Positions 1-64,000 of a stretch of DNA of 64,000 nucleotides are shown piece after piece (position 1 is the stretch's first letter; the number at the start of each line of letters is the position of its first letter). Under the pieces are notes generated by a model, which was given only the letters and a program-made list of their open reading frames with translations, was not told the DNA's origin and ran no database searches. The stretch comes from Mesorhizobium sp. B2-8-5 (GTDB lineage Bacteria > Pseudomonadota > Alphaproteobacteria > Rhizobiales > Rhizobiaceae). The stretch covers positions 5,613,501-5,677,500 of the forward strand of contig NZ_CP083951.1 in NCBI RefSeq assembly GCF_006440675.2. Reading direction: 5' to 3'. A program made the position numbers and the translations under genes.

Positions 1-2
1 GT

Positions 3-884
<882 letters not shown>

Positions 885-910
885 GTGATCAGAAAAGCAT
901 TCTTATCGAC

Positions 911-1864
911 ATGATCGAGCCGTCTCATCGCATCCTTGTAACCGGCGCCAGTGGGTTTGTCGGCACGGCGCTGTTGCAACTGCTGGGGCGCGAGCACGCT
1001 GGAAGCAAGGTTTTCCCGCTCGGGCAAGGCCCAGGGTGGCGGAACCCAATCGACCTGCGAGACAAGGAGGCAGTCGATGGCGCCGTTTCCGAAATCCAGC
1101 CAACCGCACTTATCCACCTAGCAGCAGTCGCCGCGCCGTCCGATGCACGTGAGGCGCCCCGCCATGCCTGGGACGTCAACGTGATGGGAACGATGAATCT
1201 GGCGGAAGCCGTGATGCGTCACGCACCTCAAGCCCGGTTCGTCTATGTTGGCAGTTCAGAAGCTTATGGAGCATCGTTCCAGAACGCAGCTGGTCCTATC
1301 ACTGAGAATGCACCGCTGCGGCCGGTAAATGTGTACGGAGCAACCAAAGCAGCCGCAGACCTTATGATTGGGCAGATGTCCTACGATGGCCTGCGCGCTA
1401 TCCGCTTTCGCCCATTCAATCATACCGGCCCGGGTCAGTCCGACACTTACGTGGTTTCCGATTTCGCGCATCAGGTCGCGGACATCTTGTCAGGTAAGGC
1501 CGAGCCAGTCATTCACGTAGGGAATCTGGAGGCCGCGCGTGATTTCCTTGACGTCCGCGATGTCGTGCGCGCCTATGCGACCGTCGCGGTCCAGGACTCG
1601 GAAACCGGGGCTGATTGTGTCTACAACATCGCGTCCGGACAGCCTCGCAGAATTCGAGATGTTCTAGACGCGCTTATCTCACAGTCGGGTGCCAATATCG
1701 ACGTGCGCACTGATCGGGAGAAGCTTCGTCCAAACGAGATACCCGTTGCTTGCGGCGATGCGTCAAAGGCGCGCGCCAGGCTAGGCTGGACGCCTCTGAT
1801 CCCGTTTGAGCAAACATTAGCCGATGTTTTGGACTATTGGCGTCGGGTATGCAGCGCGCATTGA
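911..1864 (+). CDS. rmd: NAD(P)-dependent sugar-nucleotide reductase, GDP-6-deoxy-D-mannose reductase-like
   Basis: This is a 317-residue extended short-chain dehydrogenase. It has the nucleotide-binding TGASGFVG motif about ten residues from the chosen ATG, a GSSEAYG segment and the catalytic YGATK (YxxxK). Coming directly after gmd, it most likely reduces GDP-4-keto-6-deoxymannose to GDP-D-rhamnose (Rmd). GDP-L-fucose synthase is a less likely alternative because the sequence reads more like the Rmd/UDP-glucose-epimerase type. An in-frame upstream start at 797 would overlap gmd by nearly 90 bases and put the Rossmann motif too far from the N-terminus, so ATG 911 is preferred. The exact product (rhamnose, fucose or talose) is an inference. 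Confidence 0.8.
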   Translation: MIEPSHRILVTGASGFVGTALLQLLGREHAGSKVFPLGQGPGWRNPIDLRDKEAVDGAVSEIQPTALIHLAAVAAPSDAREAPRHAWDVNVMGTMNLAEAVMRHAPQARFVYVGSSEAYGASFQNAAGPITENAPLRPVNVYGATKAAADLMIGQMSYDGLRAIRFRPFNHTGPGQSDTYVVSDFAHQVADILSGKAEPVIHVGNLEAARDFLDVRDVVRAYATVAVQDSETGADCVYNIASGQPRRIRDVLDALISQSGANIDVRTDREKLRPNEIPVACGDASKARARLGWTPLIPFEQTLADVLDYWRRVCSAH

Positions 1865-1919
1865 CAGTGATGTATAATGGACTGACTCCGGTAAAGCTAT
1901 CTCTAAGGAACCTATCCAC

Positions 1920-3158
1920 GTGAAGCTTGCGATTATTTCGAGTTACCATCGCGATTGCGGCATCGCACAGTATGTCGAACATCTCGAGGGGCCTCTGCGT
2001 GAATTGCTCGACGGCAATCTTTCGATCGCTCCCCTACCTGTCGACCTATTGCGCGCGTCGGGACCGATGGCCCACTCCATGGCTCAAAAGGCACTCGCCC
2101 AATCATTGGTAGTGATAGCTGACGCTGACGTTGTAGTGGTAGAGCTCGAGCCTGGTCTTTTCGGTCGGTCGCAGAGGCAGATATGGTCGACTTTGAAGTC
2201 AATATTTGAAGCAAGCAAGCGGGTGGTGATCACCTATCATACGGTGCCTACGCTTCCGCCAGCACTCCCGAAAAGCCTTCGAGCTTTGGTGCATTTGGCC
2301 AGGCACAGCTACGGCCAAACAGTTTTCCGCCGACTGCTGAGGCTGGTTCGGTCGTCACAGAACAAGTTCGCTCACATCGTCCAAACTCGTCGCGAAAAGA
2401 CTCGGTTGACATTATTGGGCGTAGATCCAAAACGCATTTTCGACATGCCCCTCTCCTATTTTACTCGCGAGGAGAAGGCAGAGTTCGATCACCAACGTTA
2501 TCGTCAGAAATTGGACGACGTATACGGAACCGCGGGACAGAAAGTATTCGGCGTCTTCGGTTTTCTGGGCGGAATCAAGGGCACCAAAGTCGCCTTGCGC
2601 GCGCTCGATCATCTACCATCAGAGCATCATATCCTTATAGTCGGAGGTCTCCACCCTGAAGCTGTGGTGCACGCGTCTAGCGAGCAGCCGGCTATAAGAG
2701 ATATAGCCAAGCTTCTCGAACCAACGTTCGATGCCGGAGAGCGAGATGGAGCGGACACGAGGCGCGCCGACTTGCTAAAGCGGGTTCATTTTGCCGGCGC
2801 GGTGGATAATCGAACATTCGCAGAGCTTATGGCAGGCTGCGACGCTATTCTGTTGCCCTACGAGGAAGTCGGCCAGACGTCATCAGGCCCAGCCTCACAG
2901 GCACTCGATCTACAGCGCCCCATCTATTGTACGAGAACTGGTGCCTTTCGTGAGCTAGGCAAATATGCCAAAGACGCCCTGAGCTTCTTCGAAATAGGCA
3001 ATCACCTCGAACTCGCCCAGAAGATAAGTCGTGGTGACGCAATGTTGCCTATGCGCGCGCAAGCTCGGGAGCGCTATGCAAATACCGTAACGGTCGAAGT
3101 TCGGGCGGAAATGTATGTAACTGCAGCCAAATCCACGCTAAAATCTGACGGCTCATGA
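1920..3158 (+). CDS. Glycosyltransferase-like protein (GT-B fold)
   Basis: This 412-residue protein resembles GT-B (GT4-like) glycosyltransferases. The N-terminus MKLAIISSYHRDCGIAQY fits the first Rossmann strand and glycine turn. Strands around VFGVFGFLGGIKGTK and HILIVGG fit the donor-binding half, and GCDAILLPYEEVGQTSSG fits the C-terminal acidic region, although the classical EGFGLPxxEA motif is replaced. The GTG start has an AAGGA ribosome-binding site about ten bases upstream. It follows rmd by 55 bases on the same strand and meets the ABC-transporter genes tail-to-tail with 11 bases between. It probably adds a residue to the exported polysaccharide; donor and linkage cannot be told. 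Confidence 0.72.
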   Translation: MKLAIISSYHRDCGIAQYVEHLEGPLRELLDGNLSIAPLPVDLLRASGPMAHSMAQKALAQSLVVIADADVVVVELEPGLFGRSQRQIWSTLKSIFEASKRVVITYHTVPTLPPALPKSLRALVHLARHSYGQTVFRRLLRLVRSSQNKFAHIVQTRREKTRLTLLGVDPKRIFDMPLSYFTREEKAEFDHQRYRQKLDDVYGTAGQKVFGVFGFLGGIKGTKVALRALDHLPSEHHILIVGGLHPEAVVHASSEQPAIRDIAKLLEPTFDAGERDGADTRRADLLKRVHFAGAVDNRTFAELMAGCDAILLPYEEVGQTSSGPASQALDLQRPIYCTRTGAFRELGKYAKDALSFFEIGNHLELAQKISRGDAMLPMRAQARERYANTVTVEVRAEMYVTAAKSTLKSDGS

Positions 3159-3169
3159 GCGCTCATCAT

Positions 3170-3871
3170 TCACGCAACTATTCGGCCGTGCTCGAGCATT
3201 ATTCTGCGATTGCAAAACTGGTCAAGGATTTCGCTTGAGTGGGAGGCCAGCACAACAATGCTGGCGCGCTCGACAAATTCGGCCATTCTCTTCCGCGCCT
3301 TGGCTTGGAACTCGGCATCCCCCGCCCCAAACACTTCGTCGATAACCAGGATCTCGGGGTGAACGGCGGTGGCAACGGCAAAAAGCAGCCGCGTCGTCAT
3401 GCCTGCGGAATAAGTCCTTATCGGGACATTCAAAAAACCGCCGAGTTGCGTGAAAGCTTCAATGTCGGGTATCGATGCCTCCGCCTCGTCAAAGGTGGCG
3501 CCAAGTAGCATGGAAATCCGTCGGATGTTTTCGTAGCCGCTCAATTCCGGCAGCGCGCCAGTTCCCAAGCCGAAAACGGTTGCAATTCGCCCTCTAACCG
3601 CAATTTTCCCAGCGGTCGGCTCGAAGATCCCCGCGATTGTTTTTAGCAGCGTCGTCTTACCGGACCCGTTGTGTCCGACGAGCCCAAGACGGGCTCCGTT
3701 TCGCAACTCAAGGGACACGTCACTTAGCGCAGTCACCTCGACGGTCGTTCTTCCCTCTCGTGAGAGCAGTCCCCCGGTGCTGACGGTGATTAACTGGTTT
3801 CGAAGAGAGTTAGCACCCACACCGTAGATGGGGTACCTGACGGTCACATTCTCAAGCAAAACTTCAGCCAT
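3170..3871 (-). CDS. wzt: Polysaccharide ABC exporter ATPase (Wzt/KpsT type)
   Basis: This 233-residue ATPase would energise export of a lipid-linked surface polysaccharide across the inner membrane. It shows Walker A GHNGSGKTT (about residues 66-74), a signature YSAGMTTR (about 154-161) and Walker B ILVIDE followed by FGAGDAEF, the last being characteristic of the Wzt/KpsT/TagH subfamily. The ATG at 3871 overlaps the TGA of the permease gene by one base (TGATG), which supports this start over a longer in-frame one at 3931. Wzt proteins that recognise a chain-terminating cap carry a C-terminal carbohydrate-binding domain of roughly 150-200 residues; this protein has none, so it resembles the capsule or linear-polymer type. 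Confidence 0.9.
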   Translation of the reverse strand: MAEVLLENVTVRYPIYGVGANSLRNQLITVSTGGLLSREGRTTVEVTALSDVSLELRNGARLGLVGHNGSGKTTLLKTIAGIFEPTAGKIAVRGRIATVFGLGTGALPELSGYENIRRISMLLGATFDEAEASIPDIEAFTQLGGFLNVPIRTYSAGMTTRLLFAVATAVHPEILVIDEVFGAGDAEFQAKARKRMAEFVERASIVVLASHSSEILDQFCNRRIMLEHGRIVA

Positions 3872-4749
3872 CAGACCCAATACGGCAAACGCGCCCCTTT
3901 TGCTCCGGTTATCCAAAGAGCGAAGATCCACAGTACGATACCAGTGCTAATGACCACCGAATAACTCAAAACGCTTGGAACGTCGCCCATCATCGGGTCT
4001 CGCACCACTGATATCCAGTGAGCCAACGGGTTGAAAAGCATTACTTCCCTTAGTGGACCTAACTGCTTCGATTCATAAAGAACAGGCGTCAGAAAGAACA
4101 ACATCGGCATGACAGCGACTACCAATGGTTCGACGTCTCGATATCTGGCTCCAACAAAGCCGATCACCTGCGCCAGTGCCAATAAGTTGCCAACCACGAG
4201 CAGCAGCGCCGGCAATGCAAGTAGCATCGTCCAACTCCAGTGATATGGGATCACGATCCACACAACGGCTATAACAATTGCGTTATGGCCAAGCGTCACA
4301 AGCTGCCGCAGCAAGAGCTCGCTTGAGAACGAAAATCGAGGCGCATAGATACTGGTCAGCGTCCCGGAATTCCGCTGAAATACTCCACTGGCTTCAGTGA
4401 TCGTTCCAGATATAAACTGCCAAGTGATCAGACTTACGGTAAGCATCGGCACGAAGCGCTGGATCGGCATCTCCAAAAGGACGCTCCAGACTAGGCCCAA
4501 ACCAACAACACCAACAGCTGTGCCCAAAACGAGCCACAACGGTCCAAGCACGCTTCGCCGGTACCGCGCAACAGTGTCCGTCCATGCGAAATAGAGCGCG
4601 GTACGCCTTCGCGACCAAGCCCCGTGGAGATCGCTTGCACCGCTCGATACCGCTTTAGGAAACGATTTTGTTCGCCCACCGGCCTGAGGCATTCCTATAT
4701 CCAATTTGTATTCCAGCCCCGCGCCGTTGGCGGCCGTACCTATAGCCAC
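3871..4749 (-). CDS. wzm: ABC-2 type polysaccharide exporter permease (Wzm/KpsM type)
   Basis: This 292-residue integral membrane protein has a short cytoplasmic N-terminus, then SRRRTALYFAWTDTVARYRRSVLGPLW, typical of the amphipathic segment that opens Wzm/KpsM permeases, and about six hydrophobic segments. It is translationally coupled to the downstream ATPase through a one-base stop/start overlap. Together they would export the glycan made by the neighbouring transferases. The exact start is uncertain because in-frame methionines follow within the first 20 codons. The pair runs opposite to gmd/rmd, so it has its own promoter, probably in 4750-4875. Confidence 0.88.
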   Translation of the reverse strand: MAIGTAANGAGLEYKLDIGMPQAGGRTKSFPKAVSSGASDLHGAWSRRRTALYFAWTDTVARYRRSVLGPLWLVLGTAVGVVGLGLVWSVLLEMPIQRFVPMLTVSLITWQFISGTITEASGVFQRNSGTLTSIYAPRFSFSSELLLRQLVTLGHNAIVIAVVWIVIPYHWSWTMLLALPALLLVVGNLLALAQVIGFVGARYRDVEPLVVAVMPMLFFLTPVLYESKQLGPLREVMLFNPLAHWISVVRDPMMGDVPSVLSYSVVISTGIVLWIFALWITGAKGARLPYWV

Positions 4750-4875
4750 AGCCAGATCATGAGTCGAGCCCGCTTATCGCCGCAGAATCTGGCATGAATC
4801 GGGCGCAGCACCGTAAGGCGAATAACAGTTTAGCGATGGTTCGATATTTCACATGTTGCAGGTAATGGCGAATGG

Positions 4876-5730
4876 GTGATAAGAACACAATTAGAATGGA
4901 GAAATTATGTGCGTTCGGTAGACCAGAAAATTGTTGATGACTTCATGAGGGAGCTGGATGCAATTGAGAAATTTGCACCGATGCTTGGTTCGTATTCTCG
5001 CCTAGACCCCGAAGTCATAGAACATGAACAGGCTGGGCACCGCTTTCGTTTCGTGACTTTCCATCAAGAATCGAGAAATTGGTATCCACCGGGATTTCAG
5101 GAATGGTCCCTGATTCGGATGGACGCGACGAATTTTGTTCGCGATCGCGATGTAGTGTTCGATCTGGGGTGCAACGCAGGTTACCTAACCACTTGGTTCG
5201 CACTTCGCGCGCGGCACGGCCACGTGCACGCTTTCGATCCCTATCCATGGAATGCCGCAGCCACACACGCTCAAGCAAAGCTGAACGGCCTCTCGAATGT
5301 CACTGTCCATGCGGTTGGCATCGGCCCAGAACGCAAGACGATAAGAGCCCCTGTCCTGTCGTCGATGACTGTCAATGTCCAGGTCACAGGCGAAAGTCCG
5401 AAGGTCGACCTGAGGATTGAGCCACTCGCTGCCTTCGCTGGCGCTAGGCCGACTTTCGCGAAGATCGATATTGAAGGCGCCGAGCATGAATTAGGCCATT
5501 CAATCGTCCAGAGCGGCGTGCGGCGTGGATATGTTGAAATGCATCCGCCTATGATTGAGGCAGCTGGAGGCAGTTCGGCCTTGCTTTTGGAGCAATTGTT
5601 GGCGGCCAATTATGCAGTTGCCTCGCACGGGCCTGGTGTAAGGCCGTGGGCGATGGGGGCCGAAGTTCAACCGACCGGCTACTATTTTGAACGATCGTCA
5701 CCGAAATGGTGGTGGCCATTTCGGCGATAA
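4876..5730 (+). CDS. FkbM family SAM-dependent methyltransferase
   Basis: This 284-residue protein carries the SAM-binding signature VFDLGCNAGY (about residues 94-103) and FAKIDIEGAEHE (near residue 196), the two hallmarks of FkbM-type methyltransferases, which commonly O-methylate sugars in polysaccharides and glycolipids. The C-terminus ends in a basic WWWPFRR tail. The start is a GTG with a weak Shine-Dalgarno; no ATG in this frame lies closer to the first conserved block. Its position beside the exporter genes suggests it methylates the surface glycan, possibly as a cap, but the acceptor is unknown. Confidence 0.82.
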   Translation: MIRTQLEWRNYVRSVDQKIVDDFMRELDAIEKFAPMLGSYSRLDPEVIEHEQAGHRFRFVTFHQESRNWYPPGFQEWSLIRMDATNFVRDRDVVFDLGCNAGYLTTWFALRARHGHVHAFDPYPWNAAATHAQAKLNGLSNVTVHAVGIGPERKTIRAPVLSSMTVNVQVTGESPKVDLRIEPLAAFAGARPTFAKIDIEGAEHELGHSIVQSGVRRGYVEMHPPMIEAAGGSSALLLEQLLAANYAVASHGPGVRPWAMGAEVQPTGYYFERSSPKWWWPFRR

Positions 5731-5755
5731 AAAGCCGAGAAACGAATCTCGCAAC

Positions 5756-6958
5756 TTATCCGTCCCTTTTATATTTGAAGCTGCCCAAATAGAAATCTGG
5801 CAAGCTGGGGGCATTGGGGAAATCGAGGGCGGTTGGAAATATTTCGGTTGATTCATTGAAGTGATATAGCGACTTTCTCGCGAAAGTAACCTCAATAACA
5901 CTTGGAAACGGCACACCGCCAATAATCAACCACGGCGCACTATTATTGGCGTGAACGTGAACCACGGAAAATAGTAATTGTAAATTCTTCAAAGCTCTTT
6001 CCATATTTATATGTAATTCGTCATTGACTATCGATCCAAACCCGTGAAACTCACAGACTATCTGAGAGAACCTCTCTAAAGTTTCATTATCTGCAGTACT
6101 AAAAACATCCCACTCTGATCCTTCTATATCGCATTTCAAGACCAGTTTTTTACCCCGCTGCCGCAATACGGCATCTCTTAACGACACCCCGCTTGAATCA
6201 TATGGAGAAGTTATTTTCTCTTTAAAAAATTTTAATTTCTCTTTGATGGTAGGCGATCCATCTATAGTATGGTCATACTGGTGAACTTCGATTCCAAGAT
6301 TGGAAATGTCCGCATCCCAACTGTCGTCGTCGTTGATGCCCAGCGACAACGCACCTTCGACCTCCTTAAAATCGTCAAGCATCACATACCCACCGTCAGT
6401 CCGACCACCTATTCTCCTCTTAAGCACCCCTGATACGGCGACAGGAGACAACAATGATCCTATGCCAATTACCCTTTCTCTTAGCTTATCATTCGATGAA
6501 TTAATCACCAAAGATCCTATCATCAGCTGAGATTGTATTCTATTAATACCATCCTCGATGGATAATATTTTGCTATTTATACTGTATGCGCTAGGTAAAA
6601 TACTATCGTATTTATCTATTTCCAAGCATACTTTGGCACAATTTTCAGAAAAATCCAGAAAAACTCTTTTGTTTACGCTAAAATCTGATCCATTTATTAT
6701 AATGGGAAGATTTACACCTGCTCTTTCTGAAAAATAATCTACGTGCTTTTTGAGCTCTAAAAACAAGGACTCGTCAAGCAACGTCTCTGCCCTGTACATT
6801 CTCTCAAGAATGAAGGCCGCAAGACCAGAGATCGATCTCGCACCCCAAGACGACAACGCCGCCAGGACTTCAGTGTCAGTCTCTAATGCCTTCCGACTAT
6901 GCATACGAATGATTGTTCCCGTTTTCCGTCGACAGCCGCGCACGAACGCTATTCGCAC
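5756..6958 (-). CDS. FkbM-like methyltransferase with long N-terminal region, AT-rich
   Basis: This is a 400-residue protein. The C-terminal half looks like a Rossmann methyltransferase of the FkbM type: RTDGGYVMLDDF, ALSLGINDDDSWD (in place of the usual DLGxNxG) and KLVLKCDIEGSEWD, which matches the KxDIEGxE motif. The N-terminal half (about residues 1-170) has no motif I recognise. The gene is much richer in A and T than its neighbours and uses many AT-ending codons, a strong sign of recent transfer. It lies convergent with the preceding methyltransferase gene. The start may be at 6958 or at an internal ATG at 6904. Activity is plausible but the loop is unusual. Confidence 0.65.
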   Translation of the reverse strand: MRIAFVRGCRRKTGTIIRMHSRKALETDTEVLAALSSWGARSISGLAAFILERMYRAETLLDESLFLELKKHVDYFSERAGVNLPIIINGSDFSVNKRVFLDFSENCAKVCLEIDKYDSILPSAYSINSKILSIEDGINRIQSQLMIGSLVINSSNDKLRERVIGIGSLLSPVAVSGVLKRRIGGRTDGGYVMLDDFKEVEGALSLGINDDDSWDADISNLGIEVHQYDHTIDGSPTIKEKLKFFKEKITSPYDSSGVSLRDAVLRQRGKKLVLKCDIEGSEWDVFSTADNETLERFSQIVCEFHGFGSIVNDELHINMERALKNLQLLFSVVHVHANNSAPWLIIGGVPFPSVIEVTFARKSLYHFNESTEIFPTALDFPNAPSLPDFYLGSFKYKRDG

Positions 6959-7040
6959 CTCAGGTACTAATCCACCACCTTCCTACGCAACAGTCTTCAC
7001 GATTGGATTTTGACGCGTTAGGGTCAAATGGTTACCCGGA

Positions 7041-8438
7041 TTGACGGGAGAGTCTACCGACAAACCACCGCGTAGACAGGGGAGATTTAGATGGATCTGT
7101 GCGCTACGGGTTTGCCGTACAAGCGCCAGCGTTGAGCATGGGGCCTTGCAGTTGTTCGCTGGTGGTTTCACAAAAATCTTTCATTTTCATCTAAAGAAAT
7201 GCAGCGGCACGTCGCTCAACAGTTGGCTAAACTGGCAACAGCCAGACGACCGCCTCTGGGATGAAGCCGAAGTGCTGAAGCTACTGAGGCGGGTCGAACT
7301 GTTCAATCAACCCATAAAGAGCGCGGCCCTAACCGCATTCTCCACATCGTATGCATTCGGCACCCATCTGCCGATTCGCGCGTTCGCCGCGGATGACGTT
7401 TTCTGCTGCACAGTTTTGAGAGATCCGAGGCAACGTATCCTTTCGCAAATTGCCGATTGGCGCCGCGAGGCGCGGGTGACATCGCATTATATCGGATCAC
7501 CCGAGGATGACGCCCTCCGCGACTCTGTCCAGCTTTCATTGACTTCATTTCTAAAGAAGCACTCCCGATCTGGGGTGCGCTTCCTGCTCGACAATTATAT
7601 GACCAGAGCGCTTGCAGCTGGTTATACAGCCGAAATTGTTGAAGAAATGGAGGACGTCGCCTCATTGTTACCAATCGCCCTAAGGGCGCTCGAACGGCGC
7701 TATCACGTGGTTGGACTTAGTTCACGACTGTCCGAAACGAAGGCAGCCATTGCATCGTCGCTTGGATTAGTTCACGACGTAGGCCAGGAGGTCGCGTTGA
7801 ATGTTACGGAGTCGAGCCGCCTTTTCGCCTACGAGGTAGACGAGGATGCCAACCGTCTTCTCGAACGTTTCACCGCTCACGATCAGGTTCTCTACAACCG
7901 AGCCAATGAGTTGTTCGAAGAGCGCCACAGCATTACTGCAGCCAGATACAACGAGACCGAATTCGAGACTTACCATTCCCCACTTGCAACGAAGCGCTTG
8001 CGGCCCTTCGCACGTGACGGCTTCTCTGTCGTTTCTGTCAAGGACACAATCCTCGGCTCGGGCCATTGGGGACGAGATGCTGCGGGCACGGCTCAATGTT
8101 GCGTATGGACCGGGCCGCACACAAGAACAGTTTTGTATCTTCCATGTCCAGCCGACGTCGACCTGTCTATTAGAGTATGGATACGCGGCTATGCGGCTGC
8201 GCACTTGCGACGGCAACTTCGTTTCGAGATTGACGATGTGGCGCGCACGCATTCTTTCCAACATGCAGAAGGTTGGTTGGAAACGGCGACGATACAAGCG
8301 CGCTCGAAGCGAGCATTCTTGAAAATAGCGATGCTAGTGGACGAAACTGTCGCAGATACGGCAATTGGAGAAGACAGGAGGCGCGGCGTGGCCTTCGACT
8401 CTTATGGGTGGGCTATTAATTCTAGTTCACTCCTCTGA
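7041..8438 (+). CDS. Sulfotransferase-like protein with extra C-terminal domain
   Basis: The open frame covers 465 codons. FHFHLKKCSGTSLNSWL near residue 48 matches the 5'-phosphosulfate-binding loop of PAPS-dependent sulfotransferases, and CTVLRDPRQRILSQI matches the 3'-phosphate-binding RDPxxRxxS motif. This indicates transfer of sulfate, probably to a carbohydrate. Residues beyond about 330 form a second region rich in predicted beta strands that I do not recognise. The listed start is a TTG at 7041; TTG codons at 7146 and 7152 lie closer to the PAPS loop and may be the true start. It sits between a foreign-looking methyltransferase and two glycosyltransferases, so a role in decorating the same glycan is inferred. 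Confidence 0.65.
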   Translation: MTGESTDKPPRRQGRFRWICALRVCRTSASVEHGALQLFAGGFTKIFHFHLKKCSGTSLNSWLNWQQPDDRLWDEAEVLKLLRRVELFNQPIKSAALTAFSTSYAFGTHLPIRAFAADDVFCCTVLRDPRQRILSQIADWRREARVTSHYIGSPEDDALRDSVQLSLTSFLKKHSRSGVRFLLDNYMTRALAAGYTAEIVEEMEDVASLLPIALRALERRYHVVGLSSRLSETKAAIASSLGLVHDVGQEVALNVTESSRLFAYEVDEDANRLLERFTAHDQVLYNRANELFEERHSITAARYNETEFETYHSPLATKRLRPFARDGFSVVSVKDTILGSGHWGRDAAGTAQCCVWTGPHTRTVLYLPCPADVDLSIRVWIRGYAAAHLRRQLRFEIDDVARTHSFQHAEGWLETATIQARSKRAFLKIAMLVDETVADTAIGEDRRRGVAFDSYGWAINSSSLL

Positions 8439-8471
8439 GCCCGAGGAGCGATTCACAGCAGGTTGCATCGG

Positions 8472-8502
8472 CGTACTTCGTCATACGGAGTGCGGTTTTT
8501 TT
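8472..8502 (+). terminator. Rho-independent terminator after the sulfotransferase-like gene
   Basis: A ten-pair stem (CGTACTTCGT against ACGGAGTGCG, with two G-T pairs) closes a three-base loop and is followed at once by a G and seven T residues. It lies 34 bases past the stop codon of the sulfotransferase-like gene and 52 bases before the next start, so it separates that gene from the two host-like glycosyltransferase genes. Confidence 0.75.
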
Positions 8503-8553
8503 CGTATCGCGAAATAGCTGGCATCTTTTAGAGTTCTGCTCCCGGAGAACCCA

Positions 8554-9678
8554 TTGAGAATCGGCGTCGACGGCAGGAACCTCTTATCGGCCACGGATGG
8601 TATCGGCCGGTTCGTCCATAAGTCGATCAAGGCGCTGTCGGGACTCGGCGCGAAGGTTTGCGTCTACGCTCCGGCCCCGATCAATGCCGATTACGAGTTG
8701 CCGCGCGCCGTTACCTTGCGGACGGATCGATACCGGTCGCTTTCAGGCCGGGCCTTGTGGGGGCAAGCGATCCTGCCGGCCTGGGCCGCGCGCGACGCGG
8801 TTGAGGTTTTCTGGGGGCCGTCCCACCGGCTGCCGCTGGTGCTGGACAGCCGGATCGCGCGGGTGGTGACCATCCACGATCTAGTCTGGCTGCATGCGCC
8901 GGAAACCATGCGTATGCGGACTTTGCTCGGCGAGCGCCTGCTGATGAAACCCGCGCTACGCCGGGCCGATGTCGTGGTGACCGATTCCGACGCCACGGCA
9001 AGCGCGTTAAAAACAGCGGTTCCGTGGCTGCAGACGCCGATCCGCACGATCGCTCCCGGCACCACGCCCCTGCCCGCGCCGGGCGGCTTTTCCAGCCTAG
9101 CGCCTCTCGGCATCGCGAGACCCTACGCGCTTTTCGTCGGCACGCTGGAGCCCCGGAAGAACCTCGGCAACCTCATCAAGGCCTACGGATTGCTGCCTGA
9201 AAGCGTCCGCTCGGGCTGCGATCTCGTCATCGTCGGCGGCACCGGCTGGAAGCAAACCGGCCTGGCGGACGAGGTACGCCGCGGCAGCCTCGAGGAACAG
9301 ATCTTCTTCACCGGCTTCGTCGACGACAGCGTGCTGTCGACGCTTTATGCGAACTGCCTCTTTCTGGCCATGCCATCGCTCTACGAGGGCTTCGGCTTCC
9401 CGATCGTCGAGGCGCAATCCTACGGCAAACCGGTGCTGACGTCGAACACGTCGTCGATGCCGGAAGTGGCCGGCGAAGGCGCCGTTCTGGTCGACCCCAG
9501 CGATGCTGCGGCGATCGCCAGTGGCTTTCGTCATCTTTGCCTCGATGCGCAATCGCGCCAAAAGCTTGCTTCCGGCGCGCGCCGCAACGTGGAGCGTTTC
9601 ACCTGGAAGAATCACGCCGAGGGCATGCAGCATATCTTCGAGCAGGCCATCCGGTTAAGACGAAAGACGCCTGTTTGA
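8554..9678 (+). CDS. Glycosyltransferase family 4 (GT1-type, mannosyltransferase-like)
   Basis: This 374-residue GT-B glycosyltransferase begins MRIGVDGRNLL, has the IHDLVWLHAPE acceptor-side block, FVGTLEPRKNL at the donor-domain start and the signature EGFGFPIVEAQSYGKPV with its two acidic residues. It is likely to be retaining and to use a GDP- or UDP-sugar. The start is TTG with a GGAGA Shine-Dalgarno seven bases upstream. Its stop overlaps the TTG start of the following glycosyltransferase by four bases (TTGA), so the two are translated together. Base composition is ordinary for this chromosome, unlike the genes to its left. Confidence 0.88.
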   Translation: MRIGVDGRNLLSATDGIGRFVHKSIKALSGLGAKVCVYAPAPINADYELPRAVTLRTDRYRSLSGRALWGQAILPAWAARDAVEVFWGPSHRLPLVLDSRIARVVTIHDLVWLHAPETMRMRTLLGERLLMKPALRRADVVVTDSDATASALKTAVPWLQTPIRTIAPGTTPLPAPGGFSSLAPLGIARPYALFVGTLEPRKNLGNLIKAYGLLPESVRSGCDLVIVGGTGWKQTGLADEVRRGSLEEQIFFTGFVDDSVLSTLYANCLFLAMPSLYEGFGFPIVEAQSYGKPVLTSNTSSMPEVAGEGAVLVDPSDAAAIASGFRHLCLDAQSRQKLASGARRNVERFTWKNHAEGMQHIFEQAIRLRRKTPV

Positions 9679-10793
9679 AAGTCCTGCATTTCTTCAAGAC
9701 ATATTGGCCGGACAGCTTCGGCGGCGTCGAGCGGACCATCCATGCCATCGCCGAAAGCACGGCCGGCTATGGCATCGAAACGCAGGTGCTGTCACTGAGC
9801 AGCGCGCCTGAGGAAAACACCGGGCGGATCGACGGCCATATAGCCGTCAAAGCGAAGCTCGATTTCGAGCTGGCATCGACAGGGTTTTCGCGCGAGGTTT
9901 TTCGTAAATTCGACAGGCTCGCACGGCAATCCGACCTGGTGCACTACCATTTTCCGTGGCCGGTCATGGACATAGCGCATCTCAGATCGCGCCACGGCAA
10001 GCCGGCCGTCGTCACCTACCATTCCGATATCGTCAAGCAGCGCCTGCTGCTGCCGTTCTACAATCCGCTGATGCAGCGCTTCCTTGGCGATGTCGACGCG
10101 ATCGTGGCGACATCGCCCGATTATCTGGGCTCGAGCGCGACGCTGAGAAAATTCAAGGCCAAATCGCAGGTCATCCCGATCGGCATAGACCAGAGCGCCT
10201 ATCCCGTGCCGACGGCTGCAGACAACGCCTGGTGCCAATCGATGGTGTCGGAGCCTTTCGTGCTCTTCGTCGGTGTGCTGCGTTATTATAAGGGGCTGGA
10301 TATCCTTGTCGAGGCCGCGGACCGGGTGCGGTGCAAGATCGTCATCGCCGGGTCGGGACCGATCGGGCAGCAGTTGAAACGCCAGGCCGAAAGACTCGGC
10401 CGCGACAACGTTATCTTCCTCGGTGAAATTTCCGAACCACAGAAGATGGCCCTGCTTCACACCTGCAGCGGTTTCGTCTTCCCCTCAAACCAGCGTTCCG
10501 AGGCCTATGGCGTCTCGCTGGCGGAAGCGGCGATGTGCGGCAAGCCGATGATCTCATGCGAGATCGGAACCGGAACCTCCTATGTGAACAAGGCCGGCGT
10601 CACCGGCCTTATCGTCCCGCCTTCCGACCCCGCCCGCCTTGCCGAAGCGATCGACCGCCTGCTCGATTCGCCCGAGGAAGCGGAAAAATGGGGACGGGCG
10701 GCGCGCGAGCGGTTTTCCAACCTCTTCACCGCCGACAAGATGGGACGAGCCTATGCCGAGCTCTATCTTCGGCTAATCAATCGCCGCGCCTGA
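9675..10793 (+). CDS. Glycosyltransferase family 4
   Basis: This 372-residue GT-B glycosyltransferase begins MKVLHFFKTYWPDSFGGVE, a typical GT4 N-terminus with the glycine-rich turn. It carries FVGVLRYYKGLDIL and IAGSGP in the donor domain and SEAYGVSLAEAAMCGKP as the EX7E-type signature. The TTG at 9675 overlaps the preceding stop by four bases; upstream in-frame ATGs lie inside the previous gene and add residues unlike the family. It is the last gene of the polysaccharide locus in this direction. Sugar specificity cannot be assigned. Confidence 0.88.
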   Translation: MKVLHFFKTYWPDSFGGVERTIHAIAESTAGYGIETQVLSLSSAPEENTGRIDGHIAVKAKLDFELASTGFSREVFRKFDRLARQSDLVHYHFPWPVMDIAHLRSRHGKPAVVTYHSDIVKQRLLLPFYNPLMQRFLGDVDAIVATSPDYLGSSATLRKFKAKSQVIPIGIDQSAYPVPTAADNAWCQSMVSEPFVLFVGVLRYYKGLDILVEAADRVRCKIVIAGSGPIGQQLKRQAERLGRDNVIFLGEISEPQKMALLHTCSGFVFPSNQRSEAYGVSLAEAAMCGKPMISCEIGTGTSYVNKAGVTGLIVPPSDPARLAEAIDRLLDSPEEAEKWGRAARERFSNLFTADKMGRAYAELYLRLINRRA

Positions 10794-10893
10794 GCAGCCG
10801 GGACGAAATTGCCGTCGTGTTTCATGCACAGCCGGCATTGAGCTTTGCTCCGCCTCGTCCTATAAGGCCGCGCAGCGGGCATGCCCCGCCTGC

Positions 10894-10968
10894 TGGGGCG
10901 TCGCCAAGTGGTAAGGCATCGGTTTTTGGTACCGACATTCCCAGGTTCGAATCCTGGCGCCCCAGCCA
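10894..10968 (+). tRNA. tRNA-Gln (anticodon UUG), CCA encoded
   Basis: A full cloverleaf can be drawn. The acceptor stem TGGGGCG pairs with CGCCCCA, the anticodon stem TCGGT pairs with ACCGA around loop TTTTGGT (anticodon TTG, reading CAA), and the T arm CCAGG-TTCGAAT-CCTGG is intact. The discriminator is G10965 and the CCA end is encoded at 10966-10968. No integrase or duplicated 3' end was seen nearby. Confidence 0.95.
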
Positions 10969-11062
10969 CTGCCATCGGCCAGTCAAACGGATGGTATGGT
11001 TGTTGGCGCCGTGGCTTGTACTCGTGCGTTTCACCGTTTCACGGAACCAACGAACCGCCCTA

Positions 11063-11121
11063 CCTCTTTGTTTTGACGCAATTCCGAACGGAAAACCGCT
11101 CACGCTTTCCTGGAATTGCTC
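11063..11121 (+). repeat. Palindromic intergenic repeat, copy 1
   Basis: A short imperfect palindrome whose ends GCAATTCC (11078-11085) and GGAATTGC (11112-11119) are complementary around a core reading GGAAAACCGCTCACGCTTTCC. The 59-base unit, including the leading CTCTTTGTTTTGACGC, recurs at 36919-36980, and the core recurs at several other intergenic sites here. It lies between the tRNA and the 3' end of the acetamidase-like gene. Confidence 0.8.
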
Positions 11122-11124
11122 TCG

Positions 11125-12048
11125 TCAGCCGGTGGAGGCCGGTTTCGGAAGCCATCGCTTTTCGATCAGGCAAACCATCGTATAGGCAGGGTCAAAAACG
11201 TTTCCGACGTGATACCGGACAACCTGTCCCATCAGATGCGATGCGGCAGCGGCGGACAAGCCGTGGTCACTGGTCAACCAGTTGAACATATCCGTGGTCG
11301 CGTGCTGGAGAGCCTGATCAAGCGGACGAGCATTACCAACAGAGAAAATGTGGGTCTCGTTCTCGCCACGAGGCCATGTCAACCGTCTGTTTTTTTCCAC
11401 GGTCAAGCGAAGCTCAACTTCAAAGCAGGTTTCGATCCCGGTTCCAACGATCTCCCCATCGCCCTGCGCCGCATGGCAATCGCCCGCGAAGAAGAGCGCA
11501 CCCTCTGCCGCAACGGGGAACCAAACGGTCGCGCCGGGCCGAAACCCGCGGTAATCCATGTTCCCGCCATTTTCTGCACTGGTCGCGGTGGAGAAAGCCT
11601 GGCCCATCGATGGCGCCACGCCGAAGCAGCCGATCATCGGCTCGACCGGCAAAATGAAGTGCTCGAGGCCTGGCGGCGGCTCCTGCAACACCACAGTTCG
11701 CGCTTCCAGGTCGATCTGCCAAGTGACTTTGTCCCTGGCAGGCAGCCCACGAGCAGCCTCCGGATCGACAACGTTTGCAGCCAGTGACGAGATCGTCCAG
11801 CCGGAAGAGCGGATCGGGTCCATGCGCAGGATCTCCACACGCAGCGCATCACCAGGTGCGGCTCCTGTCACGAAGACCGGGCCGTTCATAGGGTTCGGCC
11901 CTCGTGACCGCTGCACACCGTTCTTGTCGAAGCCCTGAGCGTCGAGCGTTTCCGTCGTCACGACATCGCCGGATGCAATTGTGAGCGCCGGCGCGATCGT
12001 ACCAAGGACATTGTGCCAAGTGGTGTTGGTAAGTTTGTGCGTCGCCAT
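11125..12048 (-). CDS. Acetamidase/formamidase family protein
   Basis: This 307-residue protein matches the FmdA/AmdA family, which hydrolyses small amides to ammonia and the acid. Recognisable blocks are GDVVTTETLDAQG near the N-terminus, NPMNGPVFVTGAAPGD, PMIGCFGVAPS in the centre and FAGDCHAAQGDGEIVGTGIE, the last containing conserved acidic and histidine residues. ATG 12048 gives the typical MATHKL start; 26 further in-frame codons upstream look non-coding. It stands alone, divergent from the HAD/P-loop fusion gene. The true substrate is unknown. Confidence 0.88.
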   Translation of the reverse strand: MATHKLTNTTWHNVLGTIAPALTIASGDVVTTETLDAQGFDKNGVQRSRGPNPMNGPVFVTGAAPGDALRVEILRMDPIRSSGWTISSLAANVVDPEAARGLPARDKVTWQIDLEARTVVLQEPPPGLEHFILPVEPMIGCFGVAPSMGQAFSTATSAENGGNMDYRGFRPGATVWFPVAAEGALFFAGDCHAAQGDGEIVGTGIETCFEVELRLTVEKNRRLTWPRGENETHIFSVGNARPLDQALQHATTDMFNWLTSDHGLSAAAASHLMGQVVRYHVGNVFDPAYTMVCLIEKRWLPKPASTG

Positions 12049-12274
12049 TAGATCGCAGTAACGAAGGCGTCGAGGTACGGCAAGTGGGCGGATTGAGCTC
12101 TTCCTGGCCGATCGTTTCGTTCGCATGGGCGAGTCGCTGCGATGCGCGACGGCCTAATGCCGGCCCGAGAAATCCAGTGCTCGACCTAAACCTTTTCCGC
12201 CTCCAGGCGTTGTTGTCCGCCGAGCCGGATACTGCCGGCGGGCGCGAAAAACAGCCGGCGGAGAGGTTAAACCG

Positions 12275-13987
12275 ATGTATTTCATGGCATTGGCCACCGA
12301 CTATGACGGCACGCTGGCGCATGATGGCCTGGTCACGGCCAGCACGATCTCGGCGCTGGAAAAGCTGAAGAAATCAGGGCGCAAGCTCATCCTGGTCACC
12401 GGCCGCGAACTGCCCGACCTCAAGGAGGTTTTTCCCGAACTTTTCCTGTTCGACAAGGTCGTCGCCGAAAACGGCGCGCTGATCTACACGCCGGCCAGCG
12501 AGGAAGAGCGCACGATCTCGCCCTCGCCTTCCGTCGATCTCATCGACGGGCTCAAGAAGCGCGGCGTGAAGCCGCTGTCGGTTGGGCGCTCGATCGTCGC
12601 CACCTGGGAGCCGCACCAGGTGACGGTGCTCGACGTCATCAAGAAGCTCGGGCTGGAGCTGGAGATCATCTTCAACAAGGGCGCGGTGATGATCCTGCCC
12701 TCGGGCATCAACAAGGCAACCGGACTGGCGGCTGCGCTCGAGGACCTGAAGCTGTCGCCGCATAATGTCGTGGCCGTCGGCGACGCCGAGAACGACCACG
12801 CTTTCCTCAGGGCCTCGGGCTGCAGCGTCGCTGTGGCCAACGCGCTGCCCGCGGTCAAGGAAACCGCCGACCTCGTCACCAAGGCGCCGCGCGGCAAAGG
12901 CGTCGAGGAACTGATCCGCAGGCTGACCAAGCGCGATTATCCGCTGGCCAAAAAGCGCTCGCGCGGCGTGCTGCTCGGGACCTCACGCGGCAAAGACATC
13001 TACTTGTCGCCGATGGAAACAGTGCTGATCGCCGGCAGCTCGGGCATCGGCAAATCGACCTTGGCCACGGCGCTCACCGAGCGGCTGGTCGAAAAAGGTC
13101 TGCAATTCTGCATTTTCGACCCCGAGGGCGACTATGACGGACTGAAAGGCGCGGTGCCGCTCGGCAACGGCTCGACCGCGCCGAACAAGGAACAATTGCT
13201 GGAATTGATCGAGAAACCGCAGAACAATGTCGTGGTCAATGGCCTGGCGCTGAAGGTCGATGAGCGTCCCGATTTCTTCGCCGAATTGCTGCCCGGCCTC
13301 GGCAATGTCCGCTATCGCACGGCAAGGCCGCACTGGCTGATCATCGACGAGGCGCATCATTTGATGCCCAAGCGACGCGGAGATACGCGGGCGGTGCTTT
13401 CGATCGAGCTGCCTGGTACCGTGCTGATCACCGTCCACCCCGAAGCAATCTCCACCGATGCGTTGCGGCTAGTGACGGCAGTGATCGCACTCGGGCCCAA
13501 CGCAAAGGACGTGATCAGGACCTTCTGCAAGGAAACCGGGCTCAAGGCGCCGAAGGACATTCCTCTGCCCAAGGGCGACCGCGTGCTGTTCTGGCGGCCG
13601 CATGACGGCAAGAAGCCGTTCACGGTCAAGGCGATCGAGCCCGACCAGTCGCTGAAGCGGCACAGCCGCAAATATGCCGAAGGCGAGCTCGACGAGGCGG
13701 GCAGCTTCTATTTCACAGGGCCGAAGAAGGCGATGAATCTGCGAGCTCACAATCTCATCATCTTCGCCCAGATGGCGGAAGGTATCGACGACAAGACATG
13801 GGAATACCATTTGCGCGCCGGCGATTATTCCAAATGGTTCCGCCAGCAGATCAGGGACAAGGAACTCGCCAACGAAACAGCAGACGCGGAGAAGAACAAG
13901 GCGTTGTCGGCCGACGAGAGCCGCAAGCTGGTGATCGACGCCGTGCGCCGCCGCTATACGGCGCCGGCGACGGCGCCGGAGAACTAG
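12275..13987 (+). CDS. HAD-IIB phosphatase fused to a HerA/DUF87-like P-loop ATPase domain
   Basis: This 570-residue protein has two recognisable modules. Residues 1 to about 215 are a Cof-type (IIB) HAD phosphatase: DYDGT nucleophile motif at D9/D11, VTGR, and VGDAENDHAF near residue 168. Residues from about 235 to 440 are a P-loop NTPase with Walker A AGSSGIGKST near 253 and Walker B WLIIDEAHH near 352, preceded by FDPEGDYD, resembling the HerA/VirB4/DUF87 class. The last 110 residues contain TWEYHLRAGDYSKWFRQQI, which I cannot assign. The ATG has a GAGAGG Shine-Dalgarno. It is monocistronic and convergent with smc. Biochemical role unknown; both active sites look intact. Confidence 0.85.
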   Translation: MYFMALATDYDGTLAHDGLVTASTISALEKLKKSGRKLILVTGRELPDLKEVFPELFLFDKVVAENGALIYTPASEEERTISPSPSVDLIDGLKKRGVKPLSVGRSIVATWEPHQVTVLDVIKKLGLELEIIFNKGAVMILPSGINKATGLAAALEDLKLSPHNVVAVGDAENDHAFLRASGCSVAVANALPAVKETADLVTKAPRGKGVEELIRRLTKRDYPLAKKRSRGVLLGTSRGKDIYLSPMETVLIAGSSGIGKSTLATALTERLVEKGLQFCIFDPEGDYDGLKGAVPLGNGSTAPNKEQLLELIEKPQNNVVVNGLALKVDERPDFFAELLPGLGNVRYRTARPHWLIIDEAHHLMPKRRGDTRAVLSIELPGTVLITVHPEAISTDALRLVTAVIALGPNAKDVIRTFCKETGLKAPKDIPLPKGDRVLFWRPHDGKKPFTVKAIEPDQSLKRHSRKYAEGELDEAGSFYFTGPKKAMNLRAHNLIIFAQMAEGIDDKTWEYHLRAGDYSKWFRQQIRDKELANETADAEKNKALSADESRKLVIDAVRRRYTAPATAPEN

Positions 13988-14017
13988 GATTGGTCGTTGA
14001 ACGTGAGAAAGGCGAGC

Positions 14018-17000
14018 TCAGCTCGCCTCGCGCATCGCCTCGGCCGCTTGCAGGTCGACCGAGACCAGCTGGCTGACGCCTTGCTCGGCCATGGTGACAC
14101 CGAACAGCCGGTCCATGCGCGCCATGGTGATGGGGTTGTGGGTGATGATAACGAAGCGGGTTTCGGTGGTCTTCGACATCTCGTCCATCAAATTGCAGAA
14201 GCGCTCGACATTGTGGTCGTCGAGCGGCGCGTCGACCTCGTCGAGCACGCAGATCGGCGCGGGGTTGGTGAGGAACACGGCGAAGATCAGCGACATCGCC
14301 GTCAGCGCCTGCTCGCCGCCGGAAAGCAGCGTCATGGTCTGCGGCTTCTTGCCGGGCGGACGGGCGAGGATTTCCAGCCCCGCCTCCAGCGGATCCTCGG
14401 ACTCGATCAACTGCAACTCGGCCGTGCCGCCGCCGAACAGATGCGAGAACAGCCGCTGGAAATGGCCGTTGACCACCTCGAAGGCCGACAGCAGCCGCTC
14501 GCGGCCCTCGCGGTTGAGGCTCTGGATCGCCTGGCGCAGTTTTCTGATCGCCTCGATGATGTCCTCGCGCTCGGAAACGATGGTCTCCAGCCGCTCCGAC
14601 AATTCCTTCTGCTCTTCCTCGGCGCGCAGGTTGACGGCGCCGAGGCGCTCGCGCTCGATCTTCAGCCGGTCGAGCTGGCGCTCGATCTCGGCCATGTCGG
14701 GCATCGGGTCGTCGGCTTCGAGGCCGGTATGCTTGATGACCAGATGCGGCGGCGTGTTGAGCGCTTCCTGGATGCGCGCCTCGACCTCGGCGCGGCGTTC
14801 ATCGGCCGCGGTGAGCCGCTCCTCGGCGCGGACGCGGGTTTCGCGCGATTCGGCGAGCGACTGGATGGCGGCGGTGGCCGCCTTGTCGAGCTCGGCCTGC
14901 TTGCTCTCCGCCTCCTGCAGGCGGTCGCTCGCCGCCTGGCGCAAAGCTTCGGCCTCGGAAAGCTGCGTCAGCAGGGCGCGGCGCTTGGCGTCGATCTCGT
15001 CCGGCGCGTCGGCCAGCCTTTCGCGCTCGGCCTCGGCTTCGGCCTTGCGCTCGCCGAGGGCGGCGATTTGCGTCGAGGCGTTCTCGGCGCGCTCCAGCCA
15101 GTTCTTGCGTTCGGCACCGATGGCGTCCAGCCGGCGCATGCGCGCCTCGGCTTCGCGCCGCAGCCCTTCGTGCACGGCGCGCGCATCGGCGAGCGTGGCG
15201 CGGTCGCGCGAGACATTGGCGGAGGCCTGTTCGAGCTGCAATTGCAGGTCGCCAAGATCGGGCGCGTCCTGCAACATCGCCTCGGCTTCGAGGAAAGCGG
15301 CCTGCGTCTCCTCATGGCTGTCAACAATGCGAGCGCGTGCCTCTTCAAGCGCGGCGCGCCGGCTCAACAGCTCGCCGCCGGCCTTCTCGGCCTCGGCCAG
15401 CGCGTTGCGGGCGGCATCCAGAGCATGCTGGGCGTCGCGGCCGGCCTGGCGCGCATTGCGCTCGGCATCGCTTGCCTGGCGCATCGCCTGCTCGGCATGC
15501 GTCAACGCCTCCTCGGCCTCGCGTACGACAAGCGTCGCCTGCACGGCTTCGGCATCGAGCTCCGCCAGGCGGTTCTTCTGCGCCAGCCGCAGCGCGGCGG
15601 CGGTCGGAGCGTCGGCGCTCGCCGTCAAGCCGTCCCAGCGCCAGAGCGCGCCATCGCGGCTGACCAGCCGCTGGCCGGGGGCCAGAAGCGCCTGCAACCG
15701 GCGGCCATCGACGGTGTCGACGATGCCGATCTGCGCGAGGCGGCGGGCAAGCTGCGCCGGCGCGCGAACGACGCTGGCCAGGCTCTTCACACCTTCGGGC
15801 AGCGACGCATCGCCGGGCTGGACCGAGCTTTCGCCCCAATGCACCGGAGCGCTGCGGTCGAGCGGAACGTCGAGGTCCTCGCCAAGGGCCGCGCCAAGCG
15901 CGGTTTCGTAGCCGCGCTCGACACTGATCTGGTCCAGCACCGAAGGGAAAAGATCGCCCCCGCTGGTGGCATTGAGGATCTTCGCCAGCGTGCGCGCTTC
16001 CGTCTCGATGCGCGCCAGTTCGGCCCTTGCATCCTGCAGCGGAGGCCTTGCGGCGCTTTCAGCAGTGCGGGCCTCGGCGACGGCCTGCTCGGCGGCAATG
16101 GCGCCGGCCTCGCCCTCTTCCAGCCGGGCAAGCGCATCCTCGACCAGAAGCCGCTTCTCGGCCGGATCGGGCAGGCCGGAAATGCGCGCGACGATGTCGG
16201 AAAGCTCGCGGTCGACCTCGGCGAGCTGACGGGCGAAGCGATCACGGCGCTCGGCGGTCTCGCGCAGCGAGCGCTCGATCTGGTGGCGCGAGGCGGCCGC
16301 CTCGGCGCGCTCGGCGGTCAGCGCGGCAAGTTTTGCTTCGCTCTGCGAGAGCGTCGCGCCGGCCTGCTCGAAGGCGGCGCGCGTGGTCGCCTCGCGCTCG
16401 GCGGCACCGGCGTTTTCCGAATTGAGCTCGGCTTCCTCGGTGCGCAGGCGCTCCAGGATGTCGGCATTGTCGCGCACCATCCGCTCCTCGCGGGCGATGT
16501 CGGCGTCGAGCTGCTGCAGGCGGCGTTCGAGCTCGGTCTGGCGGGCGCGGATGCGGCCGGCCTCTTCCTCGATCTGGGTCTTGGCGATCGACAGGCGCTG
16601 GAAGGCGGCAGCAGCGGCGGCTTCCGCGTCGCGCAGGTCCGGCAGCCGGTGCGCTGCGATGCCCTGCTCCCTGGCCGCCGCCATCTGGGCGGCGGCGCGG
16701 TCGCCGACCAGCGTGGTGGCGACGGCAAGCGCGGAACGCGCCTCCCCTTCCTGGGTTTTTGCCAGCGTCCAGCGCAGATGCAGCAGCGTCGCTTCGGCCT
16801 TGCGGATATCGGCCGACAGGTTCTTGAAGCGCGACGCCTGGCGGGCCTGGCGCTTCAGACTCTCGATCTGGCCTTCCAGCTCGCCGACGACGTCGTCCAG
16901 CCGCTCGAGGTTCTGCTCGGCCGCCTTGAGCCGAAGCTCGGCCTCATGCCGGCGCGTGTGCAGGCCGGAGATGCCGGCGGCTTCTTCAAGCAGCGCGCGG

Positions 17001-17479
17001 CGCGCCTGCGGCTTTGCCTGGATCAGCTCGCCGATGCGGCCCTGGCCGACCATGGAGGGCGAGCGGGCGCCGGTCGACTGGTCGGCGAACAGAAGCTGCA
17101 CGTCCTTGGCGCGCGCTTCCTTGCCGTTGATGCGGTAGAGCGAGCCCGCCTCGCGCTCGATGCGGCGCGACACCTGCAGTTCATCGGCGTCGTTGAAGGC
17201 TGAAGGCGCGGTGCGGTCGGTATTGTCGAGGAAAAGCGTGACTTCGGCGGTATTGCGCGCCGGCCGCGCACCGGAGCCAGAGAAGATCACGTCGTCCATG
17301 CCGGACGCGCGCATGTTCTTGTAAGAGCTTTCGCCCATCACCCAGCGCAAAGCTTCGACGAGATTCGACTTGCCGCAGCCGTTCGGCCCGACAATGCCGG
17401 TCAGCCCGCGTTCGATGACGAACTCGCCGGGCTCGACGAACGATTTGAAACCGAGGAGGCGAAGGCGCGAAAATTTCAT
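14018..17479 (-). CDS. smc: Chromosome segregation protein SMC
   Basis: This 1153-residue structural-maintenance-of-chromosomes ATPase is full length for the family. The N-terminal head has FKSFVEPGEF and Walker A GPNGCGKSN. Two very long alanine- and glutamate-rich coiled coils flank a hinge around residues 500-650. The C-terminal head has the signature LLSGGEQALTAMSL and Walker B PICVLDEVDAPLDD. It compacts and orients newly replicated DNA with ScpA/ScpB, which are not in this window. It is followed 63 bases upstream on the same strand by the DsbA-like gene, a common arrangement in Rhizobiales. The very high GC bias creates long spurious frames on the opposite strand. Confidence 0.98.
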   Translation of the reverse strand: MKFSRLRLLGFKSFVEPGEFVIERGLTGIVGPNGCGKSNLVEALRWVMGESSYKNMRASGMDDVIFSGSGARPARNTAEVTLFLDNTDRTAPSAFNDADELQVSRRIEREAGSLYRINGKEARAKDVQLLFADQSTGARSPSMVGQGRIGELIQAKPQARRALLEEAAGISGLHTRRHEAELRLKAAEQNLERLDDVVGELEGQIESLKRQARQASRFKNLSADIRKAEATLLHLRWTLAKTQEGEARSALAVATTLVGDRAAAQMAAAREQGIAAHRLPDLRDAEAAAAAAFQRLSIAKTQIEEEAGRIRARQTELERRLQQLDADIAREERMVRDNADILERLRTEEAELNSENAGAAEREATTRAAFEQAGATLSQSEAKLAALTAERAEAAASRHQIERSLRETAERRDRFARQLAEVDRELSDIVARISGLPDPAEKRLLVEDALARLEEGEAGAIAAEQAVAEARTAESAARPPLQDARAELARIETEARTLAKILNATSGGDLFPSVLDQISVERGYETALGAALGEDLDVPLDRSAPVHWGESSVQPGDASLPEGVKSLASVVRAPAQLARRLAQIGIVDTVDGRRLQALLAPGQRLVSRDGALWRWDGLTASADAPTAAALRLAQKNRLAELDAEAVQATLVVREAEEALTHAEQAMRQASDAERNARQAGRDAQHALDAARNALAEAEKAGGELLSRRAALEEARARIVDSHEETQAAFLEAEAMLQDAPDLGDLQLQLEQASANVSRDRATLADARAVHEGLRREAEARMRRLDAIGAERKNWLERAENASTQIAALGERKAEAEAERERLADAPDEIDAKRRALLTQLSEAEALRQAASDRLQEAESKQAELDKAATAAIQSLAESRETRVRAEERLTAADERRAEVEARIQEALNTPPHLVIKHTGLEADDPMPDMAEIERQLDRLKIERERLGAVNLRAEEEQKELSERLETIVSEREDIIEAIRKLRQAIQSLNREGRERLLSAFEVVNGHFQRLFSHLFGGGTAELQLIESEDPLEAGLEILARPPGKKPQTMTLLSGGEQALTAMSLIFAVFLTNPAPICVLDEVDAPLDDHNVERFCNLMDEMSKTTETRFVIITHNPITMARMDRLFGVTMAEQGVSQLVSVDLQAAEAMREAS

Positions 17480-17542
17480 TCGCGCCGCCCAACACTACAG
17501 GCGTGCGCGCCGAAGCCGGACCGCTTCGGCGCGGCCTGGATG

Positions 17543-18289
17543 TCAGAGCAGAGGGTCGATGATGGCCGACATTTCCTCAATCGACATCGCCCCTTTGTAG
17601 GTCTTTCCGTTGATGAAGAAGGTCGGCGTCGAGTCGACCTTGAACTCGTCCGCTCCGCGTTTCTGGACTGCTCTCACATCGTCCAGAAGTTTCTGGTCCG
17701 TCAAGCAGGACTCAAAGGACTCCTGTGTAAAACCGGCCAGCTTGGAGATCTGCAGCAGCGCTTCCTTGGTGTTGTTGACGCCGACCCAGCTCGGCTGCTG
17801 CTTGAACAGCACGTCGACCATGGCGAAGTAGTTGTCCTTCGAGCAGCGCGCCAGCATGAAGCCGGCCTCGGCGCTCGGGTCGAACGGGAATTCGCGCAGA
17901 ATATAACGGACCTTGCCGGTGTCGATGTATTTCGACTTCAGCTGTGGGAAGGTGGTGTCATTGAAATGCGCGCAATGCGGGCAGGTCATCGATGCGTATT
18001 CGACGATGGTGACCTTGGCGTCGTCCTTGCCGAGCTGCTTGTCGGGCAGCGCGCCCGGCTTGAGCAGTTCCGTCATGTCCACGGTGCCCTGCGCCTCGGG
18101 CACCTGGACCGCCGCCGGCGTGGCGGCCGGCTTGGCAGGCGTCGACGGGTTGGCCGGCTTCACGTCGGCTGCCTTCGCCTCCTCGCCGGAGTCGCTGCAT
18201 GCGGCAAGCAGCGCCACCGCAGGAACAGCAGCCAGCGCGGTCAGAAGGTTTCTGCGAGACAAGCTTTTGCCAGACGGGGCACGGTTCAT
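17543..18289 (-). CDS. DsbA family thioredoxin-fold lipoprotein
   Basis: This 248-residue protein has an export signal with SRRNLL (twin-arginine-like) followed by a hydrophobic stretch and a lipobox LLAAC, then a proline- and alanine-rich linker. The thioredoxin fold has the redox motif CPHC inside MTCPHCAHF and the cis-proline segment STPTFFINGK. It resembles the DsbA/BdbD family that oxidises periplasmic thiols. The ATG at 18289 has an AGGTG ribosome-binding site seven bases upstream and is preferred over GTG 18298. Its position next to smc and the DciA-like gene is a conserved rhizobial neighbourhood rather than evidence of joint function. Confidence 0.9.
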   Translation of the reverse strand: MNRAPSGKSLSRRNLLTALAAVPAVALLAACSDSGEEAKAADVKPANPSTPAKPAATPAAVQVPEAQGTVDMTELLKPGALPDKQLGKDDAKVTIVEYASMTCPHCAHFNDTTFPQLKSKYIDTGKVRYILREFPFDPSAEAGFMLARCSKDNYFAMVDVLFKQQPSWVGVNNTKEALLQISKLAGFTQESFESCLTDQKLLDDVRAVQKRGADEFKVDSTPTFFINGKTYKGAMSIEEMSAIIDPLL

Positions 18290-18443
18290 GCGAATCACCT
18301 GATATCGGTTGGATTTTGCAATGCAAGGGCTAGAAAAGGCGAGAGTTGGCGCGAATTAAGGCATCGCGATCCCCAATCCAATCGCGAAACTTGATCATAA
18401 GCATCACGAATGCGCGAGATTGGTGACGCATTCATGACGCTTC

Positions 18444-18953
18444 TTACGACCCTTTGAGCTTCCTTTCACCCATAATCGTGGCGCCGAGCCGCTCCAATGA
18501 AGCGCGCAGGCCGTCATCCTCGATCTGGCCGACCAGATGCGAAAGCTTCGACTTCTCCGCCTCGCTCAGAGGGCGCGGCGCCGGCTTCGGCCGCGCCTTT
18601 TGCGAAAGCACCGGTTTTTGCAGAATCTTGATGCGGCCGACCGCGTTGAAGCCCAGGAAGGCATTGACGCGGTTGATCACCTCGCCGGCCTCGTGCTGCA
18701 GATGCAACGCCGCCATGCCTTCGCAGGCGATGATCAGCGTCGCCGGCTCGAACGGATCGTCCTCGTGCAAGCGGCGCGGCCACTGAATCTTCTCCGGCCG
18801 CGAGTGGGCGGCCAGGCGCGGCCCGGCGATCTCTTCCCAGGACTGCACCAGCCCGATCGAGATACCGGCGCGCTTCTTCAGCACCGGGTCGAGGATCTCG
18901 GTGGCGAGATCGCTCACCGGAACGGGATTGCCGAAGGGCCTTTTCCCTGCCAT
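18444..18953 (-). CDS. DUF721 domain protein (DciA-like)
   Basis: This 169-residue protein has a DUF721 domain in its N-terminal two thirds. In DciA, the ancestral helicase-loading factor of many bacteria lacking DnaC, this domain interacts with DnaB. Visible features are the GLVQSWEEIAGPRLAAHSRPEKI block, typical of the family's first helix pair, and a central TLIIACEGMAALHLQHEAGEVINRVNAFLG. The C-terminal 50 residues are charged and of low complexity. It is divergent from mutY, with 33 bases between the two start codons. The helicase-loading role is inferred from the family. Confidence 0.8.
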   Translation of the reverse strand: MAGKRPFGNPVPVSDLATEILDPVLKKRAGISIGLVQSWEEIAGPRLAAHSRPEKIQWPRRLHEDDPFEPATLIIACEGMAALHLQHEAGEVINRVNAFLGFNAVGRIKILQKPVLSQKARPKPAPRPLSEAEKSKLSHLVGQIEDDGLRASLERLGATIMGERKLKGS

Positions 18954-18986
18954 GTGCGTTCTCCAGTTCCCCAGCTCATCCGATCA

Positions 18987-20159
18987 ATGGCACCGCTCGA
19001 TCAGACCCGCAAGGCATCACAGAAGACCGCATCCGGCGATATCGGATCCGGCGATACCAGCAAAGCTGGATCCCCGGATATCGCCTCCCGCCTGCTTGCC
19101 TGGTATGACGCGCATCACCGCGACCTGCCCTGGCGCGTCACGCCCGCTGCGTTTGAGCGCGGTGTAAGGGCCGATCCCTATCGCGTGTGGATGTCCGAGG
19201 TGATGCTGCAGCAGACCACGGTCGAGGCGGTGAAAGCCTATTTCCGCAATTTCGTCGAGAAATGGCCGACGGTCGAAGCACTGGCGGCGGCGCCCGCCGA
19301 GGATGTGATGAAGGCCTGGGCCGGTCTCGGCTATTATTCCAGGGCGCGCAACCTCAAAGCCTGCGCCGACCTCGTGGCGCTCCGAGGCGGCCGCTTTCCG
19401 GACACCGAGGCGGGCCTGCGCGAATTGCCCGGAATCGGCGCCTATACCGCAGCGGCGATCGCCGCGATCGCCTTCGACCGGCCGGCGGCGGTCGTCGACG
19501 GCAATGTCGAGCGGGTCGTGACCCGTCTCCATTCGATCGAAACGCCGCTCAGCGAGGCCAAGCCGCATATCCGCGCGCTGGTCGAAAAACTGGTGCCGCA
19601 GACGCGGCCCGGGGACTTTGCCCAGGCGATGATGGATCTCGGCGCGACGATCTGCACGCCGAAGCGGCCGCGCTGCATGCTCTGCCCGATCCGCGAGGAT
19701 TGCAGCGCCATTCTCACCGGCGATCCTGAACGTTTCCCGGTCCGGCTGCCGAAAGACGACAAGCCGCTGCGCAAGGGTGCCGCATTCGTCGCCGAGCGCG
19801 AGGACGGCGCCATCCTGCTCCGCAAGCGGCCCGAGAAAGGCTTGCTCGGCGGCATGACAGAAGTGCCGACCACGGGTTGGACGGCGCGAGTCGACGGCGC
19901 CACGACGGCCGAGGCCGCGCCTTTTGTCGCCGATTGGCGCCGCGCCGGGCAGATCGGGCATGTCTTCACCCATTTCGCGCTCGAGCTCGAAATCTTCCAT
20001 GCCCGCGTCAAAGGCGACGCACCGGACGGGCATTTCTGGTCGCTGGCTCATGAAATTTCCGGGGAAGCGCTGCCGACTGTCATGAAAAAGGCAATCGAGG
20101 CGGCGATACCGGGCGCGACGAAGAAACCGTCGCCGCACAGTGCAAAGAGGCCTGCATGA
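18987..20159 (+). CDS. mutY: A/G-specific adenine DNA glycosylase
   Basis: This 390-residue base-excision repair glycosylase removes adenine mispaired with 8-oxoguanine. VMLQQTTVEAV carries the catalytic glutamate, LPGIGAYTAAAIAAIAF is the helix-hairpin-helix and VVDGNVERV holds the catalytic aspartate. CTPKRPRCMLCPIREDC supplies the four cysteines of the [4Fe-4S] cluster (C-x6-C-x2-C-x5-C). The C-terminal 130 residues form the NUDIX-like 8-oxoG recognition domain. ATG 18987 is preferred; a longer frame extends into the divergent DciA-like gene. The stop overlaps the ATG of the next HAD hydrolase by four bases. Confidence 0.97.
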   Translation: MAPLDQTRKASQKTASGDIGSGDTSKAGSPDIASRLLAWYDAHHRDLPWRVTPAAFERGVRADPYRVWMSEVMLQQTTVEAVKAYFRNFVEKWPTVEALAAAPAEDVMKAWAGLGYYSRARNLKACADLVALRGGRFPDTEAGLRELPGIGAYTAAAIAAIAFDRPAAVVDGNVERVVTRLHSIETPLSEAKPHIRALVEKLVPQTRPGDFAQAMMDLGATICTPKRPRCMLCPIREDCSAILTGDPERFPVRLPKDDKPLRKGAAFVAEREDGAILLRKRPEKGLLGGMTEVPTTGWTARVDGATTAEAAPFVADWRRAGQIGHVFTHFALELEIFHARVKGDAPDGHFWSLAHEISGEALPTVMKKAIEAAIPGATKKPSPHSAKRPA

Positions 20160-20767
20160 CCGAAATCCGCCATATCGTGTTCGACATCGGCAAGGTGCTG
20201 ATCCATTACGATCCGGATCTTGCGTTCAGCCGGCTGATACCGGATGCCGAAGAGCGCAAATGGTTCTTCGACAATGTCTGCACCAGCGAGTGGAACATCG
20301 AGCAGGATCGCGGCCGCACATGGGAAGATGCAGAGGCGTTGCTGATCGCCGAGCATCCCGATCACGCCGAGAACATCCGTAACTTCCGCCGCCATTGGCA
20401 CGAGATGGTGCCGCATGCCTATGACGACAGCGTCGCCATCATGCTCGGCCTGATCGAGCGCGGCCACGATGTGACCATGCTGACCAACTTCGCCGCCGAC
20501 ACGCTTGCCGAAGCACGGCAGCGTTTCGACTTTCTCAACCGGCCGCGCGGCGTGACCGTGTCGGCCGACATCCGCCAGATCAAGCCGGACCGCGCCATCT
20601 ATGATCATCACGTGACCGCGTTCGGTCTCGAGCCATCCGCCACATTGTTCATCGACGACAGCCAGAAGAATGTCGACGGCGCCAGGGCCGCCGGCTGGCA
20701 TTCGGTGCTGTTCATCGACGCCAGGACGCTTAAAGCAGACCTTCAGCGGTTCGGGATTGCGGCCTGA
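20156..20767 (+). CDS. HAD superfamily hydrolase (subfamily IA)
   Basis: This 203-residue HAD hydrolase has its first motif as VFDIGKVLIHYD, where the second aspartate of the usual DxD is replaced (D-I-G). Motif II is MLTNFA, motif III is IKPDRAIY and motif IV is LFIDDSQKNVDGARAAGW. The DxGxV form of motif I is common among YihX-like and other IA members that dephosphorylate sugar phosphates. It is translationally coupled to mutY through a four-base overlap. The substrate is not known. Confidence 0.88.
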   Translation: MTEIRHIVFDIGKVLIHYDPDLAFSRLIPDAEERKWFFDNVCTSEWNIEQDRGRTWEDAEALLIAEHPDHAENIRNFRRHWHEMVPHAYDDSVAIMLGLIERGHDVTMLTNFAADTLAEARQRFDFLNRPRGVTVSADIRQIKPDRAIYDHHVTAFGLEPSATLFIDDSQKNVDGARAAGWHSVLFIDARTLKADLQRFGIAA

Positions 20768-20821
20768 ACTGAATCGCTTGCGGCGATCCGTTGAGGTGTT
20801 GATTCAAGAGGGGCCGGCGGC

Positions 20822-21976
<1,155 letters not shown>

Positions 21977-22103
21977 TTACGGTTTACTGGCTGTTATGGT
22001 TACCGATCAGCGTAAACATTCGGTGAAGGCTCGCCGCCCGGCCCACGCGGTTTGCGCAGGCCGGCGCATTGGTGTATGCCGCGCCGCCTAGATCAAAGAA
22101 ATA

Positions 22104-22153
22104 GAGCATGATGTCGTCCGAAAACCGCTCCACACTTTTCGGCGTCACGCTCT
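22104..22153 (+). repeat. Palindromic intergenic repeat, copy 2
   Basis: A 50-base imperfect palindrome with ends GAGCATGATG and GGCGTCACGCTC around the core CCGAAAACCGCTCCACACTTTTCGG. It belongs to the same repeat family as the copies at 11063, 31806, 32521 and 36919. It lies upstream of the HAD hydrolase at 22193 and could form a hairpin in that transcript's leader. Confidence 0.7.
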
Positions 22154-22192
22154 AAGCCAATAGGCCTTTTCCCCAACGTTTCCCGGATTGCC

Positions 22193-22882
22193 ATGCCCCA
22201 GCCAGATCTTGTCATTTTCGATTGCGACGGGGTGCTCGTCGATTCCGAAATCATCGCCGCGCGGGTCGAGGCCGAGCTTCTGACGTCGGCCGGATTCGAG
22301 ATTTCGGCCGAGGAGCTTGCCGAGACCTATGCCGGTCTCACCTTCAAGGACATCATGCTGCGGGTCGAGGAGAAGTCGCAGATTCCGTTCCAGGCCTCGC
22401 TGATCGACCGCGCCGAGGAACTGGTCGACCGCAAGCTGCGCGCAGACGTGCGCATCATCGAGGGTGCCCGCGAGGCGGTAGCCGCAGTCACCGCGCCGCG
22501 CGCCGTCTGCTCCAATTCGCGCACCGAACGGGTCGAATTCATGCTGGAGAAGGTGCGGCTGCTGCCGTTCTTCGCCGGCCGCATCTTTTCGGGGCTGGAC
22601 ATTCCCAGCAAGAAGACCAAGCCGGCGCCGGACGTGTTCCTCTACGCCGCCGAGCAACTCGGCGCCAACCCGAAGAACACTTTCGTCATCGAGGATTCCG
22701 TGCATGGCATCGCCGGCGCCAGGGCGGCGGGCATGCGCGTCATCGGCTTCACCGGCGCGGGACACAGCTATCCGGGCCATGCCGATGCGCTGACCGAGGC
22801 CGGCGCCGAGACGGTCATCCGGCGCTGGGCGGAACTGAACGGCACCATCGCCGCGCTGTCGGAGTGGTCCGAGGACGCCTAG
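22193..22882 (+). CDS. HAD-IA hydrolase, phosphoglycolate phosphatase/phosphoglucomutase-like
   Basis: This 229-residue HAD-IA enzyme has motif I VIFDCDGVLVDSE, an alpha-helical cap domain (about residues 20-85), motif II AVCSNSRTE, motif III KPAPDVFLYA and motif IV NTFVIEDSVHGIAGARAAG, all intact. This type dephosphorylates small phosphosugars such as 6-phosphogluconate or phosphoglycolate, or isomerises hexose phosphates; the sequence does not settle which. It lies convergent with the lipoprotein gene, with a single base between stop codons. Confidence 0.88.
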   Translation: MPQPDLVIFDCDGVLVDSEIIAARVEAELLTSAGFEISAEELAETYAGLTFKDIMLRVEEKSQIPFQASLIDRAEELVDRKLRADVRIIEGAREAVAAVTAPRAVCSNSRTERVEFMLEKVRLLPFFAGRIFSGLDIPSKKTKPAPDVFLYAAEQLGANPKNTFVIEDSVHGIAGARAAGMRVIGFTGAGHSYPGHADALTEAGAETVIRRWAELNGTIAALSEWSEDA

Positions 22883-22883
22883 G

Positions 22884-23630
22884 CTAGTTCGTGGCCGGAG
22901 CGCGCTTCTTCCTCTTGCCCTTGGACTTTTCGGCGGCCGTAGCCGGCGTGTTCTCGTCATAGCCGGCATAGGCCTGATAGTCGCGCGCGGAAGGCTCCGG
23001 CACCACGACATTGCTGTCGACGAAGACGAACTGGGTAGCGGCCGAAGGGTCGGTGACCTGCACCTGGTACTGATGCAGCTGCGAATAAAGCACCTCGTCG
23101 CCCCGCTGAACCGCGATGCGGATCGGCATGGTGACGGTGCCGGGTGTGAAGACTGGCCCCGGCACGACCTTGCCGGCGACGGCGATCTTCATCGACATCT
23201 GGCCGTTGGCATGGGTGCAATCGCGTGTCACGTCGGTGATCGAGGCCTGGTAGATGACCTTCGACGGATCGTGATTGGGGTCGATCGGCTGGCCGTTTGG
23301 TCCGGTCTGGGCGGCCGCGGCGGCTGCCTCGGCCTCGGCTTCCGCCGCGGGATCAAGCTTTTTTTTCTTCGGCTTCGCCGCGGTGCCCTTGGCGTAGGTG
23401 TTGAAATAGGCGGTGCCGTCGCGCAGCGTCACTTTCGGGCAATAGGCGCGCAGCTGGCTGGCGAGGATCTTGGGATCCGGCGGCGGTGGCGGCGCGGTCG
23501 GATCCGTTTTCTTGCCGAAACCGAGGTCCAGGATGCCATTGTCGCTCGATTGGCAGCCGGCGGCGGCAAGCATAAAGCCGGTGAGCGCCAGACCCGCGAC
23601 AAAACGACGGTTGACCGAATAAAACGCCAT
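22884..23630 (-). CDS. Uncharacterised lipoprotein
   Basis: This 248-residue predicted lipoprotein has a signal peptide ending in lipobox LAAAGC, a proline-rich linker, and a mature domain with two cysteines (YCPKVTLRDGTAYF and TRDCTHANGQMSMKIAVAGKVV) likely to be disulfide-bonded. The second half reads like a small beta-barrel or beta-sandwich, and the C-terminus is lysine- and arginine-rich. ATG 23630 is chosen because the 29 codons upstream read as non-coding and the signal peptide begins there. It is divergent from thrC. Similar proteins are widespread in Rhizobiales but no function is known to me. Confidence 0.78.
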   Translation of the reverse strand: MAFYSVNRRFVAGLALTGFMLAAAGCQSSDNGILDLGFGKKTDPTAPPPPPDPKILASQLRAYCPKVTLRDGTAYFNTYAKGTAAKPKKKKLDPAAEAEAEAAAAAAQTGPNGQPIDPNHDPSKVIYQASITDVTRDCTHANGQMSMKIAVAGKVVPGPVFTPGTVTMPIRIAVQRGDEVLYSQLHQYQVQVTDPSAATQFVFVDSNVVVPEPSARDYQAYAGYDENTPATAAEKSKGKRKKRAPATN

Positions 23631-23758
23631 GAAACTGCACTTCCCTCTCACAAAGCCGGTGACGTATAGCAACCGCGCGGCAAAAATGCGACTGAGCCGG
23701 CTCGGAAAATTAACCAATTGCCGTGGATGACGCGACCGGCAACAATGGGCCTTTGAAG

Positions 23759-25156
23759 ATGCAATATGTGAGTACCCGCGGGGATGCGCCCGCGCTTGGA
23801 TTTTCCGACGCGGTGCTGGCCGGCCTGGCGCGCGACGGCGGGCTTTACGTGCCGCGCGAGTGGCCGCAATTTTCGGCCGCCGAGATCCGCGCCATGCGCG
23901 GGCTTGCCTATCCCGACCTTGCCATTCGCGTGCTGACGCCGTTCCTCGGCGGCGAGATCGCGACGCCCGTCTTCGAGCGGCTGGTGCGGGAGGCTTATGC
24001 GACCTTCCGGCATGAGGCCGTCTGCCCGCTGGTGCAGACCGGGAAAAACACCTTCATCCTCGAGCTGTTCCACGGCCCGACGCTGGCCTTCAAGGACGTG
24101 GCGATGCAGTTGCTGGCGCGACTGATGGACCATGCGCTTGCCGAACGCGGCCAGCGCGCCACCATCGTCGGCGCGACCTCTGGCGACACCGGGGGTGCCG
24201 CGATCGACGCCTTTGCCGGCCGAGACCGCACCGACATCTTCATCCTTTTCCCGCACGGCAAGGTCTCGCCGGTGCAGCAGCGGCAGATGACGACGTCGAG
24301 CGCGGCAAACGTCCATGCGCTGTCGGTCGAAGGCAATTTCGACGATTGCCAGGGCCTGGTGAAGGACATGTTCAACGACCACGCCTTTCGCGACCGGGTG
24401 TCGCTGTCGGGCGTCAATTCGATCAACTGGGCCCGCATCATGGCCCAGATCGTCTATTATTTCTCGTCGGCCCTGTCGCTTGGCGCGCCGGACCGGCCGG
24501 TTTCCTTCACCGTGCCGACCGGCAATTTTGGCGATATTTTCGCCGGTTACGCCGCCAAGCGCATGGGCTTGCCGATCGAGCGGCTGATCATCGCCACCAA
24601 CGACAACGACATCCTGGCGCGTACATTGGCGAGCGGCGAATACCGCACCAAGGGCGTGTTCGCCACGACCTCGCCGTCGATGGACATCCAGGTGTCTTCG
24701 AATTTCGAGCGGCTGCTGTTCGAGGCGGCCGGTCGCGACGCCGAGACGGTCAGGCGCTACATGAACGGCCTGAAGCAGTCGGGCGCCTTCACCATCGAGG
24801 AAGGCCAACTCAAGCGCATCCGCGCCGAATTCGACGCCGGCCGCGCCAGCGTCGACGAGGTCGCCGCCACTATCCGCGCGACGCTGGAGGCGAGCAACTA
24901 CCTGCTCGATCCGCACACGGCCGCCGCCGTTCATGTCGCGGCCGCCCACGCCTCCGGTCCGGTGCCCATGGTGGTGCTCGGCACCGCGCATCCGGCGAAA
25001 TTCCCGGCAGCGGTCGAGGCAGCGAGCGGCGTCACCCCTGCCCTGCCCGCATGGCTAGGCGGCTTGATGACAGCCGACGAAAAATACACGATACTTCCAT
25101 CCGACTTGAAAATGGTGGAAGATTATGTGAACCGCCACTCGCGGGCGGCGCGTTAG
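23759..25156 (+). CDS. thrC: Threonine synthase
   Basis: This 465-residue pyridoxal-phosphate enzyme converts O-phosphohomoserine to threonine. It has the ThrC N-terminal block MQYVSTRGDAPALGFSDAVL, the lysine-containing GPTLAFKDVAMQ (Schiff-base lysine), the ATSGDTGGAAIDA phosphate-binding loop and VPTGNFGDIFAGY. ATG 23759 gives the canonical start, 12 codons inside a longer GTG frame. An M16 peptidase gene follows 14 bases downstream, a common rhizobial pairing. The preceding pathway step, homoserine kinase, is at 34918-35880 in this window. Confidence 0.97.
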   Translation: MQYVSTRGDAPALGFSDAVLAGLARDGGLYVPREWPQFSAAEIRAMRGLAYPDLAIRVLTPFLGGEIATPVFERLVREAYATFRHEAVCPLVQTGKNTFILELFHGPTLAFKDVAMQLLARLMDHALAERGQRATIVGATSGDTGGAAIDAFAGRDRTDIFILFPHGKVSPVQQRQMTTSSAANVHALSVEGNFDDCQGLVKDMFNDHAFRDRVSLSGVNSINWARIMAQIVYYFSSALSLGAPDRPVSFTVPTGNFGDIFAGYAAKRMGLPIERLIIATNDNDILARTLASGEYRTKGVFATTSPSMDIQVSSNFERLLFEAAGRDAETVRRYMNGLKQSGAFTIEEGQLKRIRAEFDAGRASVDEVAATIRATLEASNYLLDPHTAAAVHVAAAHASGPVPMVVLGTAHPAKFPAAVEAASGVTPALPAWLGGLMTADEKYTILPSDLKMVEDYVNRHSRAAR

Positions 25157-25170
25157 GGAGTACTTGCCAT

Positions 25171-26463
25171 ATGGGTGTTGAGGTAAGCCGTCTGTCGAAC
25201 GGCCTGACAGTCGCCACCGAAACCCTTCCAAGCATCGAATCGGTTGCCCTCGGGGCCTGGGTCAAGTCAGGCGCCCGCAACGAGCGCGACGAAGAGCATG
25301 GCATGGCCCATCTGCTCGAGCACATGGCGTTCAAGGGCACCAAGCGCCGCAGCGCCTTCGAGATCGCCTCGGAAATCGAGAATGTCGGCGGCGAGATCAA
25401 CGCCGCCACCAGCGTCGAGACGACGTCCTACTATGCAAGAGTGTTGTCCGGCGACGTGCCGCTGGCGGTCGATATCCTGGCCGACATCCTGCAGGAGTCC
25501 GAATTCGATCCGGAAGAACTGGAGCGCGAGCAGCATGTGATCCTGCAGGAGATCGGCGCCGCGCACGACACGCCCGACGACATCGTCTTCGACCGCTTCA
25601 CCGAAACGGCCTTCCGCCACCAGACCATCGGCCGCTCGATCCTGGGCACGCCTGAGACGGTCAAATCCTTCACTTCCAAGCAACTGCACGACTTCATCGA
25701 ACGGCAATATGACGCCGAGCGGATGGTCATTGTGGCCGCCGGCGACGTCAAGCACGACAATTTCGTGCGCGAGGTCGAGAAGCGGCTCGGCGGCTTCCGC
25801 GCCAAGGCGGCCGGCAACATCCCGCAATACGCGCAATATGTCGGCGGCGACTTCCGCGAGGATCGCGACCTGATGGATGCGCAGATCGTGCTCGGCTTCG
25901 AGGGCCGCGCCTATCATGTACGCGATTTCTACGCCTCGCAGGTGCTGTCGATGATCCTGGGCGGCGGCATGTCGTCGAGGCTGTTCCAGGAGGTGCGCGA
26001 AAAGCGCGGCCTCTGCTACTCGGTCTATGCCTTCCACTGGGGTTTTTCCGACACCGGCATCTTCGGCGTGCATGCCGCGACCGGCCAGAGCGACATCGCC
26101 AAGCTGGTGCCGGTGATCATCGGCGAGTTGCAGAAGGCCGGCGAAAGCATCCTGCAGGAAGAACTCGACCGGGCCCGGGCGCAATACCGCGCCGGCCTCA
26201 TCATGTCGGCCGAAAGCCCGGCCAGCCGGGCCTCGCAGATCGCAAGGCAATTGCTGTTGTTCGGACGGCCGATCGCCAAGGAGGAATTGATGGAACGGCT
26301 TTCGGCGCTGACCGTCGAGCGGCTGACCGACCTCTCCTCGCGGCTGTTCTCGACCAAGCCGACGCTTACCGCAGTCGGCCCTGTGGGCACGCTTGCGCCC
26401 TACGAGGCGATCCTCGAATCGCTTGCGGGCCCGCAGACGACGGCCCGCCGGCTCGCCGTCTGA
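25171..26463 (+). CDS. M16 family zinc peptidase (processing-peptidase-like)
   Basis: This 430-residue pitrilysin-superfamily protein has the inverted zinc motif HLLEH within EHGMAHLLEHMAFKGTKRR and the downstream glutamate in the following helix region, so it should be catalytically active. It resembles the bacterial homologue of the mitochondrial processing-peptidase beta subunit (PqqL/YmxG type). ILGGGMSSRLFQEVREKRGLCY is the conserved glycine-rich substrate-binding segment. The ATG 14 bases after thrC is preferred to much longer in-frame extensions that run inside thrC. Physiological substrate unknown. Confidence 0.93.
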   Translation: MGVEVSRLSNGLTVATETLPSIESVALGAWVKSGARNERDEEHGMAHLLEHMAFKGTKRRSAFEIASEIENVGGEINAATSVETTSYYARVLSGDVPLAVDILADILQESEFDPEELEREQHVILQEIGAAHDTPDDIVFDRFTETAFRHQTIGRSILGTPETVKSFTSKQLHDFIERQYDAERMVIVAAGDVKHDNFVREVEKRLGGFRAKAAGNIPQYAQYVGGDFREDRDLMDAQIVLGFEGRAYHVRDFYASQVLSMILGGGMSSRLFQEVREKRGLCYSVYAFHWGFSDTGIFGVHAATGQSDIAKLVPVIIGELQKAGESILQEELDRARAQYRAGLIMSAESPASRASQIARQLLLFGRPIAKEELMERLSALTVERLTDLSSRLFSTKPTLTAVGPVGTLAPYEAILESLAGPQTTARRLAV

Positions 26464-26468
26464 CCCTA

Positions 26469-26511
26469 AGCAGGTTCCGCAAAAGTGTCCCATTTTGCGA
26501 TCAGAGCCTGC
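26469..26511 (+). repeat. Palindromic intergenic repeat, copy 3 (GCAGG type)
   Basis: An imperfect palindrome just after the M16 peptidase stop. AGCAGGTTCCGCAAAA pairs imperfectly with TTTTGCGATCAGAGCCTGC around AGTGTCCCA. It is related to the CGCAAAACCGC...TTTTGCG core seen at 30064 and 56585. Confidence 0.6.
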
Positions 26512-26526
26512 GAAAAACCAGGGAAT

Positions 26527-26568
26527 CTAAGCAGATATTCGTGGGGCATCCCACGAATATCTGCTTAG
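26527..26568. repeat. Perfect 19-bp inverted repeat hairpin
   Basis: The 19-base arm CTAAGCAGATATTCGTGGG (26527-26545) is repeated exactly in inverted orientation at 26550-26568 around the loop GCAT. The stem is long and AT-balanced, unlike the other repeats, and has no T-run, so it is not a standard intrinsic terminator. It lies 10 bases upstream of the GTG start of the GNAT gene and could hinder ribosome access or act as a protein-binding or mobile miniature element. Confidence 0.9.
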
Positions 26569-26578
26569 AACAAGCGCC

Positions 26579-27175
26579 GTGTTCGCGCTCCCTTTCTTTC
26601 GCCGTGACCTGCCGGCACTGAAGGGCGACAAGGTCACGCTGCGCGTGCCCTTGACCAACGACTACCGCGAATGGGCGGCGGTGCGCGGCGAAAGCCGCGC
26701 CTTCCTCGAACCCTGGGAGCCGCGCTGGCAGCCGGACGAGCTCGACCGCACCGCGTGGCGCCTGCGCATCAGCCGCTACCGTGAGGATTACGCGCAAGGC
26801 ACGGCGATCGCCTTCTTCATCTTCGAGAAATCGAGCGGCAAGCTTGCCGGCGGCATCACGCTCGGCAACATCCGCCATGGCGTCGCCCAGAGCGGCCATA
26901 TCGGCTACTGGATCGGCGAACGATTCGGCGGCCGCGGCCTGATGACCGATGCGGTCAAGCTCGTCTCGCGCTTCGCCTTCGATACGCTGCGGTTGCACCG
27001 GATCGAAGCTGCCTGTATTCCCGAAAACGCCCGGTCGATCCGCGTGCTTGAAAAAGCCGGATTCCGGCGCGAAGGACTTCTGCGATCCTATCTCAGGATC
27101 AACGGCATCTGGCAGGATCACTACCTCTACGCCCGGATCGCGGACGATCCGCCGGGCGATGGAACGAAGGGCTGA
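26579..27175 (+). CDS. GNAT family N-acetyltransferase (RimJ/RimL-like)
   Basis: This 198-residue acetyltransferase resembles RimJ/RimL, which acetylate N-terminal alanines of ribosomal proteins. It shows LAGGITLGNIRHGVAQSGHIGYWIGERFGGRGLMTDA, covering the beta-bulge and acetyl-CoA pyrophosphate loop, and LHRIEAACIPENARSIRVLEKAGFRREG, the conserved C-terminal part. The GTG start follows a perfect hairpin by only ten bases. The diguanylate-cyclase/phosphodiesterase gene starts two bases after its stop. The protein target is unknown. Confidence 0.88.
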   Translation: MFALPFFRRDLPALKGDKVTLRVPLTNDYREWAAVRGESRAFLEPWEPRWQPDELDRTAWRLRISRYREDYAQGTAIAFFIFEKSSGKLAGGITLGNIRHGVAQSGHIGYWIGERFGGRGLMTDAVKLVSRFAFDTLRLHRIEAACIPENARSIRVLEKAGFRREGLLRSYLRINGIWQDHYLYARIADDPPGDGTKG

Positions 27176-27177
27176 CT

Positions 27178-30066
27178 GTGACGAATTTTCCGCGATTAGC
27201 GTCGCTGTTCGCCCTCCTCATGACGGTCGTCGTCACGCTTTTTTCGGCCATGCCGGCTTTCGCCGTCGAACCGATCAAGATCGCGCGCGACGACAAGGCG
27301 CTGGACCTGTCCGGCGCCGTCGAGATCTACCGGAACCAGGGTGAGAATTTCCAGGTCTCGACCGCGCCCGGCCCCGACGGCATCGTGCGGCGCATCGAGG
27401 TGGAGGCCAATGACGCGCGCTCGAGCGGCGACTGGGCCGTGTTCGCGCTCGCCAACACCACCGACCAGCAGCTCGACCGGCTGATCGTCGCGCCGCACTT
27501 CCGCCTGGTGAATTCCGGCATCTTCTGGCCCGACCTCGGCTCGACCCGCATCGCCGCGATCACGCCCAGCGAGGGTTTCGCGCTCGACCGCCAGACAAGC
27601 CCGGACGCCGACGTGTTCCGGGTGACGCTGAACCCCGGAACGGTGGTGACCTTCATCGCCGAGCTCGCCTCGCCGAAACTGCCGCAGGTCTATCTCTGGG
27701 AACCGGACTCCTACAAGGACTCGGTCAATTCCTACACGCTGTTCCGCGGCATCGTCATCGGCATTTCGGGGCTTCTTGCGCTGTTCCTGACGATCCTGTT
27801 CGTGGTCAAGGGAACCTCGATGTTCCCGGCGACCGCGGCGCTCGCCTGGGCGGTGCTGGCCTATATCTGCGTCGACTTCGGCTTCCTCAACAAGATCATC
27901 GAGATATCGCCCGGCAACGAGCAGATATGGCGGGCCGGCACGGAGGTGGCGCTGGCCGCAACCTTCGTGGTGTTCCTGTTCGCCTATCTCAACCTCAACC
28001 GCTGGCACGGCCATTTCAGCTATGGCGCGCTGGTCTGGATCTTCGGACTGCTGTTAATCGCGGGCGTGGCCATAGTCGATCCGGCGGTCGCCGCCGGCAT
28101 TGCCCGCATCTCGTTCGCCGCCACCGCGCTCACGGGTCTCGGCCTCATCATCTTCCTCGGCATTCGCGGCTATGACCGCGCGATCATGCTGGTGCCGAGC
28201 TGGGTGATGGTGCTCCTATGGCTATGCGGGTCGTGGATGGCGATCACCGGCATGCTGGACAACGACATCGCCCAGCCGGCGCTGGGCGGCGGGCTGATCC
28301 TGATCATCCTCTTGATCGGCTTCACCGTCATGCAGCACGCCTTTGCCGGCGGCGCGCTGCACCAGGGCCTGTTCTCCGACCTCGAGCGGCAGGCGCTCGC
28401 CGTCGCCGGCTCGGGCGACATCGTCTGGGACTGGGATGTGCTGCGCGACCGGGTGGTGACCAAGCCGGACATCAGCCTGCAGCTCGGCCTTGCGCCCAAC
28501 AGCCTTGGGGGTGCGGCGCGCAACTGGCTGCCGGTGCTGCATGCCGACGACCGCGACACGTTCCGCACCACGCTCGACGTGGTGCTGGAGCATCGCCGCG
28601 GCAAGGTGGCGCAGAACTTCCGCCTGCGCGGCGCCGACGGCCACTACCACTGGTTCTCGCTGCGCGCCCGACCGGTTATCGGCTCCGACGGCGAGGTGAT
28701 CCGCTGCGTCGGCACCATGGTCGACGTCACCGAACAGAAGAAATCCGAGGAAAGGCTGTTGCACGATGCCGTGCACGACAACCTGACCGGCCTACCGAAC
28801 CGCGAACTGTTCATGAACCGGCTGGAGGCGATCATCTCGATCGCCCGCACCGAGGAGAAGGTGCGCCCCACGGTCTTCATCATCGACATCGACCGCTTTA
28901 AGCAAGTCAATGACGGTCTCGGAATTTCGGCCGGCGACACCATTCTGCTCACCGTCGCGCGCCGGCTGCACCGGCTCTTGAAGCCGAAGGATTCGCTGTC
29001 GCGCTTTGCCGGCGACCAGTTCGCGCTGATGCTGCTTTCGGAGCAGGACCCTGCCCGCATCGCGGCAATCGCCGACGCCATCAAACACGCAATCAACAAC
29101 CCGATCACCTTCGCCAAGCGCGAGATCGTGCTGACCGCCTCGATCGGCCTGATCACCTGGACGACGGCGCAGACCTCGGCCGAGGACATGGTCAAGGACG
29201 CCGAGCTTGCCATGCACCAGGCCAAGCGCTTCGGCGGCGACAGGATCGAACCGTTCCGGCCCGCCTTCCGCACCGTCGGGACCGACCGGCTGCAATTCGA
29301 ATCCGACCTTCGCCGCGCCATCGAGCGGCGCGAGTTCACGCTTGCCTACCAGCCGATCGTGCGGCTGGAGGACGGCAGCGTTGCCGGCTTCGAGGCGCTG
29401 CTTCGGTGGGACCACCCGCGCCGCGGCATGATCCCGCCGGGGGACTTCATCCCGGTGGCCGAGAATTGCGGGCTGATCGTGCAGCTCGGCCTGTTCGCCA
29501 TGCAGCAGGCGGCCGAAGACCTGGCCTCCTGGCAGAAGCAGATCGGCGACGCGCCGCTCTCGGTCTCGGTCAATTTGTCGAGCCGCCAGCTCATCCGCCG
29601 CGACCTCGTCAGCGACGTCCGCTCCGTCATCGCGCGTGCCAATCTGAAGCCGCGCTGCTTCCGGCTGGAACTCACCGAATCGCTGGTGATGGACAATCCC
29701 GAGCAGACGGCGCATGTGCTGAGCAAGCTGAAGCAGCTCGGCATCGGGCTGTCGCTCGACGATTTCGGCACCGGCTATTCCTCGCTTTCCTATCTGACAC
29801 GCTTCCCCTTCGACACGATCAAGATCGACAAGAGCTTCGTCGACGACGCCACGCCGAAGCGCGCGGTGCTGCTCAAATCCATGGTCAACATGGCGCATGA
29901 GCTCGGGCTTTCGGTCGTGGCGGAAGGCATTTCGGACGAAAGCGACGCGCTGGAGCTGCGCCAGATGGGCTGCGAATATGTCCAGAGCTTCATGTTCGGC
30001 GCGCCGATGCCCGGCGACCAGGTGCTGAAGACGCTGAAGGAGCAGTATCCGCTGACGCAGGCTTAA
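27178..30066 (+). CDS. Membrane GGDEF-EAL protein with PAS domain; degenerate GGDEF, intact EAL
   Basis: This 962-residue protein would control cyclic di-GMP. It has a signal peptide, a periplasmic beta-rich region (about 30-180), a cluster of about seven membrane helices (about 185-390), a PAS domain (about 400-520), a GGDEF domain (about 535-700) and an EAL domain (about 710-955). The GGDEF active site reads FAGDQF near residue 610, so cyclase activity is doubtful. The EAL domain keeps EALLRW, NLSSRQL, ESLVMDN and DDFGTGYSS, so phosphodiesterase activity is likely. The layout resembles 7TM-DISM sensors. GTG start two bases after the acetyltransferase gene. Confidence 0.92.
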   Translation: MTNFPRLASLFALLMTVVVTLFSAMPAFAVEPIKIARDDKALDLSGAVEIYRNQGENFQVSTAPGPDGIVRRIEVEANDARSSGDWAVFALANTTDQQLDRLIVAPHFRLVNSGIFWPDLGSTRIAAITPSEGFALDRQTSPDADVFRVTLNPGTVVTFIAELASPKLPQVYLWEPDSYKDSVNSYTLFRGIVIGISGLLALFLTILFVVKGTSMFPATAALAWAVLAYICVDFGFLNKIIEISPGNEQIWRAGTEVALAATFVVFLFAYLNLNRWHGHFSYGALVWIFGLLLIAGVAIVDPAVAAGIARISFAATALTGLGLIIFLGIRGYDRAIMLVPSWVMVLLWLCGSWMAITGMLDNDIAQPALGGGLILIILLIGFTVMQHAFAGGALHQGLFSDLERQALAVAGSGDIVWDWDVLRDRVVTKPDISLQLGLAPNSLGGAARNWLPVLHADDRDTFRTTLDVVLEHRRGKVAQNFRLRGADGHYHWFSLRARPVIGSDGEVIRCVGTMVDVTEQKKSEERLLHDAVHDNLTGLPNRELFMNRLEAIISIARTEEKVRPTVFIIDIDRFKQVNDGLGISAGDTILLTVARRLHRLLKPKDSLSRFAGDQFALMLLSEQDPARIAAIADAIKHAINNPITFAKREIVLTASIGLITWTTAQTSAEDMVKDAELAMHQAKRFGGDRIEPFRPAFRTVGTDRLQFESDLRRAIERREFTLAYQPIVRLEDGSVAGFEALLRWDHPRRGMIPPGDFIPVAENCGLIVQLGLFAMQQAAEDLASWQKQIGDAPLSVSVNLSSRQLIRRDLVSDVRSVIARANLKPRCFRLELTESLVMDNPEQTAHVLSKLKQLGIGLSLDDFGTGYSSLSYLTRFPFDTIKIDKSFVDDATPKRAVLLKSMVNMAHELGLSVVAEGISDESDALELRQMGCEYVQSFMFGAPMPGDQVLKTLKEQYPLTQA

Positions 30067-30171
30067 AAGCGCGTCGCGCTGAAGCGGATTCAGGCGACGC
30101 GCTTTAAGGCTTGTTTTCATGCATGTCGTTATCGCAAAACCGCTACACACTTTTGCGCGACATGCATTAGA
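30064..30171 (+). repeat. Composite intergenic repeat: GCGTCGCG palindrome plus GCATGTCG palindrome
   Basis: Two adjacent palindromes. The first, AAAGCGCGTCGC...GCGACGCGCTTT, occupies 30065-30107. The second, GCATGTCGTTATCGCAAAAC to TTTTGCGCGACATGC, occupies 30121-30168. The same pair occurs in the opposite order and orientation at 56585-56688, after bluB, so it is one mobile or amplified composite unit. Confidence 0.8.
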
Positions 30172-30182
30172 GGCCCATCGCT

Positions 30183-30213
30183 CGTCATCCTCGGGCTTGA
30201 CCCGAGGATGACG
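30183..30213. repeat. 13-bp inverted repeat (CGTCATCCTCGGG)
   Basis: CGTCATCCTCGGG pairs exactly with CCCGAGGATGACG around the loop CTTGA. This palindrome type is frequent between genes in Mesorhizobium-like genomes. It sits between the convergent stops of the EAL gene and the AlgH gene, where it may help end transcription from both sides. A degraded relative is at 59918-59976. Confidence 0.8.
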
Positions 30214-30251
30214 AAGTCGCGAGCGTTCCTGCCAACCGCGAGCGTTGGGCT

Positions 30252-30860
30252 TCAGGCGTGTCCCGCGGCGGCGCTGAGATGGGCAAGGTCGATACCGATC
30301 GAGGCAAGGATACGGCCGTATTTGCGCTCGATGTCGGTGTCGAAGAGAAGCTCGGGCGTCGCCGGACAGGTGAGCCAGCCGTTCTCGGCGATCTCCGTTT
30401 CGAGCTGGCCGGCGCCCCAGCCGGAATAGCCGAGCGCCATCAGCGCATGGCGCGGGCCACGGCCGGTCGAGATGGCACGCAGGATATCGACGGTTGCCGT
30501 CAGGCAGACGTCGTCGGAGACGTTGAGCGAGGATTCCACGCGATAGTCGCCCGAATGCAGCACGAAGCCGCGGCTGCGGTCGACGGGTCCGCCGTTGCGC
30601 ACGACGAAATCGCGCGTATGCGCCGGCAGGCGGATCGCTTCCTGCTCGTTCATGATGCCGAGCTGCACAAGCAGGTCCGGAAACAGCATCTGCTGCGTCT
30701 GGTTGATGATCAGGCCCATCGCGCCCTCGTCGCTGTGGGCGCAGATGTAGATGACGGAGCGCGCGAAACGGTCGTCCTTCATGCCAGGCATGGCAATCAG
30801 GAACTGGTCGTCGAGAAAACCGCGTCCGGCGGTCGACTTCTTGTGGCGCAGCAAGTCCAT
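30252..30860 (-). CDS. AlgH/YqgE family protein (UPF0301)
   Basis: This 202-residue protein belongs to the AlgH/YqgE (UPF0301/DUF179) family. It shows [43 protein letters not shown] near the N-terminus, the diagnostic block, and [21 protein letters not shown] near the C-terminus. AlgH was named from alginate regulation in Pseudomonas; its molecular function remains unsettled. ATG 30860 is chosen because a longer frame adds 39 residues without family resemblance. It is divergent from the DsbD-N-like gene. Confidence 0.9.
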
Positions 30861-30986
30861 GGCTTGAGCGTAACGCGTTTCGGCTGCGCCGAAAAGATGG
30901 TGCCAGTCCCCGATGTAACGCAAATATGATACCGGGAGAGCGATGAAGTCATTGCGCGGCCAAGAACGGACGGTCAAATCACCGCC

Positions 30987-31793
30987 ATGCGATACGTGAA
31001 AATACTGGTTCTCGGCGTCGTTTTCGGGTGGGCTGCAAGCCTCCCGGCAGAGGCCTCCTCCTCAATCTGGTACAACAGTGAAGGCGGCAAGGTTCGGCTG
31101 GTGACCACCGGCAAGCCCGACGAGGCCGGCAAGATCCACGGGGTGCTCGACATCGCGCTGAAGCCCGGCTGGAAGACTTATTGGCGCGATCCGGGCGACG
31201 CCGGCGTGCCGCCGCAGCTCGACATATCCGGCAGCACCAACATCTCAGACGCCCAATTGTCGTTCCCGCCGCCGCAGCGGCATGACGACGGCTACGGCAA
31301 ATGGGCCGGCTACGACCGTCCGGTGTCGCTGCCGGTGACCTTCACGCTGTCTTCGCCCGACCAGCCGGCGACCATCGACGCCCATGTCTTCCTGGGCATC
31401 TGCGAGACGATCTGCATTCCGGTGCAGACCCGGCTCAGCGTCGATCCTGGGGCCGATCCCGACAACGCCACCGACGCCGCATTGGTGAAAACCGCGCTCG
31501 CGACGTTGCCCTCTCCGGCCCGGTCCGATTTCGGCGTCAGCGTGCTGCCCGGCGACCACGAAACCCTTGTCGTCCAGGCGCAGTCGCCAGGCAATCCGGA
31601 ATCCGTCGACTTCTTCATCGCCGGCGAGCGGGACTACATGTTCGGCGCGCCGGTGCGCAGCGAGAAGGACGGCAAGCTCGTCTTCACCGTGCCGATCCTC
31701 GACCGGCCGTCGGCGACGCCGACCGATGGTGGGCTCTATTACACGCTGACCAGTGCCGAGGGTTCGGTGGACGGGCTGCTGCCTTTCCCTTGA
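30987..31793 (+). CDS. DsbD N-terminal (DsbC-like) domain protein, secreted
   Basis: This 268-residue protein has a cleavable signal peptide (LPAEASS) and one domain resembling the periplasmic N-terminal domain of thiol:disulfide reductase Dsb[26 protein letters not shown] and [10 protein letters not shown], with a CETIC cysteine pair. In DsbD this domain passes electrons from the membrane part to periplasmic partners. No DsbD membrane or thioredoxin part is present here, so it is a stand-alone version. The ATG is at 30987. Partners are unknown. Confidence 0.82.
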
Positions 31794-31805
31794 TCCAGCG
31801 CCTCT

Positions 31806-31913
31806 TTAAGCAGCAATTCCCGACGGAAAACCGCTACACACTTTTCCTGGACTTGCTCTTTGAGCCGCAATTCCGGACGGAAAACCGCTACACACTTTTC
31901 CTGGACTTGCTGT
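31806..31913 (+). repeat. Tandem pair of palindromic repeats (54-bp period)
   Basis: Two nearly identical copies of the family core lie head-to-tail. GCAATTCC starts at 31813 and again at 31867, and each is followed by GACGGAAAACCGCTACACAC and TTTTCCTGGACTTGCT. The 54-base period and near identity suggest a recent duplication. They sit between the DsbD-N-like gene and the peroxiredoxin gene. Confidence 0.85.
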
Positions 31914-31988
31914 GAGAGGTTGCTGGCCGCCGCGCAGTCCGATATCGAAGGCGTCAGTCCTTCCCATCTCCCCCAAGCGAGGCTCCCC

Positions 31989-32471
31989 ATGACCATTTCG
32001 GTTGGCGAAAAACTGCCCGACGTGACCTTCAAGACGATGACCGCTGATGGCGCGAAGGATATAAAGGGCAAAGAGATCTTCGCCGGCAAGAAGGTCGTGC
32101 TGTTCGGCGTCCCCGGCGCTTTCACGCCGACCTGCAGCAACAACCATTTGCCGGGCTATCTGGAAAACCATGACGCCATTCTTGCGCGCGGCGTCGACAC
32201 GATCGCCGTCGTCTCGGTCAACGACGTGCATGTCATGGGCGCCTGGGCGCGTTTCACCGGCGGCGAAGGCAAGATCCTCTACCTCGCCGACGGCAGCGGC
32301 GATTTCGCCAAGTCGGTAGGGCTCGACAACGACCTTTCCGCAGCCGGCATGGGTCTGCGCTCCAAGCGGTTTTCGATGATCGTCGACGACGGCAAGGTCG
32401 CCGCGATCAACGTCGAAACCAAGCCGGGCGTCGACGAGAGCGGCGCGGCAAAAATCCTCGAGCAGCTCTAG
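31989..32471 (+). CDS. Peroxiredoxin, Prx5 type
   Basis: This 160-residue peroxiredoxin reduces hydrogen and organic peroxides. The peroxidatic cysteine is C49 in PGAFTPTCS, and GKKVVLFGVPGAF and MGLRSKRFSMIVDDGKV are characteristic of the Prx5/AhpE-like group, which usually relies on glutaredoxin or glutathione. ATG 31989 begins MTISVGEKLPDVTF, the standard family start. The gene is probably monocistronic; palindromic repeats bracket it on both sides. Confidence 0.95.
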   Translation: MTISVGEKLPDVTFKTMTADGAKDIKGKEIFAGKKVVLFGVPGAFTPTCSNNHLPGYLENHDAILARGVDTIAVVSVNDVHVMGAWARFTGGEGKILYLADGSGDFAKSVGLDNDLSAAGMGLRSKRFSMIVDDGKVAAINVETKPGVDESGAAKILEQL

Positions 32472-32520
32472 ATCAGGGTGACGTTTCGTTGACCCGCCAT
32501 CCTGATCTCACTCTTTGTTG

Positions 32521-32590
32521 GAGCATGATCTTGTCCGAAAACCGGTTCCCACTTTTTGCGTGCGCTGACCTCCGGTTCGGGATCATGCTC
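32521..32590 (+). repeat. Palindromic intergenic repeat with perfect GAGCATGATC ends
   Basis: A 70-base element bounded by the exact inverted repeat GAGCATGATC (32521-32530) and GATCATGCTC (32581-32590). Inside is CCGAAAACCGG, a more diverged form of the repeat core. It ends two bases before the DUF2938 start codon. Confidence 0.8.
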
Positions 32591-32592
32591 TG

Positions 32593-33069
32593 ATGCTCGA
32601 CACAATCTGGCGCGCGGTGGCGATCGGCATCGGCGCCACGGTATTCATGGATATCTGGGCGATCATCCTCAACAAGGCGATCGGCCAGCCTTTGCCCAAT
32701 TGGGGCATGGTCGGGCGCTGGGTTCGGCATCTGCCCGAAAAGGTTTTCCATGACGATATCGGCAAGGCCGCGCCCTATGCGCGTGAAAAGGCGCTGGGCT
32801 GGGTTTTTCACTACCTGGTCGGCATCCTTTACGGCGTAATCCTTGTGGCGTTGGCGGGCGCGGGCTGGCTGGCGACGCCGACCTTCCTGCCGGCCTTCAT
32901 CCTCGGCATCGTCACCGTCGGGGCCGGCTGGTTCCTGCTGGCGCCCGGCATGGGCGCCGGCTGGGCGGCATCCAAGCTCCCCAATCCGACGAAGGTGCGC
33001 GCGCTCAACCTCGTGGCGCACACGGTGTTCGCGCTCGGCATGTTCTCGACGGCGCTGCTGATACGGTGA
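32593..33069 (+). CDS. DUF2938 family membrane protein
   Basis: This 158-residue integral membrane protein has about four hydrophobic segments (roughly 5-25, 65-90, 92-115 and 133-155). It carries GATVFMDIWAIILNK and the GWVFHYLVGILYG segment typical of DUF2938, a family without known function. The ATG lies only two bases after a palindromic repeat, and no Shine-Dalgarno is visible because the repeat fills the leader. It ends four bases before the 3' end of the parE relic on the other strand. Confidence 0.8.
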   Translation: MLDTIWRAVAIGIGATVFMDIWAIILNKAIGQPLPNWGMVGRWVRHLPEKVFHDDIGKAAPYAREKALGWVFHYLVGILYGVILVALAGAGWLATPTFLPAFILGIVTVGAGWFLLAPGMGAGWAASKLPNPTKVRALNLVAHTVFALGMFSTALLIR

Positions 33070-33073
33070 TTGG

Positions 33074-33383
33074 TCAGAAGAGACGGTTCAAATCCCTGCG
33101 ACCGTCGACAACGCGTACGATCTCCACCAAATCGACCGGACCGCTGTCCGTATCTGGGACCGTTTCGTAAAGGAGCAAAAACGGAGCCGCGACAAGCATT
33201 CGCGCCGAAGGGCGAATGTCGGGGCGTCTGACGCCCATGCGTGGCTGATCCACGAGTTGTGCAACTCGATCCTCGATCCATTCGTAGTAGTGGTCCGCTG
33301 CCTTTAAGTTCTCGGCGCCTATAGTGGTATAGATCGATCAGGTCGGCTTTTGCCGTTGGCGACCAGACTATCCTAACGACCAT
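33074..33383 (-). pseudogene. parE: parE toxin gene broken by a frameshift
   Basis: The frame from ATG 33383 begins [21 protein letters not shown], the standard start of a ParE/RelE toxin, but then runs on through unrelated sequence. Shifting frame at about 33318-33323 restores a family-like remainder: GAENLKAADHYYEWIEDRV, then PRMGVRRPDIRPSARML, LLYETVPD and VEIVRVVDGRRDLNRLF before TGA. One dinucleotide appears to be missing (TATAGG where TATATAGG would keep the frame). The start overlaps the end of parD by 11 bases. Either the toxin is dead or the base call is wrong at that spot. Confidence 0.85.
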
Positions 33384-33654
33384 TTGGTGAAGCGTCCTTC
33401 AGCTTCTGCCGCGCTTCCCTTCGCAAGGTATCGAAGTCCAAAGTCTCCGGTTTTCCGCTTGCCTTCCCTTCGTCCCACAAGCGCTGAAGCCGCCGCACAT
33501 CCTCTTTCCGAAGTTCGCGCTTGGCCAACCAGTCCCGCATCGCTTCGCGCACGATTTCGCTGGCTGTCGCGTATTCGCCAGCTTCCACAGCTTCGCGCAT
33601 GACGGCCGCCTGTTGCGTCGTGACGGCTACGCTTAACTTTTCCACGTTTGGCAT
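33373..33654 (-). CDS. parD: ParD-type antitoxin
   Basis: This 93-residue ribbon-helix-helix antitoxin has the N-terminal strand [21 protein letters not shown], then [21 protein letters not shown], the usual ParD DNA-binding core. The charged C-terminal half (from [10 protein letters not shown]) is the part that wraps the toxin. The gene overlaps the start of the broken parE by 11 bases. It would bind the ParE toxin and repress its own operon; with parE frameshifted it may remain only as a repressor or anti-addiction factor. Confidence 0.88.
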
Positions 33655-33746
33655 GGGGTGCTATCCTTGCTCTATGGTAGTAAATAATACTCCCTTTTCG
33701 GAGATGCAATCAATGGTGCTGCTGCTTCTCTGAGTTCAGCCGACAA

Positions 33747-34334
33747 TCAGAGGCTCCGCGCTGCTGGCCAGTCGATCGGCAGCCAACCATGGATCAAGCG
33801 GCGTGAGCTGATATCCCAGGCGAAGTAATTGCCGCCGCCTGCCGGCTGATCCGCCTCGCGGCTGATTTCTTGTCCACTGAGATGGAGGAGCAACAGCGTT
33901 CCGACGCCGCCATGGCCGACGAAGGCGATGTCGGCTTCACCGGTCGTAAGCGCCGCTTCGACCTCGCTGACGATCCGGCCCTGCGCATCGATAGCCCGTT
34001 CCCAGCCTCGGATGCTCTCGTGCGGCCTAGCGAAGAACCGATCGGCGACCGCTTCGAATTCCGGCGGCGGCAGGAAGCCGGTTGCCGACCGGTCGTTCTC
34101 GTGCATCCGCTCGCGCACCTCGACCGCAAGATGAAGACGTTCCGCCAGGATTTCCGCGGTTTCGATCGCCTTGCGTTCGGCGGACGACACGATGCGGCCG
34201 ATCGAGCCGACCCAGGGCTGGTCGAGCATGGCGACCGCCCTCGCTCGGCCGACGTCGGACAATCTCCATCCAGGCACCGGAACGTCGGCGTCGATGCGCA
34301 CCTGCGGGTGTGTGATGTAATAGGCTATCGGCAC
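33747..34334 (-). CDS. Histidine phosphatase superfamily protein with altered RHG motif
   Basis: This 195-residue protein has the fold-specific blocks SSAERKAIETAEILAERL and FVGHGGVGTLLLLHLSG, the latter carrying the second catalytic histidine. The N-terminal RHG motif that normally holds the phosphorylated histidine reads YITHPQV, so the histidine is kept but the arginine is threonine and the glycine is proline. The conserved arginine helps bind the substrate phosphate, so activity is probably reduced or changed. It lies 41 bases beyond rnhA on the same strand. Confidence 0.8.
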   Translation of the reverse strand: MPIAYYITHPQVRIDADVPVPGWRLSDVGRARAVAMLDQPWVGSIGRIVSSAERKAIETAEILAERLHLAVEVRERMHENDRSATGFLPPPEFEAVADRFFARPHESIRGWERAIDAQGRIVSEVEAALTTGEADIAFVGHGGVGTLLLLHLSGQEISREADQPAGGGNYFAWDISSRRLIHGWLPIDWPAARSL

Positions 34335-34375
34335 GACATGCTTCTCCGGTCAGAGTGCAAGCTAGCCCGCCGAAA

Positions 34376-34921
34376 TCAATAGCTCTGTGTGGAACGACGT
34401 GCCCTTGGGGTTGCCGGCTGCCTTGCCGGTGTGGCCGGTTTCGGCGCCGCTGCCGGCTTCGGCGTTGCAGACACTGACGAGCCCTTCTTGAACGGCGCCA
34501 TGCCTTCGCGCGCGAGTTCGTCGGCGCGTTCGTTTTCGGAATGGCCGGCATGGCCCCTGACCCAGTTCCAGGTCACCTTGTGGCGGCGGTTGGCTGCGTC
34601 GAGCGCTTGCCATAGTTCGCCGTTCTTCACCGGCTTCTTGTCGGCGGTCCTCCAGCCGTTTTTCTTCCAGCCATGGATCCATTTGGAAATACCGTCCATG
34701 ACGTATTTGCTGTCGGTGTAGAGATCGACTGTGCAAGGCTCCTTCAGCGCATCGAGCGCGGTGATGGCGGCAAGCAGCTCCATGCGGTTGTTGGTGGTCT
34801 CGGCTTCGCCGCCCGACAATTCCCTGGTAACGCCATTGAAGCGCAGGATCGCGCCCCAGCCGCCCGGCCCCGGGTTGCCGGAGCAGGCACCGTCGGTGAA
34901 GATTTCAACGTGCTTGCTCAT
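34376..34921 (-). CDS. rnhA: Ribonuclease HI with C-terminal extension
   Basis: This 181-residue RNase H1 degrades RNA in RNA-DNA hybrids. All four catalytic acids are in place: D10 ([11 protein letters not shown]), E48 (NRMELLAA), D70 (YTDSKYV) and the aspartate of NERADELA. The E. coli enzyme has 155 residues; here a tail of about 30 residues rich in proline, alanine and lysine ([16 protein letters not shown]) is added, probably disordered. The ATG overlaps the stop of thrB by four bases, so translation is coupled in a thrB-rnhA pair. Confidence 0.97.
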
Positions 34922-35880
34922 GTCAGCCCGTATTCGGAAGGAGATCGGATCGCGCGGTGAAAGCGCATGCGGCGGATATATTCGGTCGGATCGCGCTTCA
35001 TCACCAGCCCGCCATCCGGAATGGTCAGCCAGTCATAGAGGCGGGTCAGCATGAAGCGCAGCGCCGAGCCGCGCGCCAGCATCGGCAGCGCCGCCTGCTC
35101 GTCACCCTGAAGCGGCCGCACCGACTGGTAGCCGGCCAGCAGCGCCGTCCCCTTGGTCAGGTTGAAGGAAAAATCCTTCTCGAAGCACCAGGCGTTGAGG
35201 CAGGTGGCGACATCATAGGCGTAGAGGTCGTCGCAGGCGAAATAGAAGTCGATCAGCCCGGACAGCTTCTCGCCGAGAAAGAAGACATTGTCCGGGAACA
35301 GATCGGCGTGGATGATGCCCCGCGGCAGGCCGGTCGGCCAGTTGCGCTCGAAATCGCCAAAGTCGGCATCGACCTCGGCCGCCAGGCCCGGCTCGACCTC
35401 GTCGGCGCGGTCGCGCGAGGCCGTCCAGAGCTTGCGCCAGCCGTCGATCGCCAGCGCGTTCGGCCGTCTCATCTGAAAATCCTGGCCGGCAAGATGGAGG
35501 CTGGCGAGCGCCTTGCCGACTTCCGCGCAATGCGCGGCCGTCGGCCGCCGCAACGACAGGCCTTCGAGGAAGGTGATGATGACGGCGGGCCGGCCGGCGA
35601 GCGTGCCGATGACGGTGCCGTCATCGGCGGTGACCGGCAGCGGGCAGGAAATGCCCTTCCTGGCGAGATGGCCCATCAGGCCGAGAAAGAACGGCAGGTC
35701 GGCCTTGTCGACGCGCTTTTCGTAGAGGGTCAGGATGTAGGAGCCGGTCGAGGCGTGGACCAGGAAATTGGAATTCTCGGTGCCTTCGGCGATGCCCTTG
35801 TAGGAGAGCAATTCGCCCACCGGATAGGCTTTGAGGAACGCGCTGAGTTCGTTCTCGTTGACGTCGGTGTAGACGGCCAT
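34918..35880 (-). CDS. thrB: Homoserine kinase (ThrB, aminoglycoside-phosphotransferase fold)
   Basis: This 320-residue kinase phosphorylates homoserine for threonine synthesis. It belongs to the APH-fold type of homoserine kinase used by Rhizobiales and pseudomonads rather than the GHMP type of enterics. It begins [33 protein letters not shown] holds the catalytic HxDxxxxN segment and LIDFYFAC the metal-binding aspartate. It sits six bases after ispH and is coupled to rnhA, a conserved rhizobial order. Confidence 0.96.
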
Positions 35881-35886
35881 CCGGTT

Positions 35887-36891
35887 TCACGCCGCTCCAT
35901 TGACGAAGGCCATGTCGGCCGCCGTCAGTTCGACATCGCGCAAAACCCGCATCACCGGAAAATCCTCCGTTTCCGTGGCCGTGATGGCCAGATCGATGGT
36001 GACGTCGAAACGCTGGCGGAACGCGTCGATGATCTCATCGACGATGATCTCCGGCGCCGAGGCACCGGCCGACAGGCCGAGCGTCCTGATCCCGGCGATC
36101 TCATCCCACGGAATTTCGGCGGCGCGCTGCACGAGAAGCGACATCGTGGCACCCGCGCGCTCCGCCACTTCGACAAGGCGACGCGAATTGGACGAATTGG
36201 GAGCGCCGACGATAAGGAAAAGATCGGCTCCCGCCGCCGTCTTCTTCACCGCTTCCTGGCGGTTGGTGGTGGCGTAGCAGATCGATTCGGCCGCGGCCGC
36301 GTGCAATTCGGGAAACCGCTCCTGGAGCGCCCGGATGATGCCGGCGGTGTCCTCGACCGACAAGGTTGTCTGGGTGACGAAGCCAAGGGCCGAAGCGTCG
36401 ATCGGAACGAAGCGCGCCGCATCGGCCTCGGTCTCGATCAGCGTCACGGCGCCTTCCGGCAACTGGCCCATCGTGCCGATCACTTCGGGGTGCCCGGCGT
36501 GGCCGATCAAAAGCACATGGCGACCGAGCCGCTGGTGGCGCATCGCCTGCTTGTGCACCTTGGAGACGAGCGGGCACGTGGCATCGAGATAGAAAAGGTT
36601 GCGCGCCTCGGCATCCGCCGGCACCGATTTCGGCACGCCATGCGCGGAAAAGACCACCGGCGACTGGCGATGCTCCGGCGGAATCTCGGACAGTTCCTCG
36701 ATGAAGACCGCGCCCAGGCTCTGCAGCCCTTCGACGACGTAACGGTTGTGCACGATCTCGTGGCGGACATAGACCGGCGCGCCGTATTTCTTCAGCGCCA
36801 GCACGACGATCTGGATGGCACGGTCGACGCCGGCGCAAAAGCCGCGTGGCTGGCAGAGCCTGATCGTCAGCGGTGGCTTTTTCTCAGTCAT
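35887..36891 (-). CDS. ispH: 4-hydroxy-3-methylbut-2-enyl diphosphate reductase
   Basis: This 334-residue iron-sulfur enzyme makes IPP and DMAPP in the last step of the MEP pathway. Cluster ligands are visible as the cysteines in [24 protein letters not shown] and [14 protein letters not shown], and [11 protein letters not shown] is the conserved substrate-binding block. ATG 36891 is chosen: a longer open frame to 37014 would begin inside a palindromic repeat. It forms a cluster with thrB and rnhA. The first enzyme of the pathway, dxs, is also in this window at 51071. Confidence 0.97.
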
Positions 36892-36918
36892 TAAAACGGG
36901 CCGGTTTGGTCGGAATCG

Positions 36919-36980
36919 ATCTCTTTGTTTTGACGCGATTCCGGACGGAAAGCCGCTCACACTTTTCCTGGAATTGCTCA
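36919..36980 (+). repeat. Palindromic intergenic repeat, copy related to 11063
   Basis: A 62-base copy that begins CTCTTTGTTTTGACGCGATT and ends CCTGGAATTGCTC. Over its whole length it closely matches the copy at 11063-11121. It lies upstream of ispH and would be in its leader or promoter region. Confidence 0.8.
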
Positions 36981-37026
36981 AGGCGAAATGAGGTGCACAT
37001 CCCTGTCCTGTCAAGAGCAGGAGGCT

Positions 37027-37782
37027 TCACGCTTCATTCGCTGGGCGGCGAAGCCTGAGGATCAGCACCGCCGCAAGGGCGGCGGCCAAGCCATACCAGG
37101 TGACCGCGTATTGCAGGTGGTTGTTCGGCAGGTCGATGATGGTGACGCCTCCGACCGGCAGGCCGCCAGGGTTCGGCGTCTTGTCGGCATCGATGAAGAA
37201 CGGCACCAGCACGAACCCCGCCGGCAGGCCGGCGGTCGCCGCCATGACGTCGCGGTCCTTCCAGTAGAAGATGTTCTTGGCGACGTCATTGTCGGGAAGC
37301 ATCATCGACGGTTTTCCGGGCAGCGGATTGCGGGCAAGCCCGGTCAGGGTCACCTTGCCGGCAATTTCGCCCTGTCGGCGCTTGGAAGGATCCTTGAGAT
37401 CGTAGGGAACGAAGCCGCGGTTGACGAGCACGAAGCGGCCATCCTCGAGCTGCAGGGGCGTGTAGACGTTGAAGCCGCTGTCGCCTTGCCAGGTGGAAAA
37501 GAAGTGCCGCTCGCCCTGGTGCAGGAAAGTGCCGGTCACCGTCACCGGCGTGTAATCGACATCATGGGAAGTGGCGAATTCCTTCTCGACGTCCGCTAGA
37601 GCCAGCGGTGCGGAATGCGTGCGCTTATCGATGGTTGCGAGCAGGCCTTCCTTCCAATGCAGGCGCTGGACCTGCCAGGTGCCGAGCCCGATCAGGACGG
37701 CGAACAGGACAAGGCCGAGGCCAAGCAGCAACGCCGTGCGGGGCCGTGAACGGCCGGCAACCAAACTGATCGTCTCGCTCAT
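37027..37782 (-). CDS. surf1: SURF1 family cytochrome oxidase biogenesis protein
   Basis: This 251-residue membrane protein has the SURF1 layout: an N-terminal membrane helix with the signature GLGTWQVQRLHWKEGLL, a periplasmic loop with VTGTFLHQGE, NRGFVPYDLKDPSKR and NPLPGKPSMMLP, and a C-terminal helix (NNHLQYAVTWYGLAAALAAVLI). SURF1 delivers heme a to subunit I of cytochrome c oxidase. ATG 37782 overlaps the stop of the DUF983 gene by four bases. Downstream of the cox operon, this is the usual alphaproteobacterial place. Confidence 0.93.
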   Translation of the reverse strand: MSETISLVAGRSRPRTALLLGLGLVLFAVLIGLGTWQVQRLHWKEGLLATIDKRTHSAPLALADVEKEFATSHDVDYTPVTVTGTFLHQGERHFFSTWQGDSGFNVYTPLQLEDGRFVLVNRGFVPYDLKDPSKRRQGEIAGKVTLTGLARNPLPGKPSMMLPDNDVAKNIFYWKDRDVMAATAGLPAGFVLVPFFIDADKTPNPGGLPVGGVTIIDLPNNHLQYAVTWYGLAAALAAVLILRLRRPANEA

Positions 37783-38165
37783 TCGTTGGAATCCAGCCTG
37801 CCCTCGGAGGCTCTCTTCGAATACTGCAAGGTGATCAGCACGCCCTTGATCAGGCGCAGCGCCGTCAGGCACAGCACCAGCGCCAGCGGTATCCACAACA
37901 TGAAGTGCAGCCAGAGCGGCGGACTGAACGTCACCTCCATCCACAATGCGAGGCCGACGACGACGAAGCCGATGATCAGGATGACGAACACCGCCGGTCC
38001 GTCGCCCGCATCGGCGAAGGAATAGTCGAGCCCGCAATTGTAGCAGCGCTTGCCGACGGTGAGGAAACTCGAGAACAGCTTGCCTTCGCCGCAGCGCGGG
38101 CAGCGGCCATGCAGGCCGGCCGAGATCGGATCTATGGGTGGCCAGATCGCCTTGTCTTCACTCAT
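37779..38165 (-). CDS. DUF983 family protein
   Basis: This 128-residue protein has an N-terminal zinc-ribbon-like part with four cysteines (GRCPRCGEGKLF and KRCYNCGLDYSF), then two membrane helices (about 55-75 and 80-105). This is the DUF983 layout, which accompanies cox genes in alphaproteobacteria. The function is not known; a role in oxidase assembly is inferred from its position. It is coupled to surf1 by a four-base overlap. Confidence 0.88.
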   Translation of the reverse strand: MSEDKAIWPPIDPISAGLHGRCPRCGEGKLFSSFLTVGKRCYNCGLDYSFADAGDGPAVFVILIIGFVVVGLALWMEVTFSPPLWLHFMLWIPLALVLCLTALRLIKGVLITLQYSKRASEGRLDSNE

Positions 38166-38180
38166 TTTGGAGATCTTCGC

Positions 38181-38687
38181 TCATTTCATGATCTCGATCG
38201 GTGTGCCGTCGGCCACCCTTGTCCAGATTTCATCCATATCGGGGTTCGTAACTGCAATACAGCCGTCGGTCCAGTCGACCATTTGAAGCAGCCTGCCCAG
38301 CCAGCCGAAACCGTTCGGCTGGCCGTGGATCATGATGAGGCCGCCTGGATCGACGCCCAGCGCTTTCGCCGCCACCTTATCGTCGGCATTTGGATAGGAG
38401 ATATGGATCGACCTGTGCGCGACGCTGTTGGGATTGCGCCAGTCGAGCACATAGCGCCCCTCCGGCGTTCGCCCGTCACCCTCGCGGTGCTTGTGGCCGA
38501 CCGGATCGCCGCCGAGCGCGATGCTGTAGCGGCGCAGGATTTGGCCGCCGCCGATCAGTTGCAACTGCCGTTGCGATTTCTCGACACGCACCAGATCGAC
38601 CGTCTGTCCGGGCCACATACCCCTGTCGAGCAGTGAGCCTGTGATGATCAGATACGCGCAGATGGCCAAGGGAATTTTCGCCCACAT
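38181..38687 (-). CDS. L,D-transpeptidase family protein (YkuD domain)
   Basis: This 168-residue protein has an N-terminal signal or membrane segment and a YkuD domain. GLIMIHGQPNGFGWLG carries the conserved HG and MVDWTDGCIAVTNPDMDEIW carries the catalytic cysteine in the family TDGCI form. Such enzymes form 3-3 peptidoglycan crosslinks or attach proteins to the wall. It lies between the cox operon terminator and the DUF983/surf1 pair, so it separates oxidase genes from assembly genes. Confidence 0.88.
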   Translation of the reverse strand: MWAKIPLAICAYLIITGSLLDRGMWPGQTVDLVRVEKSQRQLQLIGGGQILRRYSIALGGDPVGHKHREGDGRTPEGRYVLDWRNPNSVAHRSIHISYPNADDKVAAKALGVDPGGLIMIHGQPNGFGWLGRLLQMVDWTDGCIAVTNPDMDEIWTRVADGTPIEIMK

Positions 38688-38714
38688 GACCTACCGATGG
38701 CCGGCCATTGCGCC

Positions 38715-38752
38715 GAAAAGAAGAAGGCGGCCACGTCGCCGCGGCCGCCTTC
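38715..38752 (-). terminator. Intrinsic terminator of the ctaC-ctaE operon
   Basis: On the minus strand a ten-base GC-rich stem, GAAGGCGGCC pairing with GGCCGCCTTC (38723-38752) around a ten-base loop, is followed by TTCTTTTC. It lies about 60 bases past the ctaE stop, as expected for the end of the oxidase operon. Confidence 0.75.
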
Positions 38753-38763
38753 AAAACTCCTGA

Positions 38764-38810
38764 AAACAAATTCCGGAAAAATCGCTACGCGCTTTCCCGG
38801 ATTGCTTTTT
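38764..38810 (+). repeat. Palindromic intergenic repeat, diverged copy
   Basis: AACAAATTCCGGAAAAATCG through CTTTCCCGGATTGCTTTTT is a diverged copy of the repeat core found at 31806 and 36919. It touches the 3' end of ctaE and precedes the hairpin terminator. Confidence 0.6.
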
Positions 38811-38811
38811 A

Positions 38812-39693
38812 TCAGTGGCCTTCGATCAGCGCGCCGTTCGAGGCCCAGACATAGATCGCGCTGAACAGGAACAGCCAGACCACGTCGACGAAGTGCCAGT
38901 ACCAGGCGGCCGCCTCGAAGCCGAAATGCTGCTTCGGCGTGAAGTCGCCGCGCATCGCACGCACCAGGCAGACGAGCAGGAAGATGGTGCCGATGATGAC
39001 ATGGAAGCCGTGGAAGCCGGTCGCCATGAAGAAGGTGGCGCCGTAGATCGAATCCTTGAACGCGAACGGGGCGTGCATGTACTCGTAGGCCTGCACCATG
39101 GTGAACAGCATGCCGAGGCCGACGGTCAGCACCAGGCCGTTGATCAGACCCTTGCGGTCGCCATGGAGCAGCGCGTGATGCGCCCAGGTCACCGTCGTGC
39201 CCGACAGAAGCAGGATGATGGTGTTGTAGAGCGGCAGGTGGAAGGGATCGAGAACCTCCAACCCCTTCGGCGGCCAGACGCCGCCGGTGAAGGCGGCGCG
39301 GGCATATTGCGAGGCTTCGCCCGGGAACAGGCTGGCGTCGAAAAAGGCCCAGAACCAAGCGACGAAGAACATCACCTCCGAGGCGATGAACATGATCATG
39401 CCGTAGCGCAGGTGCAGAGACACGACGCGCGTGTGATGACCCTCATGCGCTTCCTTGATGGTGTCCGACCACCAGGCGAACATCGTGTAGAGCACGATGA
39501 TCAGGCCGATGAAGAACAGCCATGGATTGGCGATGTTGTGGCCGAAGACCGGGAAGTTGCCGGCCTTCAGATACTGCATCAGGCAGACGCCGCCGATGGC
39601 GGTGACCAGCGCGCCGATGGATCCCAGGAAAGGCCACGGGCTCGGGTTGACGAGATGGTAGTCGTGTTGTGGTTTTGCGTGCGCGTCTGCCAT
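38812..39693 (-). CDS. ctaE: Cytochrome c oxidase subunit III
   Basis: This 293-residue, seven-helix subunit of the aa3 oxidase begins with a polar N-terminus ([20 protein letters not shown]), as in alphaproteobacterial CtaE. It shows the conserved [20 protein letters not shown] with its membrane glutamate, and [19 protein letters not shown] near the C-terminus. It is last in the ctaC-D-B-F-G-E operon, starting one base after ctaG. The terminator follows. Confidence 0.97.
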
Positions 39694-39694
39694 A

Positions 39695-40324
39695 TCAACC
39701 CCCGAGGCTTGCGTCGGAATCTGGAACTTTGTTGCTGCTGCCAGCGGCCGGCGCCGACGAGGCGACCGGCTGTTTCTTTTCGACCGGGAACATCGTGTAG
39801 GACAGGGTGATCGTCTTCAAGTCCTTGAGTTCCGGCACGTTGACGATGTCTGGATCGACATAGAACACGACCGGCATGTCCAGCGTCTCGCCGGGCTTCA
39901 GCGTCGTGTCGGTGAAGCAGAAGCACTCCACCTTGTTGAAATAGGCACCGGCCATTTCCGGCTGCACGTTAAACGAGGCGCGGCCGGTGATGGTGCGGTC
40001 GAATTTGTTGGTGGCGCTGTAATGCGCCTGCGCCGTCGCGCCGATCTTGATCGTCACCGAGCGGGCGACAGGCTCGAACCGCCACGGAATGCCGTTGGTG
40101 TTGGCGTCGAAGCGGATGGTTATGTCGCGGTCGAGCACGCGGCCGGCATATTGCTTTTCGGCGCGCTGCGTGGTGCCGCCATAGCCGGTGACCTGGCAGA
40201 ACATCTTGTAGAGCGGCACCGCCGCGTAGGCCATGCCGACCATGCCGGTGAAGAAGGCGAGGCAGACGGCGGCGACGATGCCGTTGTTCACCTTGCGGGG
40301 CTTGCTGCCGGTCTCGCCGCCCAT
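39695..40324 (-). CDS. ctaG: Cytochrome c oxidase assembly protein CtaG (Cox11)
   Basis: This 209-residue single-span protein has its membrane helix at about 15-35 and a periplasmic domain with [16 protein letters not shown], whose CxC pair binds copper, and [12 protein letters not shown]. Cox11 inserts CuB into subunit I. The ATG overlaps the stop of the small upstream gene by one base. The C-terminus ends in a low-complexity serine/alanine tail. Confidence 0.96.
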
Positions 40325-40515
40325 CAGCCGCCTCCCAACAGGCCGGAGCCGGTGATGCTGGCCCCGGTGTGGCCGAAGCGCACGATGGTGGCGGCATAGA
40401 AGATGACGACCAATGCCGCCAGCGCGACGCCGATGGCGATCGAGCGGTTGCGGCGCGCCTTCTGCTGGCGTTCGGTCAGCGTGACCAGTTCGAGTTTCTT
40501 GTCGGCCACGATCAT
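40324..40515 (-). CDS. Small single-span protein (CoxF-like)
   Basis: This 63-residue protein has a charged N-terminus ([20 protein letters not shown]), one membrane helix (about 25-48) and a glycine-rich end. It sits exactly between ctaB and ctaG, with a four-base overlap upstream and a one-base overlap downstream, the place occupied by the small coxF gene in Rhizobiales. The role is presumed to be in oxidase assembly; the evidence is position, not a motif. Confidence 0.85.
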
Positions 40516-41456
40516 ACTCCCCCCATCATAAGGGCGCGCCCGACCACGCAGTCGACGAGATAGGCGGCAAAGATCGCGAAGAGATAGAGCAGAGAGTAGC
40601 CGAACAGGGCCTTGGCCGGCTTCATCGCGCGGTCGTCGTCGGCCATGGCAAGCACTTTCCAGGCATACCAGACGAAGCCCGCGCCGAGGACCGCCGAGAC
40701 GACCCCATAGCCGGCCGTGGTGTAGCCGAGCGCCCAGGGCAGCACGCCGACCGGCGCCAGGATCAGCGCATAGGCAAAGATCTGCCGACGGGTCGAGGCC
40801 TGGCCAGCGACATTCGGCATCATCGGGATGCCCGCGCGGGCATAGTCGTCGGACTTGAACAGCGCCAGCGCCCAGAAATGCGGCGGCGTCCACAGGAAGA
40901 TGATCAGGAACAGGATCACGCTTTCGAGGCTGACCGAGCCGGTCACCGCGGCCCAGCCGATCACCGGCGGGATGGCGCCGGCGGCACCGCCGATGACGAT
41001 GTTCTGCGGCGTCCGGCGCTTCAGCCACATGGTGTAGACGACGGCATAGAAGAAGATGGTGAAGGCGAGAAGCGCGGCCGACAGCCAGTTGACCAGCACG
41101 CCCAGCGTCATCACCGACAGCACCGACAGGACCAGGCCGAAGCTCAACGCCTCTCCCGGCGTGACGCGGCCGGCCGGCACCGGGCGGCCGGCGGTTCTGG
41201 TCATCACCGCGTCGATGTCGGCGTCGTACCACATATTGAGCGCGCCGGAGGCGCCGGCGCCGATAGCAATGGCCAGGATGGCGATCATCGCCAGCAGCGG
41301 GTTGATGGCGACGGGCGCCGCGACCAAGCCGACAAAGGCCGTGAAGACGACCAGCGACATCACGCGCGGCTTCAACAGGGCGAAGAAATCGGCTGCGGTC
41401 GCTTCCGACATGCGAAAACCCGCTTCCTCCATCAATCTGTCTTCGGCAAGGGCCAT
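40512..41456 (-). CDS. ctaB: Protoheme IX farnesyltransferase (heme O synthase)
   Basis: This 314-residue, multi-span prenyltransferase adds a farnesyl group to heme b. It carries the UbiA-type motif [21 protein letters not shown] with its aspartates, and the second acidic loop [15 protein letters not shown]. Its product, heme O, feeds heme A for subunit I. The gene follows ctaD by 76 bases and overlaps the CoxF-like gene by four. Confidence 0.97.
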
Positions 41457-41532
41457 GCGTACTTAAAGTCCATCATTCCGTTGGCCAAGACCGCCGGACA
41501 AGCCGGCGGCCTCGTGTGCGTCGGGACGCTGC

Positions 41533-43197
<1,665 letters not shown>

Positions 43198-43220
43198 CTA
43201 AATCTTGCTAACCCGCGGCA

Positions 43221-44105
43221 TCAGTTGCCGGCGGCCGCTACCTTGTTGGTACCATCGATCTCGGCCATCAGCGCCTTGTTGGCAGCCGGCACGTCGGTCT
43301 TGGCCGTATCAAGCCAGGTCTTGAACTGCGCGTCGGACACGACGCGGACGGCGATCGGCATGAAGGCATGGTCCTTACCGCAGAGCTGCGAGCACTGGCC
43401 GTAGTAGAGGCCTTCCTTCTCCGCCTTGAACCAGGTCTCGTTGGTGCGGCCGGGCACGGCGTCCATCTTGATGCCGAAGGACGGCACGGCGAAGGAGTGG
43501 ATGACGTCGGTGGCGGTGATCAGCACGCGGGTCAAGGTGTTGACCGGTACGACAAGCTCGTTGTCGACCGCGAGCAGGCGCGGATAGAGGCCGCGATCTT
43601 CCTTGCCGGCCTTGGCGCGGTCGGCATCCTGGAGAACCGCCGAGTTGAAGGAGAAGGTCTTGTCGACCTGGTATTCATAATCCCAGTTCCACTGGTTGCC
43701 GGTCGCCTTGACGGTGAGCTTGGCTTCTTCCGGCGGGGTGTATTGCGCGGTGAGCAGTTGGAAGGAGGGAATGGCGATAAGCAGAAGCACGATCACCGGC
43801 CCGACCGTCCAGATCACTTCGATCAGCGTGTTGTGGCTGGTCTTGGACGGCACCGGATTGACGCTGGCGCGGAACTTGACGATGCAAACCAGCAACAGCA
43901 GCAGAACGAGGATGGTGATCGGGACGATGAACCACATGGTGTAGTTCCCGAACCGCTCGATCTGCCGCATCATGTCGGTGGCCGGAGCCTGGAAGGTCAT
44001 CTCCCATGGCCGCGGCTGGTCGGCACGGGCCGCCGCGCTGGAGAAGAGCACGGCCGAAGCTGCCGCACCTGCCAAGAATTCAGCGCTTGCCAGGAATTTC
44101 CTCAT
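43221..44105 (-). CDS. ctaC: Cytochrome c oxidase subunit II
   Basis: This 294-residue subunit has a signal peptide (cleavage near AAARAD), two membrane helices and a periplasmic cupredoxin domain. YYGQCSQLCGKDHAFMP supplies the two CuA cysteines, the histidine and the methionine. It accepts electrons from cytochrome c and passes them to subunit I. ATG 44105 gives the signal peptide; a longer frame to 44222 adds unrelated sequence. It is the first gene of the operon. Confidence 0.98.
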   Translation of the reverse strand: MRKFLASAEFLAGAAASAVLFSSAAARADQPRPWEMTFQAPATDMMRQIERFGNYTMWFIVPITILVLLLLLVCIVKFRASVNPVPSKTSHNTLIEVIWTVGPVIVLLLIAIPSFQLLTAQYTPPEEAKLTVKATGNQWNWDYEYQVDKTFSFNSAVLQDADRAKAGKEDRGLYPRLLAVDNELVVPVNTLTRVLITATDVIHSFAVPSFGIKMDAVPGRTNETWFKAEKEGLYYGQCSQLCGKDHAFMPIAVRVVSDAQFKTWLDTAKTDVPAANKALMAEIDGTNKVAAAGN

Positions 44106-44433
44106 CGCCCTCTCGTCTCCCACTTCCCGCGATCCGATCGCACCAATAATCGACGATGCCGGGATTGGGAATCCCGGTCTGTCCCTAGGGTGGTTCAAAC
44201 CATACTCTATTTCCCTCCGCAAGGAAGGAGCGGAGGAAACCGTGCGGCATTTTTGCGCGCAAGCCGAAGGCCGTGTTCGGCGCTCGCCGCGCTATATGCG
44301 CCACGGTCGCAATTCGGGCGAATTTGCTTTGGAAAAGCATGGAATTGCCGGTATCGGGGCGGACCGGCGGCGGTCTCGTCCTTTACTTGGCCCCGGCGCG
44401 GCTTAAAGTGCCGTGATTCGCAATGGAGCCGTT
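44106..44433. other. Intergenic region between ctaC and ialB
   Basis: About 330 bases separate the divergent ctaC and IalB-type genes. The stretch must hold promoters for both, including the cox operon promoter reading left. I could not pick out convincing -35/-10 pairs or operator symmetry, and the open frames crossing it are antisense shadows with no family resemblance. Confidence 0.5.
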
Positions 44434-44973
44434 ATGACTTCCTGGCTTTCGAGAACCCTGGCGAAGGTCGTCCTTGCCCTCGCCTTGCTCGGTGTCGGCG
44501 TAGCCGTTGGCGCCGCTGCCTCGCCGAACAACGCCACGCCGCCGAGCGGCACGGTGAAGTCGACGCATGGCGCGTGGTCGATCATCTGCGATACGCCTGC
44601 AGGCGCTACCTCCGAGCAATGCGTGATGATGCAGAACGTCGTCGCCGAGGACCGCCCTGAAATGGGGCTTTCGGTCGTGGTGCTGCGCACCGCCGATAAC
44701 AAGGCCGAGATCCTGCGCGTGCTGGCGCCGCTCGGCGTGCTGCTTCCCAACGGCCTCGGTCTCAATGTCGATGGCAAGGATATCGGCCGCGCCTATTTCG
44801 TGCGCTGCTTCCAGGATGGCTGCTATGCCGAGGTGATCCTCGAAAAGCCGCTGCTCGACACGCTGAAGAGCGGCACCTCGGCCACCTTCATCGTCTTCCA
44901 GACGCCCGAGGAAGGCATCGGCATTCCCGTCGACCTCAAGGGCTTTGCGGAAGGCTTCGCCGCCCTACCTTGA
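44434..44973 (+). CDS. Invasion-associated locus B (IalB) family protein
   Basis: This 179-residue secreted protein has a signal peptide and the IalB blocks THGAWSIICDTPA, CVMMQNVV, VLRVLAPLGVLLPNGL-type LRVLAPLGVLLPNGL and FVRCFQDGCYAEVI, with paired cysteines. The family is named for a Bartonella factor linked to erythrocyte entry, but it is common in non-pathogenic Rhizobiales, where its role is unknown. ATG 44434 has GGAG seven bases upstream and is preferred to GTG 44413. Confidence 0.87.
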   Translation: MTSWLSRTLAKVVLALALLGVGVAVGAAASPNNATPPSGTVKSTHGAWSIICDTPAGATSEQCVMMQNVVAEDRPEMGLSVVVLRTADNKAEILRVLAPLGVLLPNGLGLNVDGKDIGRAYFVRCFQDGCYAEVILEKPLLDTLKSGTSATFIVFQTPEEGIGIPVDLKGFAEGFAALP

Positions 44974-45043
44974 TCTTCTTGCCCGTGCGCCGCTCCTGAC
45001 GCTGAGGTCGGTGGCGAATGCGCATTTGGCGGCAGGAGGCTCA

Positions 45044-45511
45044 ATGCGCGCGAATTTATCCGCTTTCATTGCCGGTCTGGCGCTGATTGGCACGGTTTCG
45101 GCCGTACGGGCCGAGGATGCCGAAATCCTTCAGACGCCCGACCCTGCGGCGATCCTCGACATCGCCAAGGGCTTCGGCTCGGCCAGGATGGACAAGGACG
45201 ACAATGGCGATCCGATGCTTTCCGGCCGGATCGAGGGCGTCAAATACGTGATCTATTTCTATGGCTGCGAGGATCACGAGAACTGCAAGTCGCTGCAATT
45301 CTCGACCGGCTACACCGACCCGCTGACCGCCGACCAGGCCAATGTCTGGAACGCGAAATACCGCTGGGTAAAGGCCTATGCCGGCGACGGTTCGAATTTC
45401 AGGATGGATGTCAGCTTCGCCGGCGGCATCACCAGGGCCAATCTCGAGGAGCAGTTTTCCAACTGGAACGCGATGGCCGCCAACATCAAGGACTTCGTCA
45501 ACGGCAAGTGA
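45044..45511 (+). CDS. YbjN domain protein, secreted
   Basis: This 155-residue protein has a cleavable signal peptide (VSAVRAED) and one YbjN-type domain: LDIAKGFGSARMDKDDNGDPMLSG, YVIYFYGCEDHENCKSLQFS and WNAKYRWVKAYAGDGSNFRMD. YbjN proteins are small alpha/beta folds resembling type III secretion chaperones; in enterics YbjN affects motility and stress, and the exported rhizobial forms are unstudied to my knowledge. ATG 45044 is preferred; the upstream open codons overlap the IalB gene. Confidence 0.83.
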   Translation: MRANLSAFIAGLALIGTVSAVRAEDAEILQTPDPAAILDIAKGFGSARMDKDDNGDPMLSGRIEGVKYVIYFYGCEDHENCKSLQFSTGYTDPLTADQANVWNAKYRWVKAYAGDGSNFRMDVSFAGGITRANLEEQFSNWNAMAANIKDFVNGK

Positions 45512-45610
45512 TGGCGGGGTAATCGCCGACTTGGCCTTGTTGACGATTGTGCGACGGCGGCTTCGCGCCTACATGCCGAGGAACGATTTGTTTCCAAGAA
45601 TGGATTTGCC

Positions 45611-47023
45611 ATGAACAGCCTGATCGGCCAATTCGACATTTCCGACGATCGCGTCAAGGAGATCGTCGCCGAGACCGTCAAGGGCGCCGACGACGGCGAG
45701 TTGTTCCTCGAATACAGCGAAAGCGAAGCGCTGATGTTCGACAACGGCCGGCTGAAGACGGCCAATTTCAACACCGACCAGGGATTCGGCCTGCGCGCCG
45801 TGGCAGGCGAGGCCAGCGGCTATGCGCATTCCAGCGATCTCTCCGAAGCCTCGCTGCTGCGCGCGGCCGACGCCGTCTCGGCGGTCAAGGGCGGCTATTC
45901 CGGCACATTGGCCGGAGCGCCCGCCCGCACCAACCGCCACCTCTATGGCGACGAGAACCCGATCCCCTCGCCTTCCTTCGAGGCCAAGGCCAAGCTGTTG
46001 CAGGAGATCGACGGCTGGCTACGCGCAAAGGATGCGCGCGTGCGCCAGGTGACGGCCTCGCTCGCCGCCTCGTGGCAGCATGTCGAGATCGTGCGCGGCG
46101 ACGGACAGATCGTGCGCGACATCCGCCCGCTGGTCCGGATCAATGTTTCCGTCGTGGTCGGCGATGGCGACCGGCAGGAGAGCGGCTCCTACGGCATGGG
46201 CGGCCGCAAGAGTTTCGGCGAGTTCGTCAGCGAGGAGAGCTGGAAGCATGCGGCAAACGAGGCGCTGCGGCAGGCACTGGTCAATCTGGAAGCGGTCCCA
46301 GCGCCGGCGGGCACCTTCGACATCGTGCTCTCCAGCGGCTGGCCGGGGGTGATGCTGCACGAGGCGGTCGGCCACGGGCTCGAAGGCGACTTCAACCGCA
46401 AGAAGACATCGGCCTTCGCCGGCCTGATGGGTAGCCAAGTGGCGGCGAAAGGCGTCACGGTGGTCGATGACGGCACCATCCCCGAGCGGCGCGGCTCGCT
46501 CACCGTCGACGACGAAGGAACGCCGTCGGCGCGCAACGTCTTGATCGAGGACGGCAAACTGGTCGGCTATATGCAGGACCGCCAGAACGCGCGGCTGATG
46601 GGCATGAAGGCGACGGGCAACGGCCGACGCGAGGGCTATGCGCACCAGCCGATGCCGCGCATGACCAACACCTACATGACCGCGGGCGACATGCAGCCGG
46701 AGGAGATCATCGCCTCGGTCAAGAACGGCATTTACGCCGTCTCCTTCGGCGGCGGCCAGGTCGACATCACGTCGGGCAAGTTCGTGTTCGGCTGCACCGA
46801 GGCCTACATGATCGAGAACGGCAAGGTGACGCAGCCGATCAAGGGCGCGATGCTGATCGGCAACGGGCCGGACGCCATGCACCGCGTCAGCATGATCGGC
46901 AACGACCTGAAGCTCGACAGCGGCATCGGCATGTGCGGCAAGGCCGGACAGGGCGTGCCGGTCGGGGTCGGCCAGCCGCATCTGCGGATGAACCAGATGA
47001 CGGTGGGCGGGACGAGGGTTTGA
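45611..47023 (+). CDS. tldD: Metalloprotease TldD
   Basis: This 470-residue TldD subunit has the metal motif HEAVGHGLEGDF (HExxxH) in VMLHEAVGHGLEGDFNRK. TldD works with TldE (PmbA) to degrade unfolded peptides and process small natural products such as microcin B17. No tldE is in the window. The C-terminal GTRV end and MIENGKVTQPIKGAMLIG are typical of the family. It ends in TGA at 47021-47023, and the frame continues open afterward with a possible antitoxin relic. Confidence 0.96.
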   Translation: MNSLIGQFDISDDRVKEIVAETVKGADDGELFLEYSESEALMFDNGRLKTANFNTDQGFGLRAVAGEASGYAHSSDLSEASLLRAADAVSAVKGGYSGTLAGAPARTNRHLYGDENPIPSPSFEAKAKLLQEIDGWLRAKDARVRQVTASLAASWQHVEIVRGDGQIVRDIRPLVRINVSVVVGDGDRQESGSYGMGGRKSFGEFVSEESWKHAANEALRQALVNLEAVPAPAGTFDIVLSSGWPGVMLHEAVGHGLEGDFNRKKTSAFAGLMGSQVAAKGVTVVDDGTIPERRGSLTVDDEGTPSARNVLIEDGKLVGYMQDRQNARLMGMKATGNGRREGYAHQPMPRMTNTYMTAGDMQPEEIIASVKNGIYAVSFGGGQVDITSGKFVFGCTEAYMIENGKVTQPIKGAMLIGNGPDAMHRVSMIGNDLKLDSGIGMCGKAGQGVPVGVGQPHLRMNQMTVGGTRV

Positions 47024-47035
47024 GGGGTTGGCGCC

Positions 47036-47320
47036 GTTCCGGTAGAATCGTCTGCCAAAGACATTTCACTCGAGCGTGTAGCCATCATATCCAAATCCGA
47101 GAACGCGCCAGAGGGCGTTGATTTGAAACCGGTGCCGGCCTTTGCACCGATGCGGCCGCAGGACGTGTTTGGAATCCTACAGCGTGCTGGCGGGCCAAAA
47201 ACACTTGAAGATATGGACGCGAGCGTACTCGCCGAAGCGCGGCAGTGCCACGCTCGGATTGATGCCAACTCCGGAAGAGGGGCAGCCTCTGCCTTACGCC
47301 AGACACAATCGTGTTAGGAC
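47036..47320 (+). pseudogene. Possible remnant of an AbrB/MazE-type antitoxin C-terminus
   Basis: In the frame that continues past the tldD stop, codons 47036-47260 read VPVESSAKDISLERV, then PVPAFAPMRPQDVFGIL, GGPKTLEDMDASVLAEARQ and CHARI, which resembles the C-terminal tail of rhizobial AbrB/MazE-type antitoxins (usually ending near ARRRHARD). There is no DNA-binding N-terminus, no sound start and no toxin gene next to it. The rest of the 47024-47399 gap is AT-richer and holds no gene I can support. This call rests on resemblance alone. Confidence 0.3.
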
Positions 47321-47399
47321 ATTATTAATTGTTTAATTGGCGGGGCGGGCGTTTGCGCATTAGCTTCTCGCCAGTCTTCTCGTTGCGGTGGTGTCGGCA

Positions 47400-48068
47400 A
47401 TGCAGCGTTCCCCTGGTGTCCTGACCTCTTCCCTCCTCCTTGGTTTTGTTTCGTTGATAGGTGCGACTTCGCTGCAAATAGGCCCTGCAGCGGCGCAGTC
47501 GTCGCTGTTCAAGCTAACGACGACACGACCTGCTGCGAGCTACGCCACGGTCGGCGCAAGCACCAGCGTCCCCTACGGCTGGCTCGATTTCTGCCATCGC
47601 CGGCCGAAAGAGTGCAAGGTGCGCGCTTTGCCTGCCACGAGCGTCAAGCTGACCGCGCAGAACATGAGCATCCTCAAGCAGATCAACCAGAAGGCGAACC
47701 GCTCCATCAAGCCCGTCAGCAATTACGACCACTGGGGCACGATGATGGACCACTGGGACTATCCGGTGGACGGCAAGGGCGATTGCAAGATCTACGCGCT
47801 CTACAAGCGCAAGCTTCTCCAGGAAGCGGGATTTCCCCGGCAGGCGCTGCTGATGACGGTGGTGCGCGACCTTCACGATGAGGGCCACACCATCCTGACG
47901 GTGAAGACCGACAAGGGCGATCTCGTCCTGGACAATCTGGTCGACGAGATCCGCCCCTGGAACGCCACCGGCTATTATTTCCTGAAACGGCAGTCGCAGC
48001 AGAACCCGAACAGCTGGGTTTCGATCAACCAGCGCGGCGGCACGGCGAAACGTTTTCCGAGCTCGTAA
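47400..48068 (+). CDS. Transglutaminase-like cysteine peptidase (BTLCP), secreted
   Basis: This 222-residue protein has a signal peptide ending near PAAAQSS and a bacterial transglutaminase-like cysteine proteinase domain. The catalytic cysteine is in GKGDCKIYALYKRKLL, the histidine in DEGHTILTV and the aspartate in LVLDNLVDEI. PYGWLDFCHRRPKECKV is a family block. Members linked to LapG cleave large adhesins under cyclic di-GMP control; no LapD or adhesin gene is next to it here. The start may be GTG 47388 or ATG 47400. Confidence 0.9.
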   Translation: MQRSPGVLTSSLLLGFVSLIGATSLQIGPAAAQSSLFKLTTTRPAASYATVGASTSVPYGWLDFCHRRPKECKVRALPATSVKLTAQNMSILKQINQKANRSIKPVSNYDHWGTMMDHWDYPVDGKGDCKIYALYKRKLLQEAGFPRQALLMTVVRDLHDEGHTILTVKTDKGDLVLDNLVDEIRPWNATGYYFLKRQSQQNPNSWVSINQRGGTAKRFPSS

Positions 48069-48110
48069 GGCAAGTCGCCATTTGAGTGAAGTCAGCTGCA
48101 ACCGGCAAGG

Positions 48111-49352
48111 CTATCTACGCCGCTTCGGCTTCTCCAAAAGCGCCACGGCCTCGACATGCGGCGACCACAGAAACTGGTCGATTGGGCTGACACTCTTCAG
48201 CGTGTAGCCGCCATCGAGAAGAATCCGCAAATCCCGCGCCAGCGTCACCGGATTGCAGGAGACGGCGGCGACCAGCGGCACGTCGGAACGGGCGATCTGC
48301 TTCGACTGGTCCTCGGCGCCGGCGCGCGGCGGATCGAAGACCACTCCGTCGAAAGCGTTCAGTTCCTTGAAGGTCAGCGGCCGGCGGAAAAGGTCGCGGC
48401 GTTCGCTGGTCACCCGCTTCAGGCCACCGGCGAAACGAAAGGCGCGGTCGAGTGCGGCGAGCGCCGGCGCATCGCCTTCGACGGCATGGACCTCCGACTT
48501 CACGCCAAGCCGCAGCGCGAAGCTGCCGCAACCGGCAAACAGGTCCGCGACTTTCCTGGCGCGCGACAGGTGCTGGCCGACAAGGTCCGCCATCGCCTGC
48601 TCGGCGGCTTCCGTCGCCTGCAGGAAGGCGCCGGGCGGCAGGGCGACGGCGACGGATCCGAACTGCACCACCGGCTTCTTCGGTTCGACGACGATCTCGC
48701 CGTCGACGGAAAGCCGCGCCAGGCCCTCGGCCATGACGAAATTCGACGCGATGCGGCGCTGGTGGTCGCCGAGCTTGCCGGCATCATGGACGGCAATGTC
48801 GAGGCCCGAAGCCGTGACGGTCACCGTCATATGGAACGCTTTCGGCGTGGCGCAGACCAATCCGGCCAGAGCACGCAATTTATCGAGCGCCGAAACAATC
48901 GCCGGCAGCGAGATCGGGCATTCGTCGATCGGGATGATCTCGGAGGACAGGGCGCGCACGAAGCCGAGCAGCATGCCGGCATCGGTGCGCCTGGCGCTGA
49001 AGGTGACGCGGCGGCGGGTGTGCGGCGCGCACGGCACCAGCGCAGCGATCTCGCAAGCTATGCCCTTGGCCTTCAGCGCCTGCACGACCTTCTCGCGCTT
49101 CCATTGCCGGTAGGCTTCGGCTTCGAAATGCTGCAGCGCGCAGCCGCCGCATTCGGTGAAATGACGGCAGGCGGGATCGATCCTGAGCGGCGAGGCTTCC
49201 AACACCGACATCAACGTAGCGCGATCCCTCTGGCGCGCGGCCGTGACGGTTTCGCCTGGCAGCGTGAAGGGGATGAAGACCTCGCCGCCCTCGGCGTTGG
49301 CGATGCCGTCGCCTTGCGACCCCAGCCTGGCGATGGTGAAGCGTGTGCTCAT
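48111..49352 (-). CDS. Class I RNA methyltransferase (RlmCD/TrmA family)
   Basis: This 413-residue enzyme is an RNA m5U methyltransferase of the RumA type. It has an N-terminal TRAM-like part (SQGDGIANAEGGEVFIPFTLPGE), an iron-sulfur site CRHFTECGGCALQHF, the SAM motif DLFAGCGSFALRLG and catalytic cysteine SCNPVTLARDL. Target is probably U747 or U1939 of 23S rRNA or U54 of tRNA. ATG 49352 overlaps the stop of the TlyA gene by four bases. Confidence 0.92.
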   Translation of the reverse strand: MSTRFTIARLGSQGDGIANAEGGEVFIPFTLPGETVTAARQRDRATLMSVLEASPLRIDPACRHFTECGGCALQHFEAEAYRQWKREKVVQALKAKGIACEIAALVPCAPHTRRRVTFSARRTDAGMLLGFVRALSSEIIPIDECPISLPAIVSALDKLRALAGLVCATPKAFHMTVTVTASGLDIAVHDAGKLGDHQRRIASNFVMAEGLARLSVDGEIVVEPKKPVVQFGSVAVALPPGAFLQATEAAEQAMADLVGQHLSRARKVADLFAGCGSFALRLGVKSEVHAVEGDAPALAALDRAFRFAGGLKRVTSERRDLFRRPLTFKELNAFDGVVFDPPRAGAEDQSKQIARSDVPLVAAVSCNPVTLARDLRILLDGGYTLKSVSPIDQFLWSPHVEAVALLEKPKRRR

Positions 49353-50122
49353 CGCGACCCCGCATCCTTTATGGCGGCGAGCAGGAACTCGCGGTTGCCG
49401 TCGCCGCCTTCGATCGGCGACGGGTGCAGCCCGAGCACCCGCCAGCCGGGAATGCCGGCAAGCCAATCAGCCAAGCTGACAGCAATGCGCTCAGCGTCTT
49501 CTGGCTGCCTGAGCAGGCCGCCCTTGCCGATGGCCTCGCGCCCGGCCTCGAATTGCGGCTTGACCAGAAGAATTGCCCTGGCGCCCTCGCCCGCCAATTG
49601 CAGCGCCGGCGGCAGCGCCAGCTTCAGCGAAATGAAGCTGACGTCGCAGACCAGGAAAGCGGGAACGCGGCCGCCGAGATCGGCCGCCGTCAGGTCGCGG
49701 GCGTTCAGCCCTTCGATCACCGTCACACGCGGGTTACCGACAATGTCGGGATGCATCTGGCCGTGGCCGACATCGATCGCCGTGACATGCGCCGCGCCGC
49801 GCTCGAGCAGCACCTGGGTGAAGCCGCCGGTCGAGGCGCCGATATCGAGCGCCTCGCTGCCGGAAGGATCGAGGCCGAAACGATCGAGGCCGGCGATCAG
49901 CTTCAGCGCGGCGCGCGACACATAGGCCTGCGCCGGATCATCGATGGCTATCAGGCAGTCCGGCGCGACAGGCTGGCCGGGCTTGCGGGCAACGATGCCG
50001 TCAACCGTTACCGTGCCGCGCTCGATCGCGTCGCGGGCACGCGAGCGGCTGGCGAACAGGCCGCGCTCGACGAGCAATTCGTCGAGCCGCTGGCGCTGGC
50101 TGGCTGGCAAAGGGGAACTCAT
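49349..50122 (-). CDS. tlyA: TlyA family rRNA methyltransferase (S4 domain)
   Basis: This 257-residue protein has an S4 RNA-binding domain (RQRLDELLVERGLFASRSRARDAI) and an FtsJ-like methyltransferase domain with LDIGASTGGFTQVLLERGA and LLVKPQFEAGREAIGKGG. TlyA 2'-O-methylates rRNA in mycobacteria, where loss gives capreomycin resistance; the haemolysin name is historical. It is upstream of and coupled to the RumA-type gene. dxs, often its neighbour in Rhizobiales, lies about one kilobase away. Confidence 0.93.
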   Translation of the reverse strand: MSSPLPASQRQRLDELLVERGLFASRSRARDAIERGTVTVDGIVARKPGQPVAPDCLIAIDDPAQAYVSRAALKLIAGLDRFGLDPSGSEALDIGASTGGFTQVLLERGAAHVTAIDVGHGQMHPDIVGNPRVTVIEGLNARDLTAADLGGRVPAFLVCDVSFISLKLALPPALQLAGEGARAILLVKPQFEAGREAIGKGGLLRQPEDAERIAVSLADWLAGIPGWRVLGLHPSPIEGGDGNREFLLAAIKDAGSR

Positions 50123-50231
50123 CGGCCTTCATTGGCGAAAGCCGGGCGCGAACGCAATGGGTTTGAATATCGGGCGACAGGCTGCAGAATGTGGACAGGA
50201 ACGGGCCGTTCGTCAGTCGGTGGAGGTGGCG

Positions 50232-50633
50232 ATGCTGAAGGGTACCTGTCATTGCGGCGCGGTCCATTGGACGCTGGAAGGAGATCCCGGCGGAATCACC
50301 GCCTGCAACTGCACGCTTTGCCGCCGCTACGGCACGCTCTGGGCCTATGACTATGTCGACGAGCGCATTCGCGTCGCCGGGCCGGTGAAATCCTATACGC
50401 GCGCCGGGGTGGCCGAACCTTCGCTGGAGATCCTGTTCTGTCCGACCTGCGCCTGCGTCGTCGCCTGGCGCGGCCTGCGTTCCGGCAAGAGCGGCCGCAC
50501 GCGCATCGCCGTCAATGTCAGGCTGGCGCCGCCCGAGGACGTCGCCGACCTGCCGATCGACCATTTCGACGGCCTCGATACCTATGACGACCTGCCGCGC
50601 GACGGCCGCTGCGTGCGCGATATGTGGTTCTAA
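50232..50633 (+). CDS. GFA/CENP-V family zinc protein
   Basis: This 133-residue protein of the GFA family has the zinc-binding cysteine sets CHCGAVHW, CNCTLCRRYGTLW and FCPTCACVVAW. Named after a glutathione-dependent formaldehyde-activating enzyme, most members have no proven activity. ATG 50232 fits the MLKGTCHCG family start. Its stop overlaps the 3' end of the next gene, on the other strand, by four bases. Confidence 0.9.
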   Translation: MLKGTCHCGAVHWTLEGDPGGITACNCTLCRRYGTLWAYDYVDERIRVAGPVKSYTRAGVAEPSLEILFCPTCACVVAWRGLRSGKSGRTRIAVNVRLAPPEDVADLPIDHFDGLDTYDDLPRDGRCVRDMWF

Positions 50634-50920
50634 AATACGGTTCGCGAAACCCGGCGCTCGACGGCCGGCGTCAGGCCATCATTGCCGGAAGCTTCCCTGC
50701 GCGACGGCTCGACCGGCGCCGGCACAGCCGGCGTCGTCGCTTCCGGCACCATGACGAGTTGAGGAACCTGCCTGTAGGAGAAGGCGCCGCGGATGTTGCC
50801 CATCTTGCCGGCGACGATATCCAGCACCGCCTTTTCAAGGTTGCGGTCGTAACGCGTTTCGGCTGTCGCCGGCGCGGCCATGCCCGCCAAAAGCGCCATG
50901 CCGCACAGAAGCGTTTTCAT
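50630..50920 (-). CDS. Small secreted protein, uncharacterised
   Basis: This 96-residue protein has a signal peptide (MKTLLCGMALLAGMAAPATA), then RYDRNLEKAVLDIVAGKMGNIRGAFSY and a proline-rich tail. The mature part is short and lacks motifs I recognise. Its coding pattern fits the chromosome, and it is tail-to-tail with the GFA gene. Conservation elsewhere could not be checked, so it is called hypothetical. Confidence 0.65.
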   Translation of the reverse strand: MKTLLCGMALLAGMAAPATAETRYDRNLEKAVLDIVAGKMGNIRGAFSYRQVPQLVMVPEATTPAVPAPVEPSRREASGNDGLTPAVERRVSRTVF

Positions 50921-51070
50921 TTTTGTTATCTCCCTGCCTGGCTCGAGCTTCTAGCAGGGCGCCGTTGAAAATCGGCCAATAGACAGGGTAAGCGAACCGC
51001 CAAACGGGAGCGTTAACAGATGGTTACATCCGGAAGCCGGCAAAACGATTCAGGGTCTTGAAGTCCTGAT

Positions 51071-52978
51071 TCAGGCACGCTGCGCCTGAACGCCACGGCC
51101 GAGCGTCGCGAAGACCGTGCGCACGATACCCACCGAATCCAGGCCGGCATCGGCATACATCTTTTCGGGTTTCGCGTGGTCGGTGAACGCGTCCGGCAGT
51201 ACCAGCGGGCGCACCTTGAGGCCGCTTTCCAGCAGGCCTTCGTGGGCAAGGAAGTGCAGCACCTGGCTGGCGAAGCCGCCGATGGCGCCCTCTTCGACAG
51301 TCACCAGCACCTCATGCGAACGGGCGAGCCGCCGGATGAGATCCTCGTCCAGCGGCTTGGCGAAGCGGGCGTCGGCAACCGTGGTGGAGAGACCAGCCGC
51401 GCCGAGCTCCTCAGCGGCCAGAAGGCAATCCTGCAGCCGCGTGCCGAAGGAAAGCAGGGCGACCTTGGTCCCTTCCTTGAGAATACGACCCTTGCCGATT
51501 TCGAGCAGCGAGCCGCGCTCCGGCATGTCGACGCCGACGCCGTTGCCGCGCGGATAGCGGAAGGCGATCGGGCCGTCATCATAGGACGCCGCGGTGCGCA
51601 CCATATGGCGCAGTTCCGCCTCATCGGCGGCGGCCATGACGACGAAGCCCGGCAGCGCAGCGAGGAAGGTGGTGTCGAAAGCGCCGCAATGGGTGGCGCC
51701 GTCGGCGCCGACGAAACCGGCGCGGTCGATGGGAAAGCGCACCGGCAATTTCTGGATCGCAACGTCGTGGACGACCTGGTCGTAGGCGCGCTGCAGGAAG
51801 GTGGAATAGATGGCGGCGAAGGGCTTGTAGCCTTCGGTGGCCAGCCCGGCGGCGAAGGTCACCGCATGCTGCTCGGCGATGCCGACATCGAAGGTCCGCA
51901 GCGGAAATATCTCGCCGAACAGGTCGAGGCCGGTGCCGCTCGGCATGGCGGCGGTGATGGCGACGATACGGTCGTCCTCACGCGCTTCCTGGATCAGGCT
52001 TTCGGCGAACACCTTGGTGTAGGCGGGGGCGTTGGCCGGCGCCTTGGCCTGCGCGCCGGTGATGACGTCGAACTTGTTGACGCCGTGATATTTGTCGGCC
52101 GCGGCCTCCGCCGGCGCGTAGCCCTTGCCCTTCTGGGTCACGACATGGACCAGAACCGGGCCTTTGCCGTTGTCGCGCACGTTCTTCAGCACCGGGATCA
52201 GATGTTCGAGATTGTGCCCGTCGATGGGGCCGATGTGATAGAAGCCGAGTTCTTCGAACAGGGTGCCGCCGGTGACGTAGCCGCGCGCATGCTCGACCGC
52301 CCGGGTGATGGCGCGGTCGGCGCGCTTGCCGAGATAGGATGTCAGCTTCTTGCCGAAATCGCGCAGGCCGAGATAGGCCTTGCCGGAGGCGAGCCTGGCC
52401 AGATAGGCGCTCATGGCGCCGGTCGGCGGCGCGATCGACATGTCGTTGTCGTTGAGAATGACGATCAGCCGGGCATCGAGCGCGCCGGCATTGTTCAGGG
52501 CCTCGAAGGCCATGCCGGCCGACATCGAGCCGTCGCCGATGACGGAAATCACATTGTTGCGGCCGCCCGACAGGTCGCGCGCCATGGCCATGCCGAGGCC
52601 GGCCGAGATCGAGGTCGAGGAATGCGCGGCGCCGAACGGGTCGTATTCGCTCTCGGCGCGCCGGGTGAAACCGGAGAGGCCGCCCTCCTGGCGCAGCGTG
52701 CGGATGCGGTCGCGGCGGCCGGTCAGGATCTTGTGCGGATAGGCCTGGTGGCCGACGTCCCAGATCAGCCGGTCTGCCGGGGTGTTGAAGACATAATGCA
52801 GGGCGACCGTCAGCTCGACGACGCCGAGCCCGGCGCCGAGGTGGCCGCCCGTCTGCGAGACGGCGTCGATGAGCTCGGCGCGCAGTTCCGCGGCAAATTG
52901 CGGCAGCGCGGCCTCATCGAGCGTCCGCAAATCCGCCGGAATGCGGACCTTGTCGAGCAGCGGCGTGTCTGGCTTCAC
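51071..52978 (-). CDS. dxs: 1-deoxy-D-xylulose-5-phosphate synthase
   Basis: This 635-residue thiamine-diphosphate enzyme starts the MEP isoprenoid pathway from pyruvate and glyceraldehyde 3-phosphate. The thiamine-binding block [18 protein letters not shown], the conserved [15 protein letters not shown] and [14 protein letters not shown] are present, and the C-terminal transketolase domain is full length. The start is GTG. Downstream IspH is at 35887. It lies beside xseB, the HDAC-like gene and tlyA, a group commonly seen in Rhizobiales. Confidence 0.98.
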
Positions 52979-53104
52979 TCGGGCGCGTCCTGCCTTATCG
53001 ATCGAACACGGCGCTATCAGCAGATTGCGCCATAATCATGCGCGGAATAGGCCGCCGGCGGGCGAATGTAAATGCGCGTCAGTGACGCGCCGACGACGCC
53101 TATC

Positions 53105-54025
53105 CTAACCTTCGGGCAACGGGATGAACTCTTCCTCATCGCCGGGAACGATATCGAAGCGGCCTGTCTTCCATTCCTGCTTGGCCTGCTCGATGCGTTC
53201 CTTCGAGGACGAGACGAAATTCCACCAGATGTAGCGCTTGGAGCCCAGCGAAGCGCCGCCGAACAGCATGAAATGCGCGCCGCGCTCGGAGGAAACGATG
53301 ATCTCCTCGCCCGGCTTGAACACGAGGAGCCGCTCGGCCGGGAAAATATCGCCGGCGATCGAGACGTCGCCTTCCAACGTGTAGATGGCGCGCTCCTCGG
53401 CATCGGCCGGGATCTTCACGCTCGCGCCCGCCGCCAGCCTGAGATCGGCGTAAAGCGTGTCCGAAGCGGTCGCCACGGGCGAGCGCAGGCCTGAGAATTC
53501 GCCGATGACGACGCGGCCGCTGACGCCCTCGGCATCGATCTGCGGCAAGCGGGCCACCGACGTGTTCGCGAACACCGGGGCAATCTCCTCCTTGCCGTCG
53601 GGCAGCGCCAGCCAGGTCTGCAGGCCGGAGACCGACATCGGCGCGCCGCGCAACTCCTCCGGCGTGCGCTCGGAATGGACGATACCGCGCCCGGCTGTCA
53701 TCAAATTCACGTCGCCCGGCGCGATCACCATTTCGGTGCCGAGCGAATCGCGATGCCTGATCTTGCCGTCGAACAGGTAGGTGACGGTGGAGAGGCCGAT
53801 ATGCGGATGCGGACGCACGTCGAGCGCATGGCCGGCGCGCAGGATCGCTGGCCCCATGCGGTCGAAGAAGATGAACGGCCCGACCAGACGGCGCTTCGCC
53901 GTCGGCAGGGCGCGGCGCACCTCGAAGCCGCCAATGTCCTTGGCGTTGGGGACGACCATCAGCTCGATCTGGTCGCAGGCGAAGGCATCGCCCGGTTCAG
54001 GATCGTTTCCCGGAAAGAAGCTCAT
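53105..54025 (-). CDS. Pirin family protein
   Basis: This 306-residue bicupin has the pirin N-terminal metal site RPHPHIGLSTVTYLFDG and MTAGRGIVHSERTPEE, and a C-terminal pirin domain. Bacterial pirins act as quercetin dioxygenases or as redox modulators of other enzymes. It is separated from dxs by 126 bases and starts nine bases past the stop of the DUF2277 gene on the same strand. No substrate can be given. Confidence 0.93.
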   Translation of the reverse strand: MSFFPGNDPEPGDAFACDQIELMVVPNAKDIGGFEVRRALPTAKRRLVGPFIFFDRMGPAILRAGHALDVRPHPHIGLSTVTYLFDGKIRHRDSLGTEMVIAPGDVNLMTAGRGIVHSERTPEELRGAPMSVSGLQTWLALPDGKEEIAPVFANTSVARLPQIDAEGVSGRVVIGEFSGLRSPVATASDTLYADLRLAAGASVKIPADAEERAIYTLEGDVSIAGDIFPAERLLVFKPGEEIIVSSERGAHFMLFGGASLGSKRYIWWNFVSSSKERIEQAKQEWKTGRFDIVPGDEEEFIPLPEG

Positions 54026-54034
54026 GTCGGATCC

Positions 54035-54301
54035 TCAGGCGAAACGCAGCGCCGACCTGGCCTTCGCCTTGGCAGCTTCTTCCTCGCGGTTGCGCGGTTC
54101 CTGGTTGGTTTCGAGCGAATCGATCAATTCGCGCGCGACAGCTGTGATCGCCTCGACCGCATGGTGGAAGGCATGTTCGTTGCGCTTGGAGGGCTTGGTC
54201 GAGCCGCTCAGCTTGCGCACGAATTGCAGCGCTGCGTCATGCACTTCGTCATTGGTCGCCGGCGGCTCGAAATTGGCCAGGGTCTTGATGTTGCGGCACA
54301 T
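54035..54301 (-). CDS. DUF2277 family protein
   Basis: This 88-residue protein begins MCRNIKTLANFEPPATNDEVHDAALQFVRKLSG, which matches DUF2277, a short alpha-helical family with the CRNIK start. A helix follows that contains NEHAFHHAVEAIT, and the C-terminus is charged. The function is unknown. It is one base-pair cluster away from pirin and xseB, all on the same strand. Confidence 0.88.
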   Translation of the reverse strand: MCRNIKTLANFEPPATNDEVHDAALQFVRKLSGSTKPSKRNEHAFHHAVEAITAVARELIDSLETNQEPRNREEEAAKAKARSALRFA

Positions 54302-54358
54302 AGCTTGAACTCCTTACCTGCTTTCTTTGCCCACCGTCGTCCAAATTACTCTGCGTCG

Positions 54359-54610
54359 TTACTCTGCGTCGAGCGGCTCCGTTCCTACCGGCTTGCCGTC
54401 GCGCGACAGCCTGATCTTCTCGACCTTGTCCTCGGCCGCTTTCAGCAGCCGGTCACAATGCGCCTTCAGCGCTTCGCCGCGCTCATAGATCTTGATCGAC
54501 TGGTCGAGCGGGACGTCGCCGCGCTCAAGATCATCGACGATCTTCTCCAGAGCGTCTAGCGCCTGTTCGAAGCTCATCGCCTTGACGTCCTCATTGTCTT
54601 CCAATGCCAT
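54359..54610 (-). CDS. xseB: Exodeoxyribonuclease VII small subunit
   Basis: This 83-residue protein has the XseB helical core [45 protein letters not shown]. It binds the large subunit XseA, which is not in this window, to degrade single-stranded DNA. It starts three bases after the HDAC-like gene, on the same strand. Confidence 0.95.
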
Positions 54611-54613
54611 ACC

Positions 54614-55540
<927 letters not shown>

Positions 55541-55651
55541 GGCGCCTAATCTAGGCACCGGCGGCGCGGATGACCATGTTTGAAAGCCGAATGGCTGGGG
55601 AAAATTGCGCCAGCCCGTGTCGCTGGCGCCATTGGCGCGGCGCAAGCTTCG

Positions 55652-55825
55652 CGGTAAGGTTCTTCGCTGCCTGGTGCCCGCGACGCGGGAGAATCGGGAA
55701 CACGGTTGAACTCCGTGGCGTGCCCAACGCTGTGAGGGGGACCGCGCCGGCAAAGCCACTGTCGATGACGGGAAGGCGCCGGATGCGGGAGGATCCCGAG
55801 CCAGAAGACCGGCCCGGCAGACATG
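55652..55825 (+). promoter_or_regulatory. Cobalamin (B12) riboswitch upstream of bluB
   Basis: The leader contains the conserved blocks GGTGCCC (55673), GGGAGAATCGGGAAC with flanking helix, GTGGCGTGCCCAACGCTGT, GAGGGGGA, the GCCACTG core (55755-55761), GGGAAGGCG, and the B12 box AGCCAGAAGACC (55799-55810). This order is the class I cobalamin riboswitch. The next gene, 50 bases on, makes the lower ligand of vitamin B12, so adenosylcobalamin would repress it by feedback. Confidence 0.93.
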
Positions 55826-55874
55826 GTTTTCCGCTTGGTCAGGCGGGGGACTGCTTGTCGCAAGGGGAAAAGCG

Positions 55875-56606
55875 ATGACGGCAGCAGCGATCGCCGCGAG
55901 CGGCGACGACTTTGACCAATTGGCGCGCGACGCGGTCTATCGGGCGATGTTCACCAGGCGTGACGTGCGCAGCCATTTTGTCCCCGACGACCTCGATGAC
56001 AGCGTGTTGGCGCGGCTCATCACCGCCGCGCATCATGCGCCGTCGGTCGGCTACATGCAGCCGTGGAACTTCATCGTCATCCGCGATCCAGGCAGGCGTC
56101 AGCAGGTGCGCGACCTGTTCCTCGCCGCGCGCGAGCAGGAGCTGCCGGCGATCGAGGCGGAACGGCAGGCGCTTTACCGCAAGCTGAAGCTCGAGGGCAT
56201 CTGCGAAAGCGCGCTCAATCTGTGCATCACCTGCGACCGGCAGCGGTCGAAGGACTCGCCGCTCGGGCGTTGGCATAATCCGGAGATGGATCTCTACAGC
56301 ACCGTCTGCGCGGTGCAGAATTTCTGGCTGGCGGCGCGTGCCGAAGGTGTCGGCGTCGGCTGGGTAAGCATCATCGAGATCGAAGCGCTGAGGCGGCTTC
56401 TCGCAATCCCCGAACATGTCACGCCGATCGCCTATCTCTGCGTGGGCCGCGTCTCAGCCTTCGCGCCGAAGCCCGATCTCGAGGCCCATGGCTGGGGCAA
56501 GCGCCTGCCGCTGCCGGAGTTGGTGATGAGCGAGACTTTCCGCGGCGCCGGCGAGGCGCCGCTCAAATCGGCGATCGCAAGGCTAATGCATGTCGCGCAA
56601 AAGTGA
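55875..56606 (+). CDS. bluB: 5,6-dimethylbenzimidazole synthase
   Basis: This 243-residue flavin-destroying enzyme of the nitroreductase fold turns reduced FMN into 5,6-dimethylbenzimidazole, the lower ligand of cobalamin. FTRRDVRSHFVPDDL, AAHHAPSVGYMQPWNFIVIRD and SPLGRWHNPEMDLYSTVCAVQNFWLAARAEGVGVGW are family blocks. It is preceded by a cobalamin riboswitch. The last six codons (MHVAQK) and the TGA lie inside a palindromic repeat, so its C-terminus was redefined by insertion of the repeat. Confidence 0.97.
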   Translation: MTAAAIAASGDDFDQLARDAVYRAMFTRRDVRSHFVPDDLDDSVLARLITAAHHAPSVGYMQPWNFIVIRDPGRRQQVRDLFLAAREQELPAIEAERQALYRKLKLEGICESALNLCITCDRQRSKDSPLGRWHNPEMDLYSTVCAVQNFWLAARAEGVGVGWVSIIEIEALRRLLAIPEHVTPIAYLCVGRVSAFAPKPDLEAHGWGKRLPLPELVMSETFRGAGEAPLKSAIARLMHVAQK

Positions 56607-56688
56607 CCTCGGTTTTGCGACAACGACATGCATCAAGCAACGACCTAAAAGCGCGTCGCGTGAATCCGTTTCGACGCGACGCGCTTTA
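56585..56688 (+). repeat. Composite palindromic repeat, inverted relative of 30064
   Basis: GCATGTCGCGCAAAAG pairs with TTTTGCGACAACGACATGC, then AAAGCGCGTCGCG pairs with CGCGACGCGCTTT. The two palindromes occur in the opposite order and orientation to the copy at 30064-30171, so the unit was inverted. It begins inside the last codons of bluB. Confidence 0.8.
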
Positions 56689-56709
56689 GGCGGTCCTTCG
56701 AAATCCTGA

Positions 56710-57693
56710 TCAAGCGGCCCGGGGCGTATCCCAGCGCGAGCCGCCGCCGAAGGAGCCCAGCGCCTTGTCGCGCAGTTCCCTGAACTTGGACGAGGCCTCG
56801 GCCAGCCGGTGGTCCCATTCGGGATTGGGCACCTGGCCCTCGATGGCTTCGAAATAGACCTGCATCAGCGATGCAATGGCGAAGGGCTCGATGAAGGCCG
56901 CCTTGAAGGCCCAGGCAAAGACGATGGCCAGCACGAAAGCCCAGCCGGCAAGCTGACCCGGCATGACCCAGAGGATCGCCGCGGCGGGCGCCAGCATCAA
57001 CAGGAAGATGACGAAGGACACGCCCCACATGATCGCCGCCAGCCAGACGGCGTTCTTGACCATGTGCTTGCCGTTCTGGGCGTAGAGGACGACGCCTTGC
57101 CTGGCCGTCTCGAAGGGCGAGTTCGAATTGATGCGGATGTTGTAGCCGAGGATGATCTCGTCGACATAGGTCAGCGAGATACGGATGATGGTGTTGATGA
57201 AGCTGACGATGCCGCTCAGGCCCGGGATCGGCAGGAAGGCGGCTATGCCGCCGATCAGGCCGGTGATGGCGCGGATGGCGCCCTTGACCAGTTGGTCGAC
57301 GACGAAAAGGATGTTGGCCTCGGCGAAACGCTGGGTGACCACTTCCTTGGCATAGGCGATCTGGTTCTGGCCGTCAGGGACATCGTGGCCGTCGATCAGA
57401 TGCACCATGACGGCGATATGGCCCGCCTTCAGCACGTAGAGGATGTATTCGCGGATCCAGTAGACGGCGATCGACACGACGCCGAAGCCGACCACGCCGC
57501 CCCAGAGCGCGAAGGACATCGGCCCGTCGGGATCGGTCGAGATGTGGCCGACGCCGTAGCCGACGCTGGCCCCCGTCCCAGTCGCCATGATGTAGGCAAC
57601 CGTGATGCCGAAATAGACGATCATGCGAAAGACGATGAACGGCCATGTCCGCATCATGATGGACACCGACCTGGCGATGCTGAAGTCCCACAT
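56710..57693 (-). CDS. Multi-span membrane protein, uncharacterised
   Basis: This 327-residue protein has about six hydrophobic segments (around 20-40, 65-90, 150-170, 215-240, 240-270) and soluble linkers. The first part (SIMMRTWPFIVFRMIVYFGITV) and a middle segment with PGLSGIVSFINTIIRISLTYVDEIILGYN recall choline-transporter-like or DUF-type transporters, but I do not recognise a specific family. ATG 57693 is chosen since the longer frames begin inside a palindromic repeat. It sits alone on the minus strand between two repeats. Confidence 0.65.
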   Translation of the reverse strand: MWDFSIARSVSIMMRTWPFIVFRMIVYFGITVAYIMATGTGASVGYGVGHISTDPDGPMSFALWGGVVGFGVVSIAVYWIREYILYVLKAGHIAVMVHLIDGHDVPDGQNQIAYAKEVVTQRFAEANILFVVDQLVKGAIRAITGLIGGIAAFLPIPGLSGIVSFINTIIRISLTYVDEIILGYNIRINSNSPFETARQGVVLYAQNGKHMVKNAVWLAAIMWGVSFVIFLLMLAPAAAILWVMPGQLAGWAFVLAIVFAWAFKAAFIEPFAIASLMQVYFEAIEGQVPNPEWDHRLAEASSKFRELRDKALGSFGGGSRWDTPRAA

Positions 57694-57714
57694 GCCCCGA
57701 CTCTCCACACCCCC

Positions 57715-57763
57715 GCGCATGATCCCGAAAATCGGAATGGATTTTCGGAGAAGAGTCATGCGC
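57715..57763. repeat. Palindromic repeat (GCGCATGA ends)
   Basis: GCGCATGATCCCGAAAATC and GATTTTCGG...TCATGCGC form an imperfect hairpin around GGAATG. It is a short member of the GCATGATC repeat group and lies upstream of the membrane-protein gene. Confidence 0.7.
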
Positions 57764-57777
57764 TGAATCAAAGTTTT

Positions 57778-57818
57778 TACAGCGTCCTTTGCGCGTTCAA
57801 AGAACGCGCGGCGCTGTA
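57778..57818. repeat. Palindrome with inner GCGCGTTC arms
   Basis: TACAGCG...CGCTGTA form outer arms and GCGCGTTC AAA GAACGCGC forms an exact inner hairpin (57791-57809). No T-run follows on either strand beyond TTTTT on the left, so it may act as a terminator for minus-strand reading (AAAAACTTTG side) only weakly. Confidence 0.65.
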
Positions 57819-57911
57819 AGAGTTGGCGGTGGAGGATGCGCTCGCCCCATTGATTGTCAATCGCGGCGGGGTTGCGTCGGCCGGAAAGCGGTGCACAACC
57901 CGGTGGCTTGG

Positions 57912-58520
57912 TTACCCAAGCGTGCCGTCAACCCTCTTGCGCAAGCCTTCGAGCAGTTGCTTGAACGCCGCGATCGCCTTCTTCGACGTCGCTTCGGGAT
58001 CCTTCGAATTGGCGATGCGCTGCGCGGCCTGGCTGCTGGCGCCATTGATCAGCCGTGAGGTCGTCTCGGGATCAAGCTCTGGAACGACCACCCCCTCGTC
58101 CTGCAGCTTCGTCAGATGGTCGGTCATCGAGGCGATGCAAGCGCTGGCATTCGGCCACTGCGCCGGGTCGCCGAGCACCGCCGGACCGTCGCGGAACATG
58201 ATGCGCTGGATTTCCGGCTCCAGCGCCATTTCGATATAGCTGGTGCATTCATCGACGAAATGCTGCCAGCGGGTCGGCGCCTTCGAAGCCGCCTCGTTCA
58301 CCCGCTCGGCCATTTCGCCGTCGATCTCGGCGATCACCGCCTGCAGCAGCCCCTTCTTGTCGCCGAAATGATGGTAGAGCGCGCCGCGCGTCAGGCCGGC
58401 CGACGCGGTGAAATCGTCCATCGAGGCCTCGGCGTAGCCGACCGTGCCGAAGGCGTGGCGGGCGGCCGCGATCAGCTTGGCGCGCGTTTCGGCGATCATC
58501 TCCTTGCGCGGTCTGTACAT
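57912..58520 (-). CDS. TetR family transcriptional regulator
   Basis: This 202-residue repressor has the TetR helix-turn-helix: IAETRAKLIAAARHAFGTVGYAEASMDDFTASAGLTRGALYHHFGDKKGLL (about residues 8-57). The ligand-binding C-terminal half is alpha-helical. ATG 58520 is chosen; a longer start at 58556 would overlap an operator palindrome. It is divergent from the MFS gene, with three TetR-type operators between, so it most likely represses both genes. Confidence 0.93.
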   Translation of the reverse strand: MYRPRKEMIAETRAKLIAAARHAFGTVGYAEASMDDFTASAGLTRGALYHHFGDKKGLLQAVIAEIDGEMAERVNEAASKAPTRWQHFVDECTSYIEMALEPEIQRIMFRDGPAVLGDPAQWPNASACIASMTDHLTKLQDEGVVVPELDPETTSRLINGASSQAAQRIANSKDPEATSKKAIAAFKQLLEGLRKRVDGTLG

Positions 58521-58537
58521 GGCTCTGGCCCTACTAA

Positions 58538-58604
58538 CATACGCCTCGTATGCCAATTGACATACGCAGCGTATGAACTATCTCACATTCATACGCAGCG
58601 CATG
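58538..58604. promoter_or_regulatory. Three operator-like palindromes between tetR and MFS genes
   Basis: Three 15-base palindromic boxes of the form CATACGCNNCGTATG lie in a 120-base divergent gap: CATACGCCTCGTATG at 58538, CATACGCAGCGTATG at 58561 and CATACGCAGCGCATG at 58590. Centres are 23 and 29 bases apart. This is the expected binding pattern for a self-regulating TetR repressor. Confidence 0.88.
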
Positions 58605-58640
58605 TAGTTTTAGTATGCGCTCTTGTCGAGGAGCAGGATC

Positions 58641-59861
58641 ATGCGAAACCCCTATGCGGACATCTTTCGGGCTCCCGGCACGAAAGGCTTTGCCGCGGCC
58701 GCCTTCATCGCGCGGCTGCCGATCGCCATGGCGCCGATCGGCATCGTGGCGATGCTCTCGCAGACGCATGGCGAATACTGGCTGGCCGGGGCGGTCTCGG
58801 CGACCTACGCCCTTGTGAATGCTGTTTTGTCACCGCAGATCTCGCGATGGGTGGATCAGCTTGGCCAAACCGCGATTGCCCTGCCGACCACGCTTGTCTC
58901 GGTGCTTGCCTTCACGACATTGATCGTGGCGGCCAACCAGCACTGGCCGGCCTGGACCCTGTTCGGGTCGGCGCTGCTTGCCGCCGCCATGCCCAACATC
59001 CCGGCGCTGGTCAGGGCTCGCTGGACCGAGATTTTTCGCGATCGTCCCGAGTTGAGCACCGCCTTCGCGTTCGAATCGGCTGCGGACGAATTGGTCTATG
59101 TCGCCGGAGCCTCGCTGTCAGTGGGCTTGAGCGCAGCGCTGTTTCCCGAAGCCGGCATGGTGGTCAGCACGTTGCTGCTCGCGCTCGGTTCGGCGGCATT
59201 CCTGCTGCAGCGCTCGTCCGAGCCACCGGTACGTCCGGCGGAACATGGCGCGGCCGGTTCGGCGATCCGCCTGCGGCCGGTGCAGATCATCACCTTCGCG
59301 CTGATCTTCGTCGGCGCGACCTTCGCCACCACGGAAGTCACCACCGTCGCCATCACCAAGGCGCTCGGCCAGCCCGAGGCTGCAAGCCTCGTCATCGGCG
59401 TCTATGCGCTTGGATCCTTCGTGCTCGGCATCATCGTCGGCGCGCTCAGCCTGAAGGCGCCGCTGCAGCGGCAACTCGTGGTCGCGGTCACGGTGATCGC
59501 GCTCACCACGCTGCCATTGCTTTTCGCCGACACGGTGCCGACGTTGGCGCTGGCGGTCTTCGTCAGCGGCGTCGCGATCTCGCCGACCTTCATCACAGCC
59601 TTCGGCCTGATCGAGCGCCACGTGCCGCCGGCAATGCTCACCGAAGGCGTCACCTGGATAACCACCGGCATCGGCATCGGCATGGCGCTGGGCTCCTTCG
59701 CCGCCGGCTGGATGGTCGACAATTTCGGTCCGCAGAACGGGTTCTGGGTGTCGGTGGCGGCCGGGGCGATCGCGCTGGCCACGGTGCTTGCCGGGCAGTG
59801 CCGGCTGGCGACGGGCGATTGCGATGCGGACAGGGGCGAAGCGGCGGTGCCTGCGGAGTGA
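58641..59861 (+). CDS. MFS transporter
   Basis: This 406-residue protein has twelve predicted helices and resembles the drug-exporting MFS group. It begins MRNPYADIFRAPGTKGFAAAAFIARLPIAMAPIG. The first loop contains SPQISRWVDQLGQ in place of the usual GxLxDRxGR motif A. It is divergent from a TetR gene, with operators between, the classic arrangement for an inducible efflux pump. ATG 58641 has a GAGGAGC Shine-Dalgarno. The substrate is unknown. Confidence 0.9.
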   Translation: MRNPYADIFRAPGTKGFAAAAFIARLPIAMAPIGIVAMLSQTHGEYWLAGAVSATYALVNAVLSPQISRWVDQLGQTAIALPTTLVSVLAFTTLIVAANQHWPAWTLFGSALLAAAMPNIPALVRARWTEIFRDRPELSTAFAFESAADELVYVAGASLSVGLSAALFPEAGMVVSTLLLALGSAAFLLQRSSEPPVRPAEHGAAGSAIRLRPVQIITFALIFVGATFATTEVTTVAITKALGQPEAASLVIGVYALGSFVLGIIVGALSLKAPLQRQLVVAVTVIALTTLPLLFADTVPTLALAVFVSGVAISPTFITAFGLIERHVPPAMLTEGVTWITTGIGIGMALGSFAAGWMVDNFGPQNGFWVSVAAGAIALATVLAGQCRLATGDCDADRGEAAVPAE

Positions 59862-59917
59862 CGATTATTCGGCCGTCCGATCATCATCGCAGACGTTGGA
59901 AGTTAGCCGAGACCTAC

Positions 59918-59976
59918 GCGACTTCGTCATCCACGGTCGGAGCGACTCGAAGCGGGATAGACCCGAGATGACGACG
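59918..59976 (+). repeat. Diverged CGTCATCC repeat
   Basis: ACTTCGTCATCCACGGTCGG through GACCCGAGATGACGACGTCG is an imperfect copy of the CGTCATCCTCGGG palindrome found at 30183. It lies between the MFS gene and ribB. The rest of 59862-60073 shows no gene. Confidence 0.55.
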
Positions 59977-60073
59977 TCGCGGAGGCCCCGGCCAATCGCC
60001 TCCGCCGCGGAGGCTTCGGTCAATCAGCAACGCCGGCGGGGCTGCCGCCAGGACCTTCGGCGCCCCCGGCAGC

Positions 60074-61174
60074 CTAAAGAATCTCGGTCTTGGCGATGTG
60101 GATGCCAAAGCCTTCGAGGCCGACATAGTGGCGCTCGCGAGAGGCGATCAGGTTGATCGAGGAGATGCCGAGGTCCTTGAGGATCTGGGCGCCGAGGCCG
60201 ATCTCGCGCCATTCGTTCTCGCGGCGGCGCGCTTCTTCATGATCTTCGCGCTCGCCGCTCGCGGGACGCTTGCGCTCCTGATGGGCGACGCCGACCGAGC
60301 CCTCGCGCAGATAGACGATGACGCCGCGCCTGCGCTCGCCCATCGCCTTCATGATGTCGTCGAGGCGATGGCTGGTGCCGAAGACGTCGGTGACGACATC
60401 TTCCGAATGCAGGCGCACCGGCACATCCTCGCCGTCGCGGATGTCGCCGAAGACGACCGCGACATGGTGCATGGAATCCCAGGGCAGCGTGTAGGTGAAG
60501 ACCTGCGCCTTGCCGCCGGGCGTGTCGATGTCGGAGCAGGCGACGCGCTCGACCAGCGTTTCCTTGCGCTGGCGGTAGGCGATGAGGTCTGCGACCGAGA
60601 CCTGCTTCAGGCCATGCTGTTCCGCGAAGGCCTGCACCTCAGGGCCGCGCTTGACCGTGCCGTCGTCGTTGACCAGTTCGGAGATGACACCGACGGGGGG
60701 CAGGCCGGCAAGCTTGCAGAGGTCGACCGCGGCCTCGGTGTGGCCGGAGCGCATCAAGACACCGCCTTCGCGCGCGATCAGCGGGAAGATGTGGCCGGGA
60801 CGCACGAAATCGGACGGGCCGACATTGCCGTTGGCAAGGTTGCGCACGGTCAACGTGCGGTCGTCGGCGGAAATGCCGGTCGTGGTGCCGTGCTTGAAAT
60901 CGACGCTGACCGTGAATGCGGTGGTGTGGGCGGAGTCGTTGTCCGCCACCATCGGCGCGAGGTTCAGCCGCCTGGCATCGTCACGCAGCATCGGCGTGCA
61001 GACGATGCCGGAGGTGTTGCGGACGATGAAGGCCATCTTCTCCGGCGTGCAGTGGACGGCGGCGACGATCAGATCGCCTTCGTTCTCGCGCCCGTCATCG
61101 TCCATGACGACGACGATCTCGCCGCGCTCGAAGGCGCGGATCGCTTCGACGATCTTCTTCTGGTCGTATGGCAT
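60074..61174 (-). CDS. ribB: 3,4-dihydroxy-2-butanone-4-phosphate synthase with degenerate GTP cyclohydrolase II domain
   Basis: This 366-residue protein has an intact RibB domain (about residues 1-205): MDDDGRENEGDLIVAA, the HTTAFTVSVDFKHGTTTGISA block and RPGHIFPL. It would make the four-carbon unit of riboflavin. The second domain (about 210-366) follows the GTP cyclohydrolase II fold, but the region that should read SECLTGDVFGSLRCDC reads SEDVVTDVFGTSHRLDD, with all three zinc cysteines gone. So cyclohydrolase activity is unlikely, and a separate ribA is expected elsewhere. Confidence 0.94.
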   Translation of the reverse strand: MPYDQKKIVEAIRAFERGEIVVVMDDDGRENEGDLIVAAVHCTPEKMAFIVRNTSGIVCTPMLRDDARRLNLAPMVADNDSAHTTAFTVSVDFKHGTTTGISADDRTLTVRNLANGNVGPSDFVRPGHIFPLIAREGGVLMRSGHTEAAVDLCKLAGLPPVGVISELVNDDGTVKRGPEVQAFAEQHGLKQVSVADLIAYRQRKETLVERVACSDIDTPGGKAQVFTYTLPWDSMHHVAVVFGDIRDGEDVPVRLHSEDVVTDVFGTSHRLDDIMKAMGERRRGVIVYLREGSVGVAHQERKRPASGEREDHEEARRRENEWREIGLGAQILKDLGISSINLIASRERHYVGLEGFGIHIAKTEIL

Positions 61175-61198
61175 AAGTGCTCGCTTCGCTCGCAGGAA

Positions 61199-61266
61199 TT
61201 AGGCAGTAGGCAGTAGAAAACGGCTGTGTCGGGCGGTCTACTGCCTAATCCCTACTGCCTACTGCC
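61199..61266 (+). repeat. Inverted GGCAGTAG repeat at the 3' end of aroC
   Basis: TTAGGCAGTAGGCAGTAG (61199-61216) is followed by its inverse, CTACTGCCTAATCCCTACTGCC-type sequence, at 61238-61266. The right arm holds the stop codon of aroC (61245-61247). This repeat type is common between genes in Mesorhizobium-like genomes. Confidence 0.75.
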
Positions 61267-62360
61267 TTCCCTGTCTGTCCTCTGTGCCGCAGATAATGAT
61301 CGGCGACCGCGCAGGCAACCATGGCCTCGCCGATCGGCACGGCGCGGATGCCGACGCAAGGGTCGTGGCGGCCCTTGGTCATCACCTCGACATCCTTGCC
61401 GTCCTTGTCGATCGACTGGCGCGGGGTCAGGATCGACGAGGTCGGCTTGACGGCGAAGCGGGCGACGATCGCCTGTCCGGTCGAAATGCCGCCCAGGATG
61501 CCGCCAGCATTGTTGGATAAAAACACCGGCTTGCCGTCATTGCCCATGCGCATCTCGTCGGCGTTCTGTTCGCCGGTGATGCGGGCCGCCTCGAAGCCGT
61601 TGCCGATCTCGACGCCCTTGACGGCGTTGATCGACATCAGGCCCGACGCGATGTCCTGGTCGAGCTTGGCGTAGATCGGCGCGCCGAGGCCCGGCGGCAC
61701 GCCATCGGCGACGATCTCGATCACCGCGCCGACCGAGGAGCCGGCCTTGCGGATGCCGTCGAGATACCGGGTGAAGACAGGCACCGAAGCAGGATCGGGT
61801 GTGAAGAACGGGTTTTCGGCATCGCCTACGAAATTCCAGTTCCAGTTGGCGCGGTCGATCGATTTCTCGCCCATCGAGACCAGCGCGCCGCGCACCATCA
61901 TGCCGGGAACTATCCTGCGCGCCAAGGCGCCCGCCGCCACTCTGGCCGCCGTCTCGCGCGCCGAGGAACGGCCGCCGCCGCGGTGATCGCGCAGACCGTA
62001 TTTGACGTCGTAGGTGTAGTCGGCATGGCCCGGCCGGTACTGGCGGGCGATCTCGCCATAGTCCTTGGAACGCTGGTCGACATTCTCGATCAGCATCGAA
62101 ACCGGCGTGCCTGTGGTGATCATCGTCTCGCCGTCCTCGTCGAGGATGAAGCCGGACAGGATCTTGACCTCGTCCGGCTCGCGGCGCTGGGTGACGAAGC
62201 GCGACTGTCCAGGGCGGCGGCGGTCGAGCTCGGCCTGGATATCCTCGCGCTTGAAGCGAATGCCAGGCGGGCAGCCATCGACAACGCAGCCGAGCGCGGC
62301 GCCGTGGCTTTCACCCCAGGTGGTGACGCGGAAGAGATGGCCGAATGTGTTATGAGACAT
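61245..62360 (-). CDS. aroC: Chorismate synthase
   Basis: This 371-residue flavin-dependent enzyme makes chorismate, the end of the shikimate pathway. [61 protein letters not shown] and the C-terminal [30 protein letters not shown] are family signatures. ATG 62360 gives the canonical start. Its last residues and stop codon lie inside an inverted repeat, so the C-terminal tail differs from that of relatives. Confidence 0.98.
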
Positions 62361-62607
62361 GGAAAACGCCCTGCCCGGCGGCGGAGCCGGCAACCTGAAG
62401 TGGTGCAGCATCCCCTGCGCATCTAAAAGCACGCGCGGCGCTGCCGGCTTGCCTTCTATTGGCGTTTTCCACAGTGGTCAAACGGCTGCATCAAACTGTG
62501 ATCTGGCGGATTTAGTTTTGACACATTCGGTTGGTTTCTGCTCTCTTCCCATCCGCCGTTGAGGATCCGCCGCTGACCAGCCGGCGCAATGACCAAAGAG
62601 GACGACG

Positions 62608-62871
62608 ATGCGTACCCTGATTGGCGCCGCCTGCGCCATGTTGCTGATTTCCACCGCCGTCGCGTTCGCCGGCCAGACCGAAGGCCTGATCAAGAAGGTC
62701 GACAAGGACACGCTGACGCTGACGCTTGACGACGGCAAGGCCTACAAGCTCAACGCCGAGACCGATATCGACTCGCTGAAGCCCGGCATGGACATCGTCA
62801 TCGCCTATGACGTGACCAATGGCGAGAATGTCGTGACGGACATGCAGTTGCCGGACAGCGACCAGAATTAG
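62608..62871 (+). CDS. DUF1344 family secreted protein
   Basis: This 87-residue protein has a signal peptide (MRTLIGAACAMLLISTAVAFAG) and a small beta-rich domain with GLIKKVDKDTLTLTLDDGKAYKL and MDIVIAYDV, matching DUF1344, frequent in Rhizobiales. The function is unknown. The ATG has a GAGGACGA upstream. It is divergent from aroC, and a long inverted repeat follows. Confidence 0.88.
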   Translation: MRTLIGAACAMLLISTAVAFAGQTEGLIKKVDKDTLTLTLDDGKAYKLNAETDIDSLKPGMDIVIAYDVTNGENVVTDMQLPDSDQN

Positions 62872-62903
62872 CTTTCGAGTTGGAGGCTGAAGCGTCCGTG
62901 TTT

Positions 62904-63094
62904 CGTCATTCTAGGGCGAAGCAAGGAGCGTAGCGACGCGCGCAGACCCTAGAATCCATTCCGTTACGTCGACGCTTTGCAGCGGTGCAGAACGAGTTTT
63001 CTTCTGCACCGTTTTTCCCATTTGACCTAGGTCGCGGCATGGATTCCAGGGTCTCCGCGACGGAGCTTCGCTCCTGCTTCGCCCTAGAATGACG
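62904..63094. repeat. Long inverted repeat element (190 bp)
   Basis: The left end CGTCATTCTAGGGCGAAGCA and its inverse TGCTTCGCCCTAGAATGACG bound 190 bases. Inner arms (GAGCG near 62926 and CGCTC near 63070; CCCTAGAATCCAT and ATGGATTCCAGGG) also pair. The centre is AACGAGTTTTCTTCTGCACC. It could fold into a long cruciform or RNA hairpin and resembles a miniature inverted-repeat element. Confidence 0.85.
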
Positions 63095-63110
63095 AGCAGA
63101 GGCGTCTTCC

Positions 63111-63698
63111 TCACAACCACTCCAAGCTCCGGCCTTCCAGTCGCAGCAGTCGGTCCTGCGGCACCTCGAGGCCGGCGGCTTCTTGCTTGGAAAGGCCGGC
63201 GACGAAGCGGAAGAAGCAGCGGATGACGCCGCCGTGGGTGACGCAGACGGTGGGCTGCCGAAGTTCGGCGAACCATGGCTTTATCCGCTCCAGCAGCATT
63301 TCGTAACTTTCGGCGCCCTCGCCGGGCGGCTGGAAGTCCCACTTGGCGTGGCGGCGGCCGTCGGTTGAACCGGGGGCGCGTTCCTCGAGCTCGGCGAAGG
63401 TAAAACTCTGCCAGTCGCCGAAGCTTATCTCCACCAGGCGCGCATCGGTGCGGTAGGCGGAAGGATCGAGCCCCATCACTTCGCGCATCAGCTCCATCGT
63501 CTCGCGGGTGCGCCGCATCGGGCTGGCGACGAAGTCGAAATCCGCAGGATTTCTGACGAGCTCCGCCAGCCGCTGGCCGTTGAGCCTCGCCTGCTCGCGG
63601 CCAAAGTCGTTGATGTCGGTGTCGGCCTGGCCCTGCAGGCGGTGTTCGGCATTCCACTCGGTCTGGCCGTGGCGCGCGATGTAGACGAGCGGATACAT
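63111..63698 (-). CDS. Histidine phosphatase family protein (phosphoglycerate-mutase-like)
   Basis: This 195-residue enzyme has the intact RHGQTEWN motif in YIARHGQTEWNAEHRLQGQADTDI, then SPMRRTRETMELMREVMG and VCVTHGGVIRCFFRF, with both catalytic histidines. It is a broad-specificity phosphatase or cofactor-dependent mutase; the small size favours a phosphatase. It starts 52 bases past the stop of fabI on the same strand. It contrasts with the altered copy at 33747. Confidence 0.93.
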   Translation of the reverse strand: MYPLVYIARHGQTEWNAEHRLQGQADTDINDFGREQARLNGQRLAELVRNPADFDFVASPMRRTRETMELMREVMGLDPSAYRTDARLVEISFGDWQSFTFAELEERAPGSTDGRRHAKWDFQPPGEGAESYEMLLERIKPWFAELRQPTVCVTHGGVIRCFFRFVAGLSKQEAAGLEVPQDRLLRLEGRSLEWL

Positions 63699-63750
63699 CA
63701 GGTCTTCCGTAGGTCGGGCCAGGGCCTGGACGGATGATAAGCGGAGGCGA

Positions 63751-64000
<250 letters not shown>

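Follow-up and report, generated by a model that had tools for sequence, protein, structure and literature searches.

The protein analysed here is assembled from parts of known kinds. HerA-type ATPases are a class known to move DNA, and HerA acts as a hexamer; the ATPase of our protein shares the core fold and the Walker A and B motifs with HerA (4d2i, 9x1m) but has no HAS barrel, has a shorter core and is fused behind a phosphatase. From the PH1421/TA0175-type HAD-IIB phosphatases (1wr8, 1kyt) it differs by the fused ATPase, by a third domain and by phosphoglycolate phosphatase scores below cut-off. OrfY of Thermoproteus tenax (4cso), to which the third domain shows a weak sequence match (E 0.015), is a separate chain of 216 residues, whereas the domain is fused here. 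OtsB (PF02358), the canonical trehalose-6-phosphate (T6P) phosphatase, carries no ATPase part in this genus, and our protein stays below the PF02358 cut-off. An archaeal precedent for a HAD enzyme with T6P phosphatase activity that is not homologous to characterised TPPs is Saci_0016 of Sulfolobus acidocaldarius, described in the accessible part of PMC7688234 as a 27 kDa monomer with a broader substrate range, the lack of homology resting on its authors' own search; we liken it to our protein by description, both being HAD enzymes, and not by sequence. The formation of a complex by a fused synthase-phosphatase with a GT4-family protein, reported from Archaea in the accessible part of PMC3634074, is offered as another precedent; OrfY is absent from the main text of that paper, and we therefore do not assign it to a trehalose operon. 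As far as searches of the open-access literature show, the combination of parts and the role proposed below are new: they yielded no description of a HAD-HerA-OrfY-like architecture or of its taking the place of otsB, and no paper on DUF5752. The suspicion of a sequence-only reading of this DNA, that no characterised protein shares the architecture, held in that literature and in PDB sequence searches, where each best stretch lay within one domain.

The window, that is, the whole 64,000-nucleotide stretch of Mesorhizobium sp. B2-8-5 DNA that was analysed, carries the gene as a single intact ORF with three parts in one chain:

12275..13987, + strand: whole ORF, 570 aa; HAD-IIB phosphatase, HerA-type ATPase core and C-terminal OrfY-like helical domain
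12275..12943, + strand: complete HAD-IIB phosphatase domain, residues 1-223
12299..12313, + strand: HAD motif I DYDGT, residues 9-13; D9 and D11 in 65/65 rows
12713..12715, + strand: HAD motif III lysine K147, 65/65 rows
12779..12796, + strand: HAD motif IV GDAEND, residues 169-174; G169, D170, A171, E172, N173 and D174 invariant in alignment A7
12956..13660, + strand: HerA-type ATPase core without the N-terminal HAS barrel, residues 228-462 from structural alignment
13034..13057, + strand: Walker A GSSGIGKS, residues 254-261; K260 in 65/65 and S261 in 64/65 rows
13118..13135, + strand: DPEGDY at the position of the HerA-type DPxGEY motif, residues 282-287; D282 and E284 in 65/65, Y287 in 64/65 rows
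13340..13360, + strand: Walker B IIDEAHH, residues 356-362; D358, E359, H361 and H362 in 65/65 rows
13637..13957, + strand: C-terminal helical domain, distantly DUF5752/OrfY-like, residues 455-561; its boundary to the ATPase core is not sharp
13796..13837, + strand: TWEYHLRAGDYSKW core of the third domain, residues 508-521; W509, H512, D517 and W521 in 65/65 rows

From general knowledge of the HAD superfamily, D9 is presumably the nucleophile and D11 the acid/base, and DPxGEY is what we take to be the name of the HerA-type motif. Conservation was scored on 65 hand-chosen aligned rows, in which D9, D11, K147, D170, N173, D174, K260, D282, E284, D358, E359, H361, H362, W509, H512, D517 and W521 are invariant. 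The HAD catalytic residues D, D, K and D/D of motifs I, III and IV are thus present in 65/65 rows, and T42 of motif II in 63, with S in one row and A in another. The proposal that HAD-IIB and HerA parts are stably fused here and that neither active site has been lost is borne out by these 65 aligned sequences, all of which keep the catalytic residues. Upstream in the window, a tRNA-Gln (TTG) at 10894-10968 lies between two glycosyltransferase-like genes and the gene at 11125-12126.

The domains were examined by curated-model scores and by comparison of a predicted single-chain structure. The protein reaches 96.5 bits with TIGR01484 (HAD-IIB; cut-off 41.8) and 36 bits with PF01935 (DUF87, HerA/FtsK ATPases; cut-off 23.2), and it scores 12.4 bits (E 0.083; cut-off 27) with PF02358 (Trehalose_PPase, OtsB). 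The HAD domain has PH1421 as its best fold match, with sucrose phosphatase and mannosyl-3-phosphoglycerate phosphatase also among the matches. From the PH1421 match one could picture a sugar phosphatase of the phosphoglycolate type, or one with a broad house-cleaning function, whose link to trehalose is hitch-hiking; TIGR01487 (archaeal phosphoglycolate phosphatase) is the top-scoring NCBIfam model at 109.2 bits, and phosphoglycolate phosphatase is also the name given to some database entries. Yet that score falls below the cut-off of 122.75, and the exchange with otsB described below is specific and happened more than once, which leaves this alternative rather improbable in our judgement. The ATPase part adopts the same RecA-type core fold as HerA. 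The model has just two strands (232-237 and 240-244) between the phosphatase domain and the Walker A motif, so that the HAS barrel of classical HerA is absent, and the HerA structure matches begin at HerA residues 117, 118 and 152. Window positions 12995-13156 (about residues 241-294) also match mad8 of the MADS defence system (6e-12), and by this likeness the HerA branch of our protein and mad8 may be kin. The third domain is more distant: PF19027 (DUF5752) scores 16.9 bits over residues 441-570, below its cut-off of 23, and matches weakly in 11/12 family members (best 7.2e-5); the match in the source genome is weak, and the same search was positive in 6/14 control genomes, above cut-off in one. 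A C-terminal profile search matched 954 short proteins, and among the 120 matches listed ten were examined. Most of these start within the ATPase and resemble C-terminal ends of the full-length protein, while two (P0203 and P0230) start at about the start of the third domain and might represent it as a stand-alone protein.

The sequence-only reading had asked whether the order of the three parts is conserved, and it is: Pseudomonadota, Cyanobacteria, Actinomycetota, Nitrospirota and others share it. Because both enzymes keep their catalytic residues as well, the protein is not an accidental fusion, and full-length relatives across several phyla rule out a chance event. We kept 80 loci out of 381 contig matches, all aligning from query residue 1 through at least residue 561. 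A search with eight distant members scored 7998 candidates, and the 120 best matches listed, each with 99-100% coverage, include Scytonema, Microcoleus, Manganitrophus (Nitrospirota), Methylomirabilota and Blastocatellia. The family is patchy above the genus and common within it. The phylum sample holds 9 full-length copies in 299 genomes (eight from Mesorhizobium itself), the class sample 4 in 385 (source genome included), and the family sample matches in 16/199 genomes, 15 of them with full-length copies and one with a copy truncated where its contig ends. The genus sample matches in 97/146 genomes (E <= 1e-20). Relatives that were mostly HAD-only or ATPase-only would have spoken against a genuine fusion; instead 89 of these 97 genomes carry full-length copies, three (G668, G744, G750) have two pieces in different frames, three (G197, G710, G742) the HAD part only, and two short fragments. 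In G744 and G668 a frame change in the linker splits the HAD part from the ATPase at sites about 20 residues apart; natural fission and sequencing error cannot be told apart here. A link to an adjacent SMC gene was considered and is not general (SMC at 25/80 loci, some loci being cut short).

Plasmids also carry the gene, with 11 of 37 matching records covering at least 80% of it: Sinorhizobium (4), Aminobacter (2), Synechococcus PCC 7502 (49%), Nonomuraea (49%), Paraburkholderia, Caballeronia and Agrobacterium. A HerA-type protein might be thought a defence or DNA-handling machine with the HAD part as effector (e.g., a nucleotidase), on the pattern of the Sir2-HerA or NurA-HerA pairs. However, the named plasmid neighbours are mainly metabolic, transport and stress genes, the family is common in one genus (97/146), and the HAD part alone is kept adjoining an otsA operon. 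Product names revealed no defence cluster in nine plasmid stretches with 5-6 kb of flank (one of them holding a 46-residue piece only), and no nuclease partner is named in the annotated neighbourhoods of the family members examined; an IscB gene lies 4.8 kb from the copy in one plasmid stretch. We regard a defence role as very unlikely.

The HAD part also occurs alone, in four Mesorhizobium genomes (G194, G197, G710 and G742, the first of which has a full-length copy besides) and on one Nostoc plasmid. In an unrooted HAD tree of 61 rows, the four HAD-only genomes are sister to the full-length Aminobacter copies (support 99/89), and the Nostoc sequence joins four full-length cyanobacterial rows in one group (99/96), within which its position is weakly supported (93/44). 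Because the tree sets HAD-only copies among full-length ones, the most likely history is at least two separate losses of the ATPase and tail, with the phosphatase retained.

The link to the trehalose pathway, absent from the sequence-only reading, comes from gene order and from the absence of otsB. The source genome carries the operon GT4-GDE-otsA-otsB outside the window (contig C1, about 3056384-3062351), and the same order was found in 12/12 chosen genus genomes without any family member. The four HAD-only genomes instead have the order HAD-GT4-GDE-otsA and no otsB. On both Aminobacter plasmids, a full-length copy is divergent to GT4-GDE-otsA with no adjoining otsB (a statement about the plasmids only), and in Mesorhizobium ephedrae a full-length copy lies 1.4 kb beyond GDE-otsA-otsB. 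Other full-length copies, which share about 57% identity with the window copy, form a second clade and are sited away from the otsA cluster; in 9/9 otsB-less genomes of this clade otsA follows GT4 and GDE without otsB. GDE was matched in pieces or in part in four second-clade genomes (G790, G785, G739 and G737), and in several it looks as if decaying. The OtsA of the GT4-GDE-otsA operon type has, at one locus (L173), an N-terminal hydrophobic stretch, as if membrane-anchored.

Across the 146 genus genomes, otsA is found in 136 and otsB in 122, with 14 having otsA but not otsB. Both genes are absent in ten (G663, G683, G694, G713, G714, G716, G717, G766, G776 and G786). Absence of otsB in four of the 24 otsB-less genomes (G785, G786, G787 and G790) was obtained by elimination; the otsA region of G785, G787 and G790 holds no otsB, and G786 has no otsA. 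Among otsA-positive genomes, otsB is missing in 13/14 with a HAD-only or second-clade copy vs 1/122 others (Fisher 4e-16, or 2e-14 excluding G787, in a test that ignores kinship, with a grouping made after seeing the data and with carriers that are close kin). The second-clade copy of G787 lies in two parts on separate contigs, with 97% and 91% identity to the second clade. The sole otsB-less non-carrier, G671, has a weak otsA match (2.3e-35) in an assembly of 390 contigs, and the sole carrier that keeps otsB, G737, is nested among otsB-less kin in the OtsA tree. Where additional copies or fragments belong to the window's own type (G756, G715), otsB is present. It could be argued that otsB was lost for other reasons, such as other trehalose routes by treS or treYZ, and that the extra HAD copies are there by shared descent only, since the carriers are close kin and the HAD-only and second-clade genomes each form one clade of the OtsA tree. 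But that tree of 33 chosen rows requires at least four otsB changes, with or without Aminobacter, otsA is kept in all 13 otsB-less carriers, the HAD part is sited in the otsA cluster in four of them, and otsB is missing in just one of the 122 non-carriers; we think this account improbable.

Neighbourhoods raise a further alternative, namely that the phosphate removed by the HAD part sits on what the adjacent GT4 glycosyltransferase makes and not on the product of OtsA. Sucrose phosphatase, which acts after sucrose-phosphate synthase, provides the pattern, these enzymes being of the HAD and GT4 classes, and both sucrose and mannosyl-3-phosphoglycerate phosphatase are among the fold matches. GT4 adjoins the copy in the HAD-only genomes and Aminobacter, and the Caballeronia copy is directly preceded not by otsA but by a pair of GT4 genes with 51% and 50% identity to that GT4. 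Against this, GT4 is kept in the 12/12 family-less genomes examined, so it does not need the protein, and otsB is the gene that is missing where the extra copy is present. We consider a GT4 product unlikely as the substrate, and OtsA's product remains the preferred one. Outside the genus, three genomes (G873, G949 and G832) have a GDE-otsA cluster and a family member without otsB. In the wider family sample, otsB is absent in 3/16 otsA-positive carriers vs 4/84 non-carriers, which is not significant (p 0.08), and three of those four non-carriers (G924, G926 and G929) have only a higher-scoring otsA-like gene, perhaps of another specificity.

A second line of evidence concerns regulation. We searched 300 bp upstream (350 for the window copy) for GGAAC-N16-18-NGTT, which we take to be the EcfG/RpoE2 general-stress consensus and which has a background of 0.032 per 300 bp. 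It precedes 9/9 scanned Sinorhizobium copies in alike positions (-63 to -115; the tenth locus begins too close), 2/2 of M. camelthorni/alhagi, 9/10 of the second clade (the tenth having 232 bp upstream only), 4/4 HAD-only copies and 2/2 of Aminobacter. Among other loci outside these groups it was found at 2/68, before 0/13 further full-length copies (starts assumed for six) and not within 350 bp upstream of the window copy; the GT4 of the trehalose operon has it in 1/9 cases. Ensifer aridi LMR001 carries a family member with the motif at -72. According to the accessible part of PMC8877191, an otsB mutant of this strain is viable with altered growth and symbiosis, otsBA is termed RpoE2-mediated, and the authors infer a build-up of T6P in the mutant. 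These findings leave room for a second phosphatase but do not favour a fully redundant one. Neither RpoE2 consensus letters nor a gene of the three-domain family is given in the accessible part of PMC3616915.

Taken together, these observations point to an uncharacterised three-domain family in which the HAD-IIB part would dephosphorylate the OtsA product in the stress response and the HerA-type core would gate or organise it, a reading on which we are evenly divided. The substrate would most likely be T6P, possibly alongside similar disaccharide phosphates. Hydrolysis of the OtsA product is probable for the HAD-only and second-clade copies, where gene replacement argues for it; for the window's own copy it is plausible but somewhat short of an even chance. 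That copy's substrate is less sure because most genomes of its clade also have otsB and the clade has no promoter motif; it also does not adjoin otsA. Our best guess for it, in a genome with an intact otsA-otsB operon at another site, is a second or conditional phosphatase for the same or a near substrate. Several further points count against T6P: the family-wide link is not significant, the Ensifer aridi otsB mutant would accumulate T6P despite its family copy (PMC8877191, accessible part), the Caballeronia neighbours are GT4 genes, and no otsA is named within 6 kb in the annotated neighbourhoods of the Synechococcus, Paraburkholderia and Agrobacterium copies. The breadth of the enzyme class is another point: many HAD-IIB enzymes accept several substrates. 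By analogy with HerA, the ATPase core may form an ATP-binding ring that holds, stations or gates the phosphatase or couples it to the energy state of the cell, a suggestion we make with low confidence; the OrfY-like helical tail might tether the protein to partners, which is similarly doubtful. Nucleotide gating, one suggestion of the sequence-only reading, stays an inference because two lineages have retained the HAD part but not the ATPase, a pattern that counts against the explanation we otherwise favour.

In its fullest form, our reading is of an ATP-driven HerA-type ring that would gate or station a T6P phosphatase under general stress, transferred across many phyla and able to displace OtsB, and we put this forward tentatively. 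In many genomes from several phyla the protein is labelled simply 'HAD-IIB family hydrolase' (or 'HAD family hydrolase'). If the reading is true, it would provide the phosphatase that otsA-positive strains without otsB otherwise lack for making trehalose, a stress sugar, and a HerA-type ATPase would here be at work for a sugar phosphatase, of which we know no earlier example. These ideas are testable in plant symbionts, where the otsB mutant of Ensifer aridi LMR001 already exists (PMC8877191, accessible part).
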